This document shows, piece by piece, positions 1-64,000 of a DNA stretch of 64,000 nt. This DNA is from Nocardioides solisilvae (GTDB lineage Bacteria; Actinomycetota; Actinomycetes; Propionibacteriales; Nocardioidaceae). Position 1 is the stretch's first letter, and each line of letters begins with the position of its first letter. Below the pieces are notes generated by a model. That model searched no databases. It was not told where the DNA came from and saw only the letters and a program-made list of their open reading frames with translations. A program made the translations under genes and the position numbers. The stretch covers positions 682,001 to 746,000 of the forward strand of contig NZ_QHKX01000002.1 of assembly GCF_003194625.1 (NCBI RefSeq), in the 5' to 3' direction.

Positions 1-516
1 GAAGAGCTCGTCGAAGGTCCCGAGCCCGCCCGGGAGCACCACGAACCCCTGGGCGTACTTGACGAACATCATCTTGCGGGCGAAGAAGTACCGGAAGTGG
101 ACGCCGAGGTCCACCCACTCGTTGAGGCCCGCCTCGAAGGGCAGCTCGATGCCCAGCCCCACGCTGGTCCCGCCGGCCTCGCTGGCGCCCTTGTTGGCCG
201 CCTCCATCGCGCCGGGTCCGCCGCCGGTGATGACGGCGAACTGCTCGGCGACCAGGGCCCGCCCGACCTGCTCGGCGAGCGCGTAGTAGCGGTGGTCGGC
301 GGCGGTCCGGGCGGAGCCGAAGACCGCGATCGCCGGCCCGAGCTCGGCCAGGGCGTTGAACCCCTCGACGAACTCGGCCTGGATCTTGAGCACCCGCCAC
401 GGGTCGGTGTGGGCCCAGTCCGCGGGCCCGCGCGAGTCCAGCAGCCGCTGGTCCGACGTGCTGTCCTCGACCTGCTGGCGGCGTCGCCGCACCAGTCCCC
501 GGTACTGCGACCTCAT
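1..516 (-). CDS. LOG-family (TIGR00730-type) Rossmann-fold protein, C-terminus cut by window edge
   Basis: LOG family members hydrolyse nucleotide 5'-monophosphates (cytokinin riboside 5'-phosphate phosphoribohydrolases, formerly called lysine decarboxylases). 172 residues are visible from the ATG at 516; the C-terminus lies outside the window. The family signature LPGGLGTFDELF is at the window edge, and GGGPGAMEAANKGA, typical of the nucleotide-binding loop, lies about 75 residues earlier. The start codon overlaps the TGA of dapE as ATGA, so translation is probably coupled to dapE. Pairing of a LOG gene with dapE is common in actinobacteria. The exact substrate cannot be told from sequence. 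Confidence 0.88.
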   Translation of the reverse strand, partial: MRSQYRGLVRRRRQQVEDSTSDQRLLDSRGPADWAHTDPWRVLKIQAEFVEGFNALAELGPAIAVFGSARTAADHRYYALAEQVGRALVAEQFAVITGGGPGAMEAANKGASEAGGTSVGLGIELPFEAGLNEWVDLGVHFRYFFARKMMFVKYAQGFVVLPGGLGTFDELF

Positions 517-1658
517 CGCTCCCCCTCCAGCCAGGCCCGGAGCTGCTCCTCGCACCGCACGAGGTCGGCGACCGGGACCTGCTCGTCCTGCTTGTGCGCG
601 TACAACGGGTCCCCCGGGCCGAAGTTGACCGCCGGCACCCCGAGCCGGGAGAAGAGCGCCACGTCGGTCCAGCCGAACTTGGGCGCCACCTCCCCGCCGA
701 CGGCCTCCACGAACGCCCTCGCGGCCGGCAGGTGCAGACCCGGCAGGGCGCCCGGGGCGGAGTCGGTCAGCTCGACCTCGAAGCCGTCGAAGAAGTCGGT
801 GACGAAGGCCAGGGCGTCGGCCTCGCTGCGGTCGGGGGCGAACCGGAAGTTGACCTCGACCACGCACTCGTCGGGGACGACGTTGCCGGCCACCCCGCCG
901 CGGATCCCGACGGCGTTGAGCCCCTCGCGGTAGGTGAGGCCGTCGATCTCGGGCCGGCGGGCCTCGTAGGCCGCGAGCCGGGCCAGCACCTCGCCGGCGG
1001 CGTGGATCGCGTTGACCCCGCGCCAGCTGCGGGCGGAGTGGGCCCGCTCGCCGCGGGTCCGCACGTCGACGCGCAGCGTCCCCTGGCAGCCGGCCTCCAC
1101 CGACGCGTTGGAGGGCTCCATGAGGATCGCGAAGTCGGCCTCGAGCAGCCCGGGGTCGCTCTCGGAGAGCTTCCGCAGGCCGTTGTGGACCGCCTCGACC
1201 TCCTCGGCCTCGTAGAGCACGAGGGTGAGGTCGCGGTTCGGCTCCGGCACGGTCGCGGCGAGCCGGAGGATCACCGCGTCGCCGCCCTTCATGTCGCAGC
1301 TGCCGAGCCCGTGCAGCACGCCGTCCTCGAGCCGCGAGGGGAGGTTGTCGTTCACCGGCACGGTGTCGAGGTGGCCGGCGACCACCACCCGCTCGCCCCG
1401 GCCGAGGTCGGTGCGGGCGACCAGCGTGTTGCCCCGGCGGACCACCGTCAGGTGGGGCAGGGCCGACAGCGCGCGCTCGACGGCGTCGGCGATCCGCTGC
1501 TCGTGGTGGCTGACCGACTCGATGTCGACCAGCCGGCGGGTCAGGCTGACGACGTCCAGGCCGAGGTCCAGCTCCACGTCCCGGATCGGGTCGGGGGCGG
1601 GCTGGTCGGGGCGATCGGTCTGGTCGGAGCGGTCGGGATGGTCGGGCTGGTCCGGCAT
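513..1658 (-). CDS. dapE: Succinyl-diaminopimelate desuccinylase
   Basis: DapE is a zinc M20 peptidase-family hydrolase that removes succinate from N-succinyl-LL-DAP in the diaminopimelate/lysine pathway. Seen: the metal site GHLDTVPVND, then GSCDMKGGDA, the catalytic EAEEVE and a C-terminal FGWTDVALF segment. It is 381 aa from the ATG at 1658. The first ~25 residues are a run of Asp/Gln/Pro/Arg encoded by imperfect GGTC-rich repeats and are not family-like, so the in-frame GTG at 1577 (V-E-L-D-L) is a good alternative start giving a more usual N-terminus. The LOG-family gene follows with an ATGA overlap. dapD and dapC lie nearby but in separate transcription units. Confidence 0.93.
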   Translation of the reverse strand: MPDQPDHPDRSDQTDRPDQPAPDPIRDVELDLGLDVVSLTRRLVDIESVSHHEQRIADAVERALSALPHLTVVRRGNTLVARTDLGRGERVVVAGHLDTVPVNDNLPSRLEDGVLHGLGSCDMKGGDAVILRLAATVPEPNRDLTLVLYEAEEVEAVHNGLRKLSESDPGLLEADFAILMEPSNASVEAGCQGTLRVDVRTRGERAHSARSWRGVNAIHAAGEVLARLAAYEARRPEIDGLTYREGLNAVGIRGGVAGNVVPDECVVEVNFRFAPDRSEADALAFVTDFFDGFEVELTDSAPGALPGLHLPAARAFVEAVGGEVAPKFGWTDVALFSRLGVPAVNFGPGDPLYAHKQDEQVPVADLVRCEEQLRAWLEGER

Positions 1659-1702
1659 GGGGCCATCCAACCACTCGCCGCCGCGGCCACGGTCCCGCCA
1701 GG

Positions 1703-5035
<3,333 letters not shown>

Positions 5036-5041
5036 CGGCGC

Positions 5042-5290
5042 TGCTCCTGCGGTCGTCGTGCGCGGCTGCTCTTCCTTGCCGCGAGGACGACCCCTGCCGG
5101 CTGGGCAGCGGGAGCCGCGGTACCACCTCGCTTGTCCCGGAGGTGCTCGCAGGTCGAGCCTGACGAGACCTCGGGACCGCTTCGTCGAGGGCTGTGCCGG
5201 GCCCACCCGTCCGGGTCTAGTGGGGCGCTCCCCGGTGTGGGAGGCCTGTTCTTCCGGAGGCTCGCCGCTGATGACGGCTCGAACGCCTGG
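5042..5290 (-). promoter_or_regulatory. T-box riboswitch of ileS (ultrashort stem I, AUC specifier)
   Basis: The ileS leader contains GAGGTGGTACCGCGG (5115-5129, minus strand), which matches the T-box core; its UGGU bulge (5122-5125) can pair with the ACCA end of uncharged tRNA. About 140 nt upstream, a short hairpin (5264-5278) with GCCG/CGGC arms presents AUC (5270-5272), an isoleucine codon, as specifier. Stem I is very short, as in the actinobacterial ileS class. A hairpin with GGTCGTC and GACGACC arms ends just before the ribosome binding site, and no U-tract is seen. This fits control of translation initiation rather than transcription termination. Motifs are seen directly; the mechanism is inferred from the class. 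Confidence 0.88.
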
Positions 5291-5294
5291 GACG

Positions 5295-5324
5295 ATCCTA
5301 GACGCCGGACACACCTCCCGTCAC
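5295..5324 (-). promoter_or_regulatory. Probable ileS promoter
   Basis: On the minus strand, GTGACG (5319-5324) and TAGGAT (5295-5300) are separated by 18 bp and resemble -35 and -10 elements. The predicted transcript would start near 5288, giving a leader that contains the whole T-box. The DinB-like gene diverges on the other side. Confidence 0.55.
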
Positions 5325-5371
5325 ACGGGTTCTGCGAGGCCGCGGTGGGGGCATCTGGTGGAATGTCCCCC

Positions 5372-5920
5372 ATGACCCAGCGCAAGGCACCCGACATGTG
5401 GGTGGACCCTGAGCACGACCCCCGCGTCGCCGACGTCCCCGCCGTGGGCGAGAAGGCGATCCTGCTGGAGTACCTGGACCGCTACCGGACCACCATCGAC
5501 CTCAAGTGCGACGGCCTGGACGCCGAGCAGCTCGCGAGCCGCTCCGTGCCGCCGTCCACGCTGTCGCTGCTGGGCCTGGTCCGCCACCTGGCGCGGGTCG
5601 AGCACCACTGGAACCGTCGGGTGCTCGAGGGCGACTGGGCGTTGCCGCGGCTCTACGACACCGACGAGGTGCCCGACAACGACTTCGACGGCGCGGTCGC
5701 CGACGACGACCTGGTGATCGAGGCCTGGGAGGCCTGGTTCCGCGAGCTCACCCACTCCCGCAAGCTCTTCGTCGAGCTCGACCTCGACTCCCACGTGCTG
5801 GTGCACGGGGTGCCGATCGAGGTCCGCGACGTGGTCGTCCACCTGCTCGAGGAGTACGCGCGCCACGCCGGCCACGCCGACCTCCTCCGCGAGGCGATCG
5901 ACGGCCGCAAGGGCCAGTAG
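5372..5920 (+). CDS. DinB/DUF664-family protein
   Basis: A 182-aa helical-bundle protein of the DinB-like/DUF664 superfamily, which includes mycothiol- and bacillithiol-dependent enzymes and metal-binding proteins. Candidate metal ligands are visible: the histidines in LVRHLARVEHHW and the C-terminal EYARHAGHADLLRE motif, which is characteristic of the family. The ATG at 5372 has GGTGG about 10 nt upstream; an ATG at 5363 (three residues longer) is too close to that site. It is transcribed divergently from the ileS leader and converges with the next gene with only 12 bp between stops. Substrate unknown; mycothiol dependence is only a family-based guess. Confidence 0.82.
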   Translation: MTQRKAPDMWVDPEHDPRVADVPAVGEKAILLEYLDRYRTTIDLKCDGLDAEQLASRSVPPSTLSLLGLVRHLARVEHHWNRRVLEGDWALPRLYDTDEVPDNDFDGAVADDDLVIEAWEAWFRELTHSRKLFVELDLDSHVLVHGVPIEVRDVVVHLLEEYARHAGHADLLREAIDGRKGQ

Positions 5921-5932
5921 GCTCCGCCGGCC

Positions 5933-7216
5933 CTAGCGCCCGACCCGCTTCGCCGTGAAGCCCACGCTGGCGGTGCAGGGCCCCTCGGTGCCGTAGTGGA
6001 ACCGGCCGAGGGTCGCCTTCGAGCCCTTCACCAGCATCCGGAGGGAGGCGCTCCAGGTGTTCCCGGCCGCCCGGCCCGAGGTGGAGGCGTCCACGATGCC
6101 GTGGCGCGGGACCTTCACCTCCTTCGGGAAGTCGTAGGTGTTCTGCGTGTACTGCGGGACGGACCCGTAGCCCCCGCACTGGGTCTGCATCGTGCCGGTC
6201 CACCCGATGACCCGGCCGTTGCGGATCCGGAAGTGGACCCGGCCGTCGGAGCTGCGGTAGCGCCCCGCCCTCGGTCGCGGCGGCGGTGCGACGGACCTGA
6301 CCTTGATCCTGCGGGTGGCATCCACGCCCGTCCCCCTGGCGGTCAGGGTCAACGGCCCGACCTTCTTGCCGCCCTTGCCGCCCTTGAGCCTCACCATCAG
6401 TCGGACCGCCGTCTCGGCCCCCTGCTCCACTCCCTCGACGGCGACCTTGCCGACCTGCACACCCCTCCCCGACCCGCTGACCTCGAACGGGAGCGTCCCG
6501 ATCGGGCCCGTGTTGCGCAGCCCCACGTCGATCGTGGTCCACGCCCCACGGACCAGTCGCAGCTGCCGCTGCTTCTTGCCTAGCAGCTCCACGTCGCCGA
6601 GCTCGACGACGGGCGACTCGTAGGTGTTGACGAGCTCGCCGACCAGCGCGTCGTACACGGTCTGCCCGTCCAGGGAGCCCAGGATCACGTAGAGGCAGTC
6701 CCACGGCCGGTCCGGGGTGCCGTTCCAGTAGTCGGGGGTGTAGCCGGTGAAGCGGTAGCTGCTGCCGTCACGACCCGACGTGACGTCGCGCTGGTAGTGC
6801 TCGCTGGGGGTGCAGGTGCCGCCGACCAGGTGGCCGAACGCCACCGTGAGCCGGGCGTCGTCGTCGTGGTCGGTCCCGGGGACGCCGGCCAGCTGCACGT
6901 CGACCTCGGGGAAGTACTTCGGCTCACCCGTCTGCATCCCGTACACCTCGGTGCGCACGGTGGCCCCGGCCAGCTGCCGGCCGACCGGCGTGCCTGCCAG
7001 CGGCAGCCCCGGCCCGTGGGAGGTCAGCGTCGCGGTCTGCAGCCGCAGCACCTCGCCGTCGCCGCCTGGAGCCGTCCCGGGCGCGGGGCCGGCGGCGGCT
7101 GCGACCACGCCGCCCCCGAGGAGTGCGGCGGGCGCGGTGAGCACGAGGGCGAGCCAGGACACCCCCCACCGGGCCGCCCGAGCGCGCGCGTGACTGGCAT
7201 CTCCCCCGTGGTTCAT
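5933..7216 (-). CDS. Secreted protein of unknown function
   Basis: A 427-aa protein whose N-terminus (basic residues, then WLALVLTAPAALLGGGVVAAAAG) looks like a cleavable Sec signal peptide. No enzyme motif is recognised. The mature part has several short repeats of beta-rich character, a lysine/glycine-rich stretch (LKGGKGGKKVGPL) near residue 275, and a C-terminal region with cysteines in QTQCGG and GPCTAS that could form disulfides. The start ATG at 7216 is chosen because it gives a complete signal peptide. It is monocistronic, with a convergent partner downstream. The middle part could be CARDB-like ('VGLRNTGPIGTLPFEVSGSG'), but this is a weak resemblance. Confidence 0.7.
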   Translation of the reverse strand: MNHGGDASHARARAARWGVSWLALVLTAPAALLGGGVVAAAAGPAPGTAPGGDGEVLRLQTATLTSHGPGLPLAGTPVGRQLAGATVRTEVYGMQTGEPKYFPEVDVQLAGVPGTDHDDDARLTVAFGHLVGGTCTPSEHYQRDVTSGRDGSSYRFTGYTPDYWNGTPDRPWDCLYVILGSLDGQTVYDALVGELVNTYESPVVELGDVELLGKKQRQLRLVRGAWTTIDVGLRNTGPIGTLPFEVSGSGRGVQVGKVAVEGVEQGAETAVRLMVRLKGGKGGKKVGPLTLTARGTGVDATRRIKVRSVAPPPRPRAGRYRSSDGRVHFRIRNGRVIGWTGTMQTQCGGYGSVPQYTQNTYDFPKEVKVPRHGIVDASTSGRAAGNTWSASLRMLVKGSKATLGRFHYGTEGPCTASVGFTAKRVGR

Positions 7217-7275
7217 GCCCACAGCATGACCGGAACCGCGGTCGTCGGCAAGGACGGAGGCGGCAGGCCGACCGA

Positions 7276-7704
7276 TCAGCGCGCCGGGCGCGTCTCCGGC
7301 TCGACGTGCCGCAGCCAGGCCAGACCGACGAACGGCAGCACCAGCGGGACGAAGCCGTAGCCCTGCCCGAAGTGCGACCAGACGGTCGCGTCGGCGAAGA
7401 GGTCGGGGTCGAGGTACGTCCACAGCCCCACCCCCAGCACGCCGACCAGCTCGAAGAGGCAGGCGCCCAGCGCGACCCGGAACGCCGGCCGCCCGGCACG
7501 CCGGAAGGCCAGGGTCGCGACGAGGTAGACCACCGCGGCGACCGCGGAGAGCAGGTAGGCGACCGGCGCCTCGTCGAGCTTGGTGACGACCTGCGCGAAC
7601 GACCGGGCGCCCGCGGCGACGGCGAAGACGGCGTACGCCGCGATCAGCACCTGGCCGACCGCGCGCCGGCGTGCCGGGACGGGCCGCCCCGAACCCGCGC
7701 TCAC
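7276..7704 (-). CDS. Small integral membrane protein
   Basis: 142 aa with about four hydrophobic segments (around [53 protein letters not shown] and [14 protein letters not shown]). No known domain is recognised. GTG at 7704 overlaps the TGA of the preceding gene as GTGA, so the two are probably translationally coupled; a GTG one codon upstream is equally possible. The pair may form one membrane complex, an inference from coupling only. Confidence 0.72.
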
Positions 7705-8129
7705 CACGTGAGCTGGAGGCGGACGACGAGGACCACCATCGCCGCGGCCGTCACCGCGACGACCCCGAGGTGGGGCAGGTCGGGCTCGGCGGACTCGGCG
7801 GGCTCCGCGCCGTCGCCGCTCTCCTCGCCGCTCTCCTCGCCGCGCTCCAGCCCCTCGTCCTCGTCGAGCAGCGGACGCCGGTTCAGCAGGATCACCGGGA
7901 GGCCCACGGCGGCCACCGCGTAGCCGATGTGGGTGACCGGCGACTCGACCTCGTGCCCGCGCAGCAGGGTCACCACGTCGAGCAGCACCACGACCGCGGT
8001 GGCGCCGTGCGCGGCGACCATGAAGCGGCGCACGACGGGGTCGAGGCCGGGCAGGCGGAGGGCGACGAGGGCGAGCACGGTGACGAGGCCGAGGAACCCG
8101 GCGACGGCGTACGACAAGGCGGGAGACAC
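7701..8129 (-). CDS. Small membrane protein with acidic loop
   Basis: 142 aa, starting at GTG 8129. Three hydrophobic segments precede a strongly acidic stretch (residues ~88-115, rich in Glu, Gly and Ser) and a final hydrophobic segment ([15 protein letters not shown]). The family is not recognised. The start has TACCCT on its strand exactly 7 nt upstream (8137-8142), a leaderless-type promoter, and no Shine-Dalgarno. It is followed by another membrane protein through a GTGA overlap and is divergent from dapD. Confidence 0.72.
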
Positions 8130-8168
8130 GTGCCTGAGGGTATCGAGCGCCCCCGTAGAGTTCGGAGC
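8130..8168. promoter_or_regulatory. Divergent leaderless promoters (dapD and membrane-protein pair)
   Basis: Only 39 bp separate the two GTG start codons. Forward TAGAGT (8156-8161) lies 7 nt before dapD; reverse TACCCT (8137-8142) lies 7 nt before the leftward gene. Both spacings put the transcript start at or next to the start codon, so both mRNAs are predicted to lack 5' leaders. Confidence 0.65.
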
Positions 8169-9134
8169 GTGACCTCGACCGTGACTGCTTCCGCCGCCTG
8201 GGGCTACGGCCTCGTCTCCCGCGACTCCGCCGACACCGTCCTCGACGTCTGGTTCCCGCGCCCGGCGCTGGGCCGTCACGACGAGGCAGGTGACGGCGCA
8301 CCGGTGCCCGAGGAGCTCGCCGGCCTCGAGGGCCACGACGAGCTGCGTCAGGTCACCCGCGCCGTCGAGCTGGTGGAGGTCGCCGACCTCGCGGCCGCCC
8401 CCGCCACCGCGCAGGACGCCTGGCTGCGCCTGCACCTGCTCTCCGCCCGCCTGGTCACCCCGCGCAGCATCTCGATGGACGGCGTCTTCGGCCTGCTCGC
8501 CAACGTCGTGTGGACCTCCGCGGGCCCGTGCCGCGTCGAGGGCTTCGAGACGGTCCGCGCGCGGCTGCGCGCCGCGGGCCAGCACGTCACCGTCTTCGGC
8601 GTCGACAAGTTCCCCCGGATGGTCGACTACGTCGTGCCGTCCGGCGTCCGGATCGCCGACGCCGACCGGGTCCGGCTGGGCGCCCATCTCGCCAGCGGCA
8701 CCACCGTGATGCACGAGGGCTTCGTCAACTTCAACGCCGGCACCCTGGGCGCCTCGATGGTGGAGGGCCGGATCTCCGCCGGGGTCGTGGTCGGGGACGG
8801 CTCCGACGTCGGCGGCGGCGCCTCGATCATGGGCACCCTCTCCGGCGGCGGCACCGAGGTGGTCTCGGTCGGCGAGCGGTGCCTGCTCGGCGCCAACGCC
8901 GGCATCGGGATCTCGCTGGGCGACGACTGCGTGGTCGAGGCCGGCTGCTACGTCACCGCCGGCACCAAGGTGACCGTGCTGGAGGGCGACGGCTCCCGGG
9001 TGGTCAAGGCCGCGGAGCTCTCCGGCGCGAGCAACGTGCTCTTCCGCCGCAACTCGGTGACCGGCGCGGTCGAGGCCGCGCCGTGGAAGGGCCAGGGCAT
9101 TGCGCTCAACGACGCCCTCCACGCCAACGACTGA
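8169..9134 (+). CDS. dapD: Tetrahydrodipicolinate N-succinyltransferase
   Basis: DapD transfers succinyl from succinyl-CoA to tetrahydrodipicolinate, the committed step of the succinylase DAP route; the cytosolic enzyme is a left-handed beta-helix trimer. 321 aa, the actinobacterial-length form. Seen: hexapeptide-type repeats around residues 175-260, the conserved stretch [14 protein letters not shown] and the actinobacterial C-terminus with [17 protein letters not shown] 8169 is chosen because TAGAGT sits 7 nt upstream; a GTG four codons later is the alternative. dapC and dapE of the same pathway are within 8 kb. Confidence 0.95.
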
Positions 9135-9138
9135 CGGC

Positions 9139-10128
9139 GTGCCGGCACCGCCGCCGGCGCCGCGCCGGTCGAGCGGCTGGCACTGGGTCGTCGCGCTGGT
9201 CGTGGCCGGCGCGCTCTTCTGGGGCATCTGCGTGGTCTTCGACCGCGGCATCGGCCCCCTGCTCTCCCGCGACGAGTGCGTCGCCGAGATCGACGGCAGG
9301 CGCGTCACGCTCTCCCACGAGCAGGCCGAGAACGCGGCGCTGATCGCGGCGGTGGCGGTCCGCCGCGGGATGCCCGCGCGCGCCGCGACGATCGCGCTGG
9401 CCACGGCCTACCAGGAGTCCAAGATCGTCAACATCGAGTACGGCGACCGCGACTCCCTCGGCCTCTTCCAGCAGCGCCCCTCGCAGGGCTGGGGGACGGC
9501 CGAGGAGGTCCTCGACCCCGTCTTCGCCACCAACGCCTTCTACGACGCCCTCGAGAAGATCGGGGACTACCGGTCGATGGAGGTCACCGTCGCGGCCCAG
9601 GAGGTGCAGCGGTCGGCCTACCCCGACGCCTACGCCGACCACGAGGAGGACGCGCGGATCCTCGCCTCGGCGCTCACCGGCAACTCCCCGGAGGCGTGGA
9701 GCTGCACGGTCGACGACGGCGTCGGCGCGGCCTCGGCCGACCTCGTCGCCACGGGGCTGACCAAGCGGGCCGACCGGGTGCGGCTCGCGGTCGAGGGAGC
9801 CTTCGGCCCCCAGTCGCTGGGCGGGTTCGCCCCCGGCGGGGTGCGGGACGGCCACATGGCCGGCTCCACCCACTACGACGGCCGCGCGGTCGACGTCTTC
9901 TTCCGGCCCGTGGGCGACGACAACCGGCGTCGCGGCTGGGCCGTCGCCCACTACCTGGTCGCGCACGCCGCCCGGCTCAAGATCCAGACCGTCATCTTCG
10001 ACGACCGGATCTGGCAGGCGCGGCGCTCCGACGACGGGTGGCGCGACTACCGGGTGCCGCGCTCGTCGCGCGGCGACCTCGCGATCCTCGAGCACCGCGA
10101 CCACGTGCACGTCGACGTCTTCGCCTGA
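9139..10128 (+). CDS. Membrane-anchored cell-wall protein: lysozyme-like domain plus M15/VanY-like domain
   Basis: 329 aa. An N-terminal hydrophobic anchor (HWVVALVVAGALFWGICVVF) precedes a lysozyme-like helical region with AYQESKIVNIEYGDRDSLGLFQQRP, resembling the catalytic Glu region of transglycosylase folds. The C-terminal ~120 residues carry STHYDGRAVD and HRDHVHVD, the spacing of zinc ligands in M15/VanY-like carboxypeptidases and of ARB-07466-like domains. The role is probably peptidoglycan remodelling outside the membrane, but activity is not proven. GTG 9139 starts 5 nt after the dapD stop; a TTG at 9100 inside dapD would add 13 residues. Homologues are often mislabelled 'heavy metal transporter'. 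Confidence 0.75.
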   Translation: MPAPPPAPRRSSGWHWVVALVVAGALFWGICVVFDRGIGPLLSRDECVAEIDGRRVTLSHEQAENAALIAAVAVRRGMPARAATIALATAYQESKIVNIEYGDRDSLGLFQQRPSQGWGTAEEVLDPVFATNAFYDALEKIGDYRSMEVTVAAQEVQRSAYPDAYADHEEDARILASALTGNSPEAWSCTVDDGVGAASADLVATGLTKRADRVRLAVEGAFGPQSLGGFAPGGVRDGHMAGSTHYDGRAVDVFFRPVGDDNRRRGWAVAHYLVAHAARLKIQTVIFDDRIWQARRSDDGWRDYRVPRSSRGDLAILEHRDHVHVDVFA

Positions 10129-10155
10129 GCGGCTCGGCGGCTCGGCGGCTCGACG

Positions 10156-10175
10156 GACCCGGCGCCCGCCGGGTC
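10156..10175. terminator. Hairpin between convergent genes
   Basis: GACCCGGC and GCCGGGTC form an 8 bp stem with a GCCC loop between two convergent stop codons. No T-tract follows. It is preceded by three tandem copies of an 8 bp unit (CGGCTCGG) at about 10130-10153. A bidirectional terminator is plausible. Confidence 0.5.
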
Positions 10176-10202
10176 GGGTCGGTCGGTCGGGACGGGACGG
10201 GC

Positions 10203-11306
10203 TCAGTGCAGGCGGTCGGCCGCCGCGGCGACCCGCTCGTCGGTGGCGGTGAAGGCCACCCGCACGTGCCGCGAGCCGGCCGCACCGTAGAACGAGCCGG
10301 GGGCCACGAGGATGCCGCGCTCGGCGAACCAGGAGACGGTCTCCCAGCAGTCCTCGTCGCGGGTGGCCCAGAGGTAGAGGCTCGCCTCGCTGTGGTCGAT
10401 CCGGAAGCCCGCGCCCTCCAGGGCGCCGCGCAGGGCCGCCCGCCGGACGGCGTACCGGGCGTGCTGCTCGGCGACGTGGTCGTCGTCGGCGAGGACGGCG
10501 GCCATCACCCGCTGCTGGGGCTCGGGCATCTGCAGGCCGAGGTTCTTGCGGACGGCGAGGAGCTCGGCCACCACGCCCGCGTCGCCGGCCACGAACGCGC
10601 AGCGGTAGCCCGCCAGGTTGGAGCGCTTGGAGAGCGAGTGGACGGTGAGGATCCCCTCGGTGCTGCCGCCGCAGACGTCGGGGTGCAGGACGCTGACCGG
10701 CGGGCTGTCGGGCTCCCAGCCGCACTCGAGGTAGCACTCGTCGGAGACGAGCAAGGTGCCCCGGTCGCGGCACCAGTCGACGACCTTCTTGAGGTGCTCG
10801 ACGGGCAGCACCCGGCCGGTCGGGTTGGAGGGGCTGTTGAGCCAGAGCAGCCGCGGGGTGCGCGGACCGATCGCCGTGAGGCTGTCGGTCGCCACCAGCT
10901 CGGCGCCCACGAGCGCCGCCCCGACCTCGTACGTCGGGTAGGCCAGCGCGGGCTGCACGACCAGGTCGCCCGGGCCGATGCCGAGGTGGAGCGCCAGCGA
11001 GCCGATCAGCTCCTTGGAGCCGACCGCCGGGAGGACGCCGTCCACGTCGAGGCCGGTCACGCCGAACCGCCTGCCCAGCCAGTCGACCACGGCCTGCCGG
11101 GTCTCCACCCGCCCGACCGTGACCGGGTAGCCGGGCGCGTCGGCGGCGGCCGCCAGCGCCCGCTGCGCCACCTCGGGGGTGGGGTCGACGGGGGTGCCGA
11201 CTGAGAGGTCGACGATCCCGTCGGGGTGCGCCCGGGCGGTTGCCGCGTGCTGGGTCAGGTGGTCCCAGGGGAAGTCGGGGAGCCGGGCCGAGACCGTGGA
11301 CTCCAC
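10203..11306 (-). CDS. dapC: N-succinyldiaminopimelate aminotransferase
   Basis: PLP-dependent class I/II aminotransferase converting N-succinyl-2-amino-6-ketopimelate to N-succinyl-LL-DAP with glutamate. 367 aa. Seen: NSPSNPTGRVLP, the DECYLECGW segment and the PLP lysine in SLSKRSNLAGYR, all typical of actinobacterial DapC. GTG 11306 starts 5 nt after the fdxA stop, so the two are an operon, an arrangement common in actinobacteria. It acts between DapD and DapE, both encoded in this window. Confidence 0.93.
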   Translation of the reverse strand: MESTVSARLPDFPWDHLTQHAATARAHPDGIVDLSVGTPVDPTPEVAQRALAAAADAPGYPVTVGRVETRQAVVDWLGRRFGVTGLDVDGVLPAVGSKELIGSLALHLGIGPGDLVVQPALAYPTYEVGAALVGAELVATDSLTAIGPRTPRLLWLNSPSNPTGRVLPVEHLKKVVDWCRDRGTLLVSDECYLECGWEPDSPPVSVLHPDVCGGSTEGILTVHSLSKRSNLAGYRCAFVAGDAGVVAELLAVRKNLGLQMPEPQQRVMAAVLADDDHVAEQHARYAVRRAALRGALEGAGFRIDHSEASLYLWATRDEDCWETVSWFAERGILVAPGSFYGAAGSRHVRVAFTATDERVAAAADRLH

Positions 11307-11311
11307 CGGCG

Positions 11312-11638
11312 TCAGTGGTCCTGGTTCTGCGGCTCCAGCGCCGCGATCATCGGGTGGTCCTTCTCGATGACGCCCATCTTCGCCGCGCCGCCGGGCGAGC
11401 CCAGGTCGTCGAAGAAGTTGACGTTGGCGTCGTAGTAGTCCTTCCACTCCTCCGGGGTGTCGTCCTCGTAGAAGATGGCCTCGACCGGGCAGACCGGCTC
11501 GCAGGCGCCGCAGTCGACGCACTCGTCGGGGTGGATGTAGAGCATCCGCTTGCCCTCGTAGATGCAGTCGACTGGGCACTCGTCGACGCACGCGCGGTCC
11601 TTGACGTCGACACACGGCTGGGCGATGACGTAGGTCAC
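11312..11638 (-). CDS. fdxA: 7Fe ferredoxin (3Fe-4S/4Fe-4S)
   Basis: A 108-aa cytosolic electron carrier. The first cluster half has cysteines in CVDVKDRACVDECPVDC and the second in CVDCGACEPVCP. The spacing and the long acidic C-terminal tail (DDTPEEWKDYYDAN) are those of FdxA-type seven-iron ferredoxins. GTG 11638 follows a clear AGGAGGA ribosome site, so this start is well defined. It is the first gene of a unit with dapC. Confidence 0.95.
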   Translation of the reverse strand: MTYVIAQPCVDVKDRACVDECPVDCIYEGKRMLYIHPDECVDCGACEPVCPVEAIFYEDDTPEEWKDYYDANVNFFDDLGSPGGAAKMGVIEKDHPMIAALEPQNQDH

Positions 11639-11695
11639 CGGGTCCTCCTGGGATCTGAGGGCGGATGGGGCTGAGGGCCAGCCTAGTATCCCTGC

Positions 11696-12649
11696 GTGCC
11701 TCCGACCGCCGAACCCCACCCCTTGGGCCACCAGCCGGGTTCCCACACCCTCGGCCCGCACGTGGTGGGCCTGCGCGTCGTGGTGCGCCGGCTGCTGCGG
11801 GGCGAGACCGGCCCCACGGGCGGACCCGCCTTCACCGACGTGCTGGGCACCTGCCGGCGCTGGGCGGACGGCCTCTGCGTGCTGGAGCGCGAGGACGGCA
11901 CCGTGGTCGAGGTCAGGGTCGCCGACATCGTCTCCGGCAAGCCCGTGCCGCCGCGCCCCTCGGTGCGGCACCGGGTCGGCGTCGGGGAGGCCGAGCGGCA
12001 CACGGCCTCGCTGTGGCCCGGCCTGGAGGTCGAGCCGCTCGGCGAGTGGGTGCTGCGCAGCGACCCCTCCCCCGTCGGCCGGCTGGTGAAGCGGGCCAAC
12101 TCGTGCCTCGCGGTGGGCGACCCCGGCCTGCCGCCAGACGCGGCGGCGGCCGCGGTGCGCGCCTTCTACGCCGCGCGCGACCGGCCGGCGCTGGTCCACG
12201 TCGAGCCCGGCTCGGCCCCGCACGCCGCGCTGCTCGACCAGGGCTGGCGCGAGGTCCCGGGCGGGGCGGCGTACCTGCTGCTCGCCTCGACCGCGCGGGC
12301 GCTGCGCCGGGCGCGCGAGGTCGCGGCGGCCGACGAGGTCGACCTGACCGGGACCGGGACCGGGACCGGGGTGACCGTGTCGGTCCGGTCCGCGGCCGGG
12401 GCGGAGGCGGCCCGCGGCGCCGCCGCCCTCGACGGCGACTGGCTCGGCGTGCACCGGCTCCACGTCGACCCCTCCGAGCGCCGGCGCGGGCTCGCCACCG
12501 CCGTGCTGGCGGCCCTCCTGGAGTGGGGCGCCGAGCAGGGCGCGACCACCGCCTGGCTGCACGTGGAGACGCAGAACGCCGCCGCCCTGGCGCTCTACGA
12601 GCGGCTCGGCTTCGCGGTGCACCACGAGATGACGTACCTGACGGCATGA
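11696..12649 (+). CDS. GNAT-family N-acetyltransferase
   Basis: 317 aa. The C-terminal half is a GNAT domain: HRLHVDPSERRRGLATAVL is the acetyl-CoA loop (motif A) and NAAALALYERLGF is motif B. The N-terminal ~95 residues form a small separate beta-rich domain (RVVVRRLL...VEVRVADIVSG) resembling an SH3-like barrel. A GTGTGTG stretch around residue 230 comes from a GACCGG-type micro-repeat in the DNA. GTG 11696 lies 6 nt after TAGTAT (11684-11689), a leaderless-type start, and diverges from fdxA. Acceptor substrate unknown. Confidence 0.82.
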   Translation: MPPTAEPHPLGHQPGSHTLGPHVVGLRVVVRRLLRGETGPTGGPAFTDVLGTCRRWADGLCVLEREDGTVVEVRVADIVSGKPVPPRPSVRHRVGVGEAERHTASLWPGLEVEPLGEWVLRSDPSPVGRLVKRANSCLAVGDPGLPPDAAAAAVRAFYAARDRPALVHVEPGSAPHAALLDQGWREVPGGAAYLLLASTARALRRAREVAAADEVDLTGTGTGTGVTVSVRSAAGAEAARGAAALDGDWLGVHRLHVDPSERRRGLATAVLAALLEWGAEQGATTAWLHVETQNAAALALYERLGFAVHHEMTYLTA

Positions 12650-12677
12650 GGGGACGCCCCCGGGGTACGCCTCCGGC

Positions 12678-13466
12678 ATGGGTGAGTCGCTGATCTTCGG
12701 CACGATCGCGTCCAGCGCGCTGGTCCTGGGCGCGCTCGCTGGCGGCTGGCTGAGGCTGCCCAAGGCCCTGCTGGCGGCGATGCTGGCCTTTGCCTCGGGC
12801 GCGCTGATCACGGCGCTGGCCTTCGAGCTCTTCGAGGACTCCTACGAGCAGGGCGGCCTGTGGCGCTCCGCGCTCGGGCTCCTCGTCGGCGCGGTCGTCT
12901 TCACCCTGCTCAGCCAGTGGCTGGACCGCCGCGCCGCCGCCGGAACCGCCGACGACGCGGACGCCGACCCCGGCAGCGCCAAGCTCGACACCGACGCGCC
13001 CGCGTCGGACTCCGCCACCTCCGCGGCCTCCCACAGCGGTGCCGCGGGCCTGGCGCTGCTGGCGGCCGTCACCCTCGACGGCGTCCCCGAGAACGTCGCC
13101 CTCGGGGTCTCCCTGGGCGAGGGCAGCGGTGGCCTCGCCCTGCTCGCGGCGATCTTCGTCTCCAACTTCCCCGAGGCGCTCGTCGGCAGCGCGTCCATGC
13201 GCGAGCAGGGCCGCTCCCAGGCCTTCGTGGTCGGGACCTGGGCGCTCTGCGCCGTGCTCCTGGCCGCCGCGGTGGTGGTCGGCGCGGGACCGCTGTCGAG
13301 CGCCGACCCGGAGACCCTCTCGCTGCCGCTCGCCTTCGCCGCCGGCGCGGTCCTGGCCTCCCTGGCCGACACGCTCATGCCCGAGGCCTACGAGAAGGGC
13401 GGACCCACGGTCGCGCTGGCCACCGCCGCCGGCTTCGTGCTCTCGTTCTTCCTCGCCACGCTCTGA
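12678..13466 (+). CDS. ZIP-family metal transporter
   Basis: A 262-aa integral membrane protein with about eight hydrophobic segments and a variable acidic/Ala-Ser loop at residues ~90-120. Two ZIP signatures are visible: LDGVPENVALGVSLG in TM4 and SNFPEALVGS in TM5, the helices that form the binuclear metal site. The first position, usually His, is Asp here. Family members import zinc or other divalent cations; the substrate is not predictable. It starts 28 bp after the GNAT gene and may be co-transcribed. Confidence 0.85.
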   Translation: MGESLIFGTIASSALVLGALAGGWLRLPKALLAAMLAFASGALITALAFELFEDSYEQGGLWRSALGLLVGAVVFTLLSQWLDRRAAAGTADDADADPGSAKLDTDAPASDSATSAASHSGAAGLALLAAVTLDGVPENVALGVSLGEGSGGLALLAAIFVSNFPEALVGSASMREQGRSQAFVVGTWALCAVLLAAAVVVGAGPLSSADPETLSLPLAFAAGAVLASLADTLMPEAYEKGGPTVALATAAGFVLSFFLATL

Positions 13467-13503
13467 GCGGCCCGTGCCGGCCCGCCCGGCTCACCCGCCC
13501 GGC

Positions 13504-15621
13504 TCACTCCTCGAGGAAGCCCGTCCCCCGCAGGGCCTGCCAGATCTCGTCGCGGTGCTCCTCGAGGTAGGACGCGGTGACGTGGTCGGCGTTGCGCCAG
13601 ACCACCTGCCCGCCGACGACCGGCCGGCACGTGGGGTGGTCAGGGCAGACGACGGGGTTGAGGTCGACCGTGGCCGCCGCCGCGCTCGACCCCGCGGCCA
13701 CCCGGTAGTAGCTGTCCGAGAGCGGGCGGTCCTGGGGCGGGACGACGACGCACTCCCCCTGCGTGCCGGCCCGGGCCAGGCAGTCGAGGGGGTCGGGGCC
13801 GTCGGGGCCCCAGCCGCCGGTGCCGATGATCCCCTTGACCATCACGGCCTTGGCGCCGGCCCGCTCGACCAGCCGGACGGTCCGGTCGACGGCGGTGGCG
13901 AAGGCGCCGGGGAGCTCCACCTCACGGCCCCGGTAGTCGACCAGGGCCTCGCCCACGCCGTCCCCCCGCGGGGCGTTGACCAGCACCACGACGTCGGCGT
14001 CGAGCTGCGGCAGGGTGCGCTGGTAGAAGCCGTCGCGCGATTCCAGGCACCGGTCCCGGTTGGCACCGCGGGCCTTGTCGCTGAGCAAGCCGTGCGGCCA
14101 CGGGCAGGCGGGGACGACGTTGGCCGAGAGCCGGAAGCCCCGCTCCCGGGCGAGCGTCGTGAAGGCGGGGGTGAGCATCCGGGCGTGGCTGTCCCCGACC
14201 AGCACCACGTGCGGGCCGTCCCCGTCGACGACGAGGCACGCCCCGGGGTCGTCGGGCTCGCAGCGGGTCACCGCCGGCCCCCGGTCCTTGCCGATCCTCC
14301 TGAAGTCGAGGCCCCTCGGCACCGGGCGGCGCAGCTGCTCGGCGAGCCGGTCGCCGCTCTCGGCGCGCTCGGAGACCACGGTCGTGGCCGCCGGCCGGGC
14401 CGTGGCCGCCAGCGCCGGCGTCCGGGCGCTCTCCAGCACGGGCGGCACGACGACCACGGCGGCGGCCACGGAGACGGCCAGGCCGGTGCCGACGACCGGC
14501 CAGTGCACGCGGTCGAGGGGCCTCCCCGTCCGGATCGGGGTCTCCAGGAAGTAGTGGGAGAACTGGGCGAGCCCGATGGTGAGGGGCACGGTGAGGGCGG
14601 CCACCACCAGCCCGGGGGCGTCGAGCAGGCGCTCGAGGACGACGATCACGGGCCAGTGCCACAGGTACATCCCGTAGGAGATCCTGCCCAGGAACGCCAT
14701 CGCCGGCAGCGCCAGGAAGCGGGCCACCGGGGCCGCCGGCGCCGTGTAGGCCCCGGCGACCAGCGCCAGCGAGACCACGGTCGCGAGCAGGTTGCGGTTG
14801 CTCACGCTCATGCCGACCAGCTCGGTGCCGAGGACGACGAACCCGAGCGCGCCGGCGGTCGCGAGCGCGGACCCGAGCCGGGGCCACGCGACCCGGCCGT
14901 CGGCGTCGCGGGAGAGGGCGTACTCGCGCAGCGCCACGGCGAGCGCCACCCCGGCCAGCAGCTGGAAGAGCCGGGTGTCCGTGCCGAAGTAGGCGCGCAT
15001 CGGGTCGACCCGGGCGTGCAGCACCTGGGCGGTCACGGAGGCCGCCATGAGCGCCCCGACCACCCCGAGCAGCACCCGGGGCCTGCTGCGGCCCCAGCGG
15101 TGCCACGCGATCACCAGCAGGGGGAAGAAGATGTAGTACTGCTCCTCCACCGACAGCGACCAGAAGTGCATGAACGGCGACTCGCGGATGTCGCCCGCGA
15201 AGTAGTCGGCGCCGTCGGCGATGAACTGCCAGTTGGCGAGGTAGAGCAGCGCCGACTGCGCCTGCCGCACCAGCTCGAACCGCTCCGGCTGGGAGGCGAG
15301 GAGCAGGAAGACGAGGCTGGTCCCGACGACGGTCGCGACCGCCGCCGGCAGCAGCCGCCGCACCCGGCGCGCGTAGTAGGCACCGAGGGCCAGTCGGCCC
15401 TTGGCGTCGACCTCGCGGAGCACCACGTTGGTGACGACGAAGCCCGACAGCACGAAGAACATGTCGAGCACGACGAAGCTCGACGAGAACCCCGTGACCT
15501 GGGCGTGGAAGAAGATGATGACGAGCGCCCCGGAGGCGCGCATCCCGTCCAGCTCGGGTCGGTAGGACCAGCGGGGCGGTCCCGGGTGGGCGGAACGTCG
15601 GTGAGTCGTCGGCAGGCTCAT
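13504..15621 (-). CDS. Acyltransferase-3 membrane protein with C-terminal SGNH domain (OafA-like)
   Basis: 705 aa. Residues ~15-400 are an OafA/YrhL-type acyltransferase with about ten membrane segments and the family motifs YRPELDGMRA and FFHAQ, plus SLSVEEQYYIFFP. A linker leads to an extracytoplasmic SGNH hydrolase-like domain beginning near VVLVGDSHARML (block I, with the nucleophile Ser) and ending with CPDHPTC...WRNADHVT near the C-terminus, where a catalytic Asp/His pair is expected. Such fusions O-acetylate cell-surface glycans. Upstream, TAGGGT lies 9 nt before the ATG with a G-run that could serve as ribosome site. Single gene, no partner glycosyltransferases nearby. Confidence 0.9.
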   Translation of the reverse strand: MSLPTTHRRSAHPGPPRWSYRPELDGMRASGALVIIFFHAQVTGFSSSFVVLDMFFVLSGFVVTNVVLREVDAKGRLALGAYYARRVRRLLPAAVATVVGTSLVFLLLASQPERFELVRQAQSALLYLANWQFIADGADYFAGDIRESPFMHFWSLSVEEQYYIFFPLLVIAWHRWGRSRPRVLLGVVGALMAASVTAQVLHARVDPMRAYFGTDTRLFQLLAGVALAVALREYALSRDADGRVAWPRLGSALATAGALGFVVLGTELVGMSVSNRNLLATVVSLALVAGAYTAPAAPVARFLALPAMAFLGRISYGMYLWHWPVIVVLERLLDAPGLVVAALTVPLTIGLAQFSHYFLETPIRTGRPLDRVHWPVVGTGLAVSVAAAVVVVPPVLESARTPALAATARPAATTVVSERAESGDRLAEQLRRPVPRGLDFRRIGKDRGPAVTRCEPDDPGACLVVDGDGPHVVLVGDSHARMLTPAFTTLARERGFRLSANVVPACPWPHGLLSDKARGANRDRCLESRDGFYQRTLPQLDADVVVLVNAPRGDGVGEALVDYRGREVELPGAFATAVDRTVRLVERAGAKAVMVKGIIGTGGWGPDGPDPLDCLARAGTQGECVVVPPQDRPLSDSYYRVAAGSSAAAATVDLNPVVCPDHPTCRPVVGGQVVWRNADHVTASYLEEHRDEIWQALRGTGFLEE

Positions 15622-15648
15622 CGCCCCCCGACCCTACGAGGCCGGTGG

Positions 15649-17412
15649 TCAGCCCTGCCCGGCGGGCGGCTTGCAGATCACCGTGTCCGACGGCGTGTAG
15701 GTGGTCGTGAAGGTCTCGGTCTTCACGACCTTCGCGCTCCCCGGGCGGCGGAAGATCCGCTTCACGTCGACGTCGAAGCCGCCGTACCCCGCGTTGGGGT
15801 AGCAGTCGGGGGTGGAGAGGGTGCGCGTCTCCGGCTGGGTGAAGGCGTAGCGGGGGCTGGTCGTGGAGTCGATGTCCCAGACCTTGGTCGACCACATCGA
15901 GACCGTGACCGCGCCCTGGCCGCCGGGGCTGCTCGGCGAGACCTTGGCGTCGATGAGCACCCCGTGGTCGGTGTCGTTGCGGAAGCGGAGGTCGATCGCG
16001 CCCCAGGCCACGGTCGCCTCGCGACCGACCGGGTAGCGGTCGATGTAGAAGGAGTGCGGCTTGTGCTCGACGTCCTCGAGGCCGGCGAAGAACATCGCGT
16101 TGAAGACGGTGGTGGCCATCTGGGAGACGCCGCCGCCGAGGTCCTCCTTGAAGATCCCGTTGGCGATGATGAACCCCTCGGTGAAGCCGTTCGCCCGGGT
16201 CCGCTCCCCGACCGTGTCGTTGAGCGAGAAGGTCTCACCCGGCTTGAGCACGGTCCCGTCGATCAGCTCGGCGGCCCGGCCCAGGTTGGTGTTGCGGTAG
16301 TCCGCGTGCGGGAAGTAGGTGGTGAAGGAGGAGACCTTCTCCTTGATGTTCAGCGCCTCGGCGTCGGCGGTCCGGAAGTCGGCGCGCGCCACCGTCGCGG
16401 TGACCGCGAGGTTGCGCTGGCCCGACGGGGCCGCCACCAGGTCGAGGAACGCGGCGTCGATCTCGGCCTGGTCGAAGCTCGCGCCCGGCTTGTCGGGGAC
16501 CACCTGCGGCCGGCCGTCGACCAGCGCGACGGTGGCGTCGACCGGCCCGCCGTCGCCGGCGAGCGCGTCGTCGACGACCTCGGCGAGCCGCTCGGTGTCC
16601 AGGGTCGGCTCGAGCGCCCCGTCGACCGGCTGCAGGGAGAGGGCCCGGGTGTACTGCGCCGGCGCCAGGGTGACGACCTGGTCGTCGAGCGTGAGCGTGA
16701 CCGGCTCCGCGACCGCCGGGTTGGCGAAGGAGGTGAGGGCCTCCTGCACGTCGGCCTCGTCGATCTCGGGCTCCAGGTCGACCACGTCCAGCTCGGCGCG
16801 CGGCTCCTCGGAGAGGTACGCCGCGACGAGGGCGTCGCGGGCCTGCTCGCGCTCGATCCCCTCGCCGATCCGCGGCGAGCGGGTCCGCACCTCCCCGTCG
16901 ACGAGCCGCACCGCGCCCTCGCGGGGCGGCGTCCCGAGCTCGTCCTGGACGGAGTCGAGCAGCGTCGTCATCGCCGTCTCGTCGACCTGGACGACCGCGT
17001 CGAGGTCGTCGCCCCCGGTGTAGTAGTCCCAGAGCCGGGCGGGCGACCACGAGTCGGTGCCGCCGGCCTCGGCGACCGAGGCCTCGTGGTCGACCGAGAG
17101 GCCGGCCTCGGCCGGGGTGACGCTGCGCTCCTGCCCGTCGACGACCACGGTCAGCGGGGCCCGCTCGCGCTCGGCCAGCCCGCGCTCGAGCGCACGGGCG
17201 GCGTCGGCCTGCGAGCGGCCGCCGATCTCCACGCCCTCGACCGTGGTGCCGCGGGGCACCTTGTCGCCGGCGACCTGGTGCGCGGCGGCGTACCCCGCCC
17301 CGGCCAGCAGCACCAGCCCGAGGAGCAGGAGGACGACGACGCGGCCGCCGGCCTTCTCCGCGGTCGGGTCGGCCTCGGCGACGTCGGGGGGCGTGGCGTT
17401 GGACTGGGGCAC
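15649..17412 (-). CDS. VanW-family protein with peptidoglycan-binding-like repeats
   Basis: 587 aa: a short cytoplasmic N-terminus, one membrane anchor (VVVLLLLGLVLLAGAGYAAA), two domains of the PG_binding_4 (PF12229) type at ~50-300, then a VanW domain around 370-500 with GETFSLNDTVGERT, GGGVSQMATTVFNAMFFAGL and PVGREATVAWG. It is probably anchored outside the membrane at the cell wall; the biochemical role of VanW is unknown. GTG 17412 has TAGACT 6 nt upstream, and that TAG is also the stop codon of the preceding small membrane gene. Confidence 0.9.
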   Translation of the reverse strand: MPQSNATPPDVAEADPTAEKAGGRVVVLLLLGLVLLAGAGYAAAHQVAGDKVPRGTTVEGVEIGGRSQADAARALERGLAERERAPLTVVVDGQERSVTPAEAGLSVDHEASVAEAGGTDSWSPARLWDYYTGGDDLDAVVQVDETAMTTLLDSVQDELGTPPREGAVRLVDGEVRTRSPRIGEGIEREQARDALVAAYLSEEPRAELDVVDLEPEIDEADVQEALTSFANPAVAEPVTLTLDDQVVTLAPAQYTRALSLQPVDGALEPTLDTERLAEVVDDALAGDGGPVDATVALVDGRPQVVPDKPGASFDQAEIDAAFLDLVAAPSGQRNLAVTATVARADFRTADAEALNIKEKVSSFTTYFPHADYRNTNLGRAAELIDGTVLKPGETFSLNDTVGERTRANGFTEGFIIANGIFKEDLGGGVSQMATTVFNAMFFAGLEDVEHKPHSFYIDRYPVGREATVAWGAIDLRFRNDTDHGVLIDAKVSPSSPGGQGAVTVSMWSTKVWDIDSTTSPRYAFTQPETRTLSTPDCYPNAGYGGFDVDVKRIFRRPGSAKVVKTETFTTTYTPSDTVICKPPAGQG

Positions 17413-17421
17413 CCGGCGAGT

Positions 17422-17775
17422 CTAGGAGGCTCCGCCCAGTTCGCCACGATTCCGGCCGCGGCGTGGCAGCGTGCCGATCCCCCACACCGCAGCCAGCAGG
17501 CCGCTGGCCAGCACGCCGTACCCCTGGGCCGTCCCGGCCACCAGGAAGTCGCCCTCTGGCCGCGGCGCCAAAGCCCATCCGAGGACGGCCACCCAGCCCG
17601 CCGCGAACGCCAGCCGCGCCCACCACCCGGGCGGGAGGGCGACCAGCGCCGCGACCAGCAGGGCCCACGTGAGCGCCAGACCCCACCAGCGCCCGTGCAC
17701 CAGGACGCCCCCCAGGGCGGCGAGGGCACCGAGCAGCAGGAGGAGGACCGCGGCGGCCGCGCGACGCACCGTCAC
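17422..17775 (-). CDS. Small four-helix membrane protein (DUF6113-like)
   Basis: 117 aa with four hydrophobic segments and a basic N-terminus and C-terminus. It starts at GTG 17775, 7 nt after the mshB stop. A small membrane protein directly after mshB is a recurrent actinobacterial arrangement, usually annotated DUF6113; membership here is inferred from context and topology. Its TAG stop (17422-17424) doubles as part of the vanW -10 element. Confidence 0.7.
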   Translation of the reverse strand: MTVRRAAAAVLLLLLGALAALGGVLVHGRWWGLALTWALLVAALVALPPGWWARLAFAAGWVAVLGWALAPRPEGDFLVAGTAQGYGVLASGLLAAVWGIGTLPRRGRNRGELGGAS

Positions 17776-17782
17776 GGGCGGG

Positions 17783-18706
17783 TCACTGGCCCGAGGGGAG
17801 GCCGGCGAAGAGGTCGTCCTCCAGGCCGTCGGGGCCCAGCGGCCCGGGCGTGCCCTTGGCGAGCCGGTAGTGCTCGACGCCGAAGGCCGCCGCCCCGACG
17901 TTGTTGGAGAGCGCGAAGAAGGGCCCGTCGGTGGTGATCTGCGTGGCGTGCGCGCGCAGGGCGTCCATCTTGGCGCCGACGAAGTCGCTGGCGTCGACGG
18001 CCGCGGAGAGGTCCTCGTCGGGGCGGGCGAAGGGCATCGGGCCGTCGGGGTCGATCCCCTCGAAGGTGGTCGTGTCGCCCGCCGCGCGCAACGCCCGCAG
18101 CCCCTCGCGCATCCGCGACTCCGACATCGCGCTCCAGTAGACCTTGGCGACGTCGTGGGCCGGGCCGAGGTCGCGGCGGTACGACGGCACCGCAGCCAGC
18201 GCGACGGCGTAGGTGGCGACGCGGTGGGCCTGGACGTGGTCGGGGTGGCCGTAGCCGCCGAACTGGTCGTAGGTCACCAGCACCTGGGGGCGCACCTCGC
18301 GGACGACGGCCACCAGGTGGTCGGCGGCCTCGGTGAGGTCGGCGCGCCAGAAGGCGTTCTCGTGCACCTCGTCGGCGGCCACCGCGTGGCCGTCGGCGTG
18401 CCACTTCATGCCCGAGTCGCGGTAGGTGCCGAAGCCGCCGAGGAACCTGTGGTCGGTCACCCCGAGGGCCTTCATCGCGGCCGCCAGCTCGCCGCGGCGG
18501 TGCTCGCCGAGCCCGTCCTCGCGGTCGGCCGCGAGGTGCTCGAGCTCGGGGACCAGGATCTCGCCCTGCTCGCCCGCGGTGCAGGTGACCAGGGTGACGC
18601 CGCGTCCCTGCGCGACGTACTTCGCCATGGTCGCGCCGTTGCCGATGGACTCGTCGTCGGGGTGGGCGTGGACGAGCAGGATGCGCTGGTCGGGCTGGGG
18701 GCTCAT
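17783..18706 (-). CDS. mshB: Mycothiol biosynthesis deacetylase MshB
   Basis: Zinc-dependent LmbE/PIG-L-family enzyme removing the acetyl group from GlcNAc-inositol, step 3 of mycothiol synthesis, in the cytosol. 307 aa. Zinc ligands are visible as HAHPDDES (His15 and Asp18) and [12 protein letters not shown]; the family's YDQFGGYG loop is intact. ATG 18706 has TAGGCT 8 nt upstream (18715-18720), overlapping the stop of the previous gene. Presence of mshB marks the host as a mycothiol-producing actinobacterium. Confidence 0.95.
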
Positions 18707-18717
18707 GGTCGACCAGC

Positions 18718-19050
18718 CTAGTCAGCGGCCGGGCGCCGGCCCTCCGCGCGGTCGTCCAGGAGGTCTGGGCGCTTCACCCGGCGGGGCCCGTCCGGCAGCG
18801 GCGGCGCGGCCGGGGGCGCGACGGCGCCGCCCCCGTCGCCGGCCTCCTCGTCGAGCCAGCCGTCGTGCTCCTCGACCAGCATCTCGAGCACGGGGACGGG
18901 GGCGTCGCTGAGCAGGGCCCACGGGTGGTCCTCGTCGTCGTCCTCCCCCGCGAGGCGCTCCCGCTCCAGCGTCGCCGACCAGCCGTCGCGCTCGAGCCGC
19001 GCGAGGACGGCGCGCGCGTCGTCCTCGTCGTAGAAGATCGCCCGCGCCAC
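18718..19050 (-). CDS. Small acidic hypothetical protein
   Basis: 110 aa from GTG 19050. The N-terminal half is acidic and looks folded ([23 protein letters not shown]), followed by a Gly/Ala/Pro-rich linker and a basic tail. No family is recognised. It lies between an oxidoreductase and mshB on the same strand, and its TAG stop is the first half of the mshB -10 hexamer. Confidence 0.65.
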
Positions 19051-19090
19051 CGTGGCCTCCCGGTCCCGTGCCTGAGCCTGCGCGTCCGCG

Positions 19091-20161
19091 CTACGCCTGC
19101 GTCGGGTCGTCGCCGACCTGGACGAGGGTCTTGCCGAAGTTGCGGCCCGAGAGCATGCCGCGGAAGGCCTCGGGGGCGTTCTCGAGGCCGCGGGCCACGT
19201 GCTCGCGGTAGCGGACCGAGCCGTCGGCCACCCAGGCGGCCATCTCGCGCTGGAAGTCGGCCTCGTGCTCGGCGACGAACTCGTCCTGGATGAAGCCGCG
19301 CACGGTGAGGCTGAGGGTGAGCACCTTGTTCATGAAGCCGGGGAGCCGGTCCGGGCCCTCGGGGGCGGAGGTGGCGTTGTAGTTGGCCACGAGCCCGCAG
19401 ACCGGGATCCGGGCGAACTTGTTGAGCCGGCGCGCGACGGCCTCGAAGACCGGCCCGCCGACGTTCTCGAAGTAGACGTCGATCCCGTCGGGGGTGGCGG
19501 CGGCGAGGTCCTCGCGGAAGGTGGGCGAGCGGTGGTCGACGGCGGCGTCGAAGCCGAGCTCCTCGGTGAGGGCGCGACACTTCTCCTCCCCGCCAGCGAT
19601 GCCGACGGCCCGGGCGCCCTTGACCTTCGCGACCTGACCGACCGCCGAGCCGACAGGGCCGGTGGCGGCCGCGACGACGACGGTCTCGCCCGGCTGCGGA
19701 CGGCCGATCTGCAGCAGGCCGGCGTACGCCGTGAAGCCGGGCATGCCGAGCACGCCGACGGCCGTGGAGATCGGGGCCGCGGCGGGGTCGATCGAGCGCA
19801 TGTGGCGGGCGTCGACGACCGCGTGGGTCTGCCAGCCGGTGTAGGCGAGGACCAGGTCGCCCGGCGCGCGGCGCTCGGAGCGCGACTCGACGACCTCGCA
19901 GACGGTCGCGCCCTGCATCACGTCGCCGACCTGCCAGGGGGCGGCGTAGGACTTGGCGTCGCTCATCCGACCGCGCATGTAGGGGTCGAGGGAGAGGTAG
20001 ACGGTGCGCAGCAGCACCTGGCCCTCGGCGAGCTCGGGCAGGTCGGTCTCGACGAGCTCGAAGACCGAGTCGTCGGGCTCGCCCACCGGACGGGCGGCCA
20101 TCCGCACCTGGGTGCTGCGGGCGGGACGGCTGGACGTGGCGTTGTCAGGAGTCTGGGTCAC
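19091..20161 (-). CDS. NADP-dependent MDR-family oxidoreductase (CurA/LTB4DH-like)
   Basis: 356 aa medium-chain reductase lacking the zinc ligands of alcohol dehydrogenases. Seen: the N-terminal catalytic region with YLSLDPYMRGRMSD, the nucleotide-binding loop AAATGPVGSAVGQVAK, and FENVGGPVFEAV, all typical of the leukotriene B4 dehydrogenase/curcumin reductase subgroup that reduces alkenal/enone double bonds with NADPH. GTG 20161 has TAGTCT 7 nt upstream (20169-20174). The physiological substrate is not indicated; no operon partner. Confidence 0.9.
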   Translation of the reverse strand: MTQTPDNATSSRPARSTQVRMAARPVGEPDDSVFELVETDLPELAEGQVLLRTVYLSLDPYMRGRMSDAKSYAAPWQVGDVMQGATVCEVVESRSERRAPGDLVLAYTGWQTHAVVDARHMRSIDPAAAPISTAVGVLGMPGFTAYAGLLQIGRPQPGETVVVAAATGPVGSAVGQVAKVKGARAVGIAGGEEKCRALTEELGFDAAVDHRSPTFREDLAAATPDGIDVYFENVGGPVFEAVARRLNKFARIPVCGLVANYNATSAPEGPDRLPGFMNKVLTLSLTVRGFIQDEFVAEHEADFQREMAAWVADGSVRYREHVARGLENAPEAFRGMLSGRNFGKTLVQVGDDPTQA

Positions 20162-20185
20162 GGCCCCGAGACTACGGTGGCGGGC
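20162..20185. promoter_or_regulatory. Divergent leaderless promoters with overlapping -10 elements
   Basis: Only 24 bp separate a leftward GTG from a rightward ATG. The leftward -10 TAGTCT occupies 20169-20174 and the rightward -10 TACGGT occupies 20173-20178, sharing 2 bp. Each is 7 nt from its start codon. Both promoters cannot be bound by RNA polymerase at the same time, and each -35 region must lie inside the other gene. Confidence 0.65.
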
Positions 20186-21316
20186 ATGGACCGACCAGCA
20201 GGCGACCGGGCGGTGGGTGGGGTCCACCTGCGCCGCAGCGAGGAGCACGTGGCGGAGGTCGAGGCCCTCGCCGGGGTGCTCGGCGGCCGGGCCGGCCTGC
20301 CCGAGCTGCTGGGCGCCCTGAAGTACCGGGCCCGGCCGTCGCCGGTGGGACGGCTGCTGGGGCGCGCCGTCGACCGCGCCATCGCCTTCGACTCCTACGA
20401 CCAGCGCGACCCGGTCTGGTGGCCGCAGGGGATCACCACCTCCGCCGACGCCGACCCCTCCGGGCTCGTCGAGGGCCGCCGGCTCGCGGTGGTCACCTGG
20501 TACGCGAAGGAGAAGGACGGGGTGCGCCGCGGCTCGCGGGTCACCTTCCTCGACCTCGACACGCTCCGCTACCGGCACGTGCTGCTGGTCGACGCCCGTT
20601 TCGACGACCGCGGCGAGCTGACGCTGTCGGGGGTGCGGGTCCACGCCGGCGGGATCGCCTGGGCGGGGCCGTGGCTGCACGTCGCCGCGACCGGTCGCGG
20701 CTTCCTCACCTTCCGGGTCGACGACCTGCTCCGGGTGCCGGGCGACGACGAGCGGCCCGACGAGATCGGCCTCTTCGGCGACCGGGTCGCCTCGTTCGGC
20801 CACCACCACGTGCTGCCCGTCCGCTACGCCCACCAGGCGCACGCCGACGAGGGGCACGAGCGGCTGCGGTACTCGTTCCTCTCGCTCGACCGCTCCCCGC
20901 TGCCCGACGCTCCCCCCGACCTGCTCGCCGGGGAGTACGGGCGGGGCCGACAGACCACCCGCCTGGCCCGGCTGGAGCTCGACCCCGACACCTGGCTGCC
21001 GGCCACCGACGAGGAGGGGCTGTCGCGTCCGGCGCTGCACGACGGGGGCGTCCTGGGGATGCAGGGCGCGGTGCGGGCCCGCGGCCGGCACCACGTGAGC
21101 GTCTCCCACGGCCCCTGGGTGCCCGGGTCGGTCTTCACCGGCTCGCCCGGGGCGCTGCAGCGCCACCGGTGGGCGCTGCCGATGGGGCCCGAGGACCTGT
21201 CGTTCTGGCCGTCCGACCGGCCGGGCGAGGACCGCCTGTGGTCGGTGACCGAGCACCCGCGACGCCGCTGGGTCGTCTCGGCGCGACGCTCCTGGTTCGA
21301 CCGGCGCCGTTCCTGA
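20186..21316 (+). CDS. Conserved-looking protein of unknown function
   Basis: 376 aa, no signal peptide or membrane segment. The body is rich in Trp, His, Arg and Asp with repeated beta-type segments such as RLAVVTWYAKEKDG, GGIAWAGPWLHVAATGRG and ASFGHHHVLPVRY, suggesting a beta-propeller-like or other all-beta fold, but no family is recognised. ATG 20186 has TACGGT 7 nt upstream. The gene end falls in a short tandem repeat shared with the convergent thioesterase gene. Confidence 0.65.
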   Translation: MDRPAGDRAVGGVHLRRSEEHVAEVEALAGVLGGRAGLPELLGALKYRARPSPVGRLLGRAVDRAIAFDSYDQRDPVWWPQGITTSADADPSGLVEGRRLAVVTWYAKEKDGVRRGSRVTFLDLDTLRYRHVLLVDARFDDRGELTLSGVRVHAGGIAWAGPWLHVAATGRGFLTFRVDDLLRVPGDDERPDEIGLFGDRVASFGHHHVLPVRYAHQAHADEGHERLRYSFLSLDRSPLPDAPPDLLAGEYGRGRQTTRLARLELDPDTWLPATDEEGLSRPALHDGGVLGMQGAVRARGRHHVSVSHGPWVPGSVFTGSPGALQRHRWALPMGPEDLSFWPSDRPGEDRLWSVTEHPRRRWVVSARRSWFDRRRS

Positions 21317-21366
21317 CCCGGCGCCGTTCGTGACCCAGCGCCGTTCGTGGATCAGCGCCGGCGCGG
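21303..21366. repeat. Short tandem repeat across two convergent gene ends
   Basis: A 17-18 bp unit (GGCGCCGTTCGTGACCC-like) is repeated about three times with a partial fourth copy (GCGCCGGCGCGG). It contains the stop of the unknown protein gene and the last codons and stop of the thioesterase. The C-termini RRRS and RRR of the two proteins come from it. Confidence 0.6.
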
Positions 21367-22152
21367 GACCATCGCGAGCTGGCGGGACTGGGCGACGAGC
21401 CGGCCGCTGGAGTCCCAGACCTCGCAGTCCTCCTCGAAGAGGCCGCCGGCCACGTTCGTGGTCCAGGCGCGGACCTTCAGCCAGCCCGGCGCGGGCCGCG
21501 CCCGCACGTGGGCGGTGAGCTCGAGGGTGGGCGCCCAGCCGGTGTAGCCGAGGTCGAAGACGACCGGGGGCAGCGAGTCGACCATCGTGAGGAGCACCAG
21601 CGGGTCGGGGTCGCGGCCGTCCTTGAGGCGCAGCCACGCGCGGATCTCCCCCGAGCCGCTGGGCTGGCCCAGCGCCCAGCCCACGGAGGCGGGGTCGAAG
21701 AGCATGTCGAAGCGGCCCATCAGCGGCGGCGAGGCCGCGGGGTTGAGGTCGGCGGAGAAGCACTCCTCGGGCGGGGGGATCTCGAACGGCTCGACGCTCG
21801 TGCGGACCTCGCCGTCGAGGCGCTCCAGGTCGCCGTACGTCGCCAGCACCGCGATCTTGTCGGCCCCGTCCTGGACGAGGGTCGCCTCGGCGGTGCCGAC
21901 GGTCCCGCCCTCGCGCACCACCCGGGTGCGGACCTCGGCGGGCCCGGCGCTGGAGGGCCCCAGGTAGTGGGCGCTCACCACCAGCGGGTCGGGCTTGGTC
22001 GGCAGCTCGCGGCGGATCGCCTCGGCCATCGTGGCCAGCAGGATCCCCCCGTTGATGCCGCCCCCGATGTGCCACCCGTGGTCCAGGACGGCGTCGTACA
22101 CCCCGCCCTCGCGGGGGGTGAGGGCGAGGGCTGCGTCGAACTCACTGGTCAT
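21352..22152 (-). CDS. Acyl-CoA thioesterase-like double-hotdog protein
   Basis: 266 aa. The pattern WHIGGGINGGILLATMAEA and later FDMLFDPASVGWALGQPSG...WLRLKDG fits the TesB-like thioesterase family (4HBT_3), in which two hotdog folds hydrolyse acyl-CoA. No catalytic residue can be assigned with certainty by eye. ATG 22152 has TAGCAT 6 nt upstream (22159-22164). Monocistronic, convergent with the unknown protein gene. Confidence 0.82.
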   Translation of the reverse strand: MTSEFDAALALTPREGGVYDAVLDHGWHIGGGINGGILLATMAEAIRRELPTKPDPLVVSAHYLGPSSAGPAEVRTRVVREGGTVGTAEATLVQDGADKIAVLATYGDLERLDGEVRTSVEPFEIPPPEECFSADLNPAASPPLMGRFDMLFDPASVGWALGQPSGSGEIRAWLRLKDGRDPDPLVLLTMVDSLPPVVFDLGYTGWAPTLELTAHVRARPAPGWLKVRAWTTNVAGGLFEEDCEVWDSSGRLVAQSRQLAMVPRRR

Positions 22153-22216
22153 GCGCGGATGCTATGCGCCGTGCCCGACGGGGCAGACGGGCCGGGTGCC
22201 CGCACCACCCAGCCTG

Positions 22217-23119
22217 GTGAGCCAGCTCCTCACCGTCGGACCCCACGCCGGCGCACCGGGTGGCGCTCCGGGCCTCGCTCTCGGTGCTGGTCCCGCTGCT
22301 CCTGCTGTGGGCGCTCGACCGGCAGGACCTCTCGATCTACGCCGCCTTCGGGGCCTTCACCTCCCTCTACGGCCGCACCCGGACCGGGCTCTCCCGGCTG
22401 CAGATGCAGGCGAGCCTGGCCGTGCTGCTCACCGGGGCGGTGGTCGGCGGCGTGGCCGTGGGTCTCTCGGCGCACCGCGACTGGCTGGTCGTGCCGACCG
22501 GGGCGCTGGTCGCGGGGATCGGCTCGCTCGTCTCCGACGCCCAGGACTGGCACCCGCCGGGCCCGCTCTTCCTCGTCTTCGCCTTCGCGGCCTGCGCGTC
22601 GTTCCCCTCGCGTCCGGCCGACCTCCCCGTCGCGGCGGGGGTCGCCGCGGGGTCGCCGGGACCCTCGCGACGGCGGCGGGCATCGGGCACCCCTACTGGG
22701 CGATGGTCTCCGCGATCGTGCCGCTGGCGCCCCGGGAGCTCGGCGTCCAGCTGGTCCGCGGCCTGCAGCGGATCGTCGGGACCCTGGTCGGCCTCGCCCT
22801 GGCCGCCGCGCTCCTGGCCCTCGACCTCACGGGGCTCGCGCTGATCCTCGTGGTGGTGCTGCTGCAGGCCGGCGCCGAGCTGTGGGTCGGACGCAACTAC
22901 GCCGTCGCGCTGGTGGCGGTCACCCCCCTCGCCCTGCCGATGGTGCACCTCGTCGCGCCCGTCCCCGCCGGCGACCTGCTCCTTGACCGGGGCGTGGAGA
23001 CGGTGGTCGGGGCGGTCGTGGGGATCGCCCTGGCGTGGGCGACCCGCTCCCGCGGCCCCGGGCACCCCCGGGACGACACGGGTGGGCCGCGTCTGGGTCC
23101 TGCGGACGCCGCGCGCTAG
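22217..23119 (+). pseudogene. FUSC-like membrane protein gene with two opposite frameshifts
   Basis: The family-like protein runs through two frames. It begins in one frame at GTG 22217 (a GTG at 22196 is possible) with SQLLTVGPHAG. It must shift at about 22253, where one G appears extra, to continue as HRVALRASLSVLVPLLLLW in a second frame (22254 to ~22655). It must then shift back at a GGGG run near 22655, where one G appears missing, to continue as VAGTLATAAGIGHPYW to 23119. Reassembled, it has several membrane segments and resembles the FUSC/aromatic-acid-exporter-like family. The indels could be real decay or base-calling errors. The first frame stays open throughout but encodes nonsense between the shifts. 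Confidence 0.7.
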
Positions 23120-23304
23120 GCTGTGCCCAGCACGGCCCCGGAGTCTTTCGTCAGCAGCCCCGCCTCTGCGCCTCGCTCCTCCGGGACGACAGCCCCTCGG
23201 CCTCCCTCGGTCGCTGGAGTCGGACCTCGCTCGCGGGCCGTGCCGAACCGACAGCACGCTCCGGTGCACCCGCGGCCGCCGCGGGAGCCCCGACGAGGAG
23301 GAAC
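23117..23304 (+). promoter_or_regulatory. Promoter and ~175 nt structured leader of the SNF2 gene
   Basis: TAGGCT at 23117-23122 is a plausible -10, placing the transcript start near 23129. The leader up to the start codon at 23305 has no convincing ORF. Its ends can pair over distance: GCACGGCCC (23130-23138) with GGGCCGTGC (23235-23243), with a CCGGAG/CTCCGG pair inside. A strong GAGGAGGAA ribosome site ends it. No known riboswitch class is recognised. Confidence 0.5.
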
Positions 23305-25443
23305 TTGTCCGGCCAGACGAAGTCCGCGAGCCGCACGCGCGGCAACCGGCGCCCACGCCGCAGCACCCCCAGGCGTCTCGACAACGACGGGATCATCCCG
23401 GTGCTGGCGCGCGCCGTGCGCGAGATCGAGGCGGAGGCCCAGCGCGGCCGCGTCTCCCCGTCGGCCCGCACCCGGTTCCAGGTCGTGGCGCTGCTCGTCC
23501 GCGAGGAGCGGGCCCGCGTCAAGGAGGACGCCGAGGCCACGGAGGTGCAGAAGGCGGAGCAGCTCAAGCGCCTCGACGGCGTGGCGACGATCCTCGCCAA
23601 GGCCGCCGCCCGCGACACCACGCTCCTGGTGCTGCTGGCCGAGGACGCCGAGGTCTCCGACTCCGCCCGCGCGCTGCGGCGCAAGATGCTCGAGGCCGCC
23701 GGCGTCGAGGTCGTCGAGGAGGAGCCGCCCGCCGCGGTCGAGGGCGAGGTCCCCGCGGTCCCGGAGCGCCGCGTCGTCCCCCGCTCCGTCGTCGCCCGGC
23801 AGCTGGCCAACCCGTTCCAGGTGCCCGACTTCGAGGGCGCCGCCCGGCGGCTCGAGCCGAAGACGCACCGGCTCGCCAACTGGGAGCTGATCGGGCCGCT
23901 GCTGCGCTCGTTCGAGCTCGCCAACGGCGCCCCCGCCTGCCTGGAGATGCCCGACCCGCGCGACCGGCGCACCCGCGACGGCCTCGAGATGATGCGCCAC
24001 CAGGCGCAGCTGGTGGCCGCCGTCAAGGAGGGCCACCGGACCTTCCTGCTGGCCGACGAGCCGGGTCTCGGCAAGACCGCGCAGGCGCTGCTGGCGGCGC
24101 AGGCTGCCGACGCGTTCCCGCTGCTGGTGGTCGTGCCCAACGTCGTGAAGACCAACTGGGCCCGCGAGGCCCAGCGCTGGGTGCCCCGTCGCAAGGCCAC
24201 CGTGATCCACGGCGACGGCCACGACATCGACGGCTTCGCCGACATCGTCGTGGTCAACTACGAGGTGCTCGACCGGCACGTCGGCTGGCTCGGCGACCTC
24301 GGCTTCCGCGGGATGGTCGTCGACGAGGCCCACTTCATCAAGAACCGCAAGTCCCAGCGCTCCCAGCACGTGCTGCAGCTGGCCGACCGGATCCGGCAGC
24401 GCACGGTCCGGCCGCTCCTCATGGCGCTGACCGGCACCCCGCTGATCAACGACATCGAGGACTTCACCTCCATCTGGCAGTTCCTCGGCTGGATCGACGA
24501 GAAGAAGCCGCTCCCCGAGCTGATGGCGCGCCTGGAGGAGACCGGGCTGACCCCCGAGGACAAGCCCTTCTACCCGGCCGCCCGCCGGGCCGTGGTCGAC
24601 ATGGGGATCGTGCGCCGTCGCAAGGTCGACGTGGCCGCCGACATCCCGGCCCGCCGGATCGCCGACATCCCGGTCGAGCTCGACGACGAGGCCGGCCGCT
24701 CGATCCGGGCCGCCGAGCGCGAGCTGGCCCGTCGCCTGGTGGAGCGCTACGACCGGGTGATGGCGGCCCGCGACGAGGAGAAGCGCGTCGCCGGGATCGA
24801 CGAGGAGCTGGTGCGCCGGGTCGCGGAGTGGGAGCGCGACGAGACCGACGACAACGCCTCCGGCGAGAACGTCTTCTCGATGATCCGCCGGATCGGCACG
24901 GCCAAGGCCCCGCTGGCCGCCGACTACGCCGCCCAGCTGGCGCGCAGCGTCGGCAAGGTCGTGGTCTTCGCCAAGCACGTGGACGTCATGGACGCCTGCG
25001 AGCGCCTCTTCGCCGAGCGCGGCATCCGCCACTCCTCGATCCGCGGCAACCAGACGCCGAAGGCGCGGGAGGCCGCGATCGACTCGTTCGTCAACGACCC
25101 CGAGGTGGCGATCGTGGTCTGCTCGCTGACCGCGGCGGGCGTGGGCCTCAACCTGCAGGTCTCCTCCAACGTCGTGCTGGCCGAGCTCTCGTGGACCGAC
25201 GCCGAGCAGACCCAGGCGATCGACCGGGTGCACCGGATCGGCCAGGAGGAGCCGGTCACGGCGTGGCGGATCATCGCCGCGCAGACGATCGACACCCGGA
25301 TCGCCGAGCTGATCGACTCCAAGGCGGGCCTCGCGGCCCGCGCCCTGGACGGCTCCGACGAGGAGGTCACCGCCTCGGCCGACATCCAGGTGGAGGCCAT
25401 GGTCGCCCTGCTCACCGACGCCCTGCACAAGCGCCGCCGGTGA
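23305..25443 (+). CDS. SNF2-family DEAD/DEAH helicase-like ATPase
   Basis: 712 aa. Residues ~1-180 are a charged, helical N-terminal region of unknown role. The SNF2 ATPase core follows: Walker A LADEPGLGKTAQALLA, DEAH box VVDEAHFIKN, motif III LTGTPLINDIEDF, and the C-terminal RecA-like lobe with VFAKHVDVMDACE, VCSLTAAGVGLNLQ and the final DRVHRIGQEEPV. Such proteins translocate on double-stranded DNA and remodel protein-DNA complexes. The start is TTG 23305, fixed by the GAGGAGGAA site 2-3 nt upstream; no ATG or GTG is well placed. It overlaps the next gene as GTGA, indicating coupling. Precise function unknown. Confidence 0.88.
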   Translation: MSGQTKSASRTRGNRRPRRSTPRRLDNDGIIPVLARAVREIEAEAQRGRVSPSARTRFQVVALLVREERARVKEDAEATEVQKAEQLKRLDGVATILAKAAARDTTLLVLLAEDAEVSDSARALRRKMLEAAGVEVVEEEPPAAVEGEVPAVPERRVVPRSVVARQLANPFQVPDFEGAARRLEPKTHRLANWELIGPLLRSFELANGAPACLEMPDPRDRRTRDGLEMMRHQAQLVAAVKEGHRTFLLADEPGLGKTAQALLAAQAADAFPLLVVVPNVVKTNWAREAQRWVPRRKATVIHGDGHDIDGFADIVVVNYEVLDRHVGWLGDLGFRGMVVDEAHFIKNRKSQRSQHVLQLADRIRQRTVRPLLMALTGTPLINDIEDFTSIWQFLGWIDEKKPLPELMARLEETGLTPEDKPFYPAARRAVVDMGIVRRRKVDVAADIPARRIADIPVELDDEAGRSIRAAERELARRLVERYDRVMAARDEEKRVAGIDEELVRRVAEWERDETDDNASGENVFSMIRRIGTAKAPLAADYAAQLARSVGKVVVFAKHVDVMDACERLFAERGIRHSSIRGNQTPKAREAAIDSFVNDPEVAIVVCSLTAAGVGLNLQVSSNVVLAELSWTDAEQTQAIDRVHRIGQEEPVTAWRIIAAQTIDTRIAELIDSKAGLAARALDGSDEEVTASADIQVEAMVALLTDALHKRRR

Positions 25444-26294
25444 CCGCCGACGTCCTGCTCGCCACCTTCCAGCTGCTCCCCGACGGCGAGCCGGGCGGCG
25501 CGCTGCTCGTCGAGGCGCTGGCCGCGCGCGGGGTCGCGGCCCGCTGGGCCGTCTGGGACGACCCGGCGGTGGACTGGGCCGCCGCCGGCCTCGTCGCCGT
25601 CCGCGCCACCTGGGACTACCACCGCCGGTGCGAGGAGTTCCTGGCCTGGAGCCGTCGGGTGGCCGCGACGACCACGCTGCTCAACGGACCCGACGTGTTC
25701 GCCTGGAACGCCGACAAGGCCTACCTGGTCGGCCTGGGCGAGCTCGTCGCGACGCTCCCCACCGCCCTGCTCGAGGACGCGGCGCTGGTCCCGGGCCTCG
25801 GCGCGGCGATCGAGCGCTGGGGCACCGTGGTGGTGAAGCCGCGCACGGGGGCCGGCGGGGTGGGCGTCGTCGTGGCCGACCGCACCGACGACCAGCGCCT
25901 GGAGGGCCTGACCCCGGGCCCGTGGGTGGTGCAGCCGCTCGTGGAGTCGGTGCGGACCACCGGCGAGTCGTCGCTCCACGTGCTCGACGGCGGGGCCGTC
26001 TCGCAGGTCGACAAGGTCGCCGTCGGCGAGGAGGTGCGGGTCCACGGCTCGTACGGCGGCCGCTCGCGGCTGGTGCCCCTCGACGCCGAGCGGGCCGCGC
26101 TGGCGGAGCAGGCCGTGCGGGCCGCCGCCGACCTGCTCGGCGCCGACCTCGCCTACGCCCGGGTCGACATGATGCGGCACGACGGCGGGTGGCGGGTCAG
26201 CGAGCTGGAGCTGATCGAGCCGGGGCTCTACCTCGACGTCGACCCGGCCAACGCCGAGCGGTTCGCCGACCTGGTCACCGGTCGCCTGCGATGA
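25440..26294 (+). CDS. ATP-grasp (RimK/glutathione synthetase-like) enzyme
   Basis: 284 aa. The C-terminal two thirds form an ATP-grasp fold: VVVKPRTGAGGVGV (ATP-binding lysine and glycine loop), WVVQPLVESV, and the metal-binding end with DMMRHDGGWRVSELELIEPGLYLD. The N-terminal domain has VRATWDYHRR and LNGPDVFAWNADKAYL, typical of a widespread family of uncharacterised ligases. Family members join a carboxylate to an amine with ATP; substrates here are unknown. GTG 25440 overlaps the SNF2 stop (GTGA). Its 3' end overlaps convergent prfC by 20 bp. Confidence 0.82.
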   Translation: MTADVLLATFQLLPDGEPGGALLVEALAARGVAARWAVWDDPAVDWAAAGLVAVRATWDYHRRCEEFLAWSRRVAATTTLLNGPDVFAWNADKAYLVGLGELVATLPTALLEDAALVPGLGAAIERWGTVVVKPRTGAGGVGVVVADRTDDQRLEGLTPGPWVVQPLVESVRTTGESSLHVLDGGAVSQVDKVAVGEEVRVHGSYGGRSRLVPLDAERAALAEQAVRAAADLLGADLAYARVDMMRHDGGWRVSELELIEPGLYLDVDPANAERFADLVTGRLR

Positions 26295-27957
26295 GCGGCT
26301 CGAGCACCAGGTCGGGGTGGTCGCGCTCCATCACGCTCATCCGCCACTTGTCGGGGGCCAGCACCAGCGGGGTGCCGTCGGTGCGCTCCATCACCTCGAC
26401 GCCGCGGACCGCGGCGAAGGTGGGCGCCGAGGCGGCGTCGGTGCGCCTGGCCTGCGTGTAGCCGAGCATCTCCAGGCGGATCGAGGCGCCGAACTCGCTC
26501 TCCATCCGCGCCTGGGCGACCTCGAACTGCATCGGCCCGACCGCCGCGAGCACCGGCGACTGCTGGCCGCGCAGGTCGGAGCGGAGCACCTGGACCACGC
26601 CCTCGCTGTCGAGCTGCTCGATGCCCTTGCGGAACTGCTTGAACCGGCCGCTGTCGCGGGCCGTGGCCACCGCGAAGTGCTCGGGCGCGAAGGTGGCGAT
26701 CGGCGGGTAGGTGACGGGCTCGTCGACGTAGATCGTGTCGCCGATGCGCAGCGTCATGGCGTTGACGAGGCCGATGATGTCGCCGGGGTGGGCGGTGTCG
26801 AGCACCCCCCGCTCGGAGCCGAAGAGCGTCTGGGCGTACTTGGTCGCGAACGGGCGGCCGGTCTGGGCGTGGGTGACGATCATGCCGCGCTCGAAGACGC
26901 CCGAGCAGACGCGGGCGAACGCCACCCGGTCGCGGTGCTGGGTGTTCATGCCGGCCTGCACCTTGAAGATGAAGGCGCTGAACGGCGCGGTCACCTCGCG
27001 GACCTCCAGGGGCCGCCCCTCGGCGTCCTCCTCGCCGTGCCGGAAGGGCACGGCCGAAGGCGCCAGCTCGACGAGGGTGCGCAGGATGCTGGAGACGCCG
27101 AAGTTGGAGATCGCGGAGGCGAAGAGGACGGGCGTGGTGAAGCCGGAGAGGAAGAGCTCCTGGTCGTGGTCGGCCCCGTCGGCCGACAGCAGCTCGGACT
27201 CCTCCACCGCCGCCGCCCAGACGTCGCCCTCGCGGGCCTGCGCCGCGTCGGCGCCCATCCGCTCCTCGGGCGCCCGGGTGGCCCCGCCCGCGGTCCGCGT
27301 GTAGGCGACGTACTCCCCGGTGCGCCGCTCCAGCACGCCGCGGAAGTCGCCCGCGATGCCGACCGGCCACGTCAGCGGCGTCGGGACCAGCTTGATCTGC
27401 TCCTGGATCTGCTCCATCAGGGCCAGCGGGTCCAGGCCCGGGCGGTCCCACTTGTTGATGACGGTGATCACCGGCAGGCCGCGCGCCTTGCAGACCCGGA
27501 AGAGCTTGAGGGTCTGCGGCTCGAGCCCCTTGGCGGCGTCGACGAGCATCACGGCCGCGTCGACCGCGGAGAGGACGCGGTAGGTGTCCTCGGAGAAGTC
27601 GGAGTGGCCGGGGGTGTCGACGAGGTTGACGACCTGGTCCTCGTAGGCGAACTGCAGGGCCGCCGAGGTGATCGAGATGCCGCGTTCCTTCTCGATCTCC
27701 ATCCAGTCCGAGACCGTCGCCTTGCGGCCCGCCTTGCCGTGCGTCGCGCCCGCCTGGTTGATGACCTGGGCGTGCAGGGCCAGCGCCTCGGTGAGCGTCG
27801 ACTTGCCGGCGTCGGGGTGGCTGATCACCGCGAAGGTACGGCGGCGCGCCGCCTCGCGGGCGACGTCCTGGGCGGACGCGGAGGTGGCGGTGGAGGCGCT
27901 GTCGGTGCCGGTGCTGGGGGCGTTGCTGGCGGGGGCTGCGGAGGTCACGTGCCCCAT
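26275..27957 (-). CDS. prfC: Peptide chain release factor 3
   Basis: Translational GTPase that recycles RF1/RF2 after termination. 560 aa. Seen: G1 SHPDAGKST, the switch I region with KERGISITSA, G3 DTPGHSDFSEDTYR, G4 NKWDRPG, and the RF3-specific C-terminal half (PMQFEVAQARMESEFG). An insertion of about 30 residues rich in Ala/Glu (GATRAPEERMGADAAQ) follows G4. ATG 27957 has GGAGG 3-7 nt upstream; an in-frame GTG three codons later is better spaced. The first 27 residues are low-complexity. Its start lies inside the end of the upstream GNAT gene. Confidence 0.95.
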   Translation of the reverse strand: MGHVTSAAPASNAPSTGTDSASTATSASAQDVAREAARRRTFAVISHPDAGKSTLTEALALHAQVINQAGATHGKAGRKATVSDWMEIEKERGISITSAALQFAYEDQVVNLVDTPGHSDFSEDTYRVLSAVDAAVMLVDAAKGLEPQTLKLFRVCKARGLPVITVINKWDRPGLDPLALMEQIQEQIKLVPTPLTWPVGIAGDFRGVLERRTGEYVAYTRTAGGATRAPEERMGADAAQAREGDVWAAAVEESELLSADGADHDQELFLSGFTTPVLFASAISNFGVSSILRTLVELAPSAVPFRHGEEDAEGRPLEVREVTAPFSAFIFKVQAGMNTQHRDRVAFARVCSGVFERGMIVTHAQTGRPFATKYAQTLFGSERGVLDTAHPGDIIGLVNAMTLRIGDTIYVDEPVTYPPIATFAPEHFAVATARDSGRFKQFRKGIEQLDSEGVVQVLRSDLRGQQSPVLAAVGPMQFEVAQARMESEFGASIRLEMLGYTQARRTDAASAPTFAAVRGVEVMERTDGTPLVLAPDKWRMSVMERDHPDLVLEPLIAGDR

Positions 27958-28439
27958 GATCCTCCGGGACCCAGGGTTTTCCCGAACCAGTGGCCCGCAT
28001 GGGGGTTGCCGTTGTAGTCCTCGACCGGCTCGTAGCCCGCGCTCCGGTAGAGCGCCACCGCCGGCGCCATGGTGGGCCCGGTGTCGAGGCGCACGACGTC
28101 GGCGCCCAGGCTCCACGCGTCCTCCTCCAGCCGGGCGAGCAGCGCCCGCGCGACGCCGCGGCGGCGGCCGGCGGGGGCGACGTACATCCGCTTCACCTCC
28201 GCGACCCGCGGTCCGAGCAGGCGGACGCCGCCGCACGCGACGGGCGCGCCGGCCAGGGTGACGAGGTGGAACGCCCCCGTCGGGGGGACCATCTCGTCGG
28301 CGGTGACGGAGCCGCCCTCGCCCTGGTGCAGCACGATCCCCTCCCCCGCGAGCTCGGCGGCGTAGTCGGCGAGCAGCGCCTCGACCCGCGGGTCGTCGGC
28401 GCGGACGAGCAGGAACTCGGGCTGGACGGCGTCGCTCAC
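27945..28439 (-). CDS. GNAT-family N-acetyltransferase
   Basis: 164 aa. Acetyl-CoA binding loop VKRMYVAPAGRRRGVARALL and motif B VALYRSAGYEPVEDYNGNPHAGHWFGK are clear; the C-terminal NPHAGHWFGK pattern is common in the PhnO/ArgA-like small acetyltransferases of actinobacteria. GTG 28439 is preferred: CAGAAT lies 7 nt upstream as a leaderless-type -10, and the ATG at 28448 would sit on that hexamer. The 3' end overlaps the prfC start by 13 bp, so the two may be coupled. Confidence 0.82.
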   Translation of the reverse strand: MSDAVQPEFLLVRADDPRVEALLADYAAELAGEGIVLHQGEGGSVTADEMVPPTGAFHLVTLAGAPVACGGVRLLGPRVAEVKRMYVAPAGRRRGVARALLARLEEDAWSLGADVVRLDTGPTMAPAVALYRSAGYEPVEDYNGNPHAGHWFGKTLGPGGSWGT

Positions 28440-28486
28440 GGGACCCATTCTGGCCGGACGCCCGCAGGACCGGCACGATGGGCACC

Positions 28487-28969
28487 ATGTCCGTCCCGGG
28501 AGAGCGCGCGCTGCTGGAGAAGATGCTCGACGACCAGCGCCGCGAGGTCGCCCGCCTCCTCGACGGGCTGGACGAGGAGGCAGCGCGGGCGCGGCTGGTC
28601 CCCTCGCTGACCACCCCCCTCGGGCTGGTCAAGCACGCGACCTTCGTCGAGCAGGTGTGGTTCCACTCCCGGGTCGCCGGGGTGCCGCGGCGCGAGCTGG
28701 GCATCCCGGCGACCGTGGACGAGAGCTTCGGGCTGACCGACCAGGACACGGTGGCCGCCGTGCTGGCCCGGCACCGGGCGGCGTGCGAGCACTCCCGCGC
28801 CGTCGCGGCGGTCCACGAGCTGGACGAGGAGTGGGAGTGGCACGGCGCGCGGGTGAGCCTGCGCTTCGTCCACCTGCACATGATCGCCGAGCTGGCCCGG
28901 CACGCGGGACACGGCGACATCCTCGTCGAGCAGCTGCGCGCCGGCGGCGCGCCCGGGCATCACACCTAG
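28487..28969 (+). CDS. DinB/DUF664-family protein
   Basis: 160 aa, paralogous in type to the DinB-like gene at 5.4-5.9 kb. Candidate metal ligands: LGLVKHATFVEQVWFHSR and the C-terminal HMIAELARHAGHGDILVEQL. Members include thiol-dependent transferases; no substrate can be assigned. ATG 28487 has CACGAT 7 nt upstream; an ATG at 28478 is the alternative. Its TAG stop overlaps the stop of the convergent hydrolase gene. Confidence 0.8.
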   Translation: MSVPGERALLEKMLDDQRREVARLLDGLDEEAARARLVPSLTTPLGLVKHATFVEQVWFHSRVAGVPRRELGIPATVDESFGLTDQDTVAAVLARHRAACEHSRAVAAVHELDEEWEWHGARVSLRFVHLHMIAELARHAGHGDILVEQLRAGGAPGHHT

Positions 28970-29823
28970 GCGGCCTGGGAGGTGCTGGCGATGAAGTCGC
29001 GCAGCACGTCGGCGAACCGGTCGGGGTCGTCGAGGTGCGGGAAGTGGCCGGCTCCGTCGAAGAGGACGACCCGGCAGTCGGGCACCGACTCCTGCGCCTT
29101 GAGCGCGTGGAAGGCGGGGATCATCCGGTCCCGCGAGCCCCACACGATGAGGGTCGGCACCGGCTCGACGTCCTCGAGGTGGTCGTGGGCGCTGATGGTC
29201 TGCCCACCCGGGTCGATGACGGCGCGGGTGGTGGCGAGGAAGGCCCGGCGGCTCTCCCGGTCGTTGAGGGAGGTGAACCCCTTCCAGACCGCGGTGATGT
29301 CGGCCCCCGGCCTCCAGCCGACGCCGCGCGCGACGCGGCCCACGTCCTCCAGCCGGCCCAGTAGCCAGCCCGAGGCGGCGACCGAGAGCACCTGGTCGGC
29401 CAGCGGCAGCGTCGCCGCCCGCAGCAGCGGGCTGACCTCGCGCCCGAGGCCGCCGCTGGCGACCAGGACGAGCCGCTCCACCCGCTCGGGGAAGAGGTAG
29501 TAGAACTGCATCGCGATGCCGCCGCCCAGCGAGTGGCCGACGAGGGTGACCCGGTCGACGCCGAGCCGGTCGAGCAGGTCGCGCAGGGTGGCGGCGTGCG
29601 AGCTCAGCGAGTAGTCGCCGAGCGGCTTGTCGGACTCGCCGTGGCCGAAGAGGTCGGGGACGATCACCCGCTGGTCGTCGTCCATCCGGTCGACCAGCCG
29701 CGACCACTGCCGGCGCGAGCCGAGGATGCCGTGGATGAAGAGGACGGGCGCGCCCTCGCCGCTGTCGACGTAGGAGAACTCGTGGCCGTGCAGCGTGACC
29801 GTGCGGGGCTGGGAGCGGTCCAT
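28966..29823 (-). CDS. Alpha/beta hydrolase
   Basis: 285 aa. Seen: the oxyanion-hole region LFIHGILGSRRQW, the nucleophile elbow LVGHSLGGGIAMQ (Ser), a late acid residue in VWGSRDRMIP and the catalytic His in GAGHFPHLDDP. Cytosolic; substrate unknown. ATG 29823 follows AGGAGGT with good spacing, so the start is firm. It is 44 bp downstream of the BCCT transporter on the same strand and may be co-transcribed. Confidence 0.88.
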   Translation of the reverse strand: MDRSQPRTVTLHGHEFSYVDSGEGAPVLFIHGILGSRRQWSRLVDRMDDDQRVIVPDLFGHGESDKPLGDYSLSSHAATLRDLLDRLGVDRVTLVGHSLGGGIAMQFYYLFPERVERLVLVASGGLGREVSPLLRAATLPLADQVLSVAASGWLLGRLEDVGRVARGVGWRPGADITAVWKGFTSLNDRESRRAFLATTRAVIDPGGQTISAHDHLEDVEPVPTLIVWGSRDRMIPAFHALKAQESVPDCRVVLFDGAGHFPHLDDPDRFADVLRDFIASTSQAA

Positions 29824-29867
29824 GGTGCGACCTCCTGGTCGTCGGGACACCTCCACCGTAGCGCCGC

Positions 29868-31700
29868 TCAGGCGTCCCGGCGGGGGTCGTCCGGCCGCCA
29901 CCCGTCGGCCCACTCCCCCGTGGCGAAGTCGAAGCCGACGGGGTCGCCGTTCTCGTCGGTGCGCTGGTACCACTCCGTGTAGTCGGCGTGCGTGGAGTCG
30001 ACGTCGGCGCCCGCGCCCTGCCCCGGCTCGGTCCGGACGACCTGGAGGGCGAAGTCGTCGTCGTACCGGTCGATCCCGCGGACGACGGCGTCGCGCACGG
30101 CGGTCTCGGCGTACCGGCGGCGCAGCGCGTGGGGGTCGGTGGCGAGCTCGCGGAACCACGCGACCACGACCAGCAGCATCACGACGGCGAAGGGCACGGC
30201 GGTGACGATCACCAGCGACTGCAGGCCCTGCAGCGCCGAGGCCTCGCCGAGCGTCAGCATGACGACCGCGATCCCCGCCATCACGAGCCCCCAGAAGACG
30301 ACGAGCGCCTTCGGCGGGTCCTGGCTGCCGCGGGTGCTGAGGATCCCCATCACGACCGAGGCGGAGTCGGCGGCGGTGATGAAGAAGATGGCCAGGATCA
30401 CCATGATGACCACCGGCAGCCACCCGGCGTACGGCAGGTTGTCGACCAGCGAGAAGAGCACCTCGGGCGGGTTCACCTCGCTGCTGAAGCCCGGTGCCCC
30501 GTCGCGGTACATCCAGATCGCGGTGCCGCCCATGATCCCGTAGGCGACGAAGAGCAGCGAGGACGGCACGAGGATGACGCCGAGCAGGAACTGCCGGATG
30601 GTCCGGCCGCGCGAGATGCGGGCGATGAAGACGCCGACGAAGGGCGACCACGAGATCCACCACGCCCAGTAGTAGACGGTCCACGTCGACTGGAACTGCT
30701 GCGTCTCGGGTCCCCAGGAGGCCGAGCGCGCCATCATCGAGAAGAGGGAGCCGGCGTACTCCACGACCGCCGACGGCAGCAGGTTGAGCAGGAAGAGGCT
30801 GGGTCCGAGCACGAAGACGAGCCCGGCGAAGCCGATGGTCAGGACGATGTTGGTGTTGGAGAGCAGGCGGATGCCGCGCGAGACGCCCGAGACCGCGGAG
30901 ACCACGAACCCGACGGTGAGCACCGCGATCACCCCGACCAGCACCCGGTTGGTGGCCGCCGAGGCGCCGGTGACGATCACGTAGCCCTGCCCGATCTGCA
31001 GGGCGGCGATGCCCAGCGCGGCGGCGGTGCCGAAGAGGGTCGCGACGATCGCGAAGATGTCGACGAGCTGGCCGGCCCACCCCTCGGAGCGCGCCTTGCC
31101 GAAGAGCCGCTCGAAGATCGACGACATCAGCAGGGAGCGCCCGCGCCGGTAGGCGGCGTAGGCGACCGCGCCGCCGACGAGGGCGTACATCGCCCACGCG
31201 TGGATCCCCCAGTGGTAGTAGGTCTGGGCCAGCGCGTGGTGCAGCGCCTCGGTCGACTCCGCCTCGTGGGTCAGCGGCGGCGGGGTGATGAAGTAGGTGA
31301 GCGGCTCCGACGGTCCCCAGAACATCACGCCGATGCCGAGGCCGGCGGCGAAGAGCATCGCCACCCAGGAGAACGTCGAGAACTCGGGCTCCTCGCCGTC
31401 CTTGCCGAGCGGGATGTCGCCGTACCGCGAGAACGCCAGCACCAGCAGGGCCACCAGGACGACGGTGGCGACGGCGTTGAAGAGCCACCCGAGGTGCTCC
31501 ACCGTCCAGTCGTACGCCGCCGACGCGACCGTCGCGACGCTGCCCGGGTCGGCGATCCCCCAGACCACGAAGGCGACGGTGAGGACGCCGGCGATCCCGG
31601 CCACCACCTTGTCCACGCCGTAGCGGCGCCGCTGCTCGTCGACGGCGATGCCGGGCACCAGGGCGGGGTGGAGGTCGTGCGGGTACTCCTCGTCTGGCAT
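29868..31700 (-). CDS. BCCT-family betaine/choline/carnitine transporter
   Basis: 610 aa with about 12 membrane segments. The BCCT signature region AAGLGIGVMFWGPSEP and the tryptophan-rich TM8 region (TVYYWAWWISWSPFVGVFIARISRGR) are present. The family imports quaternary ammonium compounds with Na+ or H+, often for osmoprotection. The C-terminal ~85 residues are cytoplasmic, charged and end in a Trp/Asp-rich tail; C-terminal tails of BetP-type members sense osmotic stress, but similarity in mechanism is only a guess. ATG 31700 has AGGAG about 12 nt upstream. Confidence 0.93.
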   Translation of the reverse strand: MPDEEYPHDLHPALVPGIAVDEQRRRYGVDKVVAGIAGVLTVAFVVWGIADPGSVATVASAAYDWTVEHLGWLFNAVATVVLVALLVLAFSRYGDIPLGKDGEEPEFSTFSWVAMLFAAGLGIGVMFWGPSEPLTYFITPPPLTHEAESTEALHHALAQTYYHWGIHAWAMYALVGGAVAYAAYRRGRSLLMSSIFERLFGKARSEGWAGQLVDIFAIVATLFGTAAALGIAALQIGQGYVIVTGASAATNRVLVGVIAVLTVGFVVSAVSGVSRGIRLLSNTNIVLTIGFAGLVFVLGPSLFLLNLLPSAVVEYAGSLFSMMARSASWGPETQQFQSTWTVYYWAWWISWSPFVGVFIARISRGRTIRQFLLGVILVPSSLLFVAYGIMGGTAIWMYRDGAPGFSSEVNPPEVLFSLVDNLPYAGWLPVVIMVILAIFFITAADSASVVMGILSTRGSQDPPKALVVFWGLVMAGIAVVMLTLGEASALQGLQSLVIVTAVPFAVVMLLVVVAWFRELATDPHALRRRYAETAVRDAVVRGIDRYDDDFALQVVRTEPGQGAGADVDSTHADYTEWYQRTDENGDPVGFDFATGEWADGWRPDDPRRDA

Positions 31701-31860
31701 GAGCCGGCTGCTCCTGTTCCTCGGGGACGTCTCACGTTAGCCGCGGGGGTCCGGGAGCGTCGTCCCCGGCACCCGGCGTTTGTCCCTGCGCCGGATCCGA
31801 GCAACGGTGGAGGGGACACATCCTCAAGCGAAGGAGAGCCGTGCTCGCCCCACCGAGAAC

Positions 31861-32115
31861 GTGACCGACATCGTCAAGCAGCTCGCCCGGGAGGTGCCGG
31901 AGGTCTCCGGCATCCGGATCGCCGCCGAGGCGGACGGGCAGTCCCTGTCGATCAGCCCGGCGGACCACGCCCAGCAGGACGACCAGACGATCGAGCAGGA
32001 CGGCGCGACCGTCTTCGTCGACGCCCCCGCCTCCGCGCTCCTGGACGACAAGGTCCTCGACGGCGGCGTGGACGCCGACGGCAACATCCAGTTCGCGGTC
32101 GGCCTGCAGGCCTGA
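31861..32115 (+). CDS. IscA/HesB-like protein without cysteines, possible frameshift at the start
   Basis: 84 aa from GTG 31861. The pattern TDIVKQLAREVPEVSGIRI...QTIEQDGATVFVDAPASALLDDKVLD...GNIQFAVG follows the fold of A-type iron-sulfur carriers, but no cysteine is present, so the usual cluster ligands are lost. Homologues usually begin a few residues earlier with a pattern like M-L-x-L-T-E-N. Here a good GAAGGAG site precedes GTG 31841, whose frame would read on correctly only if one more C were present in the CCCC run at 31848-31851. Either translation starts at 31861 or one base is missing. Function unknown. Confidence 0.6.
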   Translation: MTDIVKQLAREVPEVSGIRIAAEADGQSLSISPADHAQQDDQTIEQDGATVFVDAPASALLDDKVLDGGVDADGNIQFAVGLQA

Positions 32116-32159
32116 CCCCGGGCTGCCCCGGGGAGGCGGGCTGGGGCAGGATCGCGACC

Positions 32160-32924
32160 ATGTCGCGCCGTGCCCTCGTCCGCCGCCCCGGCCCCCGCCT
32201 CGCCGAGGGGCTGCTCACCCACCTGGAGCGCGTCCCGGTCGACGTCGACCTGGCGCTGGAGCAGTGGGAGGCCTACGTCGCCGCGCTCGCGGCCGAGGGC
32301 TGGGAGACCATCGAGGTGCCCCCGGCCCCCGCATGCCCCGACGCGGTCTTCGTGGAGGACACCGTCGTGGTGTACGACGACCTCGCGGTCATCACCCGCC
32401 CGGGCGCCGACGAGCGCAAGCCCGAGACGGCCGGCACCGAGCAGGTGCTCCGCGACCTCGGCTACCGGATCGCCCACGTCGAGGCACCCGGCACCCTCGA
32501 CGGCGGGGACGTCCTCAAGCACGACGGCACCGCATGGGTGGGGCTCGGCGGGCGGACGAACCGCGCCGGCCTCGACCAGCTCGCGGCCCACCTGGCGCCC
32601 CACGGCGTCCGCACCGTCGGCGTCCCCCTCACCCGGGTGCTGCACCTGAAGTCCGCGGTCACCGCGCTGCCCGACGGCACGGTCGTGGGCTTCGAGGAGC
32701 TCGTCGACGACCCGGCGGTGTGGCCCACCTTCCTGGCCGTCCCCGAGGAGCCGGGCGCCCACGTCGTCCTCCTCGACGAGCGGACCGTGCTGATGTCGGC
32801 CAGCGCCCCGCTCACCGCGCGGCTCTACGAGGAGCGCGGCCTGCGGGTGGTCGCGGTGCCGATGACCGAGTTCGAGAAGCTCGAGGGATGCGTGACGTGC
32901 CTCTCCGTCCGCCTGCGCGGCTGA
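32160..32924 (+). CDS. ddaH: Dimethylarginine dimethylaminohydrolase
   Basis: 254 aa, pentein fold. DDAH hydrolyses N-omega-methylated arginines to citrulline and methylamines. Seen: FVEDTVVVYDD with the substrate-guiding acidic residues, LDGGDVL, the catalytic His in LHLKSAVT, and the nucleophilic Cys in CVTCLSVRLR (Cys247). ATG 32160 has CAGGAT 7 nt upstream. The next gene, an MFS transporter, starts inside the end of this one, so the pair may take up and process one substrate; this is an inference from overlap. Confidence 0.88.
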   Translation: MSRRALVRRPGPRLAEGLLTHLERVPVDVDLALEQWEAYVAALAAEGWETIEVPPAPACPDAVFVEDTVVVYDDLAVITRPGADERKPETAGTEQVLRDLGYRIAHVEAPGTLDGGDVLKHDGTAWVGLGGRTNRAGLDQLAAHLAPHGVRTVGVPLTRVLHLKSAVTALPDGTVVGFEELVDDPAVWPTFLAVPEEPGAHVVLLDERTVLMSASAPLTARLYEERGLRVVAVPMTEFEKLEGCVTCLSVRLRG

Positions 32925-34114
32925 GCGCCGGCGTCGCGGTCGTCGTCGTCTCGGTCAACCTCCGCCCCGGCGCCGCCGGGGTCGGGCCGGTGCTCGCGGA
33001 GCTGCGTGCCGGGCTGGGCGTGGGCGGCGGGTACGCCGGCCTCCTCAACGGGCTGCCCGGCCTCTGCTTCGCGGTGGCCGGCGCGCTGGCGGTGGGCCTC
33101 GCGCGTCGGATCGGCACCGCCGCCGGGATCGCGCTGGGTCTGGTCGCCGCCGCGGCCGGGCTGCTGCTGCGGGCCACCACCGGCTCCGCGTGGCTCTTCC
33201 TGCTGCTCAGCACGCTGGCGCTCGCCGGCATGGCGGTCGGCAACGTGCTCGTCCCCGCGTGGATCAAGCGCTTCGGCGGCCACCGCCAGGTGGCGCTGGC
33301 GACGCTGTACGGGACCGGCCTGGTGGTGGGCGGCACCCTGGGCTCGCTGCTCACCGCACCCCTGGCGGAGTCGCTCGGCGGCTGGGACCGCGCGCTGGGG
33401 GCGTGGGCGCTGCCGATCCTGCTGGCCCTGCCGCTCTGGCTCCGGCTGGCCGCCCGGGAGCGCCGTGACCGTGGTCCGGCGACCGTCGCCCGGTCGGGCT
33501 CCGTCCTGCCCCTGGGCGTGGCCGCCTCCCCCACGGCGGTGGCGATGACCCTGCTCTTCGGCCTCCAGTCGATGCACGCCTACGTCCAGATGGGCTGGTT
33601 GCCGCAGGTCTACCGGGACGCCGGGCTCTCCGCGGTCCAGGCGGGCGGCCTCCAGGCGCTCCTCGCGGCGACCAGCATCGTGGGCAGCCTCGCCATGCCG
33701 ACCGTGATCGTGCGGGCGCCCTCGCTGGCGCCGTACATGATGACGTTCGGCGTGCTGCTGGCCTCCGGGTACACCGGCCTCGTGCTCGCCCCGGCCGAGG
33801 TCCCGTGGCTGTGGGCGCTGATGCTGGGCGTGGCGGGGTTCGCCTTCCCGCTCGTCATCGCGCTGCTGCCGGCCCGGACGCACGACCCCGACGTGACGGC
33901 CCGGCTCTCGGGGTTCGTCCAGCCCGTCGGCTACCTGGCCGCCGCGGCCGGCCCGGTGCTCGTGGGGATGCTGCACGACGCGACCGGCGGGTGGACCGCC
34001 GTGCTGGTGCTGCTGGGGGCGACTGCCGTGCCGTTCACGCTCGCCGGGCTGCGCGCCGTCCGGCCGGTGCTGGTCGACGACGAGCTCGCCGACGCCGGAC
34101 GGCGTCATGAGTAG
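32888..34114 (+). CDS. MFS transporter, CynX/NimT-like
   Basis: 408 aa with about 12 membrane segments. The start region AVVVVSVNLRPGAAGVGPVL is the hallmark of the CynX/NimT (cyanate/nitroimidazole) branch of the major facilitator superfamily, and FVQPVGYLAAAAGPVLVG occurs near TM11. ATG 32888 lies 36 bp inside the ddaH 3' end in another frame; a GTG three codons later is possible. Substrate unknown. The end overlaps the next gene by 8 bp. Confidence 0.88.
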   Translation: MRDVPLRPPARLSAGVAVVVVSVNLRPGAAGVGPVLAELRAGLGVGGGYAGLLNGLPGLCFAVAGALAVGLARRIGTAAGIALGLVAAAAGLLLRATTGSAWLFLLLSTLALAGMAVGNVLVPAWIKRFGGHRQVALATLYGTGLVVGGTLGSLLTAPLAESLGGWDRALGAWALPILLALPLWLRLAARERRDRGPATVARSGSVLPLGVAASPTAVAMTLLFGLQSMHAYVQMGWLPQVYRDAGLSAVQAGGLQALLAATSIVGSLAMPTVIVRAPSLAPYMMTFGVLLASGYTGLVLAPAEVPWLWALMLGVAGFAFPLVIALLPARTHDPDVTARLSGFVQPVGYLAAAAGPVLVGMLHDATGGWTAVLVLLGATAVPFTLAGLRAVRPVLVDDELADAGRRHE

Positions 34115-34730
34115 CGACGTGCACGCGCCCGAGCCCGAGCCCGAGCGACGCCGCCTCCGGCGGACCGTGCTGGTCGTCGCGGCGCTGAACCTGGCCGGGT
34201 TCGCAGTCGAGTTCGGCGCCGCGCTGGTGGCGGGATCGGTCTCGCTGCTGGCCGACAGCGTCGACTTCCTCGAGGACACGGCCATCAACCTGCTGATCCT
34301 CGTCGCGCTGGGGTGGCCGCTCGCCGCGCGCGCCGTGGCGGGCAAGGCCATGGCGCTGCTCATCCTCGGGCCCGCGGGGTTCGCCGCCTGGGAGGCGACC
34401 CGGCGCTTCGGCGAGCCCGTCGCCCCCGACGTCCTGCCCGTGGTGCTGGTCTCGCTCGGAGCCATCGCGGTCAACGGGACGAGCGCCTGGCTGCTGGTGT
34501 CGTTGCGGCACCACGCCGGCTCGCTGAGCCGGGCGGCCTTCCTGTCGGCGCGCAACGACGTCCTGGTCAACCTCGCCGTCATCGCGATGGCGGTGCTGAC
34601 GCTCGTCACGTCGTCGGGCTGGCCCGACCTGGTCCTGGGCTGCTGCCTCGTCCTGCTCGCCCTGCACTCCGCCCACGAGGTGTGGGAGGCCAGCGAGGAG
34701 GAGCGGCTGGCCGCGGGGCTCACACGTTGA
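34107..34730 (+). CDS. Cation diffusion facilitator-like membrane protein
   Basis: 207 aa with five to six membrane segments. SLLADSVDFLEDTAIN matches the TM2 metal-site region of CDF transporters (Asp residues) and SARNDVLVNL resembles the second site in TM5. It lacks the long cytoplasmic C-terminal domain of full CDFs. The ATG overlaps the MFS stop by 8 bp. The last codons and TGA (34728-34730) lie within the left copy of the 21 bp island repeat, so integration has left the reading frame and stop unchanged. Confidence 0.82.
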   Translation: MSSDVHAPEPEPERRRLRRTVLVVAALNLAGFAVEFGAALVAGSVSLLADSVDFLEDTAINLLILVALGWPLAARAVAGKAMALLILGPAGFAAWEATRRFGEPVAPDVLPVVLVSLGAIAVNGTSAWLLVSLRHHAGSLSRAAFLSARNDVLVNLAVIAMAVLTLVTSSGWPDLVLGCCLVLLALHSAHEVWEASEEERLAAGLTR

Positions 34731-34738
34731 AGCGGAAC
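34718..34738 (+). repeat. Left direct repeat (attL-like)
   Basis: 21 bp identical to 37514-37534, with mismatches immediately outside on both sides. Contains the TGA of the CDF-like gene. Confidence 0.8.
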
Positions 34739-34788
34739 GAAAACCGGGTCTTTCGACTACTTTCGATCATCGTTGAAAACAGCCGGAA

Positions 34789-34906
34789 CAGGGCCTCCGA
34801 CCTGGGCAAACGCCGTCCACGAGTCGTTGGCAGCCATTGGTCAGAAACGGGCTCCGCGTGACTTCTTGCGGACTGTTTGCGGACCGCTGGACGGTCGGAG
34901 GCCCTG
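34789..34906. repeat. 14 bp inverted repeat near the left island end
   Basis: CAGGGCCTCCGACC (34789-34802) and its exact complement (34893-34906) are 90 bp apart. The interval contains the left copy of the TTGCGGAC-type repeat. It could be a recombinase-binding arrangement or a large hairpin. The 34739-34943 interval holds no gene. Confidence 0.6.
34865..34884 (+). repeat. Arm-type direct repeat, left copy
   Basis: CTTGCGGACTGTTTGCGGAC, itself two TTGCGGAC-like units 10 bp apart. 18 of 20 bases match 37453-37472 at the other end of the island in the same orientation. Similar paired repeats serve as arm-type integrase sites in other elements; the role here is inferred. Confidence 0.5.
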
Positions 34907-34943
34907 AGGTCATTCCTCGCGGACTCACCGACATGACGTCAGG

Positions 34944-35666
34944 CTAGTCCGAGCCCCGACCCAGATCTTCGATCTTCGCGGATCTTGCGGACAGGTCGCG
35001 GATGCTCTGCCAGACAGCTGCTCGGGGCACGTCGATCTTGAGTGCGCGGATGTATTCGTCGAGACGTTGCGGACGATCTCGGAGGTAGGTGACTGCTTTG
35101 TCGAGGCTCTCGCCAACCGTCTTGCCGTATGCATCGACTGCCTTGCGCGCGCCGGCCTTCAGTGCGGCGGTGTCGGGTTTCATCATGGCCAGGTCGATGA
35201 GATCGCGGCTGAACGTCGACGTGTCTGCCCAGCGGTCGTCATTGGCGAGCAGCTTGGTTGCGACCTGGTCTGTTCGCGTCAGGATCCGTACGCCGCAGAT
35301 CTCATCCCCCGGGGCGGGAGTGTCGAGGTCGATGCGGCCTTCGTGGATGATCTCGAACTTGATCGCAATCCCCGCAACGAGCACCGAGGTCCTGATCCCG
35401 TAGCCGTCGACAGAGGGTGTTCGACCCGGGTCCAGTGCTCGGGTAACCAGAGCGTCGAGCCCGTGGTCCCTGACCATCTGGCGCAGCGCGCGGTAGGACT
35501 TCGGGTCGGAGACCAGGAAGTCGATGTCGACCGATTCGCGGAACTCACCGTTGGCGAGGACGATCGCGGTGCCGCCGCCGAACCAGCAGTTGTGCTCGGC
35601 CAGGAGCGGTGCGTCGAGGCTCGACAGCACCTCAGCCACGTGTTGGTGGTGCAGCCGCCTAAACAA
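34944..35666 (-). CDS. AbiEii-type nucleotidyltransferase toxin-like protein
   Basis: 240 aa of the AbiEii/AbiGii (DUF1814) family. The nucleotidyltransferase signature FGGGTAIVLANGEFRESVDIDFLVSD is complete: Gly-Gly, then Asp-x-Asp. Family members are toxins of type IV systems or MenT-like enzymes that add nucleotides to tRNA, giving phage defence or dormancy. The start is TTG 35666, supported by GGGAGG a few nt upstream, and it overlaps the stop of the XRE gene by 8 nt, so the two are coupled, antitoxin first. The partner is XRE-type rather than the AbiEi winged-helix protein. Activity is inferred from family. Confidence 0.85.
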   Translation of the reverse strand: MFRRLHHQHVAEVLSSLDAPLLAEHNCWFGGGTAIVLANGEFRESVDIDFLVSDPKSYRALRQMVRDHGLDALVTRALDPGRTPSVDGYGIRTSVLVAGIAIKFEIIHEGRIDLDTPAPGDEICGVRILTRTDQVATKLLANDDRWADTSTFSRDLIDLAMMKPDTAALKAGARKAVDAYGKTVGESLDKAVTYLRDRPQRLDEYIRALKIDVPRAAVWQSIRDLSARSAKIEDLGRGSD

Positions 35667-36120
35667 GGAGCCTCCCGTTGCTGTAGGTGTCCGCCAGGTG
35701 CTGGATGAACGCCTTCTCGTGGTCGGTCAGCGTCTCCTGGTCGAGGTGTCGCCAACCGCGTTCGTAGAGGTTGAGTGCCTCCGTCTCGGTGATGGTGGTG
35801 CCGACGTCCGTCTGCCAGGCCAGCGTGCGCAGACCGGGGTAGTCGCCGACCGTGATCGTCGCCGGTTCTGCTGCTGGAACGTCGAGGATCGGGACGACGA
35901 GGTGAAGTCCGAGTGCGGCGGCAACGTTGATGTAGGCGCCGATCGTGACGGAGGGGTTGCCTGCCTCGATCCTGTGCAGGGTGACACGCGAAACGCCAGC
36001 AGCTTCGGCGCAGGCGACTGCGGTGACACCGAGGGCCTTTCGGCGTTCGCGCAGCCGGGCGGCTAGGCGTTCGAGGTCCGCCTGTTGCTCGGGGCTCGTG
36101 TACGGGCTGGGGGCTGGCAT
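35659..36120 (-). CDS. XRE-family regulator, probable antitoxin of the AbiEii-like protein
   Basis: 153 aa. Residues ~15-70 form an XRE helix-turn-helix (LRERRKALGVTAVACAEAAGVSRVTLHRIEAG), followed by a ~80-residue C-terminal part with WRHLDQETLTDHEKAFIQHL of unknown fold that may contact the toxin. ATG 36120 is chosen because a -35 TTGACT and -10 TAAAAT end exactly 7 nt upstream, giving a leaderless message; upstream in-frame ATGs at 36129 and 36138 lie on the promoter. A 10 bp inverted repeat flanks the promoter, suggesting autoregulation. Confidence 0.82.
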   Translation of the reverse strand: MPAPSPYTSPEQQADLERLAARLRERRKALGVTAVACAEAAGVSRVTLHRIEAGNPSVTIGAYINVAAALGLHLVVPILDVPAAEPATITVGDYPGLRTLAWQTDVGTTITETEALNLYERGWRHLDQETLTDHEKAFIQHLADTYSNGRLLV

Positions 36121-36166
36121 GTTTCTCATTTTAGTCATTCGGTCCATCAAGTCAATAATGAGAAAC
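36121..36166 (-). promoter_or_regulatory. Promoter and inverted-repeat operator of the XRE/AbiEii pair
   Basis: On the minus strand: TTGACT (36150-36155), 16 bp, TAAAAT (36128-36133), 7 nt, ATG. This is the best promoter match in the window. GTTTCTCATT (36121-36130) and its exact complement AATGAGAAAC (36157-36166) bracket it. One arm covers the -10 and transcript start, the other lies just upstream of the -35, so a bound XRE dimer or tetramer would block transcription. Confidence 0.75.
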
Positions 36167-36181
36167 TCTTCACGTGCCTCA

Positions 36182-36400
36182 CTACCCCCAGAAGATCGGG
36201 TCGCCGCTGGTCTCGATGTGATCGAGGAGCGCCTGGACGTTCTTGGTCGGGCGCTTGCGTTTGTACTCGTGGAACTTGAGGTGGCGGTCGCGCCAGTAGA
36301 TCTCCCATTGGCCGGTCGACTTCGTGTAGCGCAGCCGCGCGATTGGGAACCGGGTGTGCTCGCCGACCCCGTCCCAAGTTGAGTCCCCGATAGTGGTGTA
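36182..36400 (-). pseudogene. DUF3024 family remnant, N-terminus missing
   Basis: Reading leftward to TAG at 36182-36184, the frame gives WDGVGEHTRFPIARLRY, QWEIYWRDRHLKFHEY and DHIETSGDPIFWG, the typical C-terminal two thirds of DUF3024 proteins. Upstream, the frame meets a stop at about 36419 and no start codon is visible. The gene seems to have been cut, probably by the neighbouring insertion sequence. Function of DUF3024 is unknown. Confidence 0.75.
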
Positions 36401-36506
36401 GCGCGGTCGCCGAGATCGTCACCGGCGTGTACGGAAGACGTAGATGCGGCCACCGCGTGATCCTTCGAGTGAACCTCTCACAGAACCCTCGAACGGAGTC
36501 ATCACG

Positions 36507-37240
36507 ATGACCGCACCACACATTGTCGACCCTTCCGGCCTGCTGGGTGAAGCCCTGGCCGAGGCGAGTCCGGATCTGATGCGTTCGCTGCTGCAGACGA
36601 TCATCAACGCCCTGCTGTCCGCGGATGCCGACGCCGTCGTGGGCGCCGAGTACGGGCAGCCCACGCCGGGCCGCACGGCGCAGCGCAATGGCTACCGCCG
36701 GCGCCCGTTGGACACCAGGGTCGGCACGATCGACGTGGCGATCCCGAAGCTGCGCAAGGGCACCTACTTCCCCGACTGGCTGTTGGAGCGCCGCAAGCGC
36801 TCGGAGTCCGCGCTGATCACGGTGGTGGCTGATTGCTACCTCGCCGGCGTCAGCACGCGGCGGATGGACAAGCTGGTCAAGACCCTGGGCATCGACTCCC
36901 TGTCGAATCGCAGGTGTCGCGGATGGCCGCCGACCTGGACGAGCACGTCGAAGAGTTCCGCCACCGCCCCCTCGACGCTGCGGGACCGTTCACCTTCATC
37001 GCCGCTGACGCCTCGACGATGAAGGTCCGCGAGGGCGGCCGGGTGATCAACGCCGTCGTCCTGCTGGCCACCGGCGTCAACGGCGACGGTCACCGCGAGG
37101 TCCTCGGCATACGGGTAGCCACCAGTGAGACCGGCGCGGCGTGGAACGAGTTCTTCGCCGACCTGGTCGCCCGCGGCCTGACCGGGGTCCGGCTGGTCAC
37201 CTCAGATGCCCACGCCGCCCTGGTCGAAGCGGTTGCAGCG
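36507..37240 (+). pseudogene. IS256-family (mutator-type) transposase, frameshifted and truncated
   Basis: From ATG 36507 the protein reads like an IS256-family transposase (LLQTIINALLSADADAVVGAEYGQ, RNGYRRRPLDTRVGTIDVAIPKLRKGTYFP). At about 36908 one base is missing: the frame needed to continue as SQVSRMAADLDEHV is the next one. The catalytic domain then shows ADASTMKVREGGRV (first Asp) and VTSDAHAALVEAV (second Asp) but similarity ends near 37240, before the third catalytic residue. The element is therefore inactive. No clear terminal inverted repeats were identified. Confidence 0.82.
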
Positions 37241-37513
37241 AAGATTAGGGCAGGCTCGTTGCGACGTCACGGGCTTGGCAGCCTCGACCGACTGTTCTGC
37301 GATCCCGGGGGGCACCACCCCCCGTTCCAAGACGTGACGGTCCTTCCATCGCTCGACGGGACGAGAAGCGCGTCCACAAGCATCACGAACGAAGTGTCGC
37401 TGGACTTCGATGCCCCATCGCACTGCTACGTCGACGCGTGGAAGGATTTCGGCTTGCGGACTCTCTGCGGACTGGGCGGGGTGAGACCCCCTCTGACCTG
37501 CACAAACACGCTA
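37241..37513. other. Non-coding right end of the island
   Basis: No gene is recognised. A G-run/C-run hairpin (GGGGGGCACCACCCCCC, about 37306-37322) lies within it. The right arm-type repeat is at 37453-37472. Forward frames are open for some distance but encode no known domain. Confidence 0.55.
37453..37472 (+). repeat. Arm-type direct repeat, right copy
   Basis: CTTGCGGACTCTCTGCGGAC, 18 of 20 identical to 34865-34884. It ends 41 bp inside the right direct repeat. Confidence 0.5.
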
Positions 37514-37534
37514 GCTCACACGTTGAAGCGGAAC
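37514..37534 (+). repeat. Right direct repeat (attR-like)
   Basis: 21 bp identical to 34718-34738. Contains the last codons and TGA of ychF on the minus strand. Confidence 0.8.
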
Positions 37535-38589
37535 TCCACGACGTCGCCGTCGGCCATGACGTAGTCCTTGCCCTCCATGCGGACCTTGCCGGCCTCCTTG
37601 GCCTTGGCCATCGACCCCGCGGCGACGAGGTCGTCGAAGGAGACGATCTCGGCCTTGATGAAGCCCTTCTGGAAGTCGGTGTGGATCACGCCGGCTGCCT
37701 CGGGGGCGGTGGCGCCCTGTGGGATCGTCCAGGCGCGCGTCTCCTTGGGCCCTGCGGTGAGGTAGGTCTGCAGGCCGAGGGTGGCGAAGCCGACCCGGGC
37801 CAGCACCTCCAGGCCGGGCTCGGTGACGCCCGCCTCGGCCAGGAACTCGGCGGCCTCCTCGTCGTCGAGCTCGACCAGCTCGGACTCGAACTTCGCGTCG
37901 AGGAAGATCGCCTCGGCGGGCGCGACCAGGTCGCGCATCTGCTGCTTGAGCGCCTCGTCGCCGAGCTCGTCGGAGTCGCAGTTGAAGACGTAGATGAACG
38001 GCTTGGCGGTGAGCAGCGACAGCTCGCGCAGCAGGCTGCGGTCGATCGAGGTGGCGATGATCGGCGTCCCGGCCTCGAGCGCCTCCTTGGCCGCCCGCGC
38101 CGCCTCGAGGTTGGCCACCAGGTCCTTGACCTTGCGCGACTCCTTCTCCAGCCGGACGACGGCCCGCTCGACGGTCTCGAGGTCGGCGAGGATCAGCTCG
38201 GTCTGGATGGTGGAGATGTCGTTGCCGGGGTTGACCTCGCCGTCGACGTGGGTGACGTCCTCGTCGCGGAAGACCCGGGTCACCTGGCAGATCGCGGCCG
38301 ACTCGCGGATGTGGGAGAGGAACTTGTTGCCCAGGCCCTCGCCCTGCGAGGCGCCGCGGACGATGCCGGCGATGTCGACGAACTCCACGGTCGCGGGGAG
38401 GATCTTCTCGCTGCCGAAGATCTCCGCCAGCCTCGCCAGACGGGAGTCGGGCACCCCGACCACGCCGACGTTGGGCTCGATCGTCGCGAAGGGGTAGTTC
38501 GCGGCGAGCACGTCATTCTTGGTCAGCGCGTTGAAGAGGGTCGACTTGCCGGCGTTGGGGAGTCCGACGATCCCGATGGTGAGGGCCAC
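37516..38589 (-). CDS. ychF: Redox-regulated ATPase YchF (Obg-like)
   Basis: 357 aa, the universal OLA1/YchF family. G1 GLPNAGKSTLFNALT, G3 DIAGIVRGASQGEGLG, and VFNCDSDE in the place of the G4 NKxD motif, the change that gives YchF its preference for ATP. The C-terminal TGS domain ends ADGDVVEFRFNV, the family terminus. It associates with ribosomes and is linked to stress responses. GTG 38589 has TAGACT 8 nt upstream. The final seven codons lie in the right island repeat and are intact. Confidence 0.97.
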   Translation of the reverse strand: MALTIGIVGLPNAGKSTLFNALTKNDVLAANYPFATIEPNVGVVGVPDSRLARLAEIFGSEKILPATVEFVDIAGIVRGASQGEGLGNKFLSHIRESAAICQVTRVFRDEDVTHVDGEVNPGNDISTIQTELILADLETVERAVVRLEKESRKVKDLVANLEAARAAKEALEAGTPIIATSIDRSLLRELSLLTAKPFIYVFNCDSDELGDEALKQQMRDLVAPAEAIFLDAKFESELVELDDEEAAEFLAEAGVTEPGLEVLARVGFATLGLQTYLTAGPKETRAWTIPQGATAPEAAGVIHTDFQKGFIKAEIVSFDDLVAAGSMAKAKEAGKVRMEGKDYVMADGDVVEFRFNV

Positions 38590-38684
38590 GGGCGCCGAGT
38601 CTAGGTGCGGCGCCCGCGGCCCTCGAAATCACGCGGGGTCGCTGGGCCCCCGCGTCGTCGGTGCCCTGTGGGAGGCTCGCACCC

Positions 38685-39215
38685 GTGACGATCGACGCCC
38701 CGCCCGACGTGCCCGTCCCCGAGCCCGACCCGGTGGCCCTCCGCGAGCCCGCGCACCAGGTCTGCCCCCGGGCGGTGCAGTACTGGCGGACGTCCGCCGC
38801 GCTCGGCCTCCTCGCCGAGCTGGCGGTCGCCGGCGTCCTCTTCCTGCTCCTGCCGTGGTGGGCCTGGTGGGCCACCGCCCTCGTCGTGGCGGCCACGCTG
38901 GTCAACCTGGTCTACGTGCTGGTCGTGCCCGGCCTGCGCTTCCGGGTGCACCGCTGGGAGGTGAGCCCGACGGCCGTCCACACCCGCTCGGGGTGGTTGG
39001 AGGTCGAGACCCGCATCGCGCCGCTCAGCCGGGTGCAGACGGTCGACTCCACCCAGGGCCTCCTGATGCGCCGTTTCCGTCTGGCCTCCCTCACGGTCAC
39101 CACCGCCTCGGCCGCCGGACCGATCACCATCGAGGGGCTGGACGCCGACGACGCGCGGCGCCTGGTCGCCCAGCTCACCGCGATCACCGGCGCCGCCGAG
39201 GGCGACGCCACGTGA
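38685..39215 (+). CDS. Membrane protein with bacterial PH domain (YdbS-like)
   Basis: 176 aa. Two hydrophobic segments (residues ~40-85) are followed by a bPH2/DUF304 domain: VHTRSGWLEVETRIAPLSRVQTVDSTQGLLMRRFRLASLTV, the family core. GTG 38685 has GGGAGG about 10 nt upstream. It overlaps the next gene, a larger protein of the same family, as GTGA. In Bacillus, YdbS/YdbT form such a pair and are linked to antimicrobial peptide tolerance; a similar role here is untested. Confidence 0.88.
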   Translation: MTIDAPPDVPVPEPDPVALREPAHQVCPRAVQYWRTSAALGLLAELAVAGVLFLLLPWWAWWATALVVAATLVNLVYVLVVPGLRFRVHRWEVSPTAVHTRSGWLEVETRIAPLSRVQTVDSTQGLLMRRFRLASLTVTTASAAGPITIEGLDADDARRLVAQLTAITGAAEGDAT

Positions 39216-40732
39216 GCGACGACTGGCGCCGGCTCAGTCCCCGCAAGCTCGTCATCGACCCGCTGGCGGTCCTGCGCTCCTTCTTCTTCCCGCTGGTGGC
39301 GGTGGTGATCGGGGTCAGCAGCAGCGGCCGGCCCATGTGGACGTTCGCCGTCCTGCCGGCCTTCCTCCTCGGCGCCGTCGCGCTCGGCGTGGTGCCGTGG
39401 CTGACCACGTGGTTCCGCCTCGACGAGGAGCAGTTCCAGCTGCGCAGCGGACTGCTCAACAAGAAGAGCTCGACGGTCCGCCTGGACCGGATCCGCAGCG
39501 TCGACCTCGAGGGCCAGCTCGTCCACCGGATGCTCGGGCTGCGCACCGTGCGGATCGGCACCGGTGTGGACGACGACCGGATCACCCTCGACGCCGTCAC
39601 CGTCGTCGAGGCCGCCGAGCTGCGCCGGGTGCTGCTCGCCCGCTCGGCCTCCGGCGCCGACCCCCGGGCCCTCGACGACGCCGACCGGGGGCCCCACCCC
39701 ACGCCGCCCCCTCCCCCCGCTCCCGAGCAGGTGCTCGCCCGGCTCGACCCGACATGGGTCCGGTTCGCCCCCTTCAGCCTCGCGAGGCTCGTCGTGGTGG
39801 CCGGCGCCGTCGGGTTCCTCACCCAGGTCCTCGACGACTTCCCGGTCCTCGACGGCGACGACGTGCGCAGCGCGTGGGAGTGGGTGACCGGCTTCGCCGT
39901 GCTCGCCGTCGTCGCGTTCCTGCTCGCGATCGCCCTGCTCGGCTGGATCGCCCTCTCGATCGTCGGCTACCTCGCCCAGTGGTGGGGGCTGCGGCTCAGC
40001 CGCGGCGCGGGCTCCCTCCACCTCGTCCACGGCCTGCTCACCACCCGGTCGGTCACGGTCGAGGAGCAGCGGATCCGCGGGATCGAGCTGGAGGAGAAGG
40101 TGCTGCTGCGGATGGTCCGCGGGGCCGAGCTCTCCACCCTCGCCACCGGGGTCAGCAACGGGGTGACGGCCGTGCTGCCCCCGTGCCCGGCGACGGTGGC
40201 CCGAGGCGTGGGGGCGCAGGTGGTGGAGGACGCACGTCCCCTCGCCACCGGGCTGCGTCCGCACGGCCCGGCCGCCAGGCGCCGCAGCCACGTGAGGTGG
40301 CAGCGTCCGACCCTCGTCCTGCTGGTCGTCCTCCTCGCGCTCCGGCTCGACGCCCTGGAGCCGGTGCGGGACCGCCTCGACTGGGTCCCCGGCTGGCTGC
40401 CGTGGGCCGCGGTGCCGGCGGCCGCGCTGCTGGGGGCGCTGCTGGCCGAGGCGGCCTACGCCCACCTCGGTCACGCCCTGACCGACCGCCACCTGGTGGT
40501 CGGCAGCGGGACCAGCACCCGCCGCCGTACCGTCCTGGAGCGTGACGGGGTGATCGGCTGGGTCGTGGAGCAGAGCTGGTTCCAGCGACGGGCCGGTCTC
40601 GCGACGCTGGTGGCCACCACCGCCGCCGGGCAGGAGCGGGTCACGCTGCGCGACGTCCCCCACGACCGGGCGGTCGAGCTGGCCCACCAGGTCACGCCGG
40701 CGGCGCTGGCCCCCTTCGTCCGGACGGCGTGA
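39212..40732 (+). CDS. Membrane protein with multiple bacterial PH domains (YdbT-like)
   Basis: 506 aa with three sets of paired hydrophobic segments, each followed by a bPH2 domain: LLNKKSSTVRLDRIRSVDLEGQLVHRMLGLRTV, LLTTRSVTVEEQRIRGIELEEKVLLRMVRGAEL and STRRRTVLERDGVIGWVVEQSWFQRRAGLATL. A Pro-rich linker (HPTPPPPPAP) follows the first. GTG 39212 overlaps the previous stop. The pair probably forms one membrane complex. Confidence 0.88.
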   Translation: MSDDWRRLSPRKLVIDPLAVLRSFFFPLVAVVIGVSSSGRPMWTFAVLPAFLLGAVALGVVPWLTTWFRLDEEQFQLRSGLLNKKSSTVRLDRIRSVDLEGQLVHRMLGLRTVRIGTGVDDDRITLDAVTVVEAAELRRVLLARSASGADPRALDDADRGPHPTPPPPPAPEQVLARLDPTWVRFAPFSLARLVVVAGAVGFLTQVLDDFPVLDGDDVRSAWEWVTGFAVLAVVAFLLAIALLGWIALSIVGYLAQWWGLRLSRGAGSLHLVHGLLTTRSVTVEEQRIRGIELEEKVLLRMVRGAELSTLATGVSNGVTAVLPPCPATVARGVGAQVVEDARPLATGLRPHGPAARRRSHVRWQRPTLVLLVVLLALRLDALEPVRDRLDWVPGWLPWAAVPAAALLGALLAEAAYAHLGHALTDRHLVVGSGTSTRRRTVLERDGVIGWVVEQSWFQRRAGLATLVATTAAGQERVTLRDVPHDRAVELAHQVTPAALAPFVRTA

Positions 40733-40761
40733 CGCCGGCGCGGACCACGTCCGCGCCGGCG
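40733..40761. terminator. Strong hairpin between convergent genes
   Basis: A perfect 13 bp stem, CGCCGGCGCGGAC with its complement, and a 3 nt CAC loop directly after the YdbT-like stop and before the kdgT stop. No T-tract; likely bidirectional terminator. Confidence 0.65.
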
Positions 40762-40780
40762 CCCCCGGGGGCGGTCCTGC

Positions 40781-41842
40781 TCAGCGGACAAGCGCCGGCT
40801 CCGACGCGGGCGTCTCCGTCAGCTCGGCGGGGTCCGGGAGCCTGCCCTCGTGGAACGCCTCCTCCAGCTCCGGGCTGATCCCGCGGCGCTGCTGCCAGGC
40901 GGAGACCCAGGCGACGAGGAAGGGGGCCACGAAGGCGGTGGTGACCACCGCGGCGGCCACCTGCGCCGTGGCCACCTCCTGGACCGCCAGGAACGTCGGG
41001 TCGACGGTGGCGACGGCGACCGGCGTGGCGATCGCGTTGCCCGCGGTGCTGGCCTCGGCGACGCCGGCGATCACGTTGCGGGCCGGGCGGGGGTGGCGCC
41101 GGACCCTGTGCCAGAGCACCAGCCCGCCGACGGCCGCGCCGCCGGAGAGCACGACGGTGGCCAGGCCGAGCAGCACGCCGGCCATCCCGGCGGTCGCCAG
41201 CACGGTGAAGTCGATGCCGGCGCCCAGCGCGAAGGCCGCGAACGGGATGATCAGCTTCTCCCCCGGCGCCAGGAACTCGCGGGCGACCGCGCTGCCGTTG
41301 CCGAGCAGGAAGCCCAGCACCATCGGGAGGACGGCGGCCAGCAGCGCCATCAGCGGGAAGTCGGCCAGCCCGGCGGCGCCCATCGCCACGAGGGTGAGGA
41401 ACGGGCCGTCGTTGATCGACAGCACCGAGATCGCGCCCTTGTCGGTGCGGTTGCCGAACTGGCTGGTGAGGGCGACGTAGAGCGAGCCGTTGGAGTTGGA
41501 CATCGCCGCGATCACGGCCAGCGGGACGAGGCCCCACAGCGTGCCGCCCGGCACGAGGAAGGCGATCGAGAGGCCGACCGCGACGGCGACGCCGTACTTC
41601 GCGAGCAAGAGGACGATCCCCTTCTCCACGGCGGGCAGCGCGGCCCTCACCTGGATCTGGGAGCCGACCGAGAAGAAGAAGAGACCGATGAGGACCGGCG
41701 CCCCCTCCTTGAAGAGGGCGGTGGTGAAGCTACCGATCGAGAGCAGGTCGGGGGCCACCGTGTTGACCACGGCGCCGAGGAAGAGCGGGACGATCATCAG
41801 CGCGCCGGGGATCCGGCCGATCGTGCGGAGCAGGTTGTCCAT
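40781..41842 (-). CDS. kdgT: 2-keto-3-deoxygluconate permease family transporter
   Basis: 353 aa with about ten membrane segments, matching the KdgT family: IPGALMIVPLFLGAVVNT at the N-terminus, AAMSNSNGSLYVALTSQFG, and AGVAEASTAGNAIATPVAV. The family imports 2-keto-3-deoxygluconate by proton symport in enterobacteria. ATG 41842 has GAAGGA upstream. It follows a short-chain dehydrogenase gene by 42 bp on the same strand, so the pair may transport and oxidise a related acid. No KDG kinase or aldolase is nearby, so the substrate may differ. Confidence 0.88.
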   Translation of the reverse strand: MDNLLRTIGRIPGALMIVPLFLGAVVNTVAPDLLSIGSFTTALFKEGAPVLIGLFFFSVGSQIQVRAALPAVEKGIVLLLAKYGVAVAVGLSIAFLVPGGTLWGLVPLAVIAAMSNSNGSLYVALTSQFGNRTDKGAISVLSINDGPFLTLVAMGAAGLADFPLMALLAAVLPMVLGFLLGNGSAVAREFLAPGEKLIIPFAAFALGAGIDFTVLATAGMAGVLLGLATVVLSGGAAVGGLVLWHRVRRHPRPARNVIAGVAEASTAGNAIATPVAVATVDPTFLAVQEVATAQVAAAVVTTAFVAPFLVAWVSAWQQRRGISPELEEAFHEGRLPDPAELTETPASEPALVR

Positions 41843-41884
41843 GACGGGTCCTTCAGGGGGTGGAGGGAGGGTGGGAACGGCCGG

Positions 41885-42667
41885 TCAGCCCTGGTCGCCG
41901 CCGGCGACGGGCAGCACGGAGCCGGTGACGTACGAGGCCTCGTCCGAGGCGAGGAAGAGGATCGGCCCGACCTGCTCGGCGAGGGTGCCGTAGCGCTTCA
42001 TGTGGCTGCTGGACACTGTCTGGTCGACGATCTCCCGGTACCAGGCCTGGTCCCGGTCGTCGAGGTCGGAGTCGTTGCGCGGGATCCGGCGCGGCGGCGC
42101 CTCGGTGCCGCCGGGCGCGGTGGCGACCACCCGCACGCCCTTGGCCGCCGCCTCGAACGCCAGGGCGGCGGTGAGGGCGTTGACGCCGCCCTTGGCCGCG
42201 GCGTACGGCGCCCGGTTGACGCCGCGGGTGGCCACCGAGCTGACGTTGACGATCGTCCCGGCACCCCGCTCGACCATCGACGGGAGCACGGCACGGCAGC
42301 ACCACAGCGTCGGGAAGAGCGAGCGCCGCACCTCCTGCTCGATCGCGGCGACGTCGTACTCCTCGTAGGGGCGGGTCCAGATCGTGCCGCCGACGTTGTT
42401 GACGAGCACGTCGACGCGGCCGTGCTCGGCCAGCGCCACCTCGACGAGCGCCTGCGCCCCGTCGAACTGCTCGAGGTCGCCCTCGAAGGTGGTGGCCCGG
42501 CCGCCCGCCTCCTCGATCTCGACCGCGACGTCCGTGACCAGGGGTGAGCGGTCCGCGAGCAGCACCGTGCCGCCCTCCGCCGCCGCGCGCACGGCGACCG
42601 CCGCGCCGATGCCCTGGGCCGCGCCGGTGACGACCAGGACCTTGTCCGAGAACCGTGATGGGTACAT
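41885..42667 (-). CDS. Short-chain dehydrogenase, BenD-like (dihydroxycyclohexadiene carboxylate dehydrogenase type)
   Basis: 260 aa SDR. NAD-binding VVTGAAQGIGAAVAV, NNVGG, catalytic Ser and Tyr-x3-Lys in NVSSVATRGVNRAPYAAAKGG. The region VATAPGGTEAPPRRIPRN and the C-terminal MKRYGTLAEQVGPILFLASDEASYVTGSVLPVAGGD are like BenD/XylL, which rearomatise benzoate cis-diols to catechol. There are no benABC genes here and the partner is a KdgT-like permease, so the real substrate is open. ATG 42667 follows GAGGAGG, a firm start. Confidence 0.85.
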   Translation of the reverse strand: MYPSRFSDKVLVVTGAAQGIGAAVAVRAAAEGGTVLLADRSPLVTDVAVEIEEAGGRATTFEGDLEQFDGAQALVEVALAEHGRVDVLVNNVGGTIWTRPYEEYDVAAIEQEVRRSLFPTLWCCRAVLPSMVERGAGTIVNVSSVATRGVNRAPYAAAKGGVNALTAALAFEAAAKGVRVVATAPGGTEAPPRRIPRNDSDLDDRDQAWYREIVDQTVSSSHMKRYGTLAEQVGPILFLASDEASYVTGSVLPVAGGDQG

Positions 42668-42690
42668 GCGTTTTGCCTCCTCGAGATGAC

Positions 42691-42707
42691 GACCTGTGTC
42701 ACAGGTC
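42691..42707. promoter_or_regulatory. 17 bp palindrome upstream of the SDR-kdgT operon
   Basis: GACCTGTGTCACAGGTC is a perfect odd-centred palindrome 24 bp before the SDR start codon. Its position near the expected transcript start suggests a repressor operator, for example of a GntR- or IclR-type regulator. No regulator gene is adjacent. Confidence 0.6.
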
Positions 42708-42756
42708 ACGTCTGACGAGGACGGTGTCGCGCACCACAGGGGCGTGTGAAAGACCG

Positions 42757-42770
42757 AATCGGCGCCGATT
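42757..42770. promoter_or_regulatory. 14 bp palindrome in the SDR/xth intergenic region
   Basis: AATCGGCGCCGATT is a perfect palindrome, followed by the overlapping imperfect CCGATTGATCGG. It may be a second operator half of the divergent region. Its role is unknown. Confidence 0.45.
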
Positions 42771-42836
42771 GATCGGCTCCGCCTATGAGCGCAGGTCACC
42801 CGGGTGTGCCGTGGACCACACGCCTAGGGTGGGCTG

Positions 42837-43625
42837 GTGCGCATCGCGACCTGGAACGTCAACTCCCTCCGCTCCCGCATCGGCCGCGTCGAGGCCTTCC
42901 TGGAGCGTCACGACGTCGACGTGCTGGCGCTCCAGGAGACGAAGGCGAAGGTCGACCAGCTCCCGGTGATGGGGCTCCAGTCGCTGGGCTACGAGGTCGC
43001 CGCCGCCGGCACCAGCCAGTGGAACGGCGTGGCGCTGGTGAGCCGGGTCGGGCTGGAGAACGTCCGGGTCGGCTTCGAGGGGATGCCCGGCTACGGCGAC
43101 CCCGTGGAGCCCGAGGCCCGCGCGATCGGCGCGGTCTGCGGCGGCGTGCGGATCTGGTCGCTCTACGTGCCCAACGGCCGCAAGCCCGCCGACCCGCACT
43201 ACGTCTACAAGCTCGACTGGCTGGCCCGGCTGCGCGACCAGGCCCGGGGGTGGCTGGGCGAGGAGACCGCGCTGGTGGGCGACTGGAACGTCTGCCCCAC
43301 CGACGAGGACGTCTTCGACCCGGCGCAGTTCCGCAGCTCGACGCACGTGACGCCCGCTGAGCGCGCCGCGTTCCGGGCGTTCCTCGACGACGGGTACGCC
43401 GACGTGGTGCGGCCGCACGCACCGGGCCCGGAGAACTACACCTACTGGGACTACTACCGCCAGCGGTTCGAGCGGAACCGCGGCCTGCGGATCGACTTCG
43501 TGCTGGGCTCCCCCTCCCTGGCGTCGCGGGTCACCCACGCGTTCATCGACCGCGAGGAGCGCGACCCCACCTTCGGCGAGGGGTCGCCGTCCGACCACGC
43601 CCCCGTGGTCGTCGACCTCGGCTGA
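42837..43625 (+). CDS. xth: Exodeoxyribonuclease III
   Basis: 262 aa. ExoIII/AP endonuclease of the EEP superfamily, acting in base excision repair. Seen: RIATWNVNSLRSRI, LALQETKAKVDQ (catalytic Glu), WSLYVPNGRK, GDWNVCPTDEDVFD, and the C-terminal RIDFVLGSP and SDHAPVVVDL (catalytic His). GTG 42837 has TAGGGT 6 nt upstream (42825-42830) and no ribosome site. Confidence 0.95.
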   Translation: MRIATWNVNSLRSRIGRVEAFLERHDVDVLALQETKAKVDQLPVMGLQSLGYEVAAAGTSQWNGVALVSRVGLENVRVGFEGMPGYGDPVEPEARAIGAVCGGVRIWSLYVPNGRKPADPHYVYKLDWLARLRDQARGWLGEETALVGDWNVCPTDEDVFDPAQFRSSTHVTPAERAAFRAFLDDGYADVVRPHAPGPENYTYWDYYRQRFERNRGLRIDFVLGSPSLASRVTHAFIDREERDPTFGEGSPSDHAPVVVDLG

Positions 43626-43630
43626 CCGCG

Positions 43631-43996
43631 GTGGAGCCCGAGGACCTGTTCGCCGGACACCCCGAGGGCCTGACGCTGTGCCGCCTCGTCCAGGAGGCCG
43701 TCGCCGACCTCGGGGACGACGTGACGACGGCCGCGAGCCGCAGCCAGGTCGCCTTCCGCCGGCGCCGGGGCTTCGCCTACGTCTGGCGGCCCGGTCAGTA
43801 CGTCGCCAACGACGCGCCGGCGGTCCTCTCCCTCGCCCTCCCCCACGAGCTTCGCTCGCGGCGCTTCAAGGAGGTCGTCCACCCCTCCCCGCGGGTCTGG
43901 ATGCACCACCTCGAGCTCCGCCGGCCCCAGGACGTCGACGACGAGGTGCGCGCCTGGCTCGCGGCGGCGTACGCCGCCGCCGTCGACGTCCCCTGA
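43631..43996 (+). CDS. DUF5655-family protein
   Basis: 121 aa. The patterns TAASRSQVAFRRRRGFAYVWRPGQYV and RFKEVVHPSPRVWMHHLELR match the DUF5655 family of unknown function. GTG 43631 is only 5 nt after the xth stop, so it is in an operon with that repair gene. Confidence 0.8.
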   Translation: MEPEDLFAGHPEGLTLCRLVQEAVADLGDDVTTAASRSQVAFRRRRGFAYVWRPGQYVANDAPAVLSLALPHELRSRRFKEVVHPSPRVWMHHLELRRPQDVDDEVRAWLAAAYAAAVDVP

Positions 43997-44054
43997 CGCG
44001 CCTCGCCGGGTGCGCGTCCCAGGACTGTCGGCGGTCGCCGCCATGATCGGGGAC

Positions 44055-45215
44055 ATGGACCTCTCGACCCTGTTGACGCTGGTGACCGGGCTGCTGCTGG
44101 GCCTCGCCCTCGGGGCGCTGATCGGCTGGCTCTGGGCGGGCACCCGCCACCCCGGCGAGGAGGCCGTCGCCGCCCTGGAGTCCCGGGCCGCCGACCAGGC
44201 GGTGGTCCGCGAGGGGCTGGATCGGCTGGCCGACCAGCTGCGCGACCTGCACCACGACCGCGCCACCTGGCAGGGCGAGTTCAACGCGCAGGTCCGGGGC
44301 ATGCAGATGACCACCGAGTCGCTGCGCCGCGAGACCTCCTCGCTGGCCACCGCGCTGCGCAAGCCCCAGGTCCGCGGCCGCTGGGGAGAGATGCACCTGC
44401 GGCGGGCGGTTGAGCTGGCCGGGATGGTGGACCGGTGCGACTTCACCGAGCAGCACCGGCTCGACGACGGCGCGCTGCGGCCCGACCTGGTGGTCCACCT
44501 GGCCGGCGGGCGCCACGTCGTCGTCGATGCCAAGGTGCCGCTGGACGCGTTCCTCGACGCCACCGCCGCCGACGACGACCAGGAGCGCGAGGCCCACCTC
44601 GCCCGGCACGCCCGCCAGCTGCGCACCCACGTCGCCGGGCTCTCCGACAAGGCGTACTGGAAGTCGCTGCCGGGCACGCCCGAGTTCGTGGTGCTCTTCG
44701 TCCCGGCGGAGGCGTTCCTCTCCGCCGCCCTCGAGGCCGAGCCCCGGCTGCTGGAGCACGCCGCCGAGCGCCGGGTGGTCCTGGCGACGCCCACCACCCT
44801 GATCGCCCTGCTCCGCACGGTCGCCCAGGGATGGAGCCACGAGACGCTGGCCGGGCAGGTGGCCGAGGTGCAGCGGCTGGGTCGCGAGCTCTACGACCGC
44901 CTCGGGACGATGGGCGACCACGTCGCCCAGGTCGGCCGGAGCCTCGGCTCCGCGGTGAAGGCCTACAACCAGGCGGTCGGCTCGCTGGAGGGCCGGGTGC
45001 TGGTCACGGCCCGGAGGTTCGAGGCCCTCGGTGTGGTCGACCCAGGGCTCGACGAGGTCCGCCAGGTCGACCTGGCCCCCCGGGAGCCGTCGGCCCCCGA
45101 GCTCGCCCTGCTCGACGAGCGGGAGCCGTTCCCCGACCTCGCCGGTCTCAGCGCCCCGCCGCAGGAGGGCACCGACGCGTCCGACGACCCGGCGCGTCGC
45201 TCGCGCGGAGCCTGA
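44055..45215 (+). CDS. rmuC: DNA recombination protein RmuC
   Basis: 386 aa. An N-terminal membrane anchor (LLTLVTGLLLGLALGALIGWLW), a coiled-coil-rich region to ~110, then the RmuC nuclease-like domain with RGRWGEMHLRRAVELAGM, VVVDAKVPLDAFLDA and EFVVLFVPAEAFL. RmuC limits recombination between inverted repeats in E. coli. ATG 44055 is preferred because CATGAT lies 7 nt upstream; ATG 44043 and GTG 44010 are alternatives. It lies between xth and a DUF6542 gene on the same strand. Confidence 0.92.
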   Translation: MDLSTLLTLVTGLLLGLALGALIGWLWAGTRHPGEEAVAALESRAADQAVVREGLDRLADQLRDLHHDRATWQGEFNAQVRGMQMTTESLRRETSSLATALRKPQVRGRWGEMHLRRAVELAGMVDRCDFTEQHRLDDGALRPDLVVHLAGGRHVVVDAKVPLDAFLDATAADDDQEREAHLARHARQLRTHVAGLSDKAYWKSLPGTPEFVVLFVPAEAFLSAALEAEPRLLEHAAERRVVLATPTTLIALLRTVAQGWSHETLAGQVAEVQRLGRELYDRLGTMGDHVAQVGRSLGSAVKAYNQAVGSLEGRVLVTARRFEALGVVDPGLDEVRQVDLAPREPSAPELALLDEREPFPDLAGLSAPPQEGTDASDDPARRSRGA

Positions 45216-45237
45216 CGGGAGCCCTACGTTGGTCGAC

Positions 45238-45669
45238 GTGAGCCGCTCCTGGGGCACGGAGTCCGAGAGCCACGCCGTGGCCCTCGGGCTGGCCGTCGCG
45301 CTCAGCGTCGTCGCCGTGGACCACCTGCTGGTCGGTGAGCTCAGCCTCTTCTTCGACCTGTGCTTCATCACCCTCTGCCTGGCCCTGGCGGTCCGGGTCC
45401 GCGAGGACGGCTGGTTCGTGATGGGGCTCTACCCGCCCGTGCTGATGCTCGCCGTCTTCGTGCTCCTGGGCCTCGTCGCCCCGCAGGTGGTCGCCGAGCC
45501 CGACGACGGCGTCGTGCAGGCGGTGATCAGCGGCCTCACCCACCACAGCGCCGCGCTGCTCGTGGGCTACGCGCTCTCGCTCGCCGCCTGGTGGCGGCGC
45601 AGCAGCGCCGCCGGTCAGCCCTCGAACCGGGACGGGTCCCCCGACCCGACCCTCAGCACCTCGGGGTAG
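45238..45669 (+). CDS. DUF6542-like small membrane protein
   Basis: 143 aa with four hydrophobic segments and a polar Ser/Pro-rich tail of about 25 residues. Position and topology (rmuC on one side, ispH region on the other) match DUF6542 proteins of actinobacteria. GTG 45238 has TACGTT 7 nt upstream. The last 55 bp overlap the convergent Sua5/YciO gene. Confidence 0.7.
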   Translation: MSRSWGTESESHAVALGLAVALSVVAVDHLLVGELSLFFDLCFITLCLALAVRVREDGWFVMGLYPPVLMLAVFVLLGLVAPQVVAEPDDGVVQAVISGLTHHSAALLVGYALSLAAWWRRSSAAGQPSNRDGSPDPTLSTSG

Positions 45670-46238
45670 CCCTCCGACCAGTCGACGACGGTGGTCGGCT
45701 CGGCGGAGGTCTCGCCCGCCTCGAGCACGAGGTCGACCTGGTGGTCCAGCTCCTCCTTGACGTCCCAGCCCATCGTCCGCGGCTCGGTCTCGCCCGGCAG
45801 GATCAGGGTGCTGGTGAGCATGGGCTCGCCGAGCTCCTCCAGCAGCGTGCACACCACGGGGTGGTCGGTGATCCGCACCCCCACGGTCTTCTTCTTGGGG
45901 TGCATGAGCCGCCGCGGCACCTCGCTGGTGGCCGGCAGGATGAACGTGTAGGGCCCGGGGGTGGCCCCCTTGATCGCCCGGAACGCCGAGTTGTCGAGCT
46001 TGACGAACTGCCCGAGCTGGGCGAAGTCCTTGCACATGAGGGTGAAGTCGTGGCGCTCGTCGAGGTCGCGGATCCGCAGGATCCGGTCCCGGCCGTCGCG
46101 GTTGCCGAGCTGGCAGCCCAGCGCGTAGCCCGAGTCGGTCGGGTAGGCGATCAGCGCGTCGTCGCGCAGCGCCTCCACCACCTGCCGGACGAGGCGGACC
46201 TGCGGGTTCTCGGGGTGGAGGTCGACGTACCGGGCCAT
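45615..46238 (-). CDS. Sua5/YciO/YrdC-family protein
   Basis: 207 aa. The YrdC fold is marked by ALIAYPTDSGYALGCQLGN, the KDFAQLGQFVKLDNSAFR region and PGPYTFILPATSEVPRRLMHPKKKTVGVRI. Sua5/TsaC members make threonylcarbamoyl-AMP for the t6A tRNA modification, but the YciO subgroup, with the PKKKTVGVRI loop, probably has another role; this protein looks YciO-like. Its ATG overlaps the ispH stop (TGATG), so it is coupled to ispH. Confidence 0.85.
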   Translation of the reverse strand: MARYVDLHPENPQVRLVRQVVEALRDDALIAYPTDSGYALGCQLGNRDGRDRILRIRDLDERHDFTLMCKDFAQLGQFVKLDNSAFRAIKGATPGPYTFILPATSEVPRRLMHPKKKTVGVRITDHPVVCTLLEELGEPMLTSTLILPGETEPRTMGWDVKEELDHQVDLVLEAGETSAEPTTVVDWSEGYPEVLRVGSGDPSRFEG

Positions 46239-47245
46239 CAGGACCCCTGCTGCTGGGCCTTGCGCATGTCGCGGCGCAGCTCGGGCGGGAGCGCGAAGAT
46301 GAGCGACTCCTCGGCGGACCGCACCGCCTTCGCGTCGGGGTAGCCGCGCTCGGAGAGGAAGGCGAGCACCCCCTCGACCAGCTCCTCGGGCACCGAGGCG
46401 CCCGACGTGACCGAGACGGTGCGGACGCCGTCGAGCCAGGCCTCGTCGATCTCGGAGGCGTCGTCGACCCGGTAGGAGGACTTGGCGCCCGCCTCCAGGG
46501 CGACCTCGACCAGGCGGACCGAGTTCGACGAGTTGCCGGAGCCGACGACGATGACCAGGTCGGCGTCGACCGCGATCTCCTTGACCGCGAGCTGGCGGTT
46601 CTGGGTGGCGTAGCAGATGTCGTCGGACGGCGGGTCCAGCAGCAGCGGGAACCGCTCGCGGATCGCCGCCACGGTCTCCAGGGTCTCGTCGACCGAGAGC
46701 GTGGTCTGGGAGAGCCAGGCCACCTTGGCCGGGTCGCGCACCACGATGCCCGGGACGTCGGCCGGCGACTGGACGAGCTGGATGTGCTCGGGGGCCTCGC
46801 CCGCCGTGCCCTCCACCTCCTCGTGGCCCTCGTGGCCGATGAGCAGGATGTCGTAGTCGTCGGCGGCGAAGCGCTTGGCCTCGTGGTGCACCTTGGTCAC
46901 CAGCGGGCAGGTCGCGTCGATGGTCTTCAGCTGCCGCTCGGCCGCCTGCTCGTGCACCGCCGGGGAGACCCCGTGGGCGGAGAAGACGACGGTGGCGCCG
47001 GGCGGCACCTCGTCGAGCTCCTCGACGAAGACCGCGCCGCGCGCCTCGAGCGTGGAGACCACGTGCTTGTTGTGGACGATCTGCTTGCGCACGTAGACCG
47101 GGGCGCCGTAGAGGTCCAGCGCCTTCTCGACCGTGATCACGGCCCGGTCGACGCCGGCGCAGTAGCCGCGCGGGGCGGCCAGCAGCACGGCCTTCTCCGC
47201 TTCCTCGGCCGAGAGGACGGTCGGCGTACCCAGGTCGATGCTCAT
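46238..47245 (-). CDS. ispH: 4-hydroxy-3-methylbut-2-enyl diphosphate reductase
   Basis: 335 aa. Last enzyme of the MEP isoprenoid pathway, making IPP and DMAPP with a [4Fe-4S] cluster. The three cluster cysteines are seen in [12 protein letters not shown] (Cys29), [12 protein letters not shown] and [11 protein letters not shown]; the catalytic Glu-His region is [12 protein letters not shown] 47245 has TAGACT 8 nt upstream. Divergent from xseA, 56 bp apart. Confidence 0.96.
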
Positions 47246-47301
47246 GGGACCCGAGTCTACGGGGCCCGGGGCTGTCGGCGCCGTCGCCTAGGGTGGCCGC
47301 C

Positions 47302-48591
47302 GTGGCCCTGGAGACCTCCCCCGAGCAGCCGGCACCGGTGCGGCAGATCGCCAACGCGATCTCCGGCTGGATCGACCGGCTCGGCGCCGTGTGGGTCGAG
47401 GGGCAGATCGCGCAGGTCAACCGGCGCCCGGGCGTGCAGACGGTCTTCCTCACGCTGCGCGACTCGGTGGCCGACATCTCGGTGCCGCTGACCTGCGCCC
47501 GCAGCACCTTCGACGGGCTCAACCCGCCGCTCGTGGAGGGCGCGAGCGTCGTCGTCCACGCCAAGCCCAGCTACTACGCCAACCGCGGCACGCTCTCGCT
47601 GGCCGTGCGGTCGATCCGGATGGTCGGGCTGGGCGAGCTGCTCGCGCGGCTCGAGCGTCGCCGCCAGCTGCTGGCCGCCGAGGGCCTCTTCGCCCCCGAG
47701 CTCAAGCGCCGCCTCCCCTTCCTCCCGGGCACGGTCGGGCTCGTCACGGCCCCCGGCTCGGCCGCCGAGCGCGACGTCCTGGACAACGCGCGCCGCCGGT
47801 GGCCGGCCGTCCGTTTCGAGGTGGTCCACGCCGCCATGCAGGGTCCTCGCTGCGCGGGCGAGGTGATGGAGGCCCTCGACCGGCTCGAGCGCCATCCCGA
47901 GGTCGACGTGGTCGTGGTCGCCCGCGGGGGCGGCTCGGTGGAGGATCTGCTGCCCTTCAGCGACGAGGCCGTGGTCCGCGCCGTCCACCGGATGCGCACC
48001 CCCGTGGTCTCGGCGATCGGCCACGAGCCCGACCAGCCGCTGCTCGACCTGGTGGCCGACGTGCGCGCCTCCACGCCCACCGACGCGGCCAAGCTGGTGG
48101 TCCCCGACATGGCCGAGGAGCTGCACGGCGTCCGGTGGGCCCGGCAGCGGGTGCGCCAGCAGCTGCGCGCCATCCTCGACCGCGAGCAGCGCGGCCTCGA
48201 CGACATCCGGTCCCGCCCGGCGCTGGCCGACCCGCGGCACCTCCTCGACGTCAGGTCCGAGGAGGTCGACGCCCTGCGCGACCGGGCCCGGCGCACGCTC
48301 TCCCACCGGCTCGACCGGGCCGCCGACGACGTCGCCCACCACCGCGCCCGCGCCCGCGCGCTCTCGCCGCTGGCGACCCTGCAGCGCGGGTACGCCGTGG
48401 TCCAGGACGCCGACGGTCACGTGCTCACGTCGGTGGCCGCCGTGGGCGAGGGCTCCGCGCTGACCGTGCGCCTCGCCGACGGCCGGGTCCACGCCACCGC
48501 GACGGGCACCGAGCAGACCGACCAGACAGCGCAGGCAGAAGAGACAGCGCAGACCGACCCCCAGCACCCAGGAGCGACGACCGATGGCTGA
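47302..48591 (+). CDS. xseA: Exonuclease VII large subunit
   Basis: 429 aa. N-terminal OB-fold ([25 protein letters not shown]), then the catalytic XseA domain with [18 protein letters not shown] and [19 protein letters not shown], and a long coiled-coil region before [12 protein letters not shown] Thr/Gln/Glu-rich tail of about 25 residues ends the protein. GTG 47302 is chosen because TAGGGT lies 7 nt upstream (47289-47294); GTG 47293 would lie on that hexamer. Overlaps xseB by 8 nt. Confidence 0.95.
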
Positions 48592-48793
48592 GACCGAGCA
48601 GCTCTCCTACGAGCAGGCCCGCGAGGAGCTGGTGGAGGTGGTGCGCACGCTCGAGCAGGGCGGCACCACGCTGGAGGAGTCGCTCCGGCTGTGGGAGCGG
48701 GGCGAGGCGCTGGCCCAGGCGTGCCAGCAGTGGCTGGACGGCGCCCGTCAGCGCCTGGACGCCGCGATCGAGGCCGACCCCGAGGGCGCGTAG
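48584..48793 (+). CDS. xseB: Exonuclease VII small subunit
   Basis: 69 aa, two helices: [37 protein letters not shown] is the typical XseB sequence. It forms the multi-subunit exonuclease VII with XseA, degrading single-stranded DNA. Starts 8 nt inside the end of xseA. Confidence 0.95.
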
Positions 48794-48794
48794 G

Positions 48795-49340
48795 TCACAG
48801 CGGCGCCTCGGTCAGGCGGGAGGCGAGCTCCTCCACGACCTCCCGGGGCGCCGAGCCGTAGACGAGGACGACGTCGCCGTCGCGCTCGCGCACGAGGGCG
48901 GTGTCGCCGCCGGCGTCGGTGAAGACCTGCCACTCGCCCGCCAGCTCACCGCCCACCCGCACCGGCTCCTCCTCGGAGGTGTCCTCGTCGACGAAGACCT
49001 CGAGGAGGTCCTCGACGCGGTCGTCCTCCTGGCGGATCCCGACGTAGCGGTCCTCGTCGGTGAGCATCCCCATCCCCCACACGGGCGGGTCGGTGGGGGT
49101 GAAGGCCAGGCTGGTGACCTTCCAGCCCTCGGGCAGCTCGCCGGGGTGGACCACCGCGTGGCCGGCGCCCTGGGCGGCGACGACCGCCTCCTCCCAGTCG
49201 AGCGGGTCGACGGTGGTCTCGGCGCTCTCCCGGTTGAGGTCGCGCAGCAGCACGAACGCGAGGACGGCGACCACCAGCACGAGCATCGCGCCGACCATGG
49301 CGCCCATCGAGGTCTGGTAGCGGCCCGGCTTCTCACTCAC
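48795..49340 (-). CDS. DUF4245-family membrane-anchored protein
   Basis: 181 aa. One N-terminal membrane segment ([19 protein letters not shown]) and an extracytoplasmic acidic domain with EELPEGW-like and [29 protein letters not shown] sequence matching DUF4245. GTG 49340 has GAGGAT 7 nt upstream; ATG 49349 is three codons longer but lies on that hexamer. The neighbourhood xseAB-DUF4245-glpX is conserved in actinobacteria. Confidence 0.8.
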
Positions 49341-49432
49341 GCCGGCCATCCTCTCAGCCGGGGCGACGACCGGGTGTCCGGGCCCACCCCGAGGGAGCCG
49401 GGGTCCCGCCGCGCCTCGGTACCATGCGCCCC

Positions 49433-50455
49433 ATGACGCCGAAGGACCTCACGGTCGCCCCCGAGTCCCCCGACCGCAACCTGGCCATGGAGCTGGTCCG
49501 CGTCACCGAGGCGGCTGCGATGGCTGCTGCCCGCTGGGTGGGCCGGGGCGACAAGAACGGCGCCGACGCCCGGGCGGTCAACGCGATGCGCGTGATGATC
49601 TCGACGATCCAGATGAACGGCACGGTCGTCATCGGCGAGGGCGAGAAGGACAACGCCCCGATGCTCTACAACGGCGAGTCCGTCGGCGACGGCACCGGCC
49701 CCGAGTGCGACGTCGCGGTCGACCCGATCGACGGCACGACGCTGACCGCCAAGGGGATGAACAACGCGGTCGCCGTGCTGGCCGTCGCCCCCCGCGGCAC
49801 GATGTACGACCCGTCGGCGGTCTTCTACATGGAGAAGCTCGTCACCGGCCCCGAGGCGGCCGACGTGGTCGACCTGCGCCTGCCCGTGGCGGAGAACATC
49901 CACCTCGTCGCCAAGGCCAAGGGCCGGCGCCCCGAGGACGTCACGGTCGTGCTGCTCGACCGGCCCCGCCACGAGAAGCTCGCCGAGGAGATCCGCGCCG
50001 CCGGGGCCCGGATCAAGTTCATCAGCGACGGCGACGTGGCCGGGGCGATCATGGCGGCCCGGCAGAACACGGGCGTCGACCTCCTCCTCGGGATCGGCGG
50101 GACCCCCGAGGGGATCATCGCCGCCTGCGCCATGAAGGCCATGGGCGGCGTCATCCAGGGCCGCCTGTGGCCCACCGACGACGAGGAGCGGCAGCGCGCC
50201 CTCGACGCCGGGCACGACCTGGACCCCGACCACCTGCTCACCACCGACGAGCTGGTCACCGGCGAGGACTGCTTCTTCGTCGCCACCGGGATCACCGACG
50301 GCGAGCTGATGCAGGGGGTCCGCTACCTGCCCAACGGCGCGGCGACCACCCACTCGCTCGTGATGCGCTCGCGCAGCGGCACGATCCGCAACATCATCTC
50401 CGAGCACCAGCTCGGCAAGCTACGCAATTTCTCCGCGATCGACTTCGACCACTGA
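49433..50455 (+). CDS. glpX: Class II fructose-1,6-bisphosphatase
   Basis: 340 aa. The gluconeogenic phosphatase of actinobacteria. Metal and substrate sites: [35 protein letters not shown] and [23 protein letters not shown] 49433 has TACCAT 7 nt upstream (49420-49425); the ATG at 49424 lies within that hexamer. The last 36 bp overlap a convergent lipase gene. Confidence 0.96.
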
Positions 50456-51268
50456 GAGCCGCACCGGCTGGACGAGGGTCCGGCGCACCAGGTCGATGAC
50501 CTCCGGCTCGACGACCATGCCCACGTGGGAGCAGGTCACCTCCACGTGGTGGGCCCGGGGGTCGAGGCAGGCGCGGTGGTCGACCACCCCGTCGCGCCGC
50601 GACCACACGGCGGTGTAGGCCACCGACGGGTCCAGCGGCGCCTGGCACAGGTCGAAGGCCGACCGCGCGCACGCCCCGGCGACGCAGTCCTCGGCCATCA
50701 GGCCGCGCAGCCCGGCGCGGCTGAGCCGGACGAGCACCTCGACGCTGGCGGTGAGGCTGGGGTGGTGGGCGCCCGGGGCCAGCACCGGGCTGCCGAGCGT
50801 GATGATCCCGGAGACCAGGTCGGGACGGCGAGCGGCCACGCTGCGCGCGAGCATCCCGCCGAGGCTGTGCCCGACGACGCGGGCGCGACGGCCCCGGCGC
50901 GCCACCACCGACTCCAGGCGCGCCTCCAGCTGGTCGGCGGCGCTGCGGGTGCAGCCCACGTTGGCGTGGATGTGGGAGCGAAAGGTCTGCATGCCGTCGC
51001 GACGCAGCTCGCGGGCCAGCGGGGCCATCGTCGCGTCACCGGCGAGGAAGCCGGGGACGAGCACGACCGGGTCGTGGTCCCGGCGCGGGGTGGCGCCCGC
51101 GAAACACCTCGGCCCCAGCCCCTGCCGGCCGCGCCTCGCCGCGTAGCGGCCGAGCTCGGCCACGACGCTGGCCTCGCGCAGGACCGCCGCGGGGTGCAGC
51201 GCCTCGAAGCCCTCCGGGCGGAGGAAGGAGGCGAGTGTGTTCGGGCTCACACTGTGCACGGTAGCCAT
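50420..51268 (-). CDS. Esterase/triacylglycerol lipase-like alpha/beta hydrolase
   Basis: 282 aa. [23 protein letters not shown] forms the oxyanion region, [15 protein letters not shown] the nucleophile elbow, and [11 protein letters not shown] and [11 protein letters not shown] the acid and His region. Five cysteines in the C-terminal half (for example [14 protein letters not shown]) could make disulfides, but no signal peptide is evident. ATG 51268 is one of several possible starts. 3' end overlaps glpX. Confidence 0.82.
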
Positions 51269-51340
51269 CAGGAACCCCAGGAGGACGCCATTTGCCCAAC
51301 CTCGTCCGGTTGCGCGGCGGCGTCGTGTTCACTTGCACCC

Positions 51341-52282
51341 ATGCCCCCGCGTACCCCGGAGAGGCCCGCGCCAGTCGCGACCTCCGACGAGCTCCTCGCG
51401 CCGGTGAGTCCCGGCGTGGAGCTGTGCTACCAGACCTTCGGCGACCCGGGCGGCGACCCGCTGCTCCTCGTGATGGGCCTCGGCGGGCCGATGACGTGGT
51501 GGGACACGGCCCTGTGCGAGCAGCTCGCCCGGGCCGGCTTCCACGTCGTCCGCTACGACAACCGGGACACCGGCCGCTCCACCCACCTGGCGGCCCGGGT
51601 CACCCGGGCCATGCTCGTGCGCGCGTTCATGGGGCGGCGGGTGCGGGCGCCGTACTCCCTGGCCGACATGGCCGACGACGCGTTCGGGCTGATGGACCAC
51701 CTCGGGCTGGAGGCCGCACACGTGGCCGGCGTCTCGATGGGCGGCATGATCGCCCAGACGATGGCGGTGGCGCAGCCGCGGCGGGTGCTCTCCCTCACCA
51801 GCATCATGTCGACCACCGGGCGCCGGACCGTCGGCTGGCAGAACCCCAAGCTCCTGCCCGCGCTGGTCGCGCCCCGGCACCCGGGCCGCGAGGCCTACGT
51901 GCAGACCAGCGCGGCGCTGTGGAAGATGATCGGCTCCCCCGACTACCCGGTCGAGCACGAGGTCCTGGCCGAGCGGGCCCGGGTCACCTACGACCGCGGC
52001 TTCGACGCCCGCGGCGTGCTGCGGCACATGCTCGCGGTGCTCACCCAGCCCGACCGGACGCGGCGACTGCGCGGCCTGCGGATCCCCACCAGCGTCGTCC
52101 ACGGCACGGCCGACCGGATGGTGCACGTCTCGGGGGGCCGGGCCACCGCGGCGGCGGTCCCCGGGGCCGAGCTGGTGCTGGTCGACGGGATGGGGCACGA
52201 CATGCCCGAGGCGCTGCACCCGAGCCTCGTCGACGTCATCCGTCGGACCGCCGACCGGGCCGCAGCCGCCGGCTCCCGGTGA
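51341..52282 (+). CDS. Alpha/beta hydrolase
   Basis: 313 aa. GLGGPMTWWD oxyanion loop, RYDNRDTGRSTH, nucleophile Ser in VAGVSMGGMIAQ, Asp in VHGTADRMVHVSGG and His in DGMGHDMPEAL. The subgroup contains RdmC/aclacinomycin methylesterase-like and haloperoxidase-like hydrolases; substrate unknown. ATG 51341 is used; TTCACT 7 nt upstream is a partial -10 match. The 3' end overlaps the convergent acyltransferase gene by 47 bp. Confidence 0.85.
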   Translation: MPPRTPERPAPVATSDELLAPVSPGVELCYQTFGDPGGDPLLLVMGLGGPMTWWDTALCEQLARAGFHVVRYDNRDTGRSTHLAARVTRAMLVRAFMGRRVRAPYSLADMADDAFGLMDHLGLEAAHVAGVSMGGMIAQTMAVAQPRRVLSLTSIMSTTGRRTVGWQNPKLLPALVAPRHPGREAYVQTSAALWKMIGSPDYPVEHEVLAERARVTYDRGFDARGVLRHMLAVLTQPDRTRRLRGLRIPTSVVHGTADRMVHVSGGRATAAAVPGAELVLVDGMGHDMPEALHPSLVDVIRRTADRAAAAGSR

Positions 52283-53630
52283 CGGGCCCGGCGCCGAGCA
52301 GCAGCAGGGCAGCGAGGCCGAACGCCTGCCACTCCCACACGGCACGCCCCTCGGCGTCGACCACGCCGCCGCGGGCCAGGGCGGCCACCACCACGCAGAC
52401 CACCAGCACCTCCAGGAGCGGCGCGACCGCGCCGCGGACCCCGGCGGTTCCAGGGGCGCCGGCGGCCACCCGGGTCCGGACCGGCTCGAACCGCCCCAGC
52501 AGCACCACCAGCAGCGCCGCGGTGAGGGCGAGCAGCAGGAACCAGGCGGGCCGCGACCACCACCACGCGGCGCTGCCGGGCTCGGCCGACATCCCCGCGC
52601 CGTCGAGGCCCAACGAGGCGGCGGCGAGCAGGCCGAACGCTGTGAGGTGCCACAAGTAGACGGTCATCATCCGCGAGCCCACCAGCGCCGTCACCCGCCA
52701 CACCCGCGGTCGCGCGGCCACTCGCGCCAGGCGCGGCTCGAGGAGCAGGACGGCGCCCACCTGGGCCAGACCGACCAGCAGCAGCGTCACCTTCGGCGGG
52801 ATCGAGTTGTCGACGCCGTGGCCAGTCACTCCGACCATCGAGACGCCGTACGGCCCGAGGCGCACCAGCAGCACCGCCGCCAGCAGCGCCCCCGCCACCA
52901 GCAGCGCCGCTCGCCCGCGGTGCCGCTGCCCGCCCACCGCGCCGTCGCGCCACGCGTAGCCCAGCTGGTGCAGGGTGGTCCAGACCACCAGCACGTTGAG
53001 GGTGCCGACCGCGAACCCCGCGGTCCCGCCGACGACGAGGCCGACCAGGTCGACGGCGCCCGCCAGCAGCACCCCGGCCAGCACCGTGCGCAGGCCGGAC
53101 CGCTCCCACCAGGCCAGCGTGAGGGGGGTGAGGGCGACGACGACCAGGTAGACGGCCAGGAACCACGTCGGCACCCACGAGGCCTTGCCCGCCACCCGCA
53201 GCCAGTCCCAGCCCAGCCCGAGGTGCCCGGCCCCCGGGGCCGCGACCACCCAGAACGCCAGCAGCGGGAGCAGCGGTCGCACCAGCCGCGCGGTCCGCGC
53301 GGCCAGCCACTCGCCGTACGGCAGCCCCCGCTCGCGGCCGCGACGCCAGGAGAGCGCGTTGACGTAGCCCCCGACCAGGAAGAAGAGCGGCACCACCTGG
53401 AGCAGCCAGGTGAACGGGTGCGCCCACACCTCGGTGCTGAGCATCCCGGTACGCCGCAGCACGCCCGCGTCGGTCACCCACAGCCCCTGCATCACCCAGT
53501 GCCCGAGGACCACCACCAGGAGCGCGCCGACCCGCACCAGGTCCACGACGCGGTTGCGGTCCGCGGGGGTCAGGGCCTCGAGGTCCGCCGCCCGCGGTCG
53601 CGCGGGGACCCCCCTCGCCGTCGGGTTCAC
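52236..53630 (-). CDS. Acyltransferase-3-like multi-span membrane protein
   Basis: 464 aa with ten or more membrane segments. NRVVDLVRVGALLVVVLGHWVMQGL with the family His, VPLFFLVGGYVNALSWRRGRERG, and MMTVYLWHLTAFGLL are typical of acyltransferase-3 family proteins that acylate surface carbohydrates or other molecules. No SGNH domain follows, unlike the 705-aa protein at 13.5-15.6 kb. GTG 53630 has AAGACT 6 nt upstream as a weak leaderless-type -10. Confidence 0.82.
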   Translation of the reverse strand: MNPTARGVPARPRAADLEALTPADRNRVVDLVRVGALLVVVLGHWVMQGLWVTDAGVLRRTGMLSTEVWAHPFTWLLQVVPLFFLVGGYVNALSWRRGRERGLPYGEWLAARTARLVRPLLPLLAFWVVAAPGAGHLGLGWDWLRVAGKASWVPTWFLAVYLVVVALTPLTLAWWERSGLRTVLAGVLLAGAVDLVGLVVGGTAGFAVGTLNVLVVWTTLHQLGYAWRDGAVGGQRHRGRAALLVAGALLAAVLLVRLGPYGVSMVGVTGHGVDNSIPPKVTLLLVGLAQVGAVLLLEPRLARVAARPRVWRVTALVGSRMMTVYLWHLTAFGLLAAASLGLDGAGMSAEPGSAAWWWSRPAWFLLLALTAALLVVLLGRFEPVRTRVAAGAPGTAGVRGAVAPLLEVLVVCVVVAALARGGVVDAEGRAVWEWQAFGLAALLLLGAGPVTGSRRLRPGRRSDG

Positions 53631-53676
53631 GGGACGAGTCTTGCATCACATCCGGGCCCCACGGGTACACCCGCGT

Positions 53677-53719
53677 CACACGTGTGGGGGTTGCCAATGA
53701 TTCACCGGTGCACTACATG
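53677..53719 (+). promoter_or_regulatory. Probable promoter and palindrome of the sugar ABC operon
   Basis: TTGCCA (53691-53696), 17 bp, TACATG (53714-53719) is a plausible promoter. CACACGTGTG (53677-53686), a perfect 10 bp palindrome, lies just upstream. A regulator is expected for a sugar importer but none is encoded next to it. Confidence 0.4.
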
Positions 53720-53746
53720 TGATCTAGACCACAGAGGGAGGGAGCC

Positions 53747-55045
53747 ATGGGATCGCCCATGAGGAGCGGCTCGAGGCGTCGACGGACGGGAGTCGCAGTG
53801 GCGGCCCTGGCGCTGTGCTCGAGCATGCTCGCGGCGTGCTCCGGAGACGACTCCGGCAAGGCGACGCTCAACTGGTACATCAACCCCGACGGCCAGGAGA
53901 CGCTCAACAAGCTGGCCGACGACTGCAGCACCGACGACTACGACATCGAGATCCAGCTGCTCCCGGCCAGCGCGACCGACCAGCGCACCCAGCTGGCTCG
54001 GCGGCTCGCCGCGGAGGACTCCTCGACCGACCTGATGAGCCTCGACCCGGTCTTCGTCCCGGAGTTCGCCAACGCCGGGTGGCTCGCCCCCTTCGAGGGC
54101 GACCTCGCCGACGAGGTGGTCGACGACGACGTGCTCGAGGGCGCGGCCGACACGGTGATGTGGGAGGACGAGGTGGTCGCGGCCCCGCAGTGGGCCAACA
54201 CCCAGGTGCTCTGGTACCGCAAGTCGCTCGCCGAGGCCGCCGGCCTCGACCCCGAGCAGCCGTGGACGTGGGACCAGGTGATCGAGGCGGCCGCCGAGAA
54301 CGGCGGCACTGTCGGCGTGCAGGCCAACCGCTACGAGGCGTACGTCGTGTGGATCAACGCGATGATCATGGGCGCGGGCGGCCAGATGCTCGAGGACACG
54401 GAGGCCGGCCGCGACGCGAAGGTCACCATCGACACCGAGGCCGGTGCCGAGGCGGCGCGCATCATCGCCAAGCTCGCCGACTCCCCCGCGGCCCAGGCCG
54501 ACCTGACCGTCTCCAACGAGGGCACCAGCCTCGGCCAGATGTTCCCCGAGGAGGGCCCCGGCGAGTTCATGGTCAACTGGACCTTCGTCTACAAGAACTA
54601 CGAGGGCCAGGTCGACCAGTTCGACGACCTCGGCTGGGCGCGCTACCCGGCGACGGTGGAGGGCGAGGAGTCCCGGCCCCCGATCGGCGGCATCGACATC
54701 GGGGTCGGCGCCTACTCCGAGAACCTCGAGTGGGCCCAGCAGGCCGCGGTCTGCGTGACCAGCCCCGAGGCCCAGAGCCAGCTGGCCGTCAACGAGGGCC
54801 TGATGCCCTCGCGCGGCTCGGTCTACGACTCGGACGAGCTGAAGGAGGCCTACCCGGCCGACCTGCTCGAGCTCTTCCGGAACAGCATCGACGGAGGCGG
54901 GCCCCGGCCCAAGAGCGCCTTCTACAGCCAGATCTCCAGCGCGGTGCAGTCGGTCTGGCACTCCCCCGACAGCGTCTCGGAGGACACGCCCGGCAGGTCC
55001 GAGTCGTTCCTCAACGACGTCCTCGATGGAAAGAGGCTCCTGTGA
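53747..55045 (+). CDS. Sugar ABC transporter solute-binding lipoprotein
   Basis: 432 aa. Basic N-terminus, hydrophobic core and lipobox LAAC (Cys31) show a lipoprotein anchored outside the membrane. The mature part is a family 1 solute-binding protein (LMSLDPVFVPEFANAGWLAPFEG, APQWANTQVLWYRKSLAEAAGL, WTWDQVIEAA). The gene order binding protein-permease-permease-ATPase and sequence style resemble trehalose LpqY-SugABC of mycobacteria, but the ligand is not proven. ATG 53747 follows AGGGAGGGAG. Overlaps the first permease gene (GTGA). Confidence 0.9.
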   Translation: MGSPMRSGSRRRRTGVAVAALALCSSMLAACSGDDSGKATLNWYINPDGQETLNKLADDCSTDDYDIEIQLLPASATDQRTQLARRLAAEDSSTDLMSLDPVFVPEFANAGWLAPFEGDLADEVVDDDVLEGAADTVMWEDEVVAAPQWANTQVLWYRKSLAEAAGLDPEQPWTWDQVIEAAAENGGTVGVQANRYEAYVVWINAMIMGAGGQMLEDTEAGRDAKVTIDTEAGAEAARIIAKLADSPAAQADLTVSNEGTSLGQMFPEEGPGEFMVNWTFVYKNYEGQVDQFDDLGWARYPATVEGEESRPPIGGIDIGVGAYSENLEWAQQAAVCVTSPEAQSQLAVNEGLMPSRGSVYDSDELKEAYPADLLELFRNSIDGGGPRPKSAFYSQISSAVQSVWHSPDSVSEDTPGRSESFLNDVLDGKRLL

Positions 55046-55986
55046 CCAGCACCGTCGTGGCACCCGACTCCAAGAAGGACCGCCGCAAGACAGCCCAGAT
55101 GAGCGACCGCAGCAAGGCCGAGGAGCGGCTGGGGCAGAAGCTGGTCCTGCCGGCCATCGCCCTGATGCTGCTGGTCACGGCGTTCCCGATGCTGCGGGCG
55201 ATCTACCTCAGCGTCTTCAACTACAGCCTCACGGCCCCCGACGACCGCGAGTTCGTCGGCGCGCAGAACTACATCACCGCGCTGACCGACCCGCTCTTCT
55301 GGGAGACCACCCTCAACACCGTCTTCATCATGGTCGTCACCGTGGCGGTCGAGCTGGTGATCGGCTTCATCTTCGCCATGGTGATGCACCGGGTGATCTT
55401 CGCCCGCGGCGTCATCCGGACCTCGATCCTCATCCCCTACGGCATCATCACCGTGGTCTCCGGGTTCGCCTGGCAGTTCGCCTTCAGCAACAGCAACGGC
55501 TTCGTCAACGAGTGGCTGCCGTTCCTCGACAACAGCTTCAACTGGTTCGGCGAGTACGGCTCGGCGATCGCGGCGATCATGGTCTCGGAGATCTGGAAGA
55601 CCACGCCGTTCATGTCGCTCCTCCTGCTGGCCGGCCTGGCCCAGGTCTCCGAGGACATGCTGGAGGCGGCCAAGGTCGACGGCGCCACGTGGTGGCAGCG
55701 GCTGTGGAAGGTGGTCCTCCCCAACATGCGCTCCGCGATCATGGTCGCGGTGCTCTTCCGGGCCCTGGACGCCTACCGCATCTTCGACAACATCTTCGTG
55801 ATGACCGCCGGGGCGCAGGGGACGGAGTCGGTCTCCTTCCTCACCTACCGGCAGGTGATCGAGCAGTTCCAGCTGGGGATCGGGTCGGCGCTCTCGGTGC
55901 TGCTCTTCCTCTCGGTGCTGGTGATCGCCGGCCTCATCGTCAAGATCTTCCGCGTCGACCTCGCCGCGGCGCGGCAGGAGGGATGA
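55042..55986 (+). CDS. Sugar ABC transporter permease (SugA/MalF-type)
   Basis: 314 aa, six membrane segments after a charged ~35-residue N-terminus. The EAA loop that docks on the ATPase is EAAKVDGATWWQRLWKVVLP. GTG 55042 overlaps the binding-protein stop as GTGA. Pairs with the next permease. Confidence 0.92.
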   Translation: MTSTVVAPDSKKDRRKTAQMSDRSKAEERLGQKLVLPAIALMLLVTAFPMLRAIYLSVFNYSLTAPDDREFVGAQNYITALTDPLFWETTLNTVFIMVVTVAVELVIGFIFAMVMHRVIFARGVIRTSILIPYGIITVVSGFAWQFAFSNSNGFVNEWLPFLDNSFNWFGEYGSAIAAIMVSEIWKTTPFMSLLLLAGLAQVSEDMLEAAKVDGATWWQRLWKVVLPNMRSAIMVAVLFRALDAYRIFDNIFVMTAGAQGTESVSFLTYRQVIEQFQLGIGSALSVLLFLSVLVIAGLIVKIFRVDLAAARQEG

Positions 55987-55987
55987 C

Positions 55988-56827
55988 ATGAGCACCAAGA
56001 ACCGCATCGGCGTCGTGATCGGCGCCGTCCTCATCCTCGTCTGGTGCCTGCTGCCGGTGGCGTGGATCATCTCGCTCTCGTTCAAGTCCCAGGAGGCCAT
56101 CACGACGGGCAGCCCGGGCTTCCTGCCGCGCGACGGCGGCGGCGCGGGGTGGCAGAACTACTCCGACGTCATCGCCGACGACCAGTTCCGCCGGGCGATC
56201 TTCAACTCGATCGGCATCTCGCTCATCGCGACGCTGCTCTCGGTCATCATCGCGACCCTGGCCGCCTACGCCATCGCCCGGCTCGAGTTCAAGGGCAAGA
56301 AGTTCGTCCTCACCACCGCGCTGATCATCGCGATGTTCCCCGTGGTGGCACTGGTGGGCCCGCTCTTCGACATGTGGCGCACCTTCGGCATCTACGACAC
56401 CTGGCTCGGCCTGATCATCCCCTACATGTCGTTCACGCTGCCGCTGGCGATCTGGACGCTCTCGGCGTTCTTCCGGGAGATCCCCTGGGAGATGGAGCAG
56501 GCCGCGCAGGTCGACGGCGCCACCTCGTGGCAGGCCTTCCGCAAGGTGATCGTCCCGCTGGCCGCGCCCGGCGTCTTCACCGCGGCGATTCTCACGTTCT
56601 TCTTCGCCTGGAACGACTTCGTCTTCGGCATCTCGCTGACCTCCACCGAGGCGGCGAGGCCGATCCCGGCGGCCCTGTCGTTCTTCGTCGGCAACGACCC
56701 GTTCAACCGGCCGGCGTCGCTGCTGGCCGCGGGAGCCGTGGTCTCCACGATCCCGATCATCGTCATCGTCCTGCTGTTCCAGCGCAAGATCGTCGCCGGG
56801 CTCACCTCCGGCGCAGTGAAGGGTTGA
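55988..56827 (+). CDS. Sugar ABC transporter permease (SugB/MalG-type)
   Basis: 279 aa, six membrane segments. EAA-type loop: EQAAQVDGATSWQAFRKVIVP. Starts 1 nt after the previous stop and ends 4 nt before the ATPase start, so it is translated from one message with both. Confidence 0.92.
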   Translation: MSTKNRIGVVIGAVLILVWCLLPVAWIISLSFKSQEAITTGSPGFLPRDGGGAGWQNYSDVIADDQFRRAIFNSIGISLIATLLSVIIATLAAYAIARLEFKGKKFVLTTALIIAMFPVVALVGPLFDMWRTFGIYDTWLGLIIPYMSFTLPLAIWTLSAFFREIPWEMEQAAQVDGATSWQAFRKVIVPLAAPGVFTAAILTFFFAWNDFVFGISLTSTEAARPIPAALSFFVGNDPFNRPASLLAAGAVVSTIPIIVIVLLFQRKIVAGLTSGAVKG

Positions 56828-56831
56828 TCAC

Positions 56832-58100
<1,269 letters not shown>

Positions 58101-58209
58101 GGACGGAGGAGGAAGAAGGACGAAGGTCCCGGTCGCCTGACACATGACGGGTGCCCCCCAGGGGTACGGCAAGGACGCCGCGGGAGGTCACGCACAGCCC
58201 GCGGACACG

Positions 58210-58255
58210 GAGGGCCTCACGAGCTGCCGCCGGGTAGGCGGGTCGTGAGGCCCTC
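58210..58255. terminator. Strong intrinsic terminator after the sugar ABC operon
   Basis: A perfect 13 bp stem, GAGGGCCTCACGA with its complement at 58243-58255, and a 20 nt loop. TTCCG follows. It lies between the convergent ABC operon and the DUF1707 gene and can serve both. No gene lies in 58101-58300. Confidence 0.8.
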
Positions 58256-58300
58256 TTCCGTGTCAGCGACCCGGCTCGGCGACCCGTGTCAGCGACAGGC

Positions 58301-58948
58301 TCAGTGACCCAGCATCTTGCGCACCGGTCCGCGCTCCCCCGGCATCCGCTTGCGGGTCACGGTGACCGCGCCCATGATCGCCACGCCCTTGACCCGCACG
58401 ACGGGCGAGTCGGGCCGCAGGTCGGCCGGCACCTTGTCGCGGGCCTGGTCGAAGGCGCCCATGATCCCGAAGCCCTCCACGACGACGTGGGTGCCGGCGT
58501 TGACGTAGACGTCGACCGACCCCATGAGGGTGTTGGCGTTGATGATCGTCTCGGTCGCGGCGAACCTGGCCTCGCGGAGGTCGAGCACCACCGCGCCCAT
58601 CATCGAGAACGCCGTGTGGGTGGAGCCGATCTGCCAGACGCCCTTGCGGTCGACGCCCGACATGATCGCCACCGAGCTGTGGTGGCTGACGGTGGCCGGC
58701 AGGCCCGGCGCGGGGCGCGGGACGGGCAGCGTCTGCCCCAGCGGCTGCACCGGGGCGTGGGAGCCGGGCAGGTCGGCGGTGAGCGGCAGGAGGTCGGCGT
58801 AGACCTTGGCCGCGTACGCCGCCTCCAGCCGCTCCTCCAGCTCGTCCAGGTCGAGGCGACCCTCGGCCGCGGCGTCCTGCAGCGCCTCGGCGACCCGGTG
58901 CCGGTCCTGGTCGGAGACGCGCAGGCGTGAGGGGTCGGGCTGGTCCAT
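58301..58948 (-). CDS. DUF1707 plus LiaF-like (DUF2154) domain protein
   Basis: 215 aa. Residues ~7-55 are a DUF1707 domain (LRVSDQDRHRVAEALQDAAAEGRLDLDELEERLEAAYAAK). After a Pro-rich linker, a repetitive beta-rich region (SVAIMSGVDRKG, FSMMGAVVLDLREARF, NTLMGSVDVYV, FGIMGAF, VAIMGAVTV) matches the LiaF C-terminal/cell-wall-active antibiotics response domain. ATG 58948 has TAGGCT 7 nt upstream; its TAG is the stop of the HAD gene. Function unknown; no LiaRS pair nearby. Confidence 0.85.
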   Translation of the reverse strand: MDQPDPSRLRVSDQDRHRVAEALQDAAAEGRLDLDELEERLEAAYAAKVYADLLPLTADLPGSHAPVQPLGQTLPVPRPAPGLPATVSHHSSVAIMSGVDRKGVWQIGSTHTAFSMMGAVVLDLREARFAATETIINANTLMGSVDVYVNAGTHVVVEGFGIMGAFDQARDKVPADLRPDSPVVRVKGVAIMGAVTVTRKRMPGERGPVRKMLGH

Positions 58949-58958
58949 GGGCGTCAGC

Positions 58959-59807
58959 CTATCGACCGGCCGCAGCGACGCCGACGAGGTTCTCCAGCAC
59001 CTGCGCCACCCCGTCCTCCTCGTTGCTCGCCGTGACCTCGTCGGCCGCGGCCCGCACCACGGGCTCCGCGTTGGCCACCGCCACCCCCCGACCCGCCCAC
59101 GCGAGCATCTCGACGTCGTTGGGGGCGTCCCCGAAGGCCAGCACCTCCTCGCGGGCCACGCCGAGCGCGTCGCAGAGGCGGGCGAGCCCCCACGCCTTGG
59201 AGACGCCCTCGGCCATCACCTCGAGGAACGGAGCCCCCGACCGCGTGACGGCGAAGCCCGCCAGCCCCCGCTCGGCCACGAGCCCGGCGAGCCGGTCGGC
59301 GAGCTCCTGCACGGCCAGGCCGGGGTGGCGGACCACCAGCTTGAGGCTCGGGGCGGCCAGCACCTCGGCGAGCGGGTGCCCGCCCATCGTGGCGACCTCG
59401 CGCTTGTGGTCCTCGAAGCTCGCGATCGCGGCGTACCCCTCCTGCGCGACGAAGCCCTCTCCCCCGTCCCGCACGCTGACGCACAGCACGCCCGGCACCC
59501 GTTCGACCAGCGCCTCGACCAGCGCCCGCTGCGCCTCGACGCCGAGGTGGCTCTCGAAGAGCCGCTCGCCCGTGCCGAGGTGGAGGCCGAGGCTCCCGTT
59601 GCTGCAGACCGCCCACCCGTCGAAGCCTGCCTGCTCGGCGATCCGCCGGACCCCGACGGGCTGCCGCGCGGTCACCGGCACCACCTGGATGCCGGCCGCG
59701 CGGACGGCGTCGAGGGACGCCCGGGTGCGCGGGCTGAGGCTCAGGTCGTCGCGGAGCAGGGTCCCGTCGAGGTCGGTGGCCACGAGCCGGACGGAGTGGG
59801 GCGGCAT
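58959..59807 (-). CDS. HAD-superfamily (Cof-type) phosphatase
   Basis: 282 aa. Motif I ATDLDGTLL, motif II VPVTARQ, motif III lysine region EGVSKAWGLARL, motif IV FGDAPNDVEML. A Cof-type C2 cap lies in between. Family members dephosphorylate sugar phosphates or pyridoxal phosphate, and some Cof proteins hydrolyse a thiamine pyrimidine intermediate (HMP-PP), which is interesting beside the thi operon, but this is only suggestive. ATG 59807 has TACGCT 6 nt upstream. Lies 17 bp from thiC. Confidence 0.88.
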   Translation of the reverse strand: MPPHSVRLVATDLDGTLLRDDLSLSPRTRASLDAVRAAGIQVVPVTARQPVGVRRIAEQAGFDGWAVCSNGSLGLHLGTGERLFESHLGVEAQRALVEALVERVPGVLCVSVRDGGEGFVAQEGYAAIASFEDHKREVATMGGHPLAEVLAAPSLKLVVRHPGLAVQELADRLAGLVAERGLAGFAVTRSGAPFLEVMAEGVSKAWGLARLCDALGVAREEVLAFGDAPNDVEMLAWAGRGVAVANAEPVVRAAADEVTASNEEDGVAQVLENLVGVAAAGR

Positions 59808-59824
59808 CCCGGCAGCGTAGGCGC

Positions 59825-64000
<4,176 letters not shown>

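What the first reader, a model, noticed from the sequence alone, without database searches (positions are those of the whole stretch)
20162..20185. Divergent genes 24 bp apart with -10 elements overlapping by 2 bp
The leftward TAGTCT (20169-20174) and rightward TACGGT (20173-20178) share two bases and each lies 7 nt from its start codon. RNA polymerase cannot occupy both. The MDR oxidoreductase and the unknown protein may thus be in mutually exclusive transcription, a very compact switch-like arrangement.
Basis: partly seen in the sequence, partly recalled or inferred. Interest (0 to 1): 0.65.

Follow-up and report, generated by a model that had tools for sequence, protein, structure and literature searches.

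The report
Two-way promoter shared by divergent genes
Two back-to-back genes in a Nocardioides-like actinobacterium appear to share one tiny 10-base promoter core from which RNA polymerase could start in either direction, right at each gene's start codon; some related species have the same kind of core beside different neighbour genes.

Summary
A CurA-like reductase gene (GTG at 20161, minus) and an uncharacterised gene (ATG at 20186, plus) are 24 bp apart. TAGTCT and TACGGT share 20173-20174 and each ends 7 nt from its start codon. They are the only TANNNT motifs on either strand within 19850-20500. TANNNT 6-7 nt before a start codon is the signature of leaderless transcription and peaks sharply at motif-naive starts in the genus. 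The rightward box is present in 56 of 59 orthologous loci. The core AGACTACGGT is identical in the three genomes found with this gene pair, while the spacers changed. The shared-TA geometry occurs at 12 of 59 orthologous loci with three kinds of leftward gene and at three other gene pairs in 2 Mb.

Best reading: a bidirectional promoter (known kind, 23-bp class) in a doubly leaderless form. A 'mutually exclusive switch' is not supported: steric exclusion is likely, but five published E. coli bidirectional promoters were too weak at basal level to compete, no -35-containing promoter was found, and the gene partnership is not conserved. There are no transcript data.

The parts
19091..20161 (-). 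CurA-like NADPH-dependent MDR reductase gene (356 aa, GTG start), predicted leaderless
   Evidence: NF058644 531 bits over the 440 cut-off; ADH_N_2 from residue 18; start agrees with the TANNNT spacing and keeps the N-terminal residues that homologues share
20186..21316 (+). Uncharacterised 376-aa protein gene (ATG start), predicted leaderless; strand-rich fold, perhaps a beta-propeller
   Evidence: 129 of 147 same-genus genomes have a match; no Pfam or NCBIfam hit; AlphaFold2 mean pLDDT 87.8; Foldseek matches weak, three at E <= 0.001
20169..20178 (.). 10-bp bidirectional promoter core AGACTACGGT (pattern ANNNTANNNT)
   Evidence: identical in the three genomes found with this gene pair, inside 15 consecutive invariant columns
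20169..20174 (-). leftward -10 element TAGTCT, 7 nt from the GTG start
   Evidence: TANNNT leaderless signature
20173..20178 (+). rightward -10 element TACGGT, 7 nt from the ATG start
   Evidence: TANNNT 6 or 7 nt before a start in 56 of 59 distinct orthologous loci
20173..20174 (.). shared self-complementary TA dinucleotide
   Evidence: sequence
20162..20168 (.). leftward spacer between -10 and start codon (7 nt here, 6 nt in the two relatives)
20179..20185 (.). rightward spacer between -10 and start codon (7 nt in all three)

Best explanation
The 24-bp interval is a bidirectional promoter. One 10-bp core (ANNNTANNNT) offers a TANNNT -10 element to RNA polymerase on each strand, with the two boxes sharing a central TA. 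Polymerase bound in either orientation is predicted to start just beyond its -10 box, on the first base of the GTG or ATG, so both mRNAs are leaderless and the interval holds only promoter core plus spacers. Shown by sequence: coordinates, boxes, spacing, conservation, genus-wide peak, recurrence at other loci. Inferred: transcription in both directions, start sites at the start codons, one polymerase at a time. The likely outcome is low, largely independent basal expression of both genes rather than a switch.
For: Geometry. Only two TANNNT in 650 bp. TANNNT at spacer 6 (49), 7 (47) and 8 (9) of 538 divergent-gene starts called without the motif, against 0-4 at every other distance from 0 to 30. 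Rightward box in 56 of 59 distinct orthologous loci with N termini of varying length. CurA homologues outside the pair carry their own TAGGGT/TAGGTT 6-7 nt before the start in 3 of the 9 printed (L177, L183, L189). Core identical in the three genomes with the pair while spacer sequence, leftward spacer length (7/6/6) and leftward start codon (GTG/GTG/ATG) vary. Shared-TA spacing (-2) at 12 of 59 orthologous loci with three kinds of leftward gene, and in 4 of 34 divergent pairs with TANNNT on both sides in 2.46 Mb, counting the window.
Against: No TSS data for this species. The left box TAGTCT is less common among leaderless hexamers (3 of 218) than TACGGT (9 of 218). In one search, 5 of 59 loci also show a match at the 15-17 control spacing and 3 of 59 show no box. 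Of the 9 CurA homologues printed outside the pair, 6 (L190-L195) have CANNNT, not TANNNT, 6-7 nt before the start (read by eye). My own gene caller, with or without the motif, put the starts of this pair at 20248/20249. The fresh 400-kb sample held one qualifying pair and it was not shared-TA. The pantothenate kinase/GlmS shared-TA case is not kept in relatives: at least 44 bases separate the aligned ends in the other 44 of 45 genomes.
Confidence: 0.8

Rival explanations
1. Switch: overlapping -10 elements make expression of the two genes mutually exclusive, so raising one lowers the other in a physiologically used way.
For: The boxes share their TA, so two polymerases should not bind at once (inference). 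In E. coli, strong activation of one direction of a bidirectional promoter could repress the other (PMC12825309).
Against: In the same paper basal activity of all five promoters was too low to compete. No -35-containing promoter is found in 19900-20450. The leftward gene differs between species, and CurA is the nearest leftward hit at 3 of 59 loci.
Confidence: 0.12
2. Only the rightward promoter is real. The left box is a coincidental TANNNT and the CurA gene is transcribed from elsewhere or starts at a downstream codon.
For: The rightward box is present in 56 of 59 loci whatever the left gene; TAGTCT is a rarer hexamer; 6 of 9 CurA homologues elsewhere lack TANNNT at that place.
Against: There is no other minus-strand TANNNT between 19850 and 20500. 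The left box is unchanged in three genomes although the left spacer changed length and the start codon changed type. The next in-frame start codons (residues 19 and 21) would remove residues that homologues share.
Confidence: 0.1
3. A neutral by-product of genome compaction: two working leaderless promoters were pushed together until they met, and the overlap itself has no consequence for expression. This can hold together with the best explanation.
For: The arrangement comes and goes: 9 changes on the tree, at least 5 forced by supported branches, with clustering only modestly stronger than shuffled labels (mean 11.2; 22 of 500 shuffles as low). The pantothenate kinase/GlmS case is not conserved.
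Against: Shared-TA is over-represented relative to other spacings (3 of 22 pairs at one of 42 spacings with the window left out, binomial P 0.015, a crude null) and is present in all three CurA loci. This argues for function of the promoters, not for an effect of the overlap.
Confidence: 0.35

Closest known systems
Bidirectional promoters of Warman, Grainger and colleagues (E. coli, Salmonella; PMC12825309, PMC10268837)
   Same: Near-symmetrical -10 region read in both directions; divergent TSSs 7-25 bp apart, with 18, 10 and 23 bp common. Shared TA gives 23 bp with 6-nt spacers by my arithmetic; 25 bp is predicted here with 7-nt spacers.
   Different: Here both mRNAs are predicted to be leaderless, so the promoter is the whole intergenic region. 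The core is TANNNT without a visible -35, in about 75% GC DNA. The 18-bp class was not seen in the sample: 0 of 24 start pairs with gaps of 10-21 bp had both boxes.
TA-led leaderless genes of Actinobacteria (PMC3160421; M. tuberculosis TSS map PMC3898074)
   Same: TANNNT about 12 bp before the start codon, no conserved -35, TSS at the start codon. A figure legend of the M. tuberculosis paper shows divergent prpD (Rv1130)/Rv1129c, both leaderless, and calls closely juxtaposed divergent promoters a common feature (passages seen).
   Different: The passages I saw do not describe two leaderless genes whose -10 boxes share bases.

Membership tests
Bidirectional promoter (Warman definition) | -10 elements on opposite strands overlap at key positions | tested here: met
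   shared TA at 20173-20174
Bidirectional promoter (Warman definition) | divergent TSSs 7-25 bp apart | not testable with these tools
   25 bp predicted from the start codons (20161 and 20186); no TSS data
Bidirectional promoter (Warman definition) | RNA made in both directions from the same short DNA | not testable with these tools
   needs in vitro or in vivo transcription
TA-led leaderless gene (both genes) | TANNNT ending 6-8 nt before the start codon | tested here: met
   7 nt on both sides; genus peak; 56 of 59 orthologous loci for the right gene
TA-led leaderless gene (both genes) | mRNA 5' end at the start codon | not testable with these tools
   no transcript data
Regulatory toggle / mutually exclusive switch | polymerase competition strong enough to couple the two outputs | not testable with these tools
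   indirect evidence is against it
Regulatory toggle / mutually exclusive switch | conserved partnership of the two genes | tested here: not met
   CurA is the nearest leftward hit at 3 of 59 orthologous loci

The most novel reading that the evidence does not exclude
The upstream side of this widespread gene is a two-way leaderless promoter core that successive neighbours use: a NUDIX gene, a CurA reductase and a PIG-L family gene each sit with their start codon 6-7 nt from the same kind of shared-TA core. A 10-bp element would thus supply a ready-made promoter and start position to whatever gene arrives, which links genome rearrangement to instant, coupled expression.
Probability: 0.25. Interest if true: 0.68.

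Novelty: new variant of a known kind. Interest (0 to 1): 0.5.

Why it matters
The bidirectional promoters in the papers I saw are enterobacterial. Here the whole gap between two genes is a 10-bp shared core plus two spacers, and the start codons are the predicted transcription starts, so promoter position, start codon and neighbour gene constrain each other base by base. Because shared-TA cores are found beside different leftward genes in related species, the locus gives natural replicates for testing whether competition between polymerase orientations matters in actinobacteria. It also suggests a simple annotation rule (ANNNTANNNT with starts 6-8 nt on either side) for correcting start codons of divergent genes.

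Tried and rejected
Tried: (1) sigma-70 promoter with -35 and terminators: none in 19900-20450. (2) A first codon-usage gene caller over-extended the left gene, as did a second. A version with start conflict resolution was used for the genus statistics, but it still placed the starts of this very pair at 20248/20249, without the motif and with it. The pair was therefore counted by a scan that does not choose starts. (3) The 18-bp TSS class: not seen (0 of 24 start pairs with gaps of 10-21 bp had both boxes). (4) Fresh sample of 400 kb from two further genomes: one double-TANNNT pair, spacing 34, so no support and no refutation. (5) Pantothenate kinase/GlmS: both genes matched in 45 of 45 genomes, close and divergent by their coordinates, but the 25-bp gap is seen in one genome only. 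(6) Function of the right-hand protein: weak fold matches only, no function assigned. (7) Conserved co-regulation of CurA with its partner: rejected, because the partner differs.

Selection notes: the 59 loci are distinct loci among those whose DNA I held, which are best matches of three searches, not all genomes with the gene (129 of 147). L026, L027 and L030 are the three without a box. The match list was capped and each genome had three candidates scored. One further short listed match (G087 contig 26, query 118-163, E 2.4e-5) also covers the interval but lies on another contig than that genome's orthologue (contig 1); I did not read it. The alignment for the fold used 20 of the 27 loci plus the window protein: L006 gave a stop codon at the listed coordinates, L010 was dropped with it untested, and L007, L008, L011, L018 and L024 were never put in.

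Full report
OBSERVATION. The 24 bp between the GTG at 20161 (minus) and the ATG at 20186 (plus) contain TAGTCT (20174-20169, minus) and TACGGT (20173-20178, plus). They overlap by TA at 20173-20174 and each has a 7-nt spacer to its start codon. The coordinates and spacings in the finding are right. No other TANNNT lies on either strand between 19850 and 20500.

GENOME. The window lies in a 3.58-Mb genome.

GENES. Left: CurA-like NADPH-dependent reductase, NF058644 at 531 bits against a cut-off of 440. Right: a 376-aa protein without Pfam or NCBIfam match at E up to 1, matched in 129 of 147 same-genus genomes. Its predicted fold is confident (mean pLDDT 87.8) and strand-rich. The Foldseek matches are weak (three at E <= 0.001, best 1.3e-4; TM-scores to the query at most 0.41 in the 50 rows shown). 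Many of them are proteins that I recall as beta-propellers (WD40, neuraminidase), so a propeller is plausible and function is unassigned.

LEADERLESS PROMOTERS. I sampled 2.06 Mb (100 stretches of 20 kb from ten genomes, the window's own included, plus the window) and called genes without using any upstream motif. TANNNT sits 6 nt (49), 7 nt (47) or 8 nt (9) before 538 divergent-gene starts, against 0-4 at every other distance from 0 to 30. Over all genes, 218 of 1798 starts have TANNNT at 6-8 nt; TACGGT ranks 9th (9) and TAGTCT 21st (3) among these hexamers, and the start codons of the 218 are 139 ATG and 79 GTG. This matches the published TA-led leaderless signal of actinobacteria (PMC3160421, passages) and the M. 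tuberculosis TSS map, where TANNNT precedes 73% of primary TSSs and no conserved -35 was identified (PMC3898074, passages).

CONSERVATION OF EACH BOX. In 59 distinct orthologous loci (those whose DNA I held, not all genomes with the gene) 56 have TANNNT 6 or 7 nt before an in-frame start of the right-hand gene, though the N-terminal length varies by dozens of codons. Control spacings 3-5, 9-11, 12-14 and 15-17 give 0, 0, 0 and 5 of 59. For CurA, 9 homologues outside the pair were printed: 3 (L177, L183, L189) have TANNNT 6-7 nt before the start and 6 (L190-L195) have CANNNT there (read by eye).

CONSERVATION OF THE OVERLAP. All three have the same gene pair and the identical core AGACTACGGT. 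The left spacer is 7, 6 and 6 nt with different sequence, the right spacer 7, 7 and 7, and the left start codon GTG, GTG and ATG. An alignment shows 15 consecutive invariant columns over the core.

RECURRENCE AT THE SAME PROMOTER. Of the 59 loci, 12 have the two -10 boxes sharing TA (spacing -2), with starts 22-24 bp apart: 8 with a NUDIX gene on the left (by tblastn with the L053 gene; L053 and L020 confirmed as PF00293), 3 with CurA, and 1 with a PIG-L family gene (L175, PF02585), a homologue of window 17783-18706. Seven further loci have TANNNT on both sides at spacings of 1 to 83. On a tree of the right-hand protein the shared-TA state needs 9 changes, at least 5 forced by supported branches, and it is only modestly clustered (shuffled mean 11.2; 22 of 500 shuffles as low); many forks are weak and some long branches are flagged by the tool. 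The three CurA rows sit with three rows whose nearest left hit is the short hypothetical gene, so an older shared promoter kept through a change of partner and repeated gain are both possible.

RECURRENCE ELSEWHERE. Scanning divergent pairs of candidate starts with coding signal on both sides and gaps up to 120 bp, 33 of 698 in 2.06 Mb have TANNNT at 6-8 nt on both sides. Four share TA: the window; L076 (UDPGP / 5-formyltetrahydrofolate cyclo-ligase); L121 (YciA-like thioesterase / LytR-CpsA-Psr); and L149 (type I pantothenate kinase / GlmS, whose MCGIVGY start leaves little doubt about the start codon). With 400 kb from two further genomes the total is 34 pairs and still four shared-TA. Of 17 start pairs with gaps of 22-26 bp, 4 carry the in-register core (3 of 16 without the window); shuffles of the same intergenics average 0.016. 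With the window left out, 3 of 22 pairs at one of 42 spacings gives binomial P 0.015; the 22 were counted from the spacing list and the null is crude. Against a conserved role: pantothenate kinase and GlmS genes each matched in 45 of 45 genomes, but outside G027 at least 44 bases separate the aligned ends; those alignments begin at kinase residues 1-7, so true gaps may be up to about 18 bases shorter, still above 25.

MECHANISM. The best reading is a bidirectional promoter in the sense of Warman et al.: one symmetrical core that polymerase can use in two orientations. TSS distances of 18, 10 and 23 bp are the common ones in E. coli (PMC12825309: first of six parts of the text plus passages seen); the Salmonella paper defines the class by 7-25 bp (PMC10268837, passages). 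Sharing TA (-12T paired with -11A) gives 23 bp with 6-nt spacers and 25 bp with the 7-nt spacers here; this arithmetic is mine, and the supplement with the geometry was not seen. The original 2021 paper is not held and nothing was read from it.

SWITCH OR NOT. Steric exclusion follows from the overlap, but exclusion matters only if occupancy is high. [quoted passage not shown] strong activation of one direction could repress the other. Here no -35-containing promoter is found, I identified no regulator, and the partnership is not conserved. I therefore expect two weak, nearly independent promoters, with coupling only if one direction is activated.

NOVELTY. Six paper searches listed, by title and start of abstract, no paper on divergent genes that are both leaderless and whose -10 boxes share bases. 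Searches showed 20 of 79, 141, 190 and 21 papers, and the library lacks most subscription journals, so this is a statement about those listings only. I file it as a new variant of a known kind: bidirectional promoter, doubly leaderless, with different leftward partners in different species.

The count of CurA homologues was mended to 6 of 9 lacking TANNNT; the capped list and the unread G087 match were added; the NUDIX and PIG-L names were checked.

Noticed in passing
L160:1665-2692 (G163): The CurA homologue in G163 matches in two overlapping pieces (query 14-169 and 138-356) and its first open frame ends at 188 codons, so it looks frameshifted or carries an assembly error.
   Followed up: no
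window 20186-21316 and orthologues: A well conserved family of about 376 aa, widespread in the genus, with no Pfam or NCBIfam match and a confident strand-rich predicted fold.
   Followed up: partly
window 18718-19050: Short hypothetical gene with no Pfam match; homologues are found beside the PIG-L family gene at many of the orthologous loci.
   Followed up: no
L169 (G199), junction of the NUDIX gene and the P0001 orthologue: The shared-TA core here is AGCCTAGGCT, a perfect palindrome, so both -10 boxes are identical (TAGGCT).
   Followed up: no
L149:2396-2422: Pantothenate kinase and glmS start 25 bp apart with a shared-TA core in one genome; in the other 44 of 45 same-genus genomes searched the two genes lie further apart.
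   Followed up: yes
G087 contig 26, 153390-153433: An 85% match to query 118-163 of the junction, away from that genome's P0001 orthologue; it might be another promoter of the same kind.
   Followed up: no
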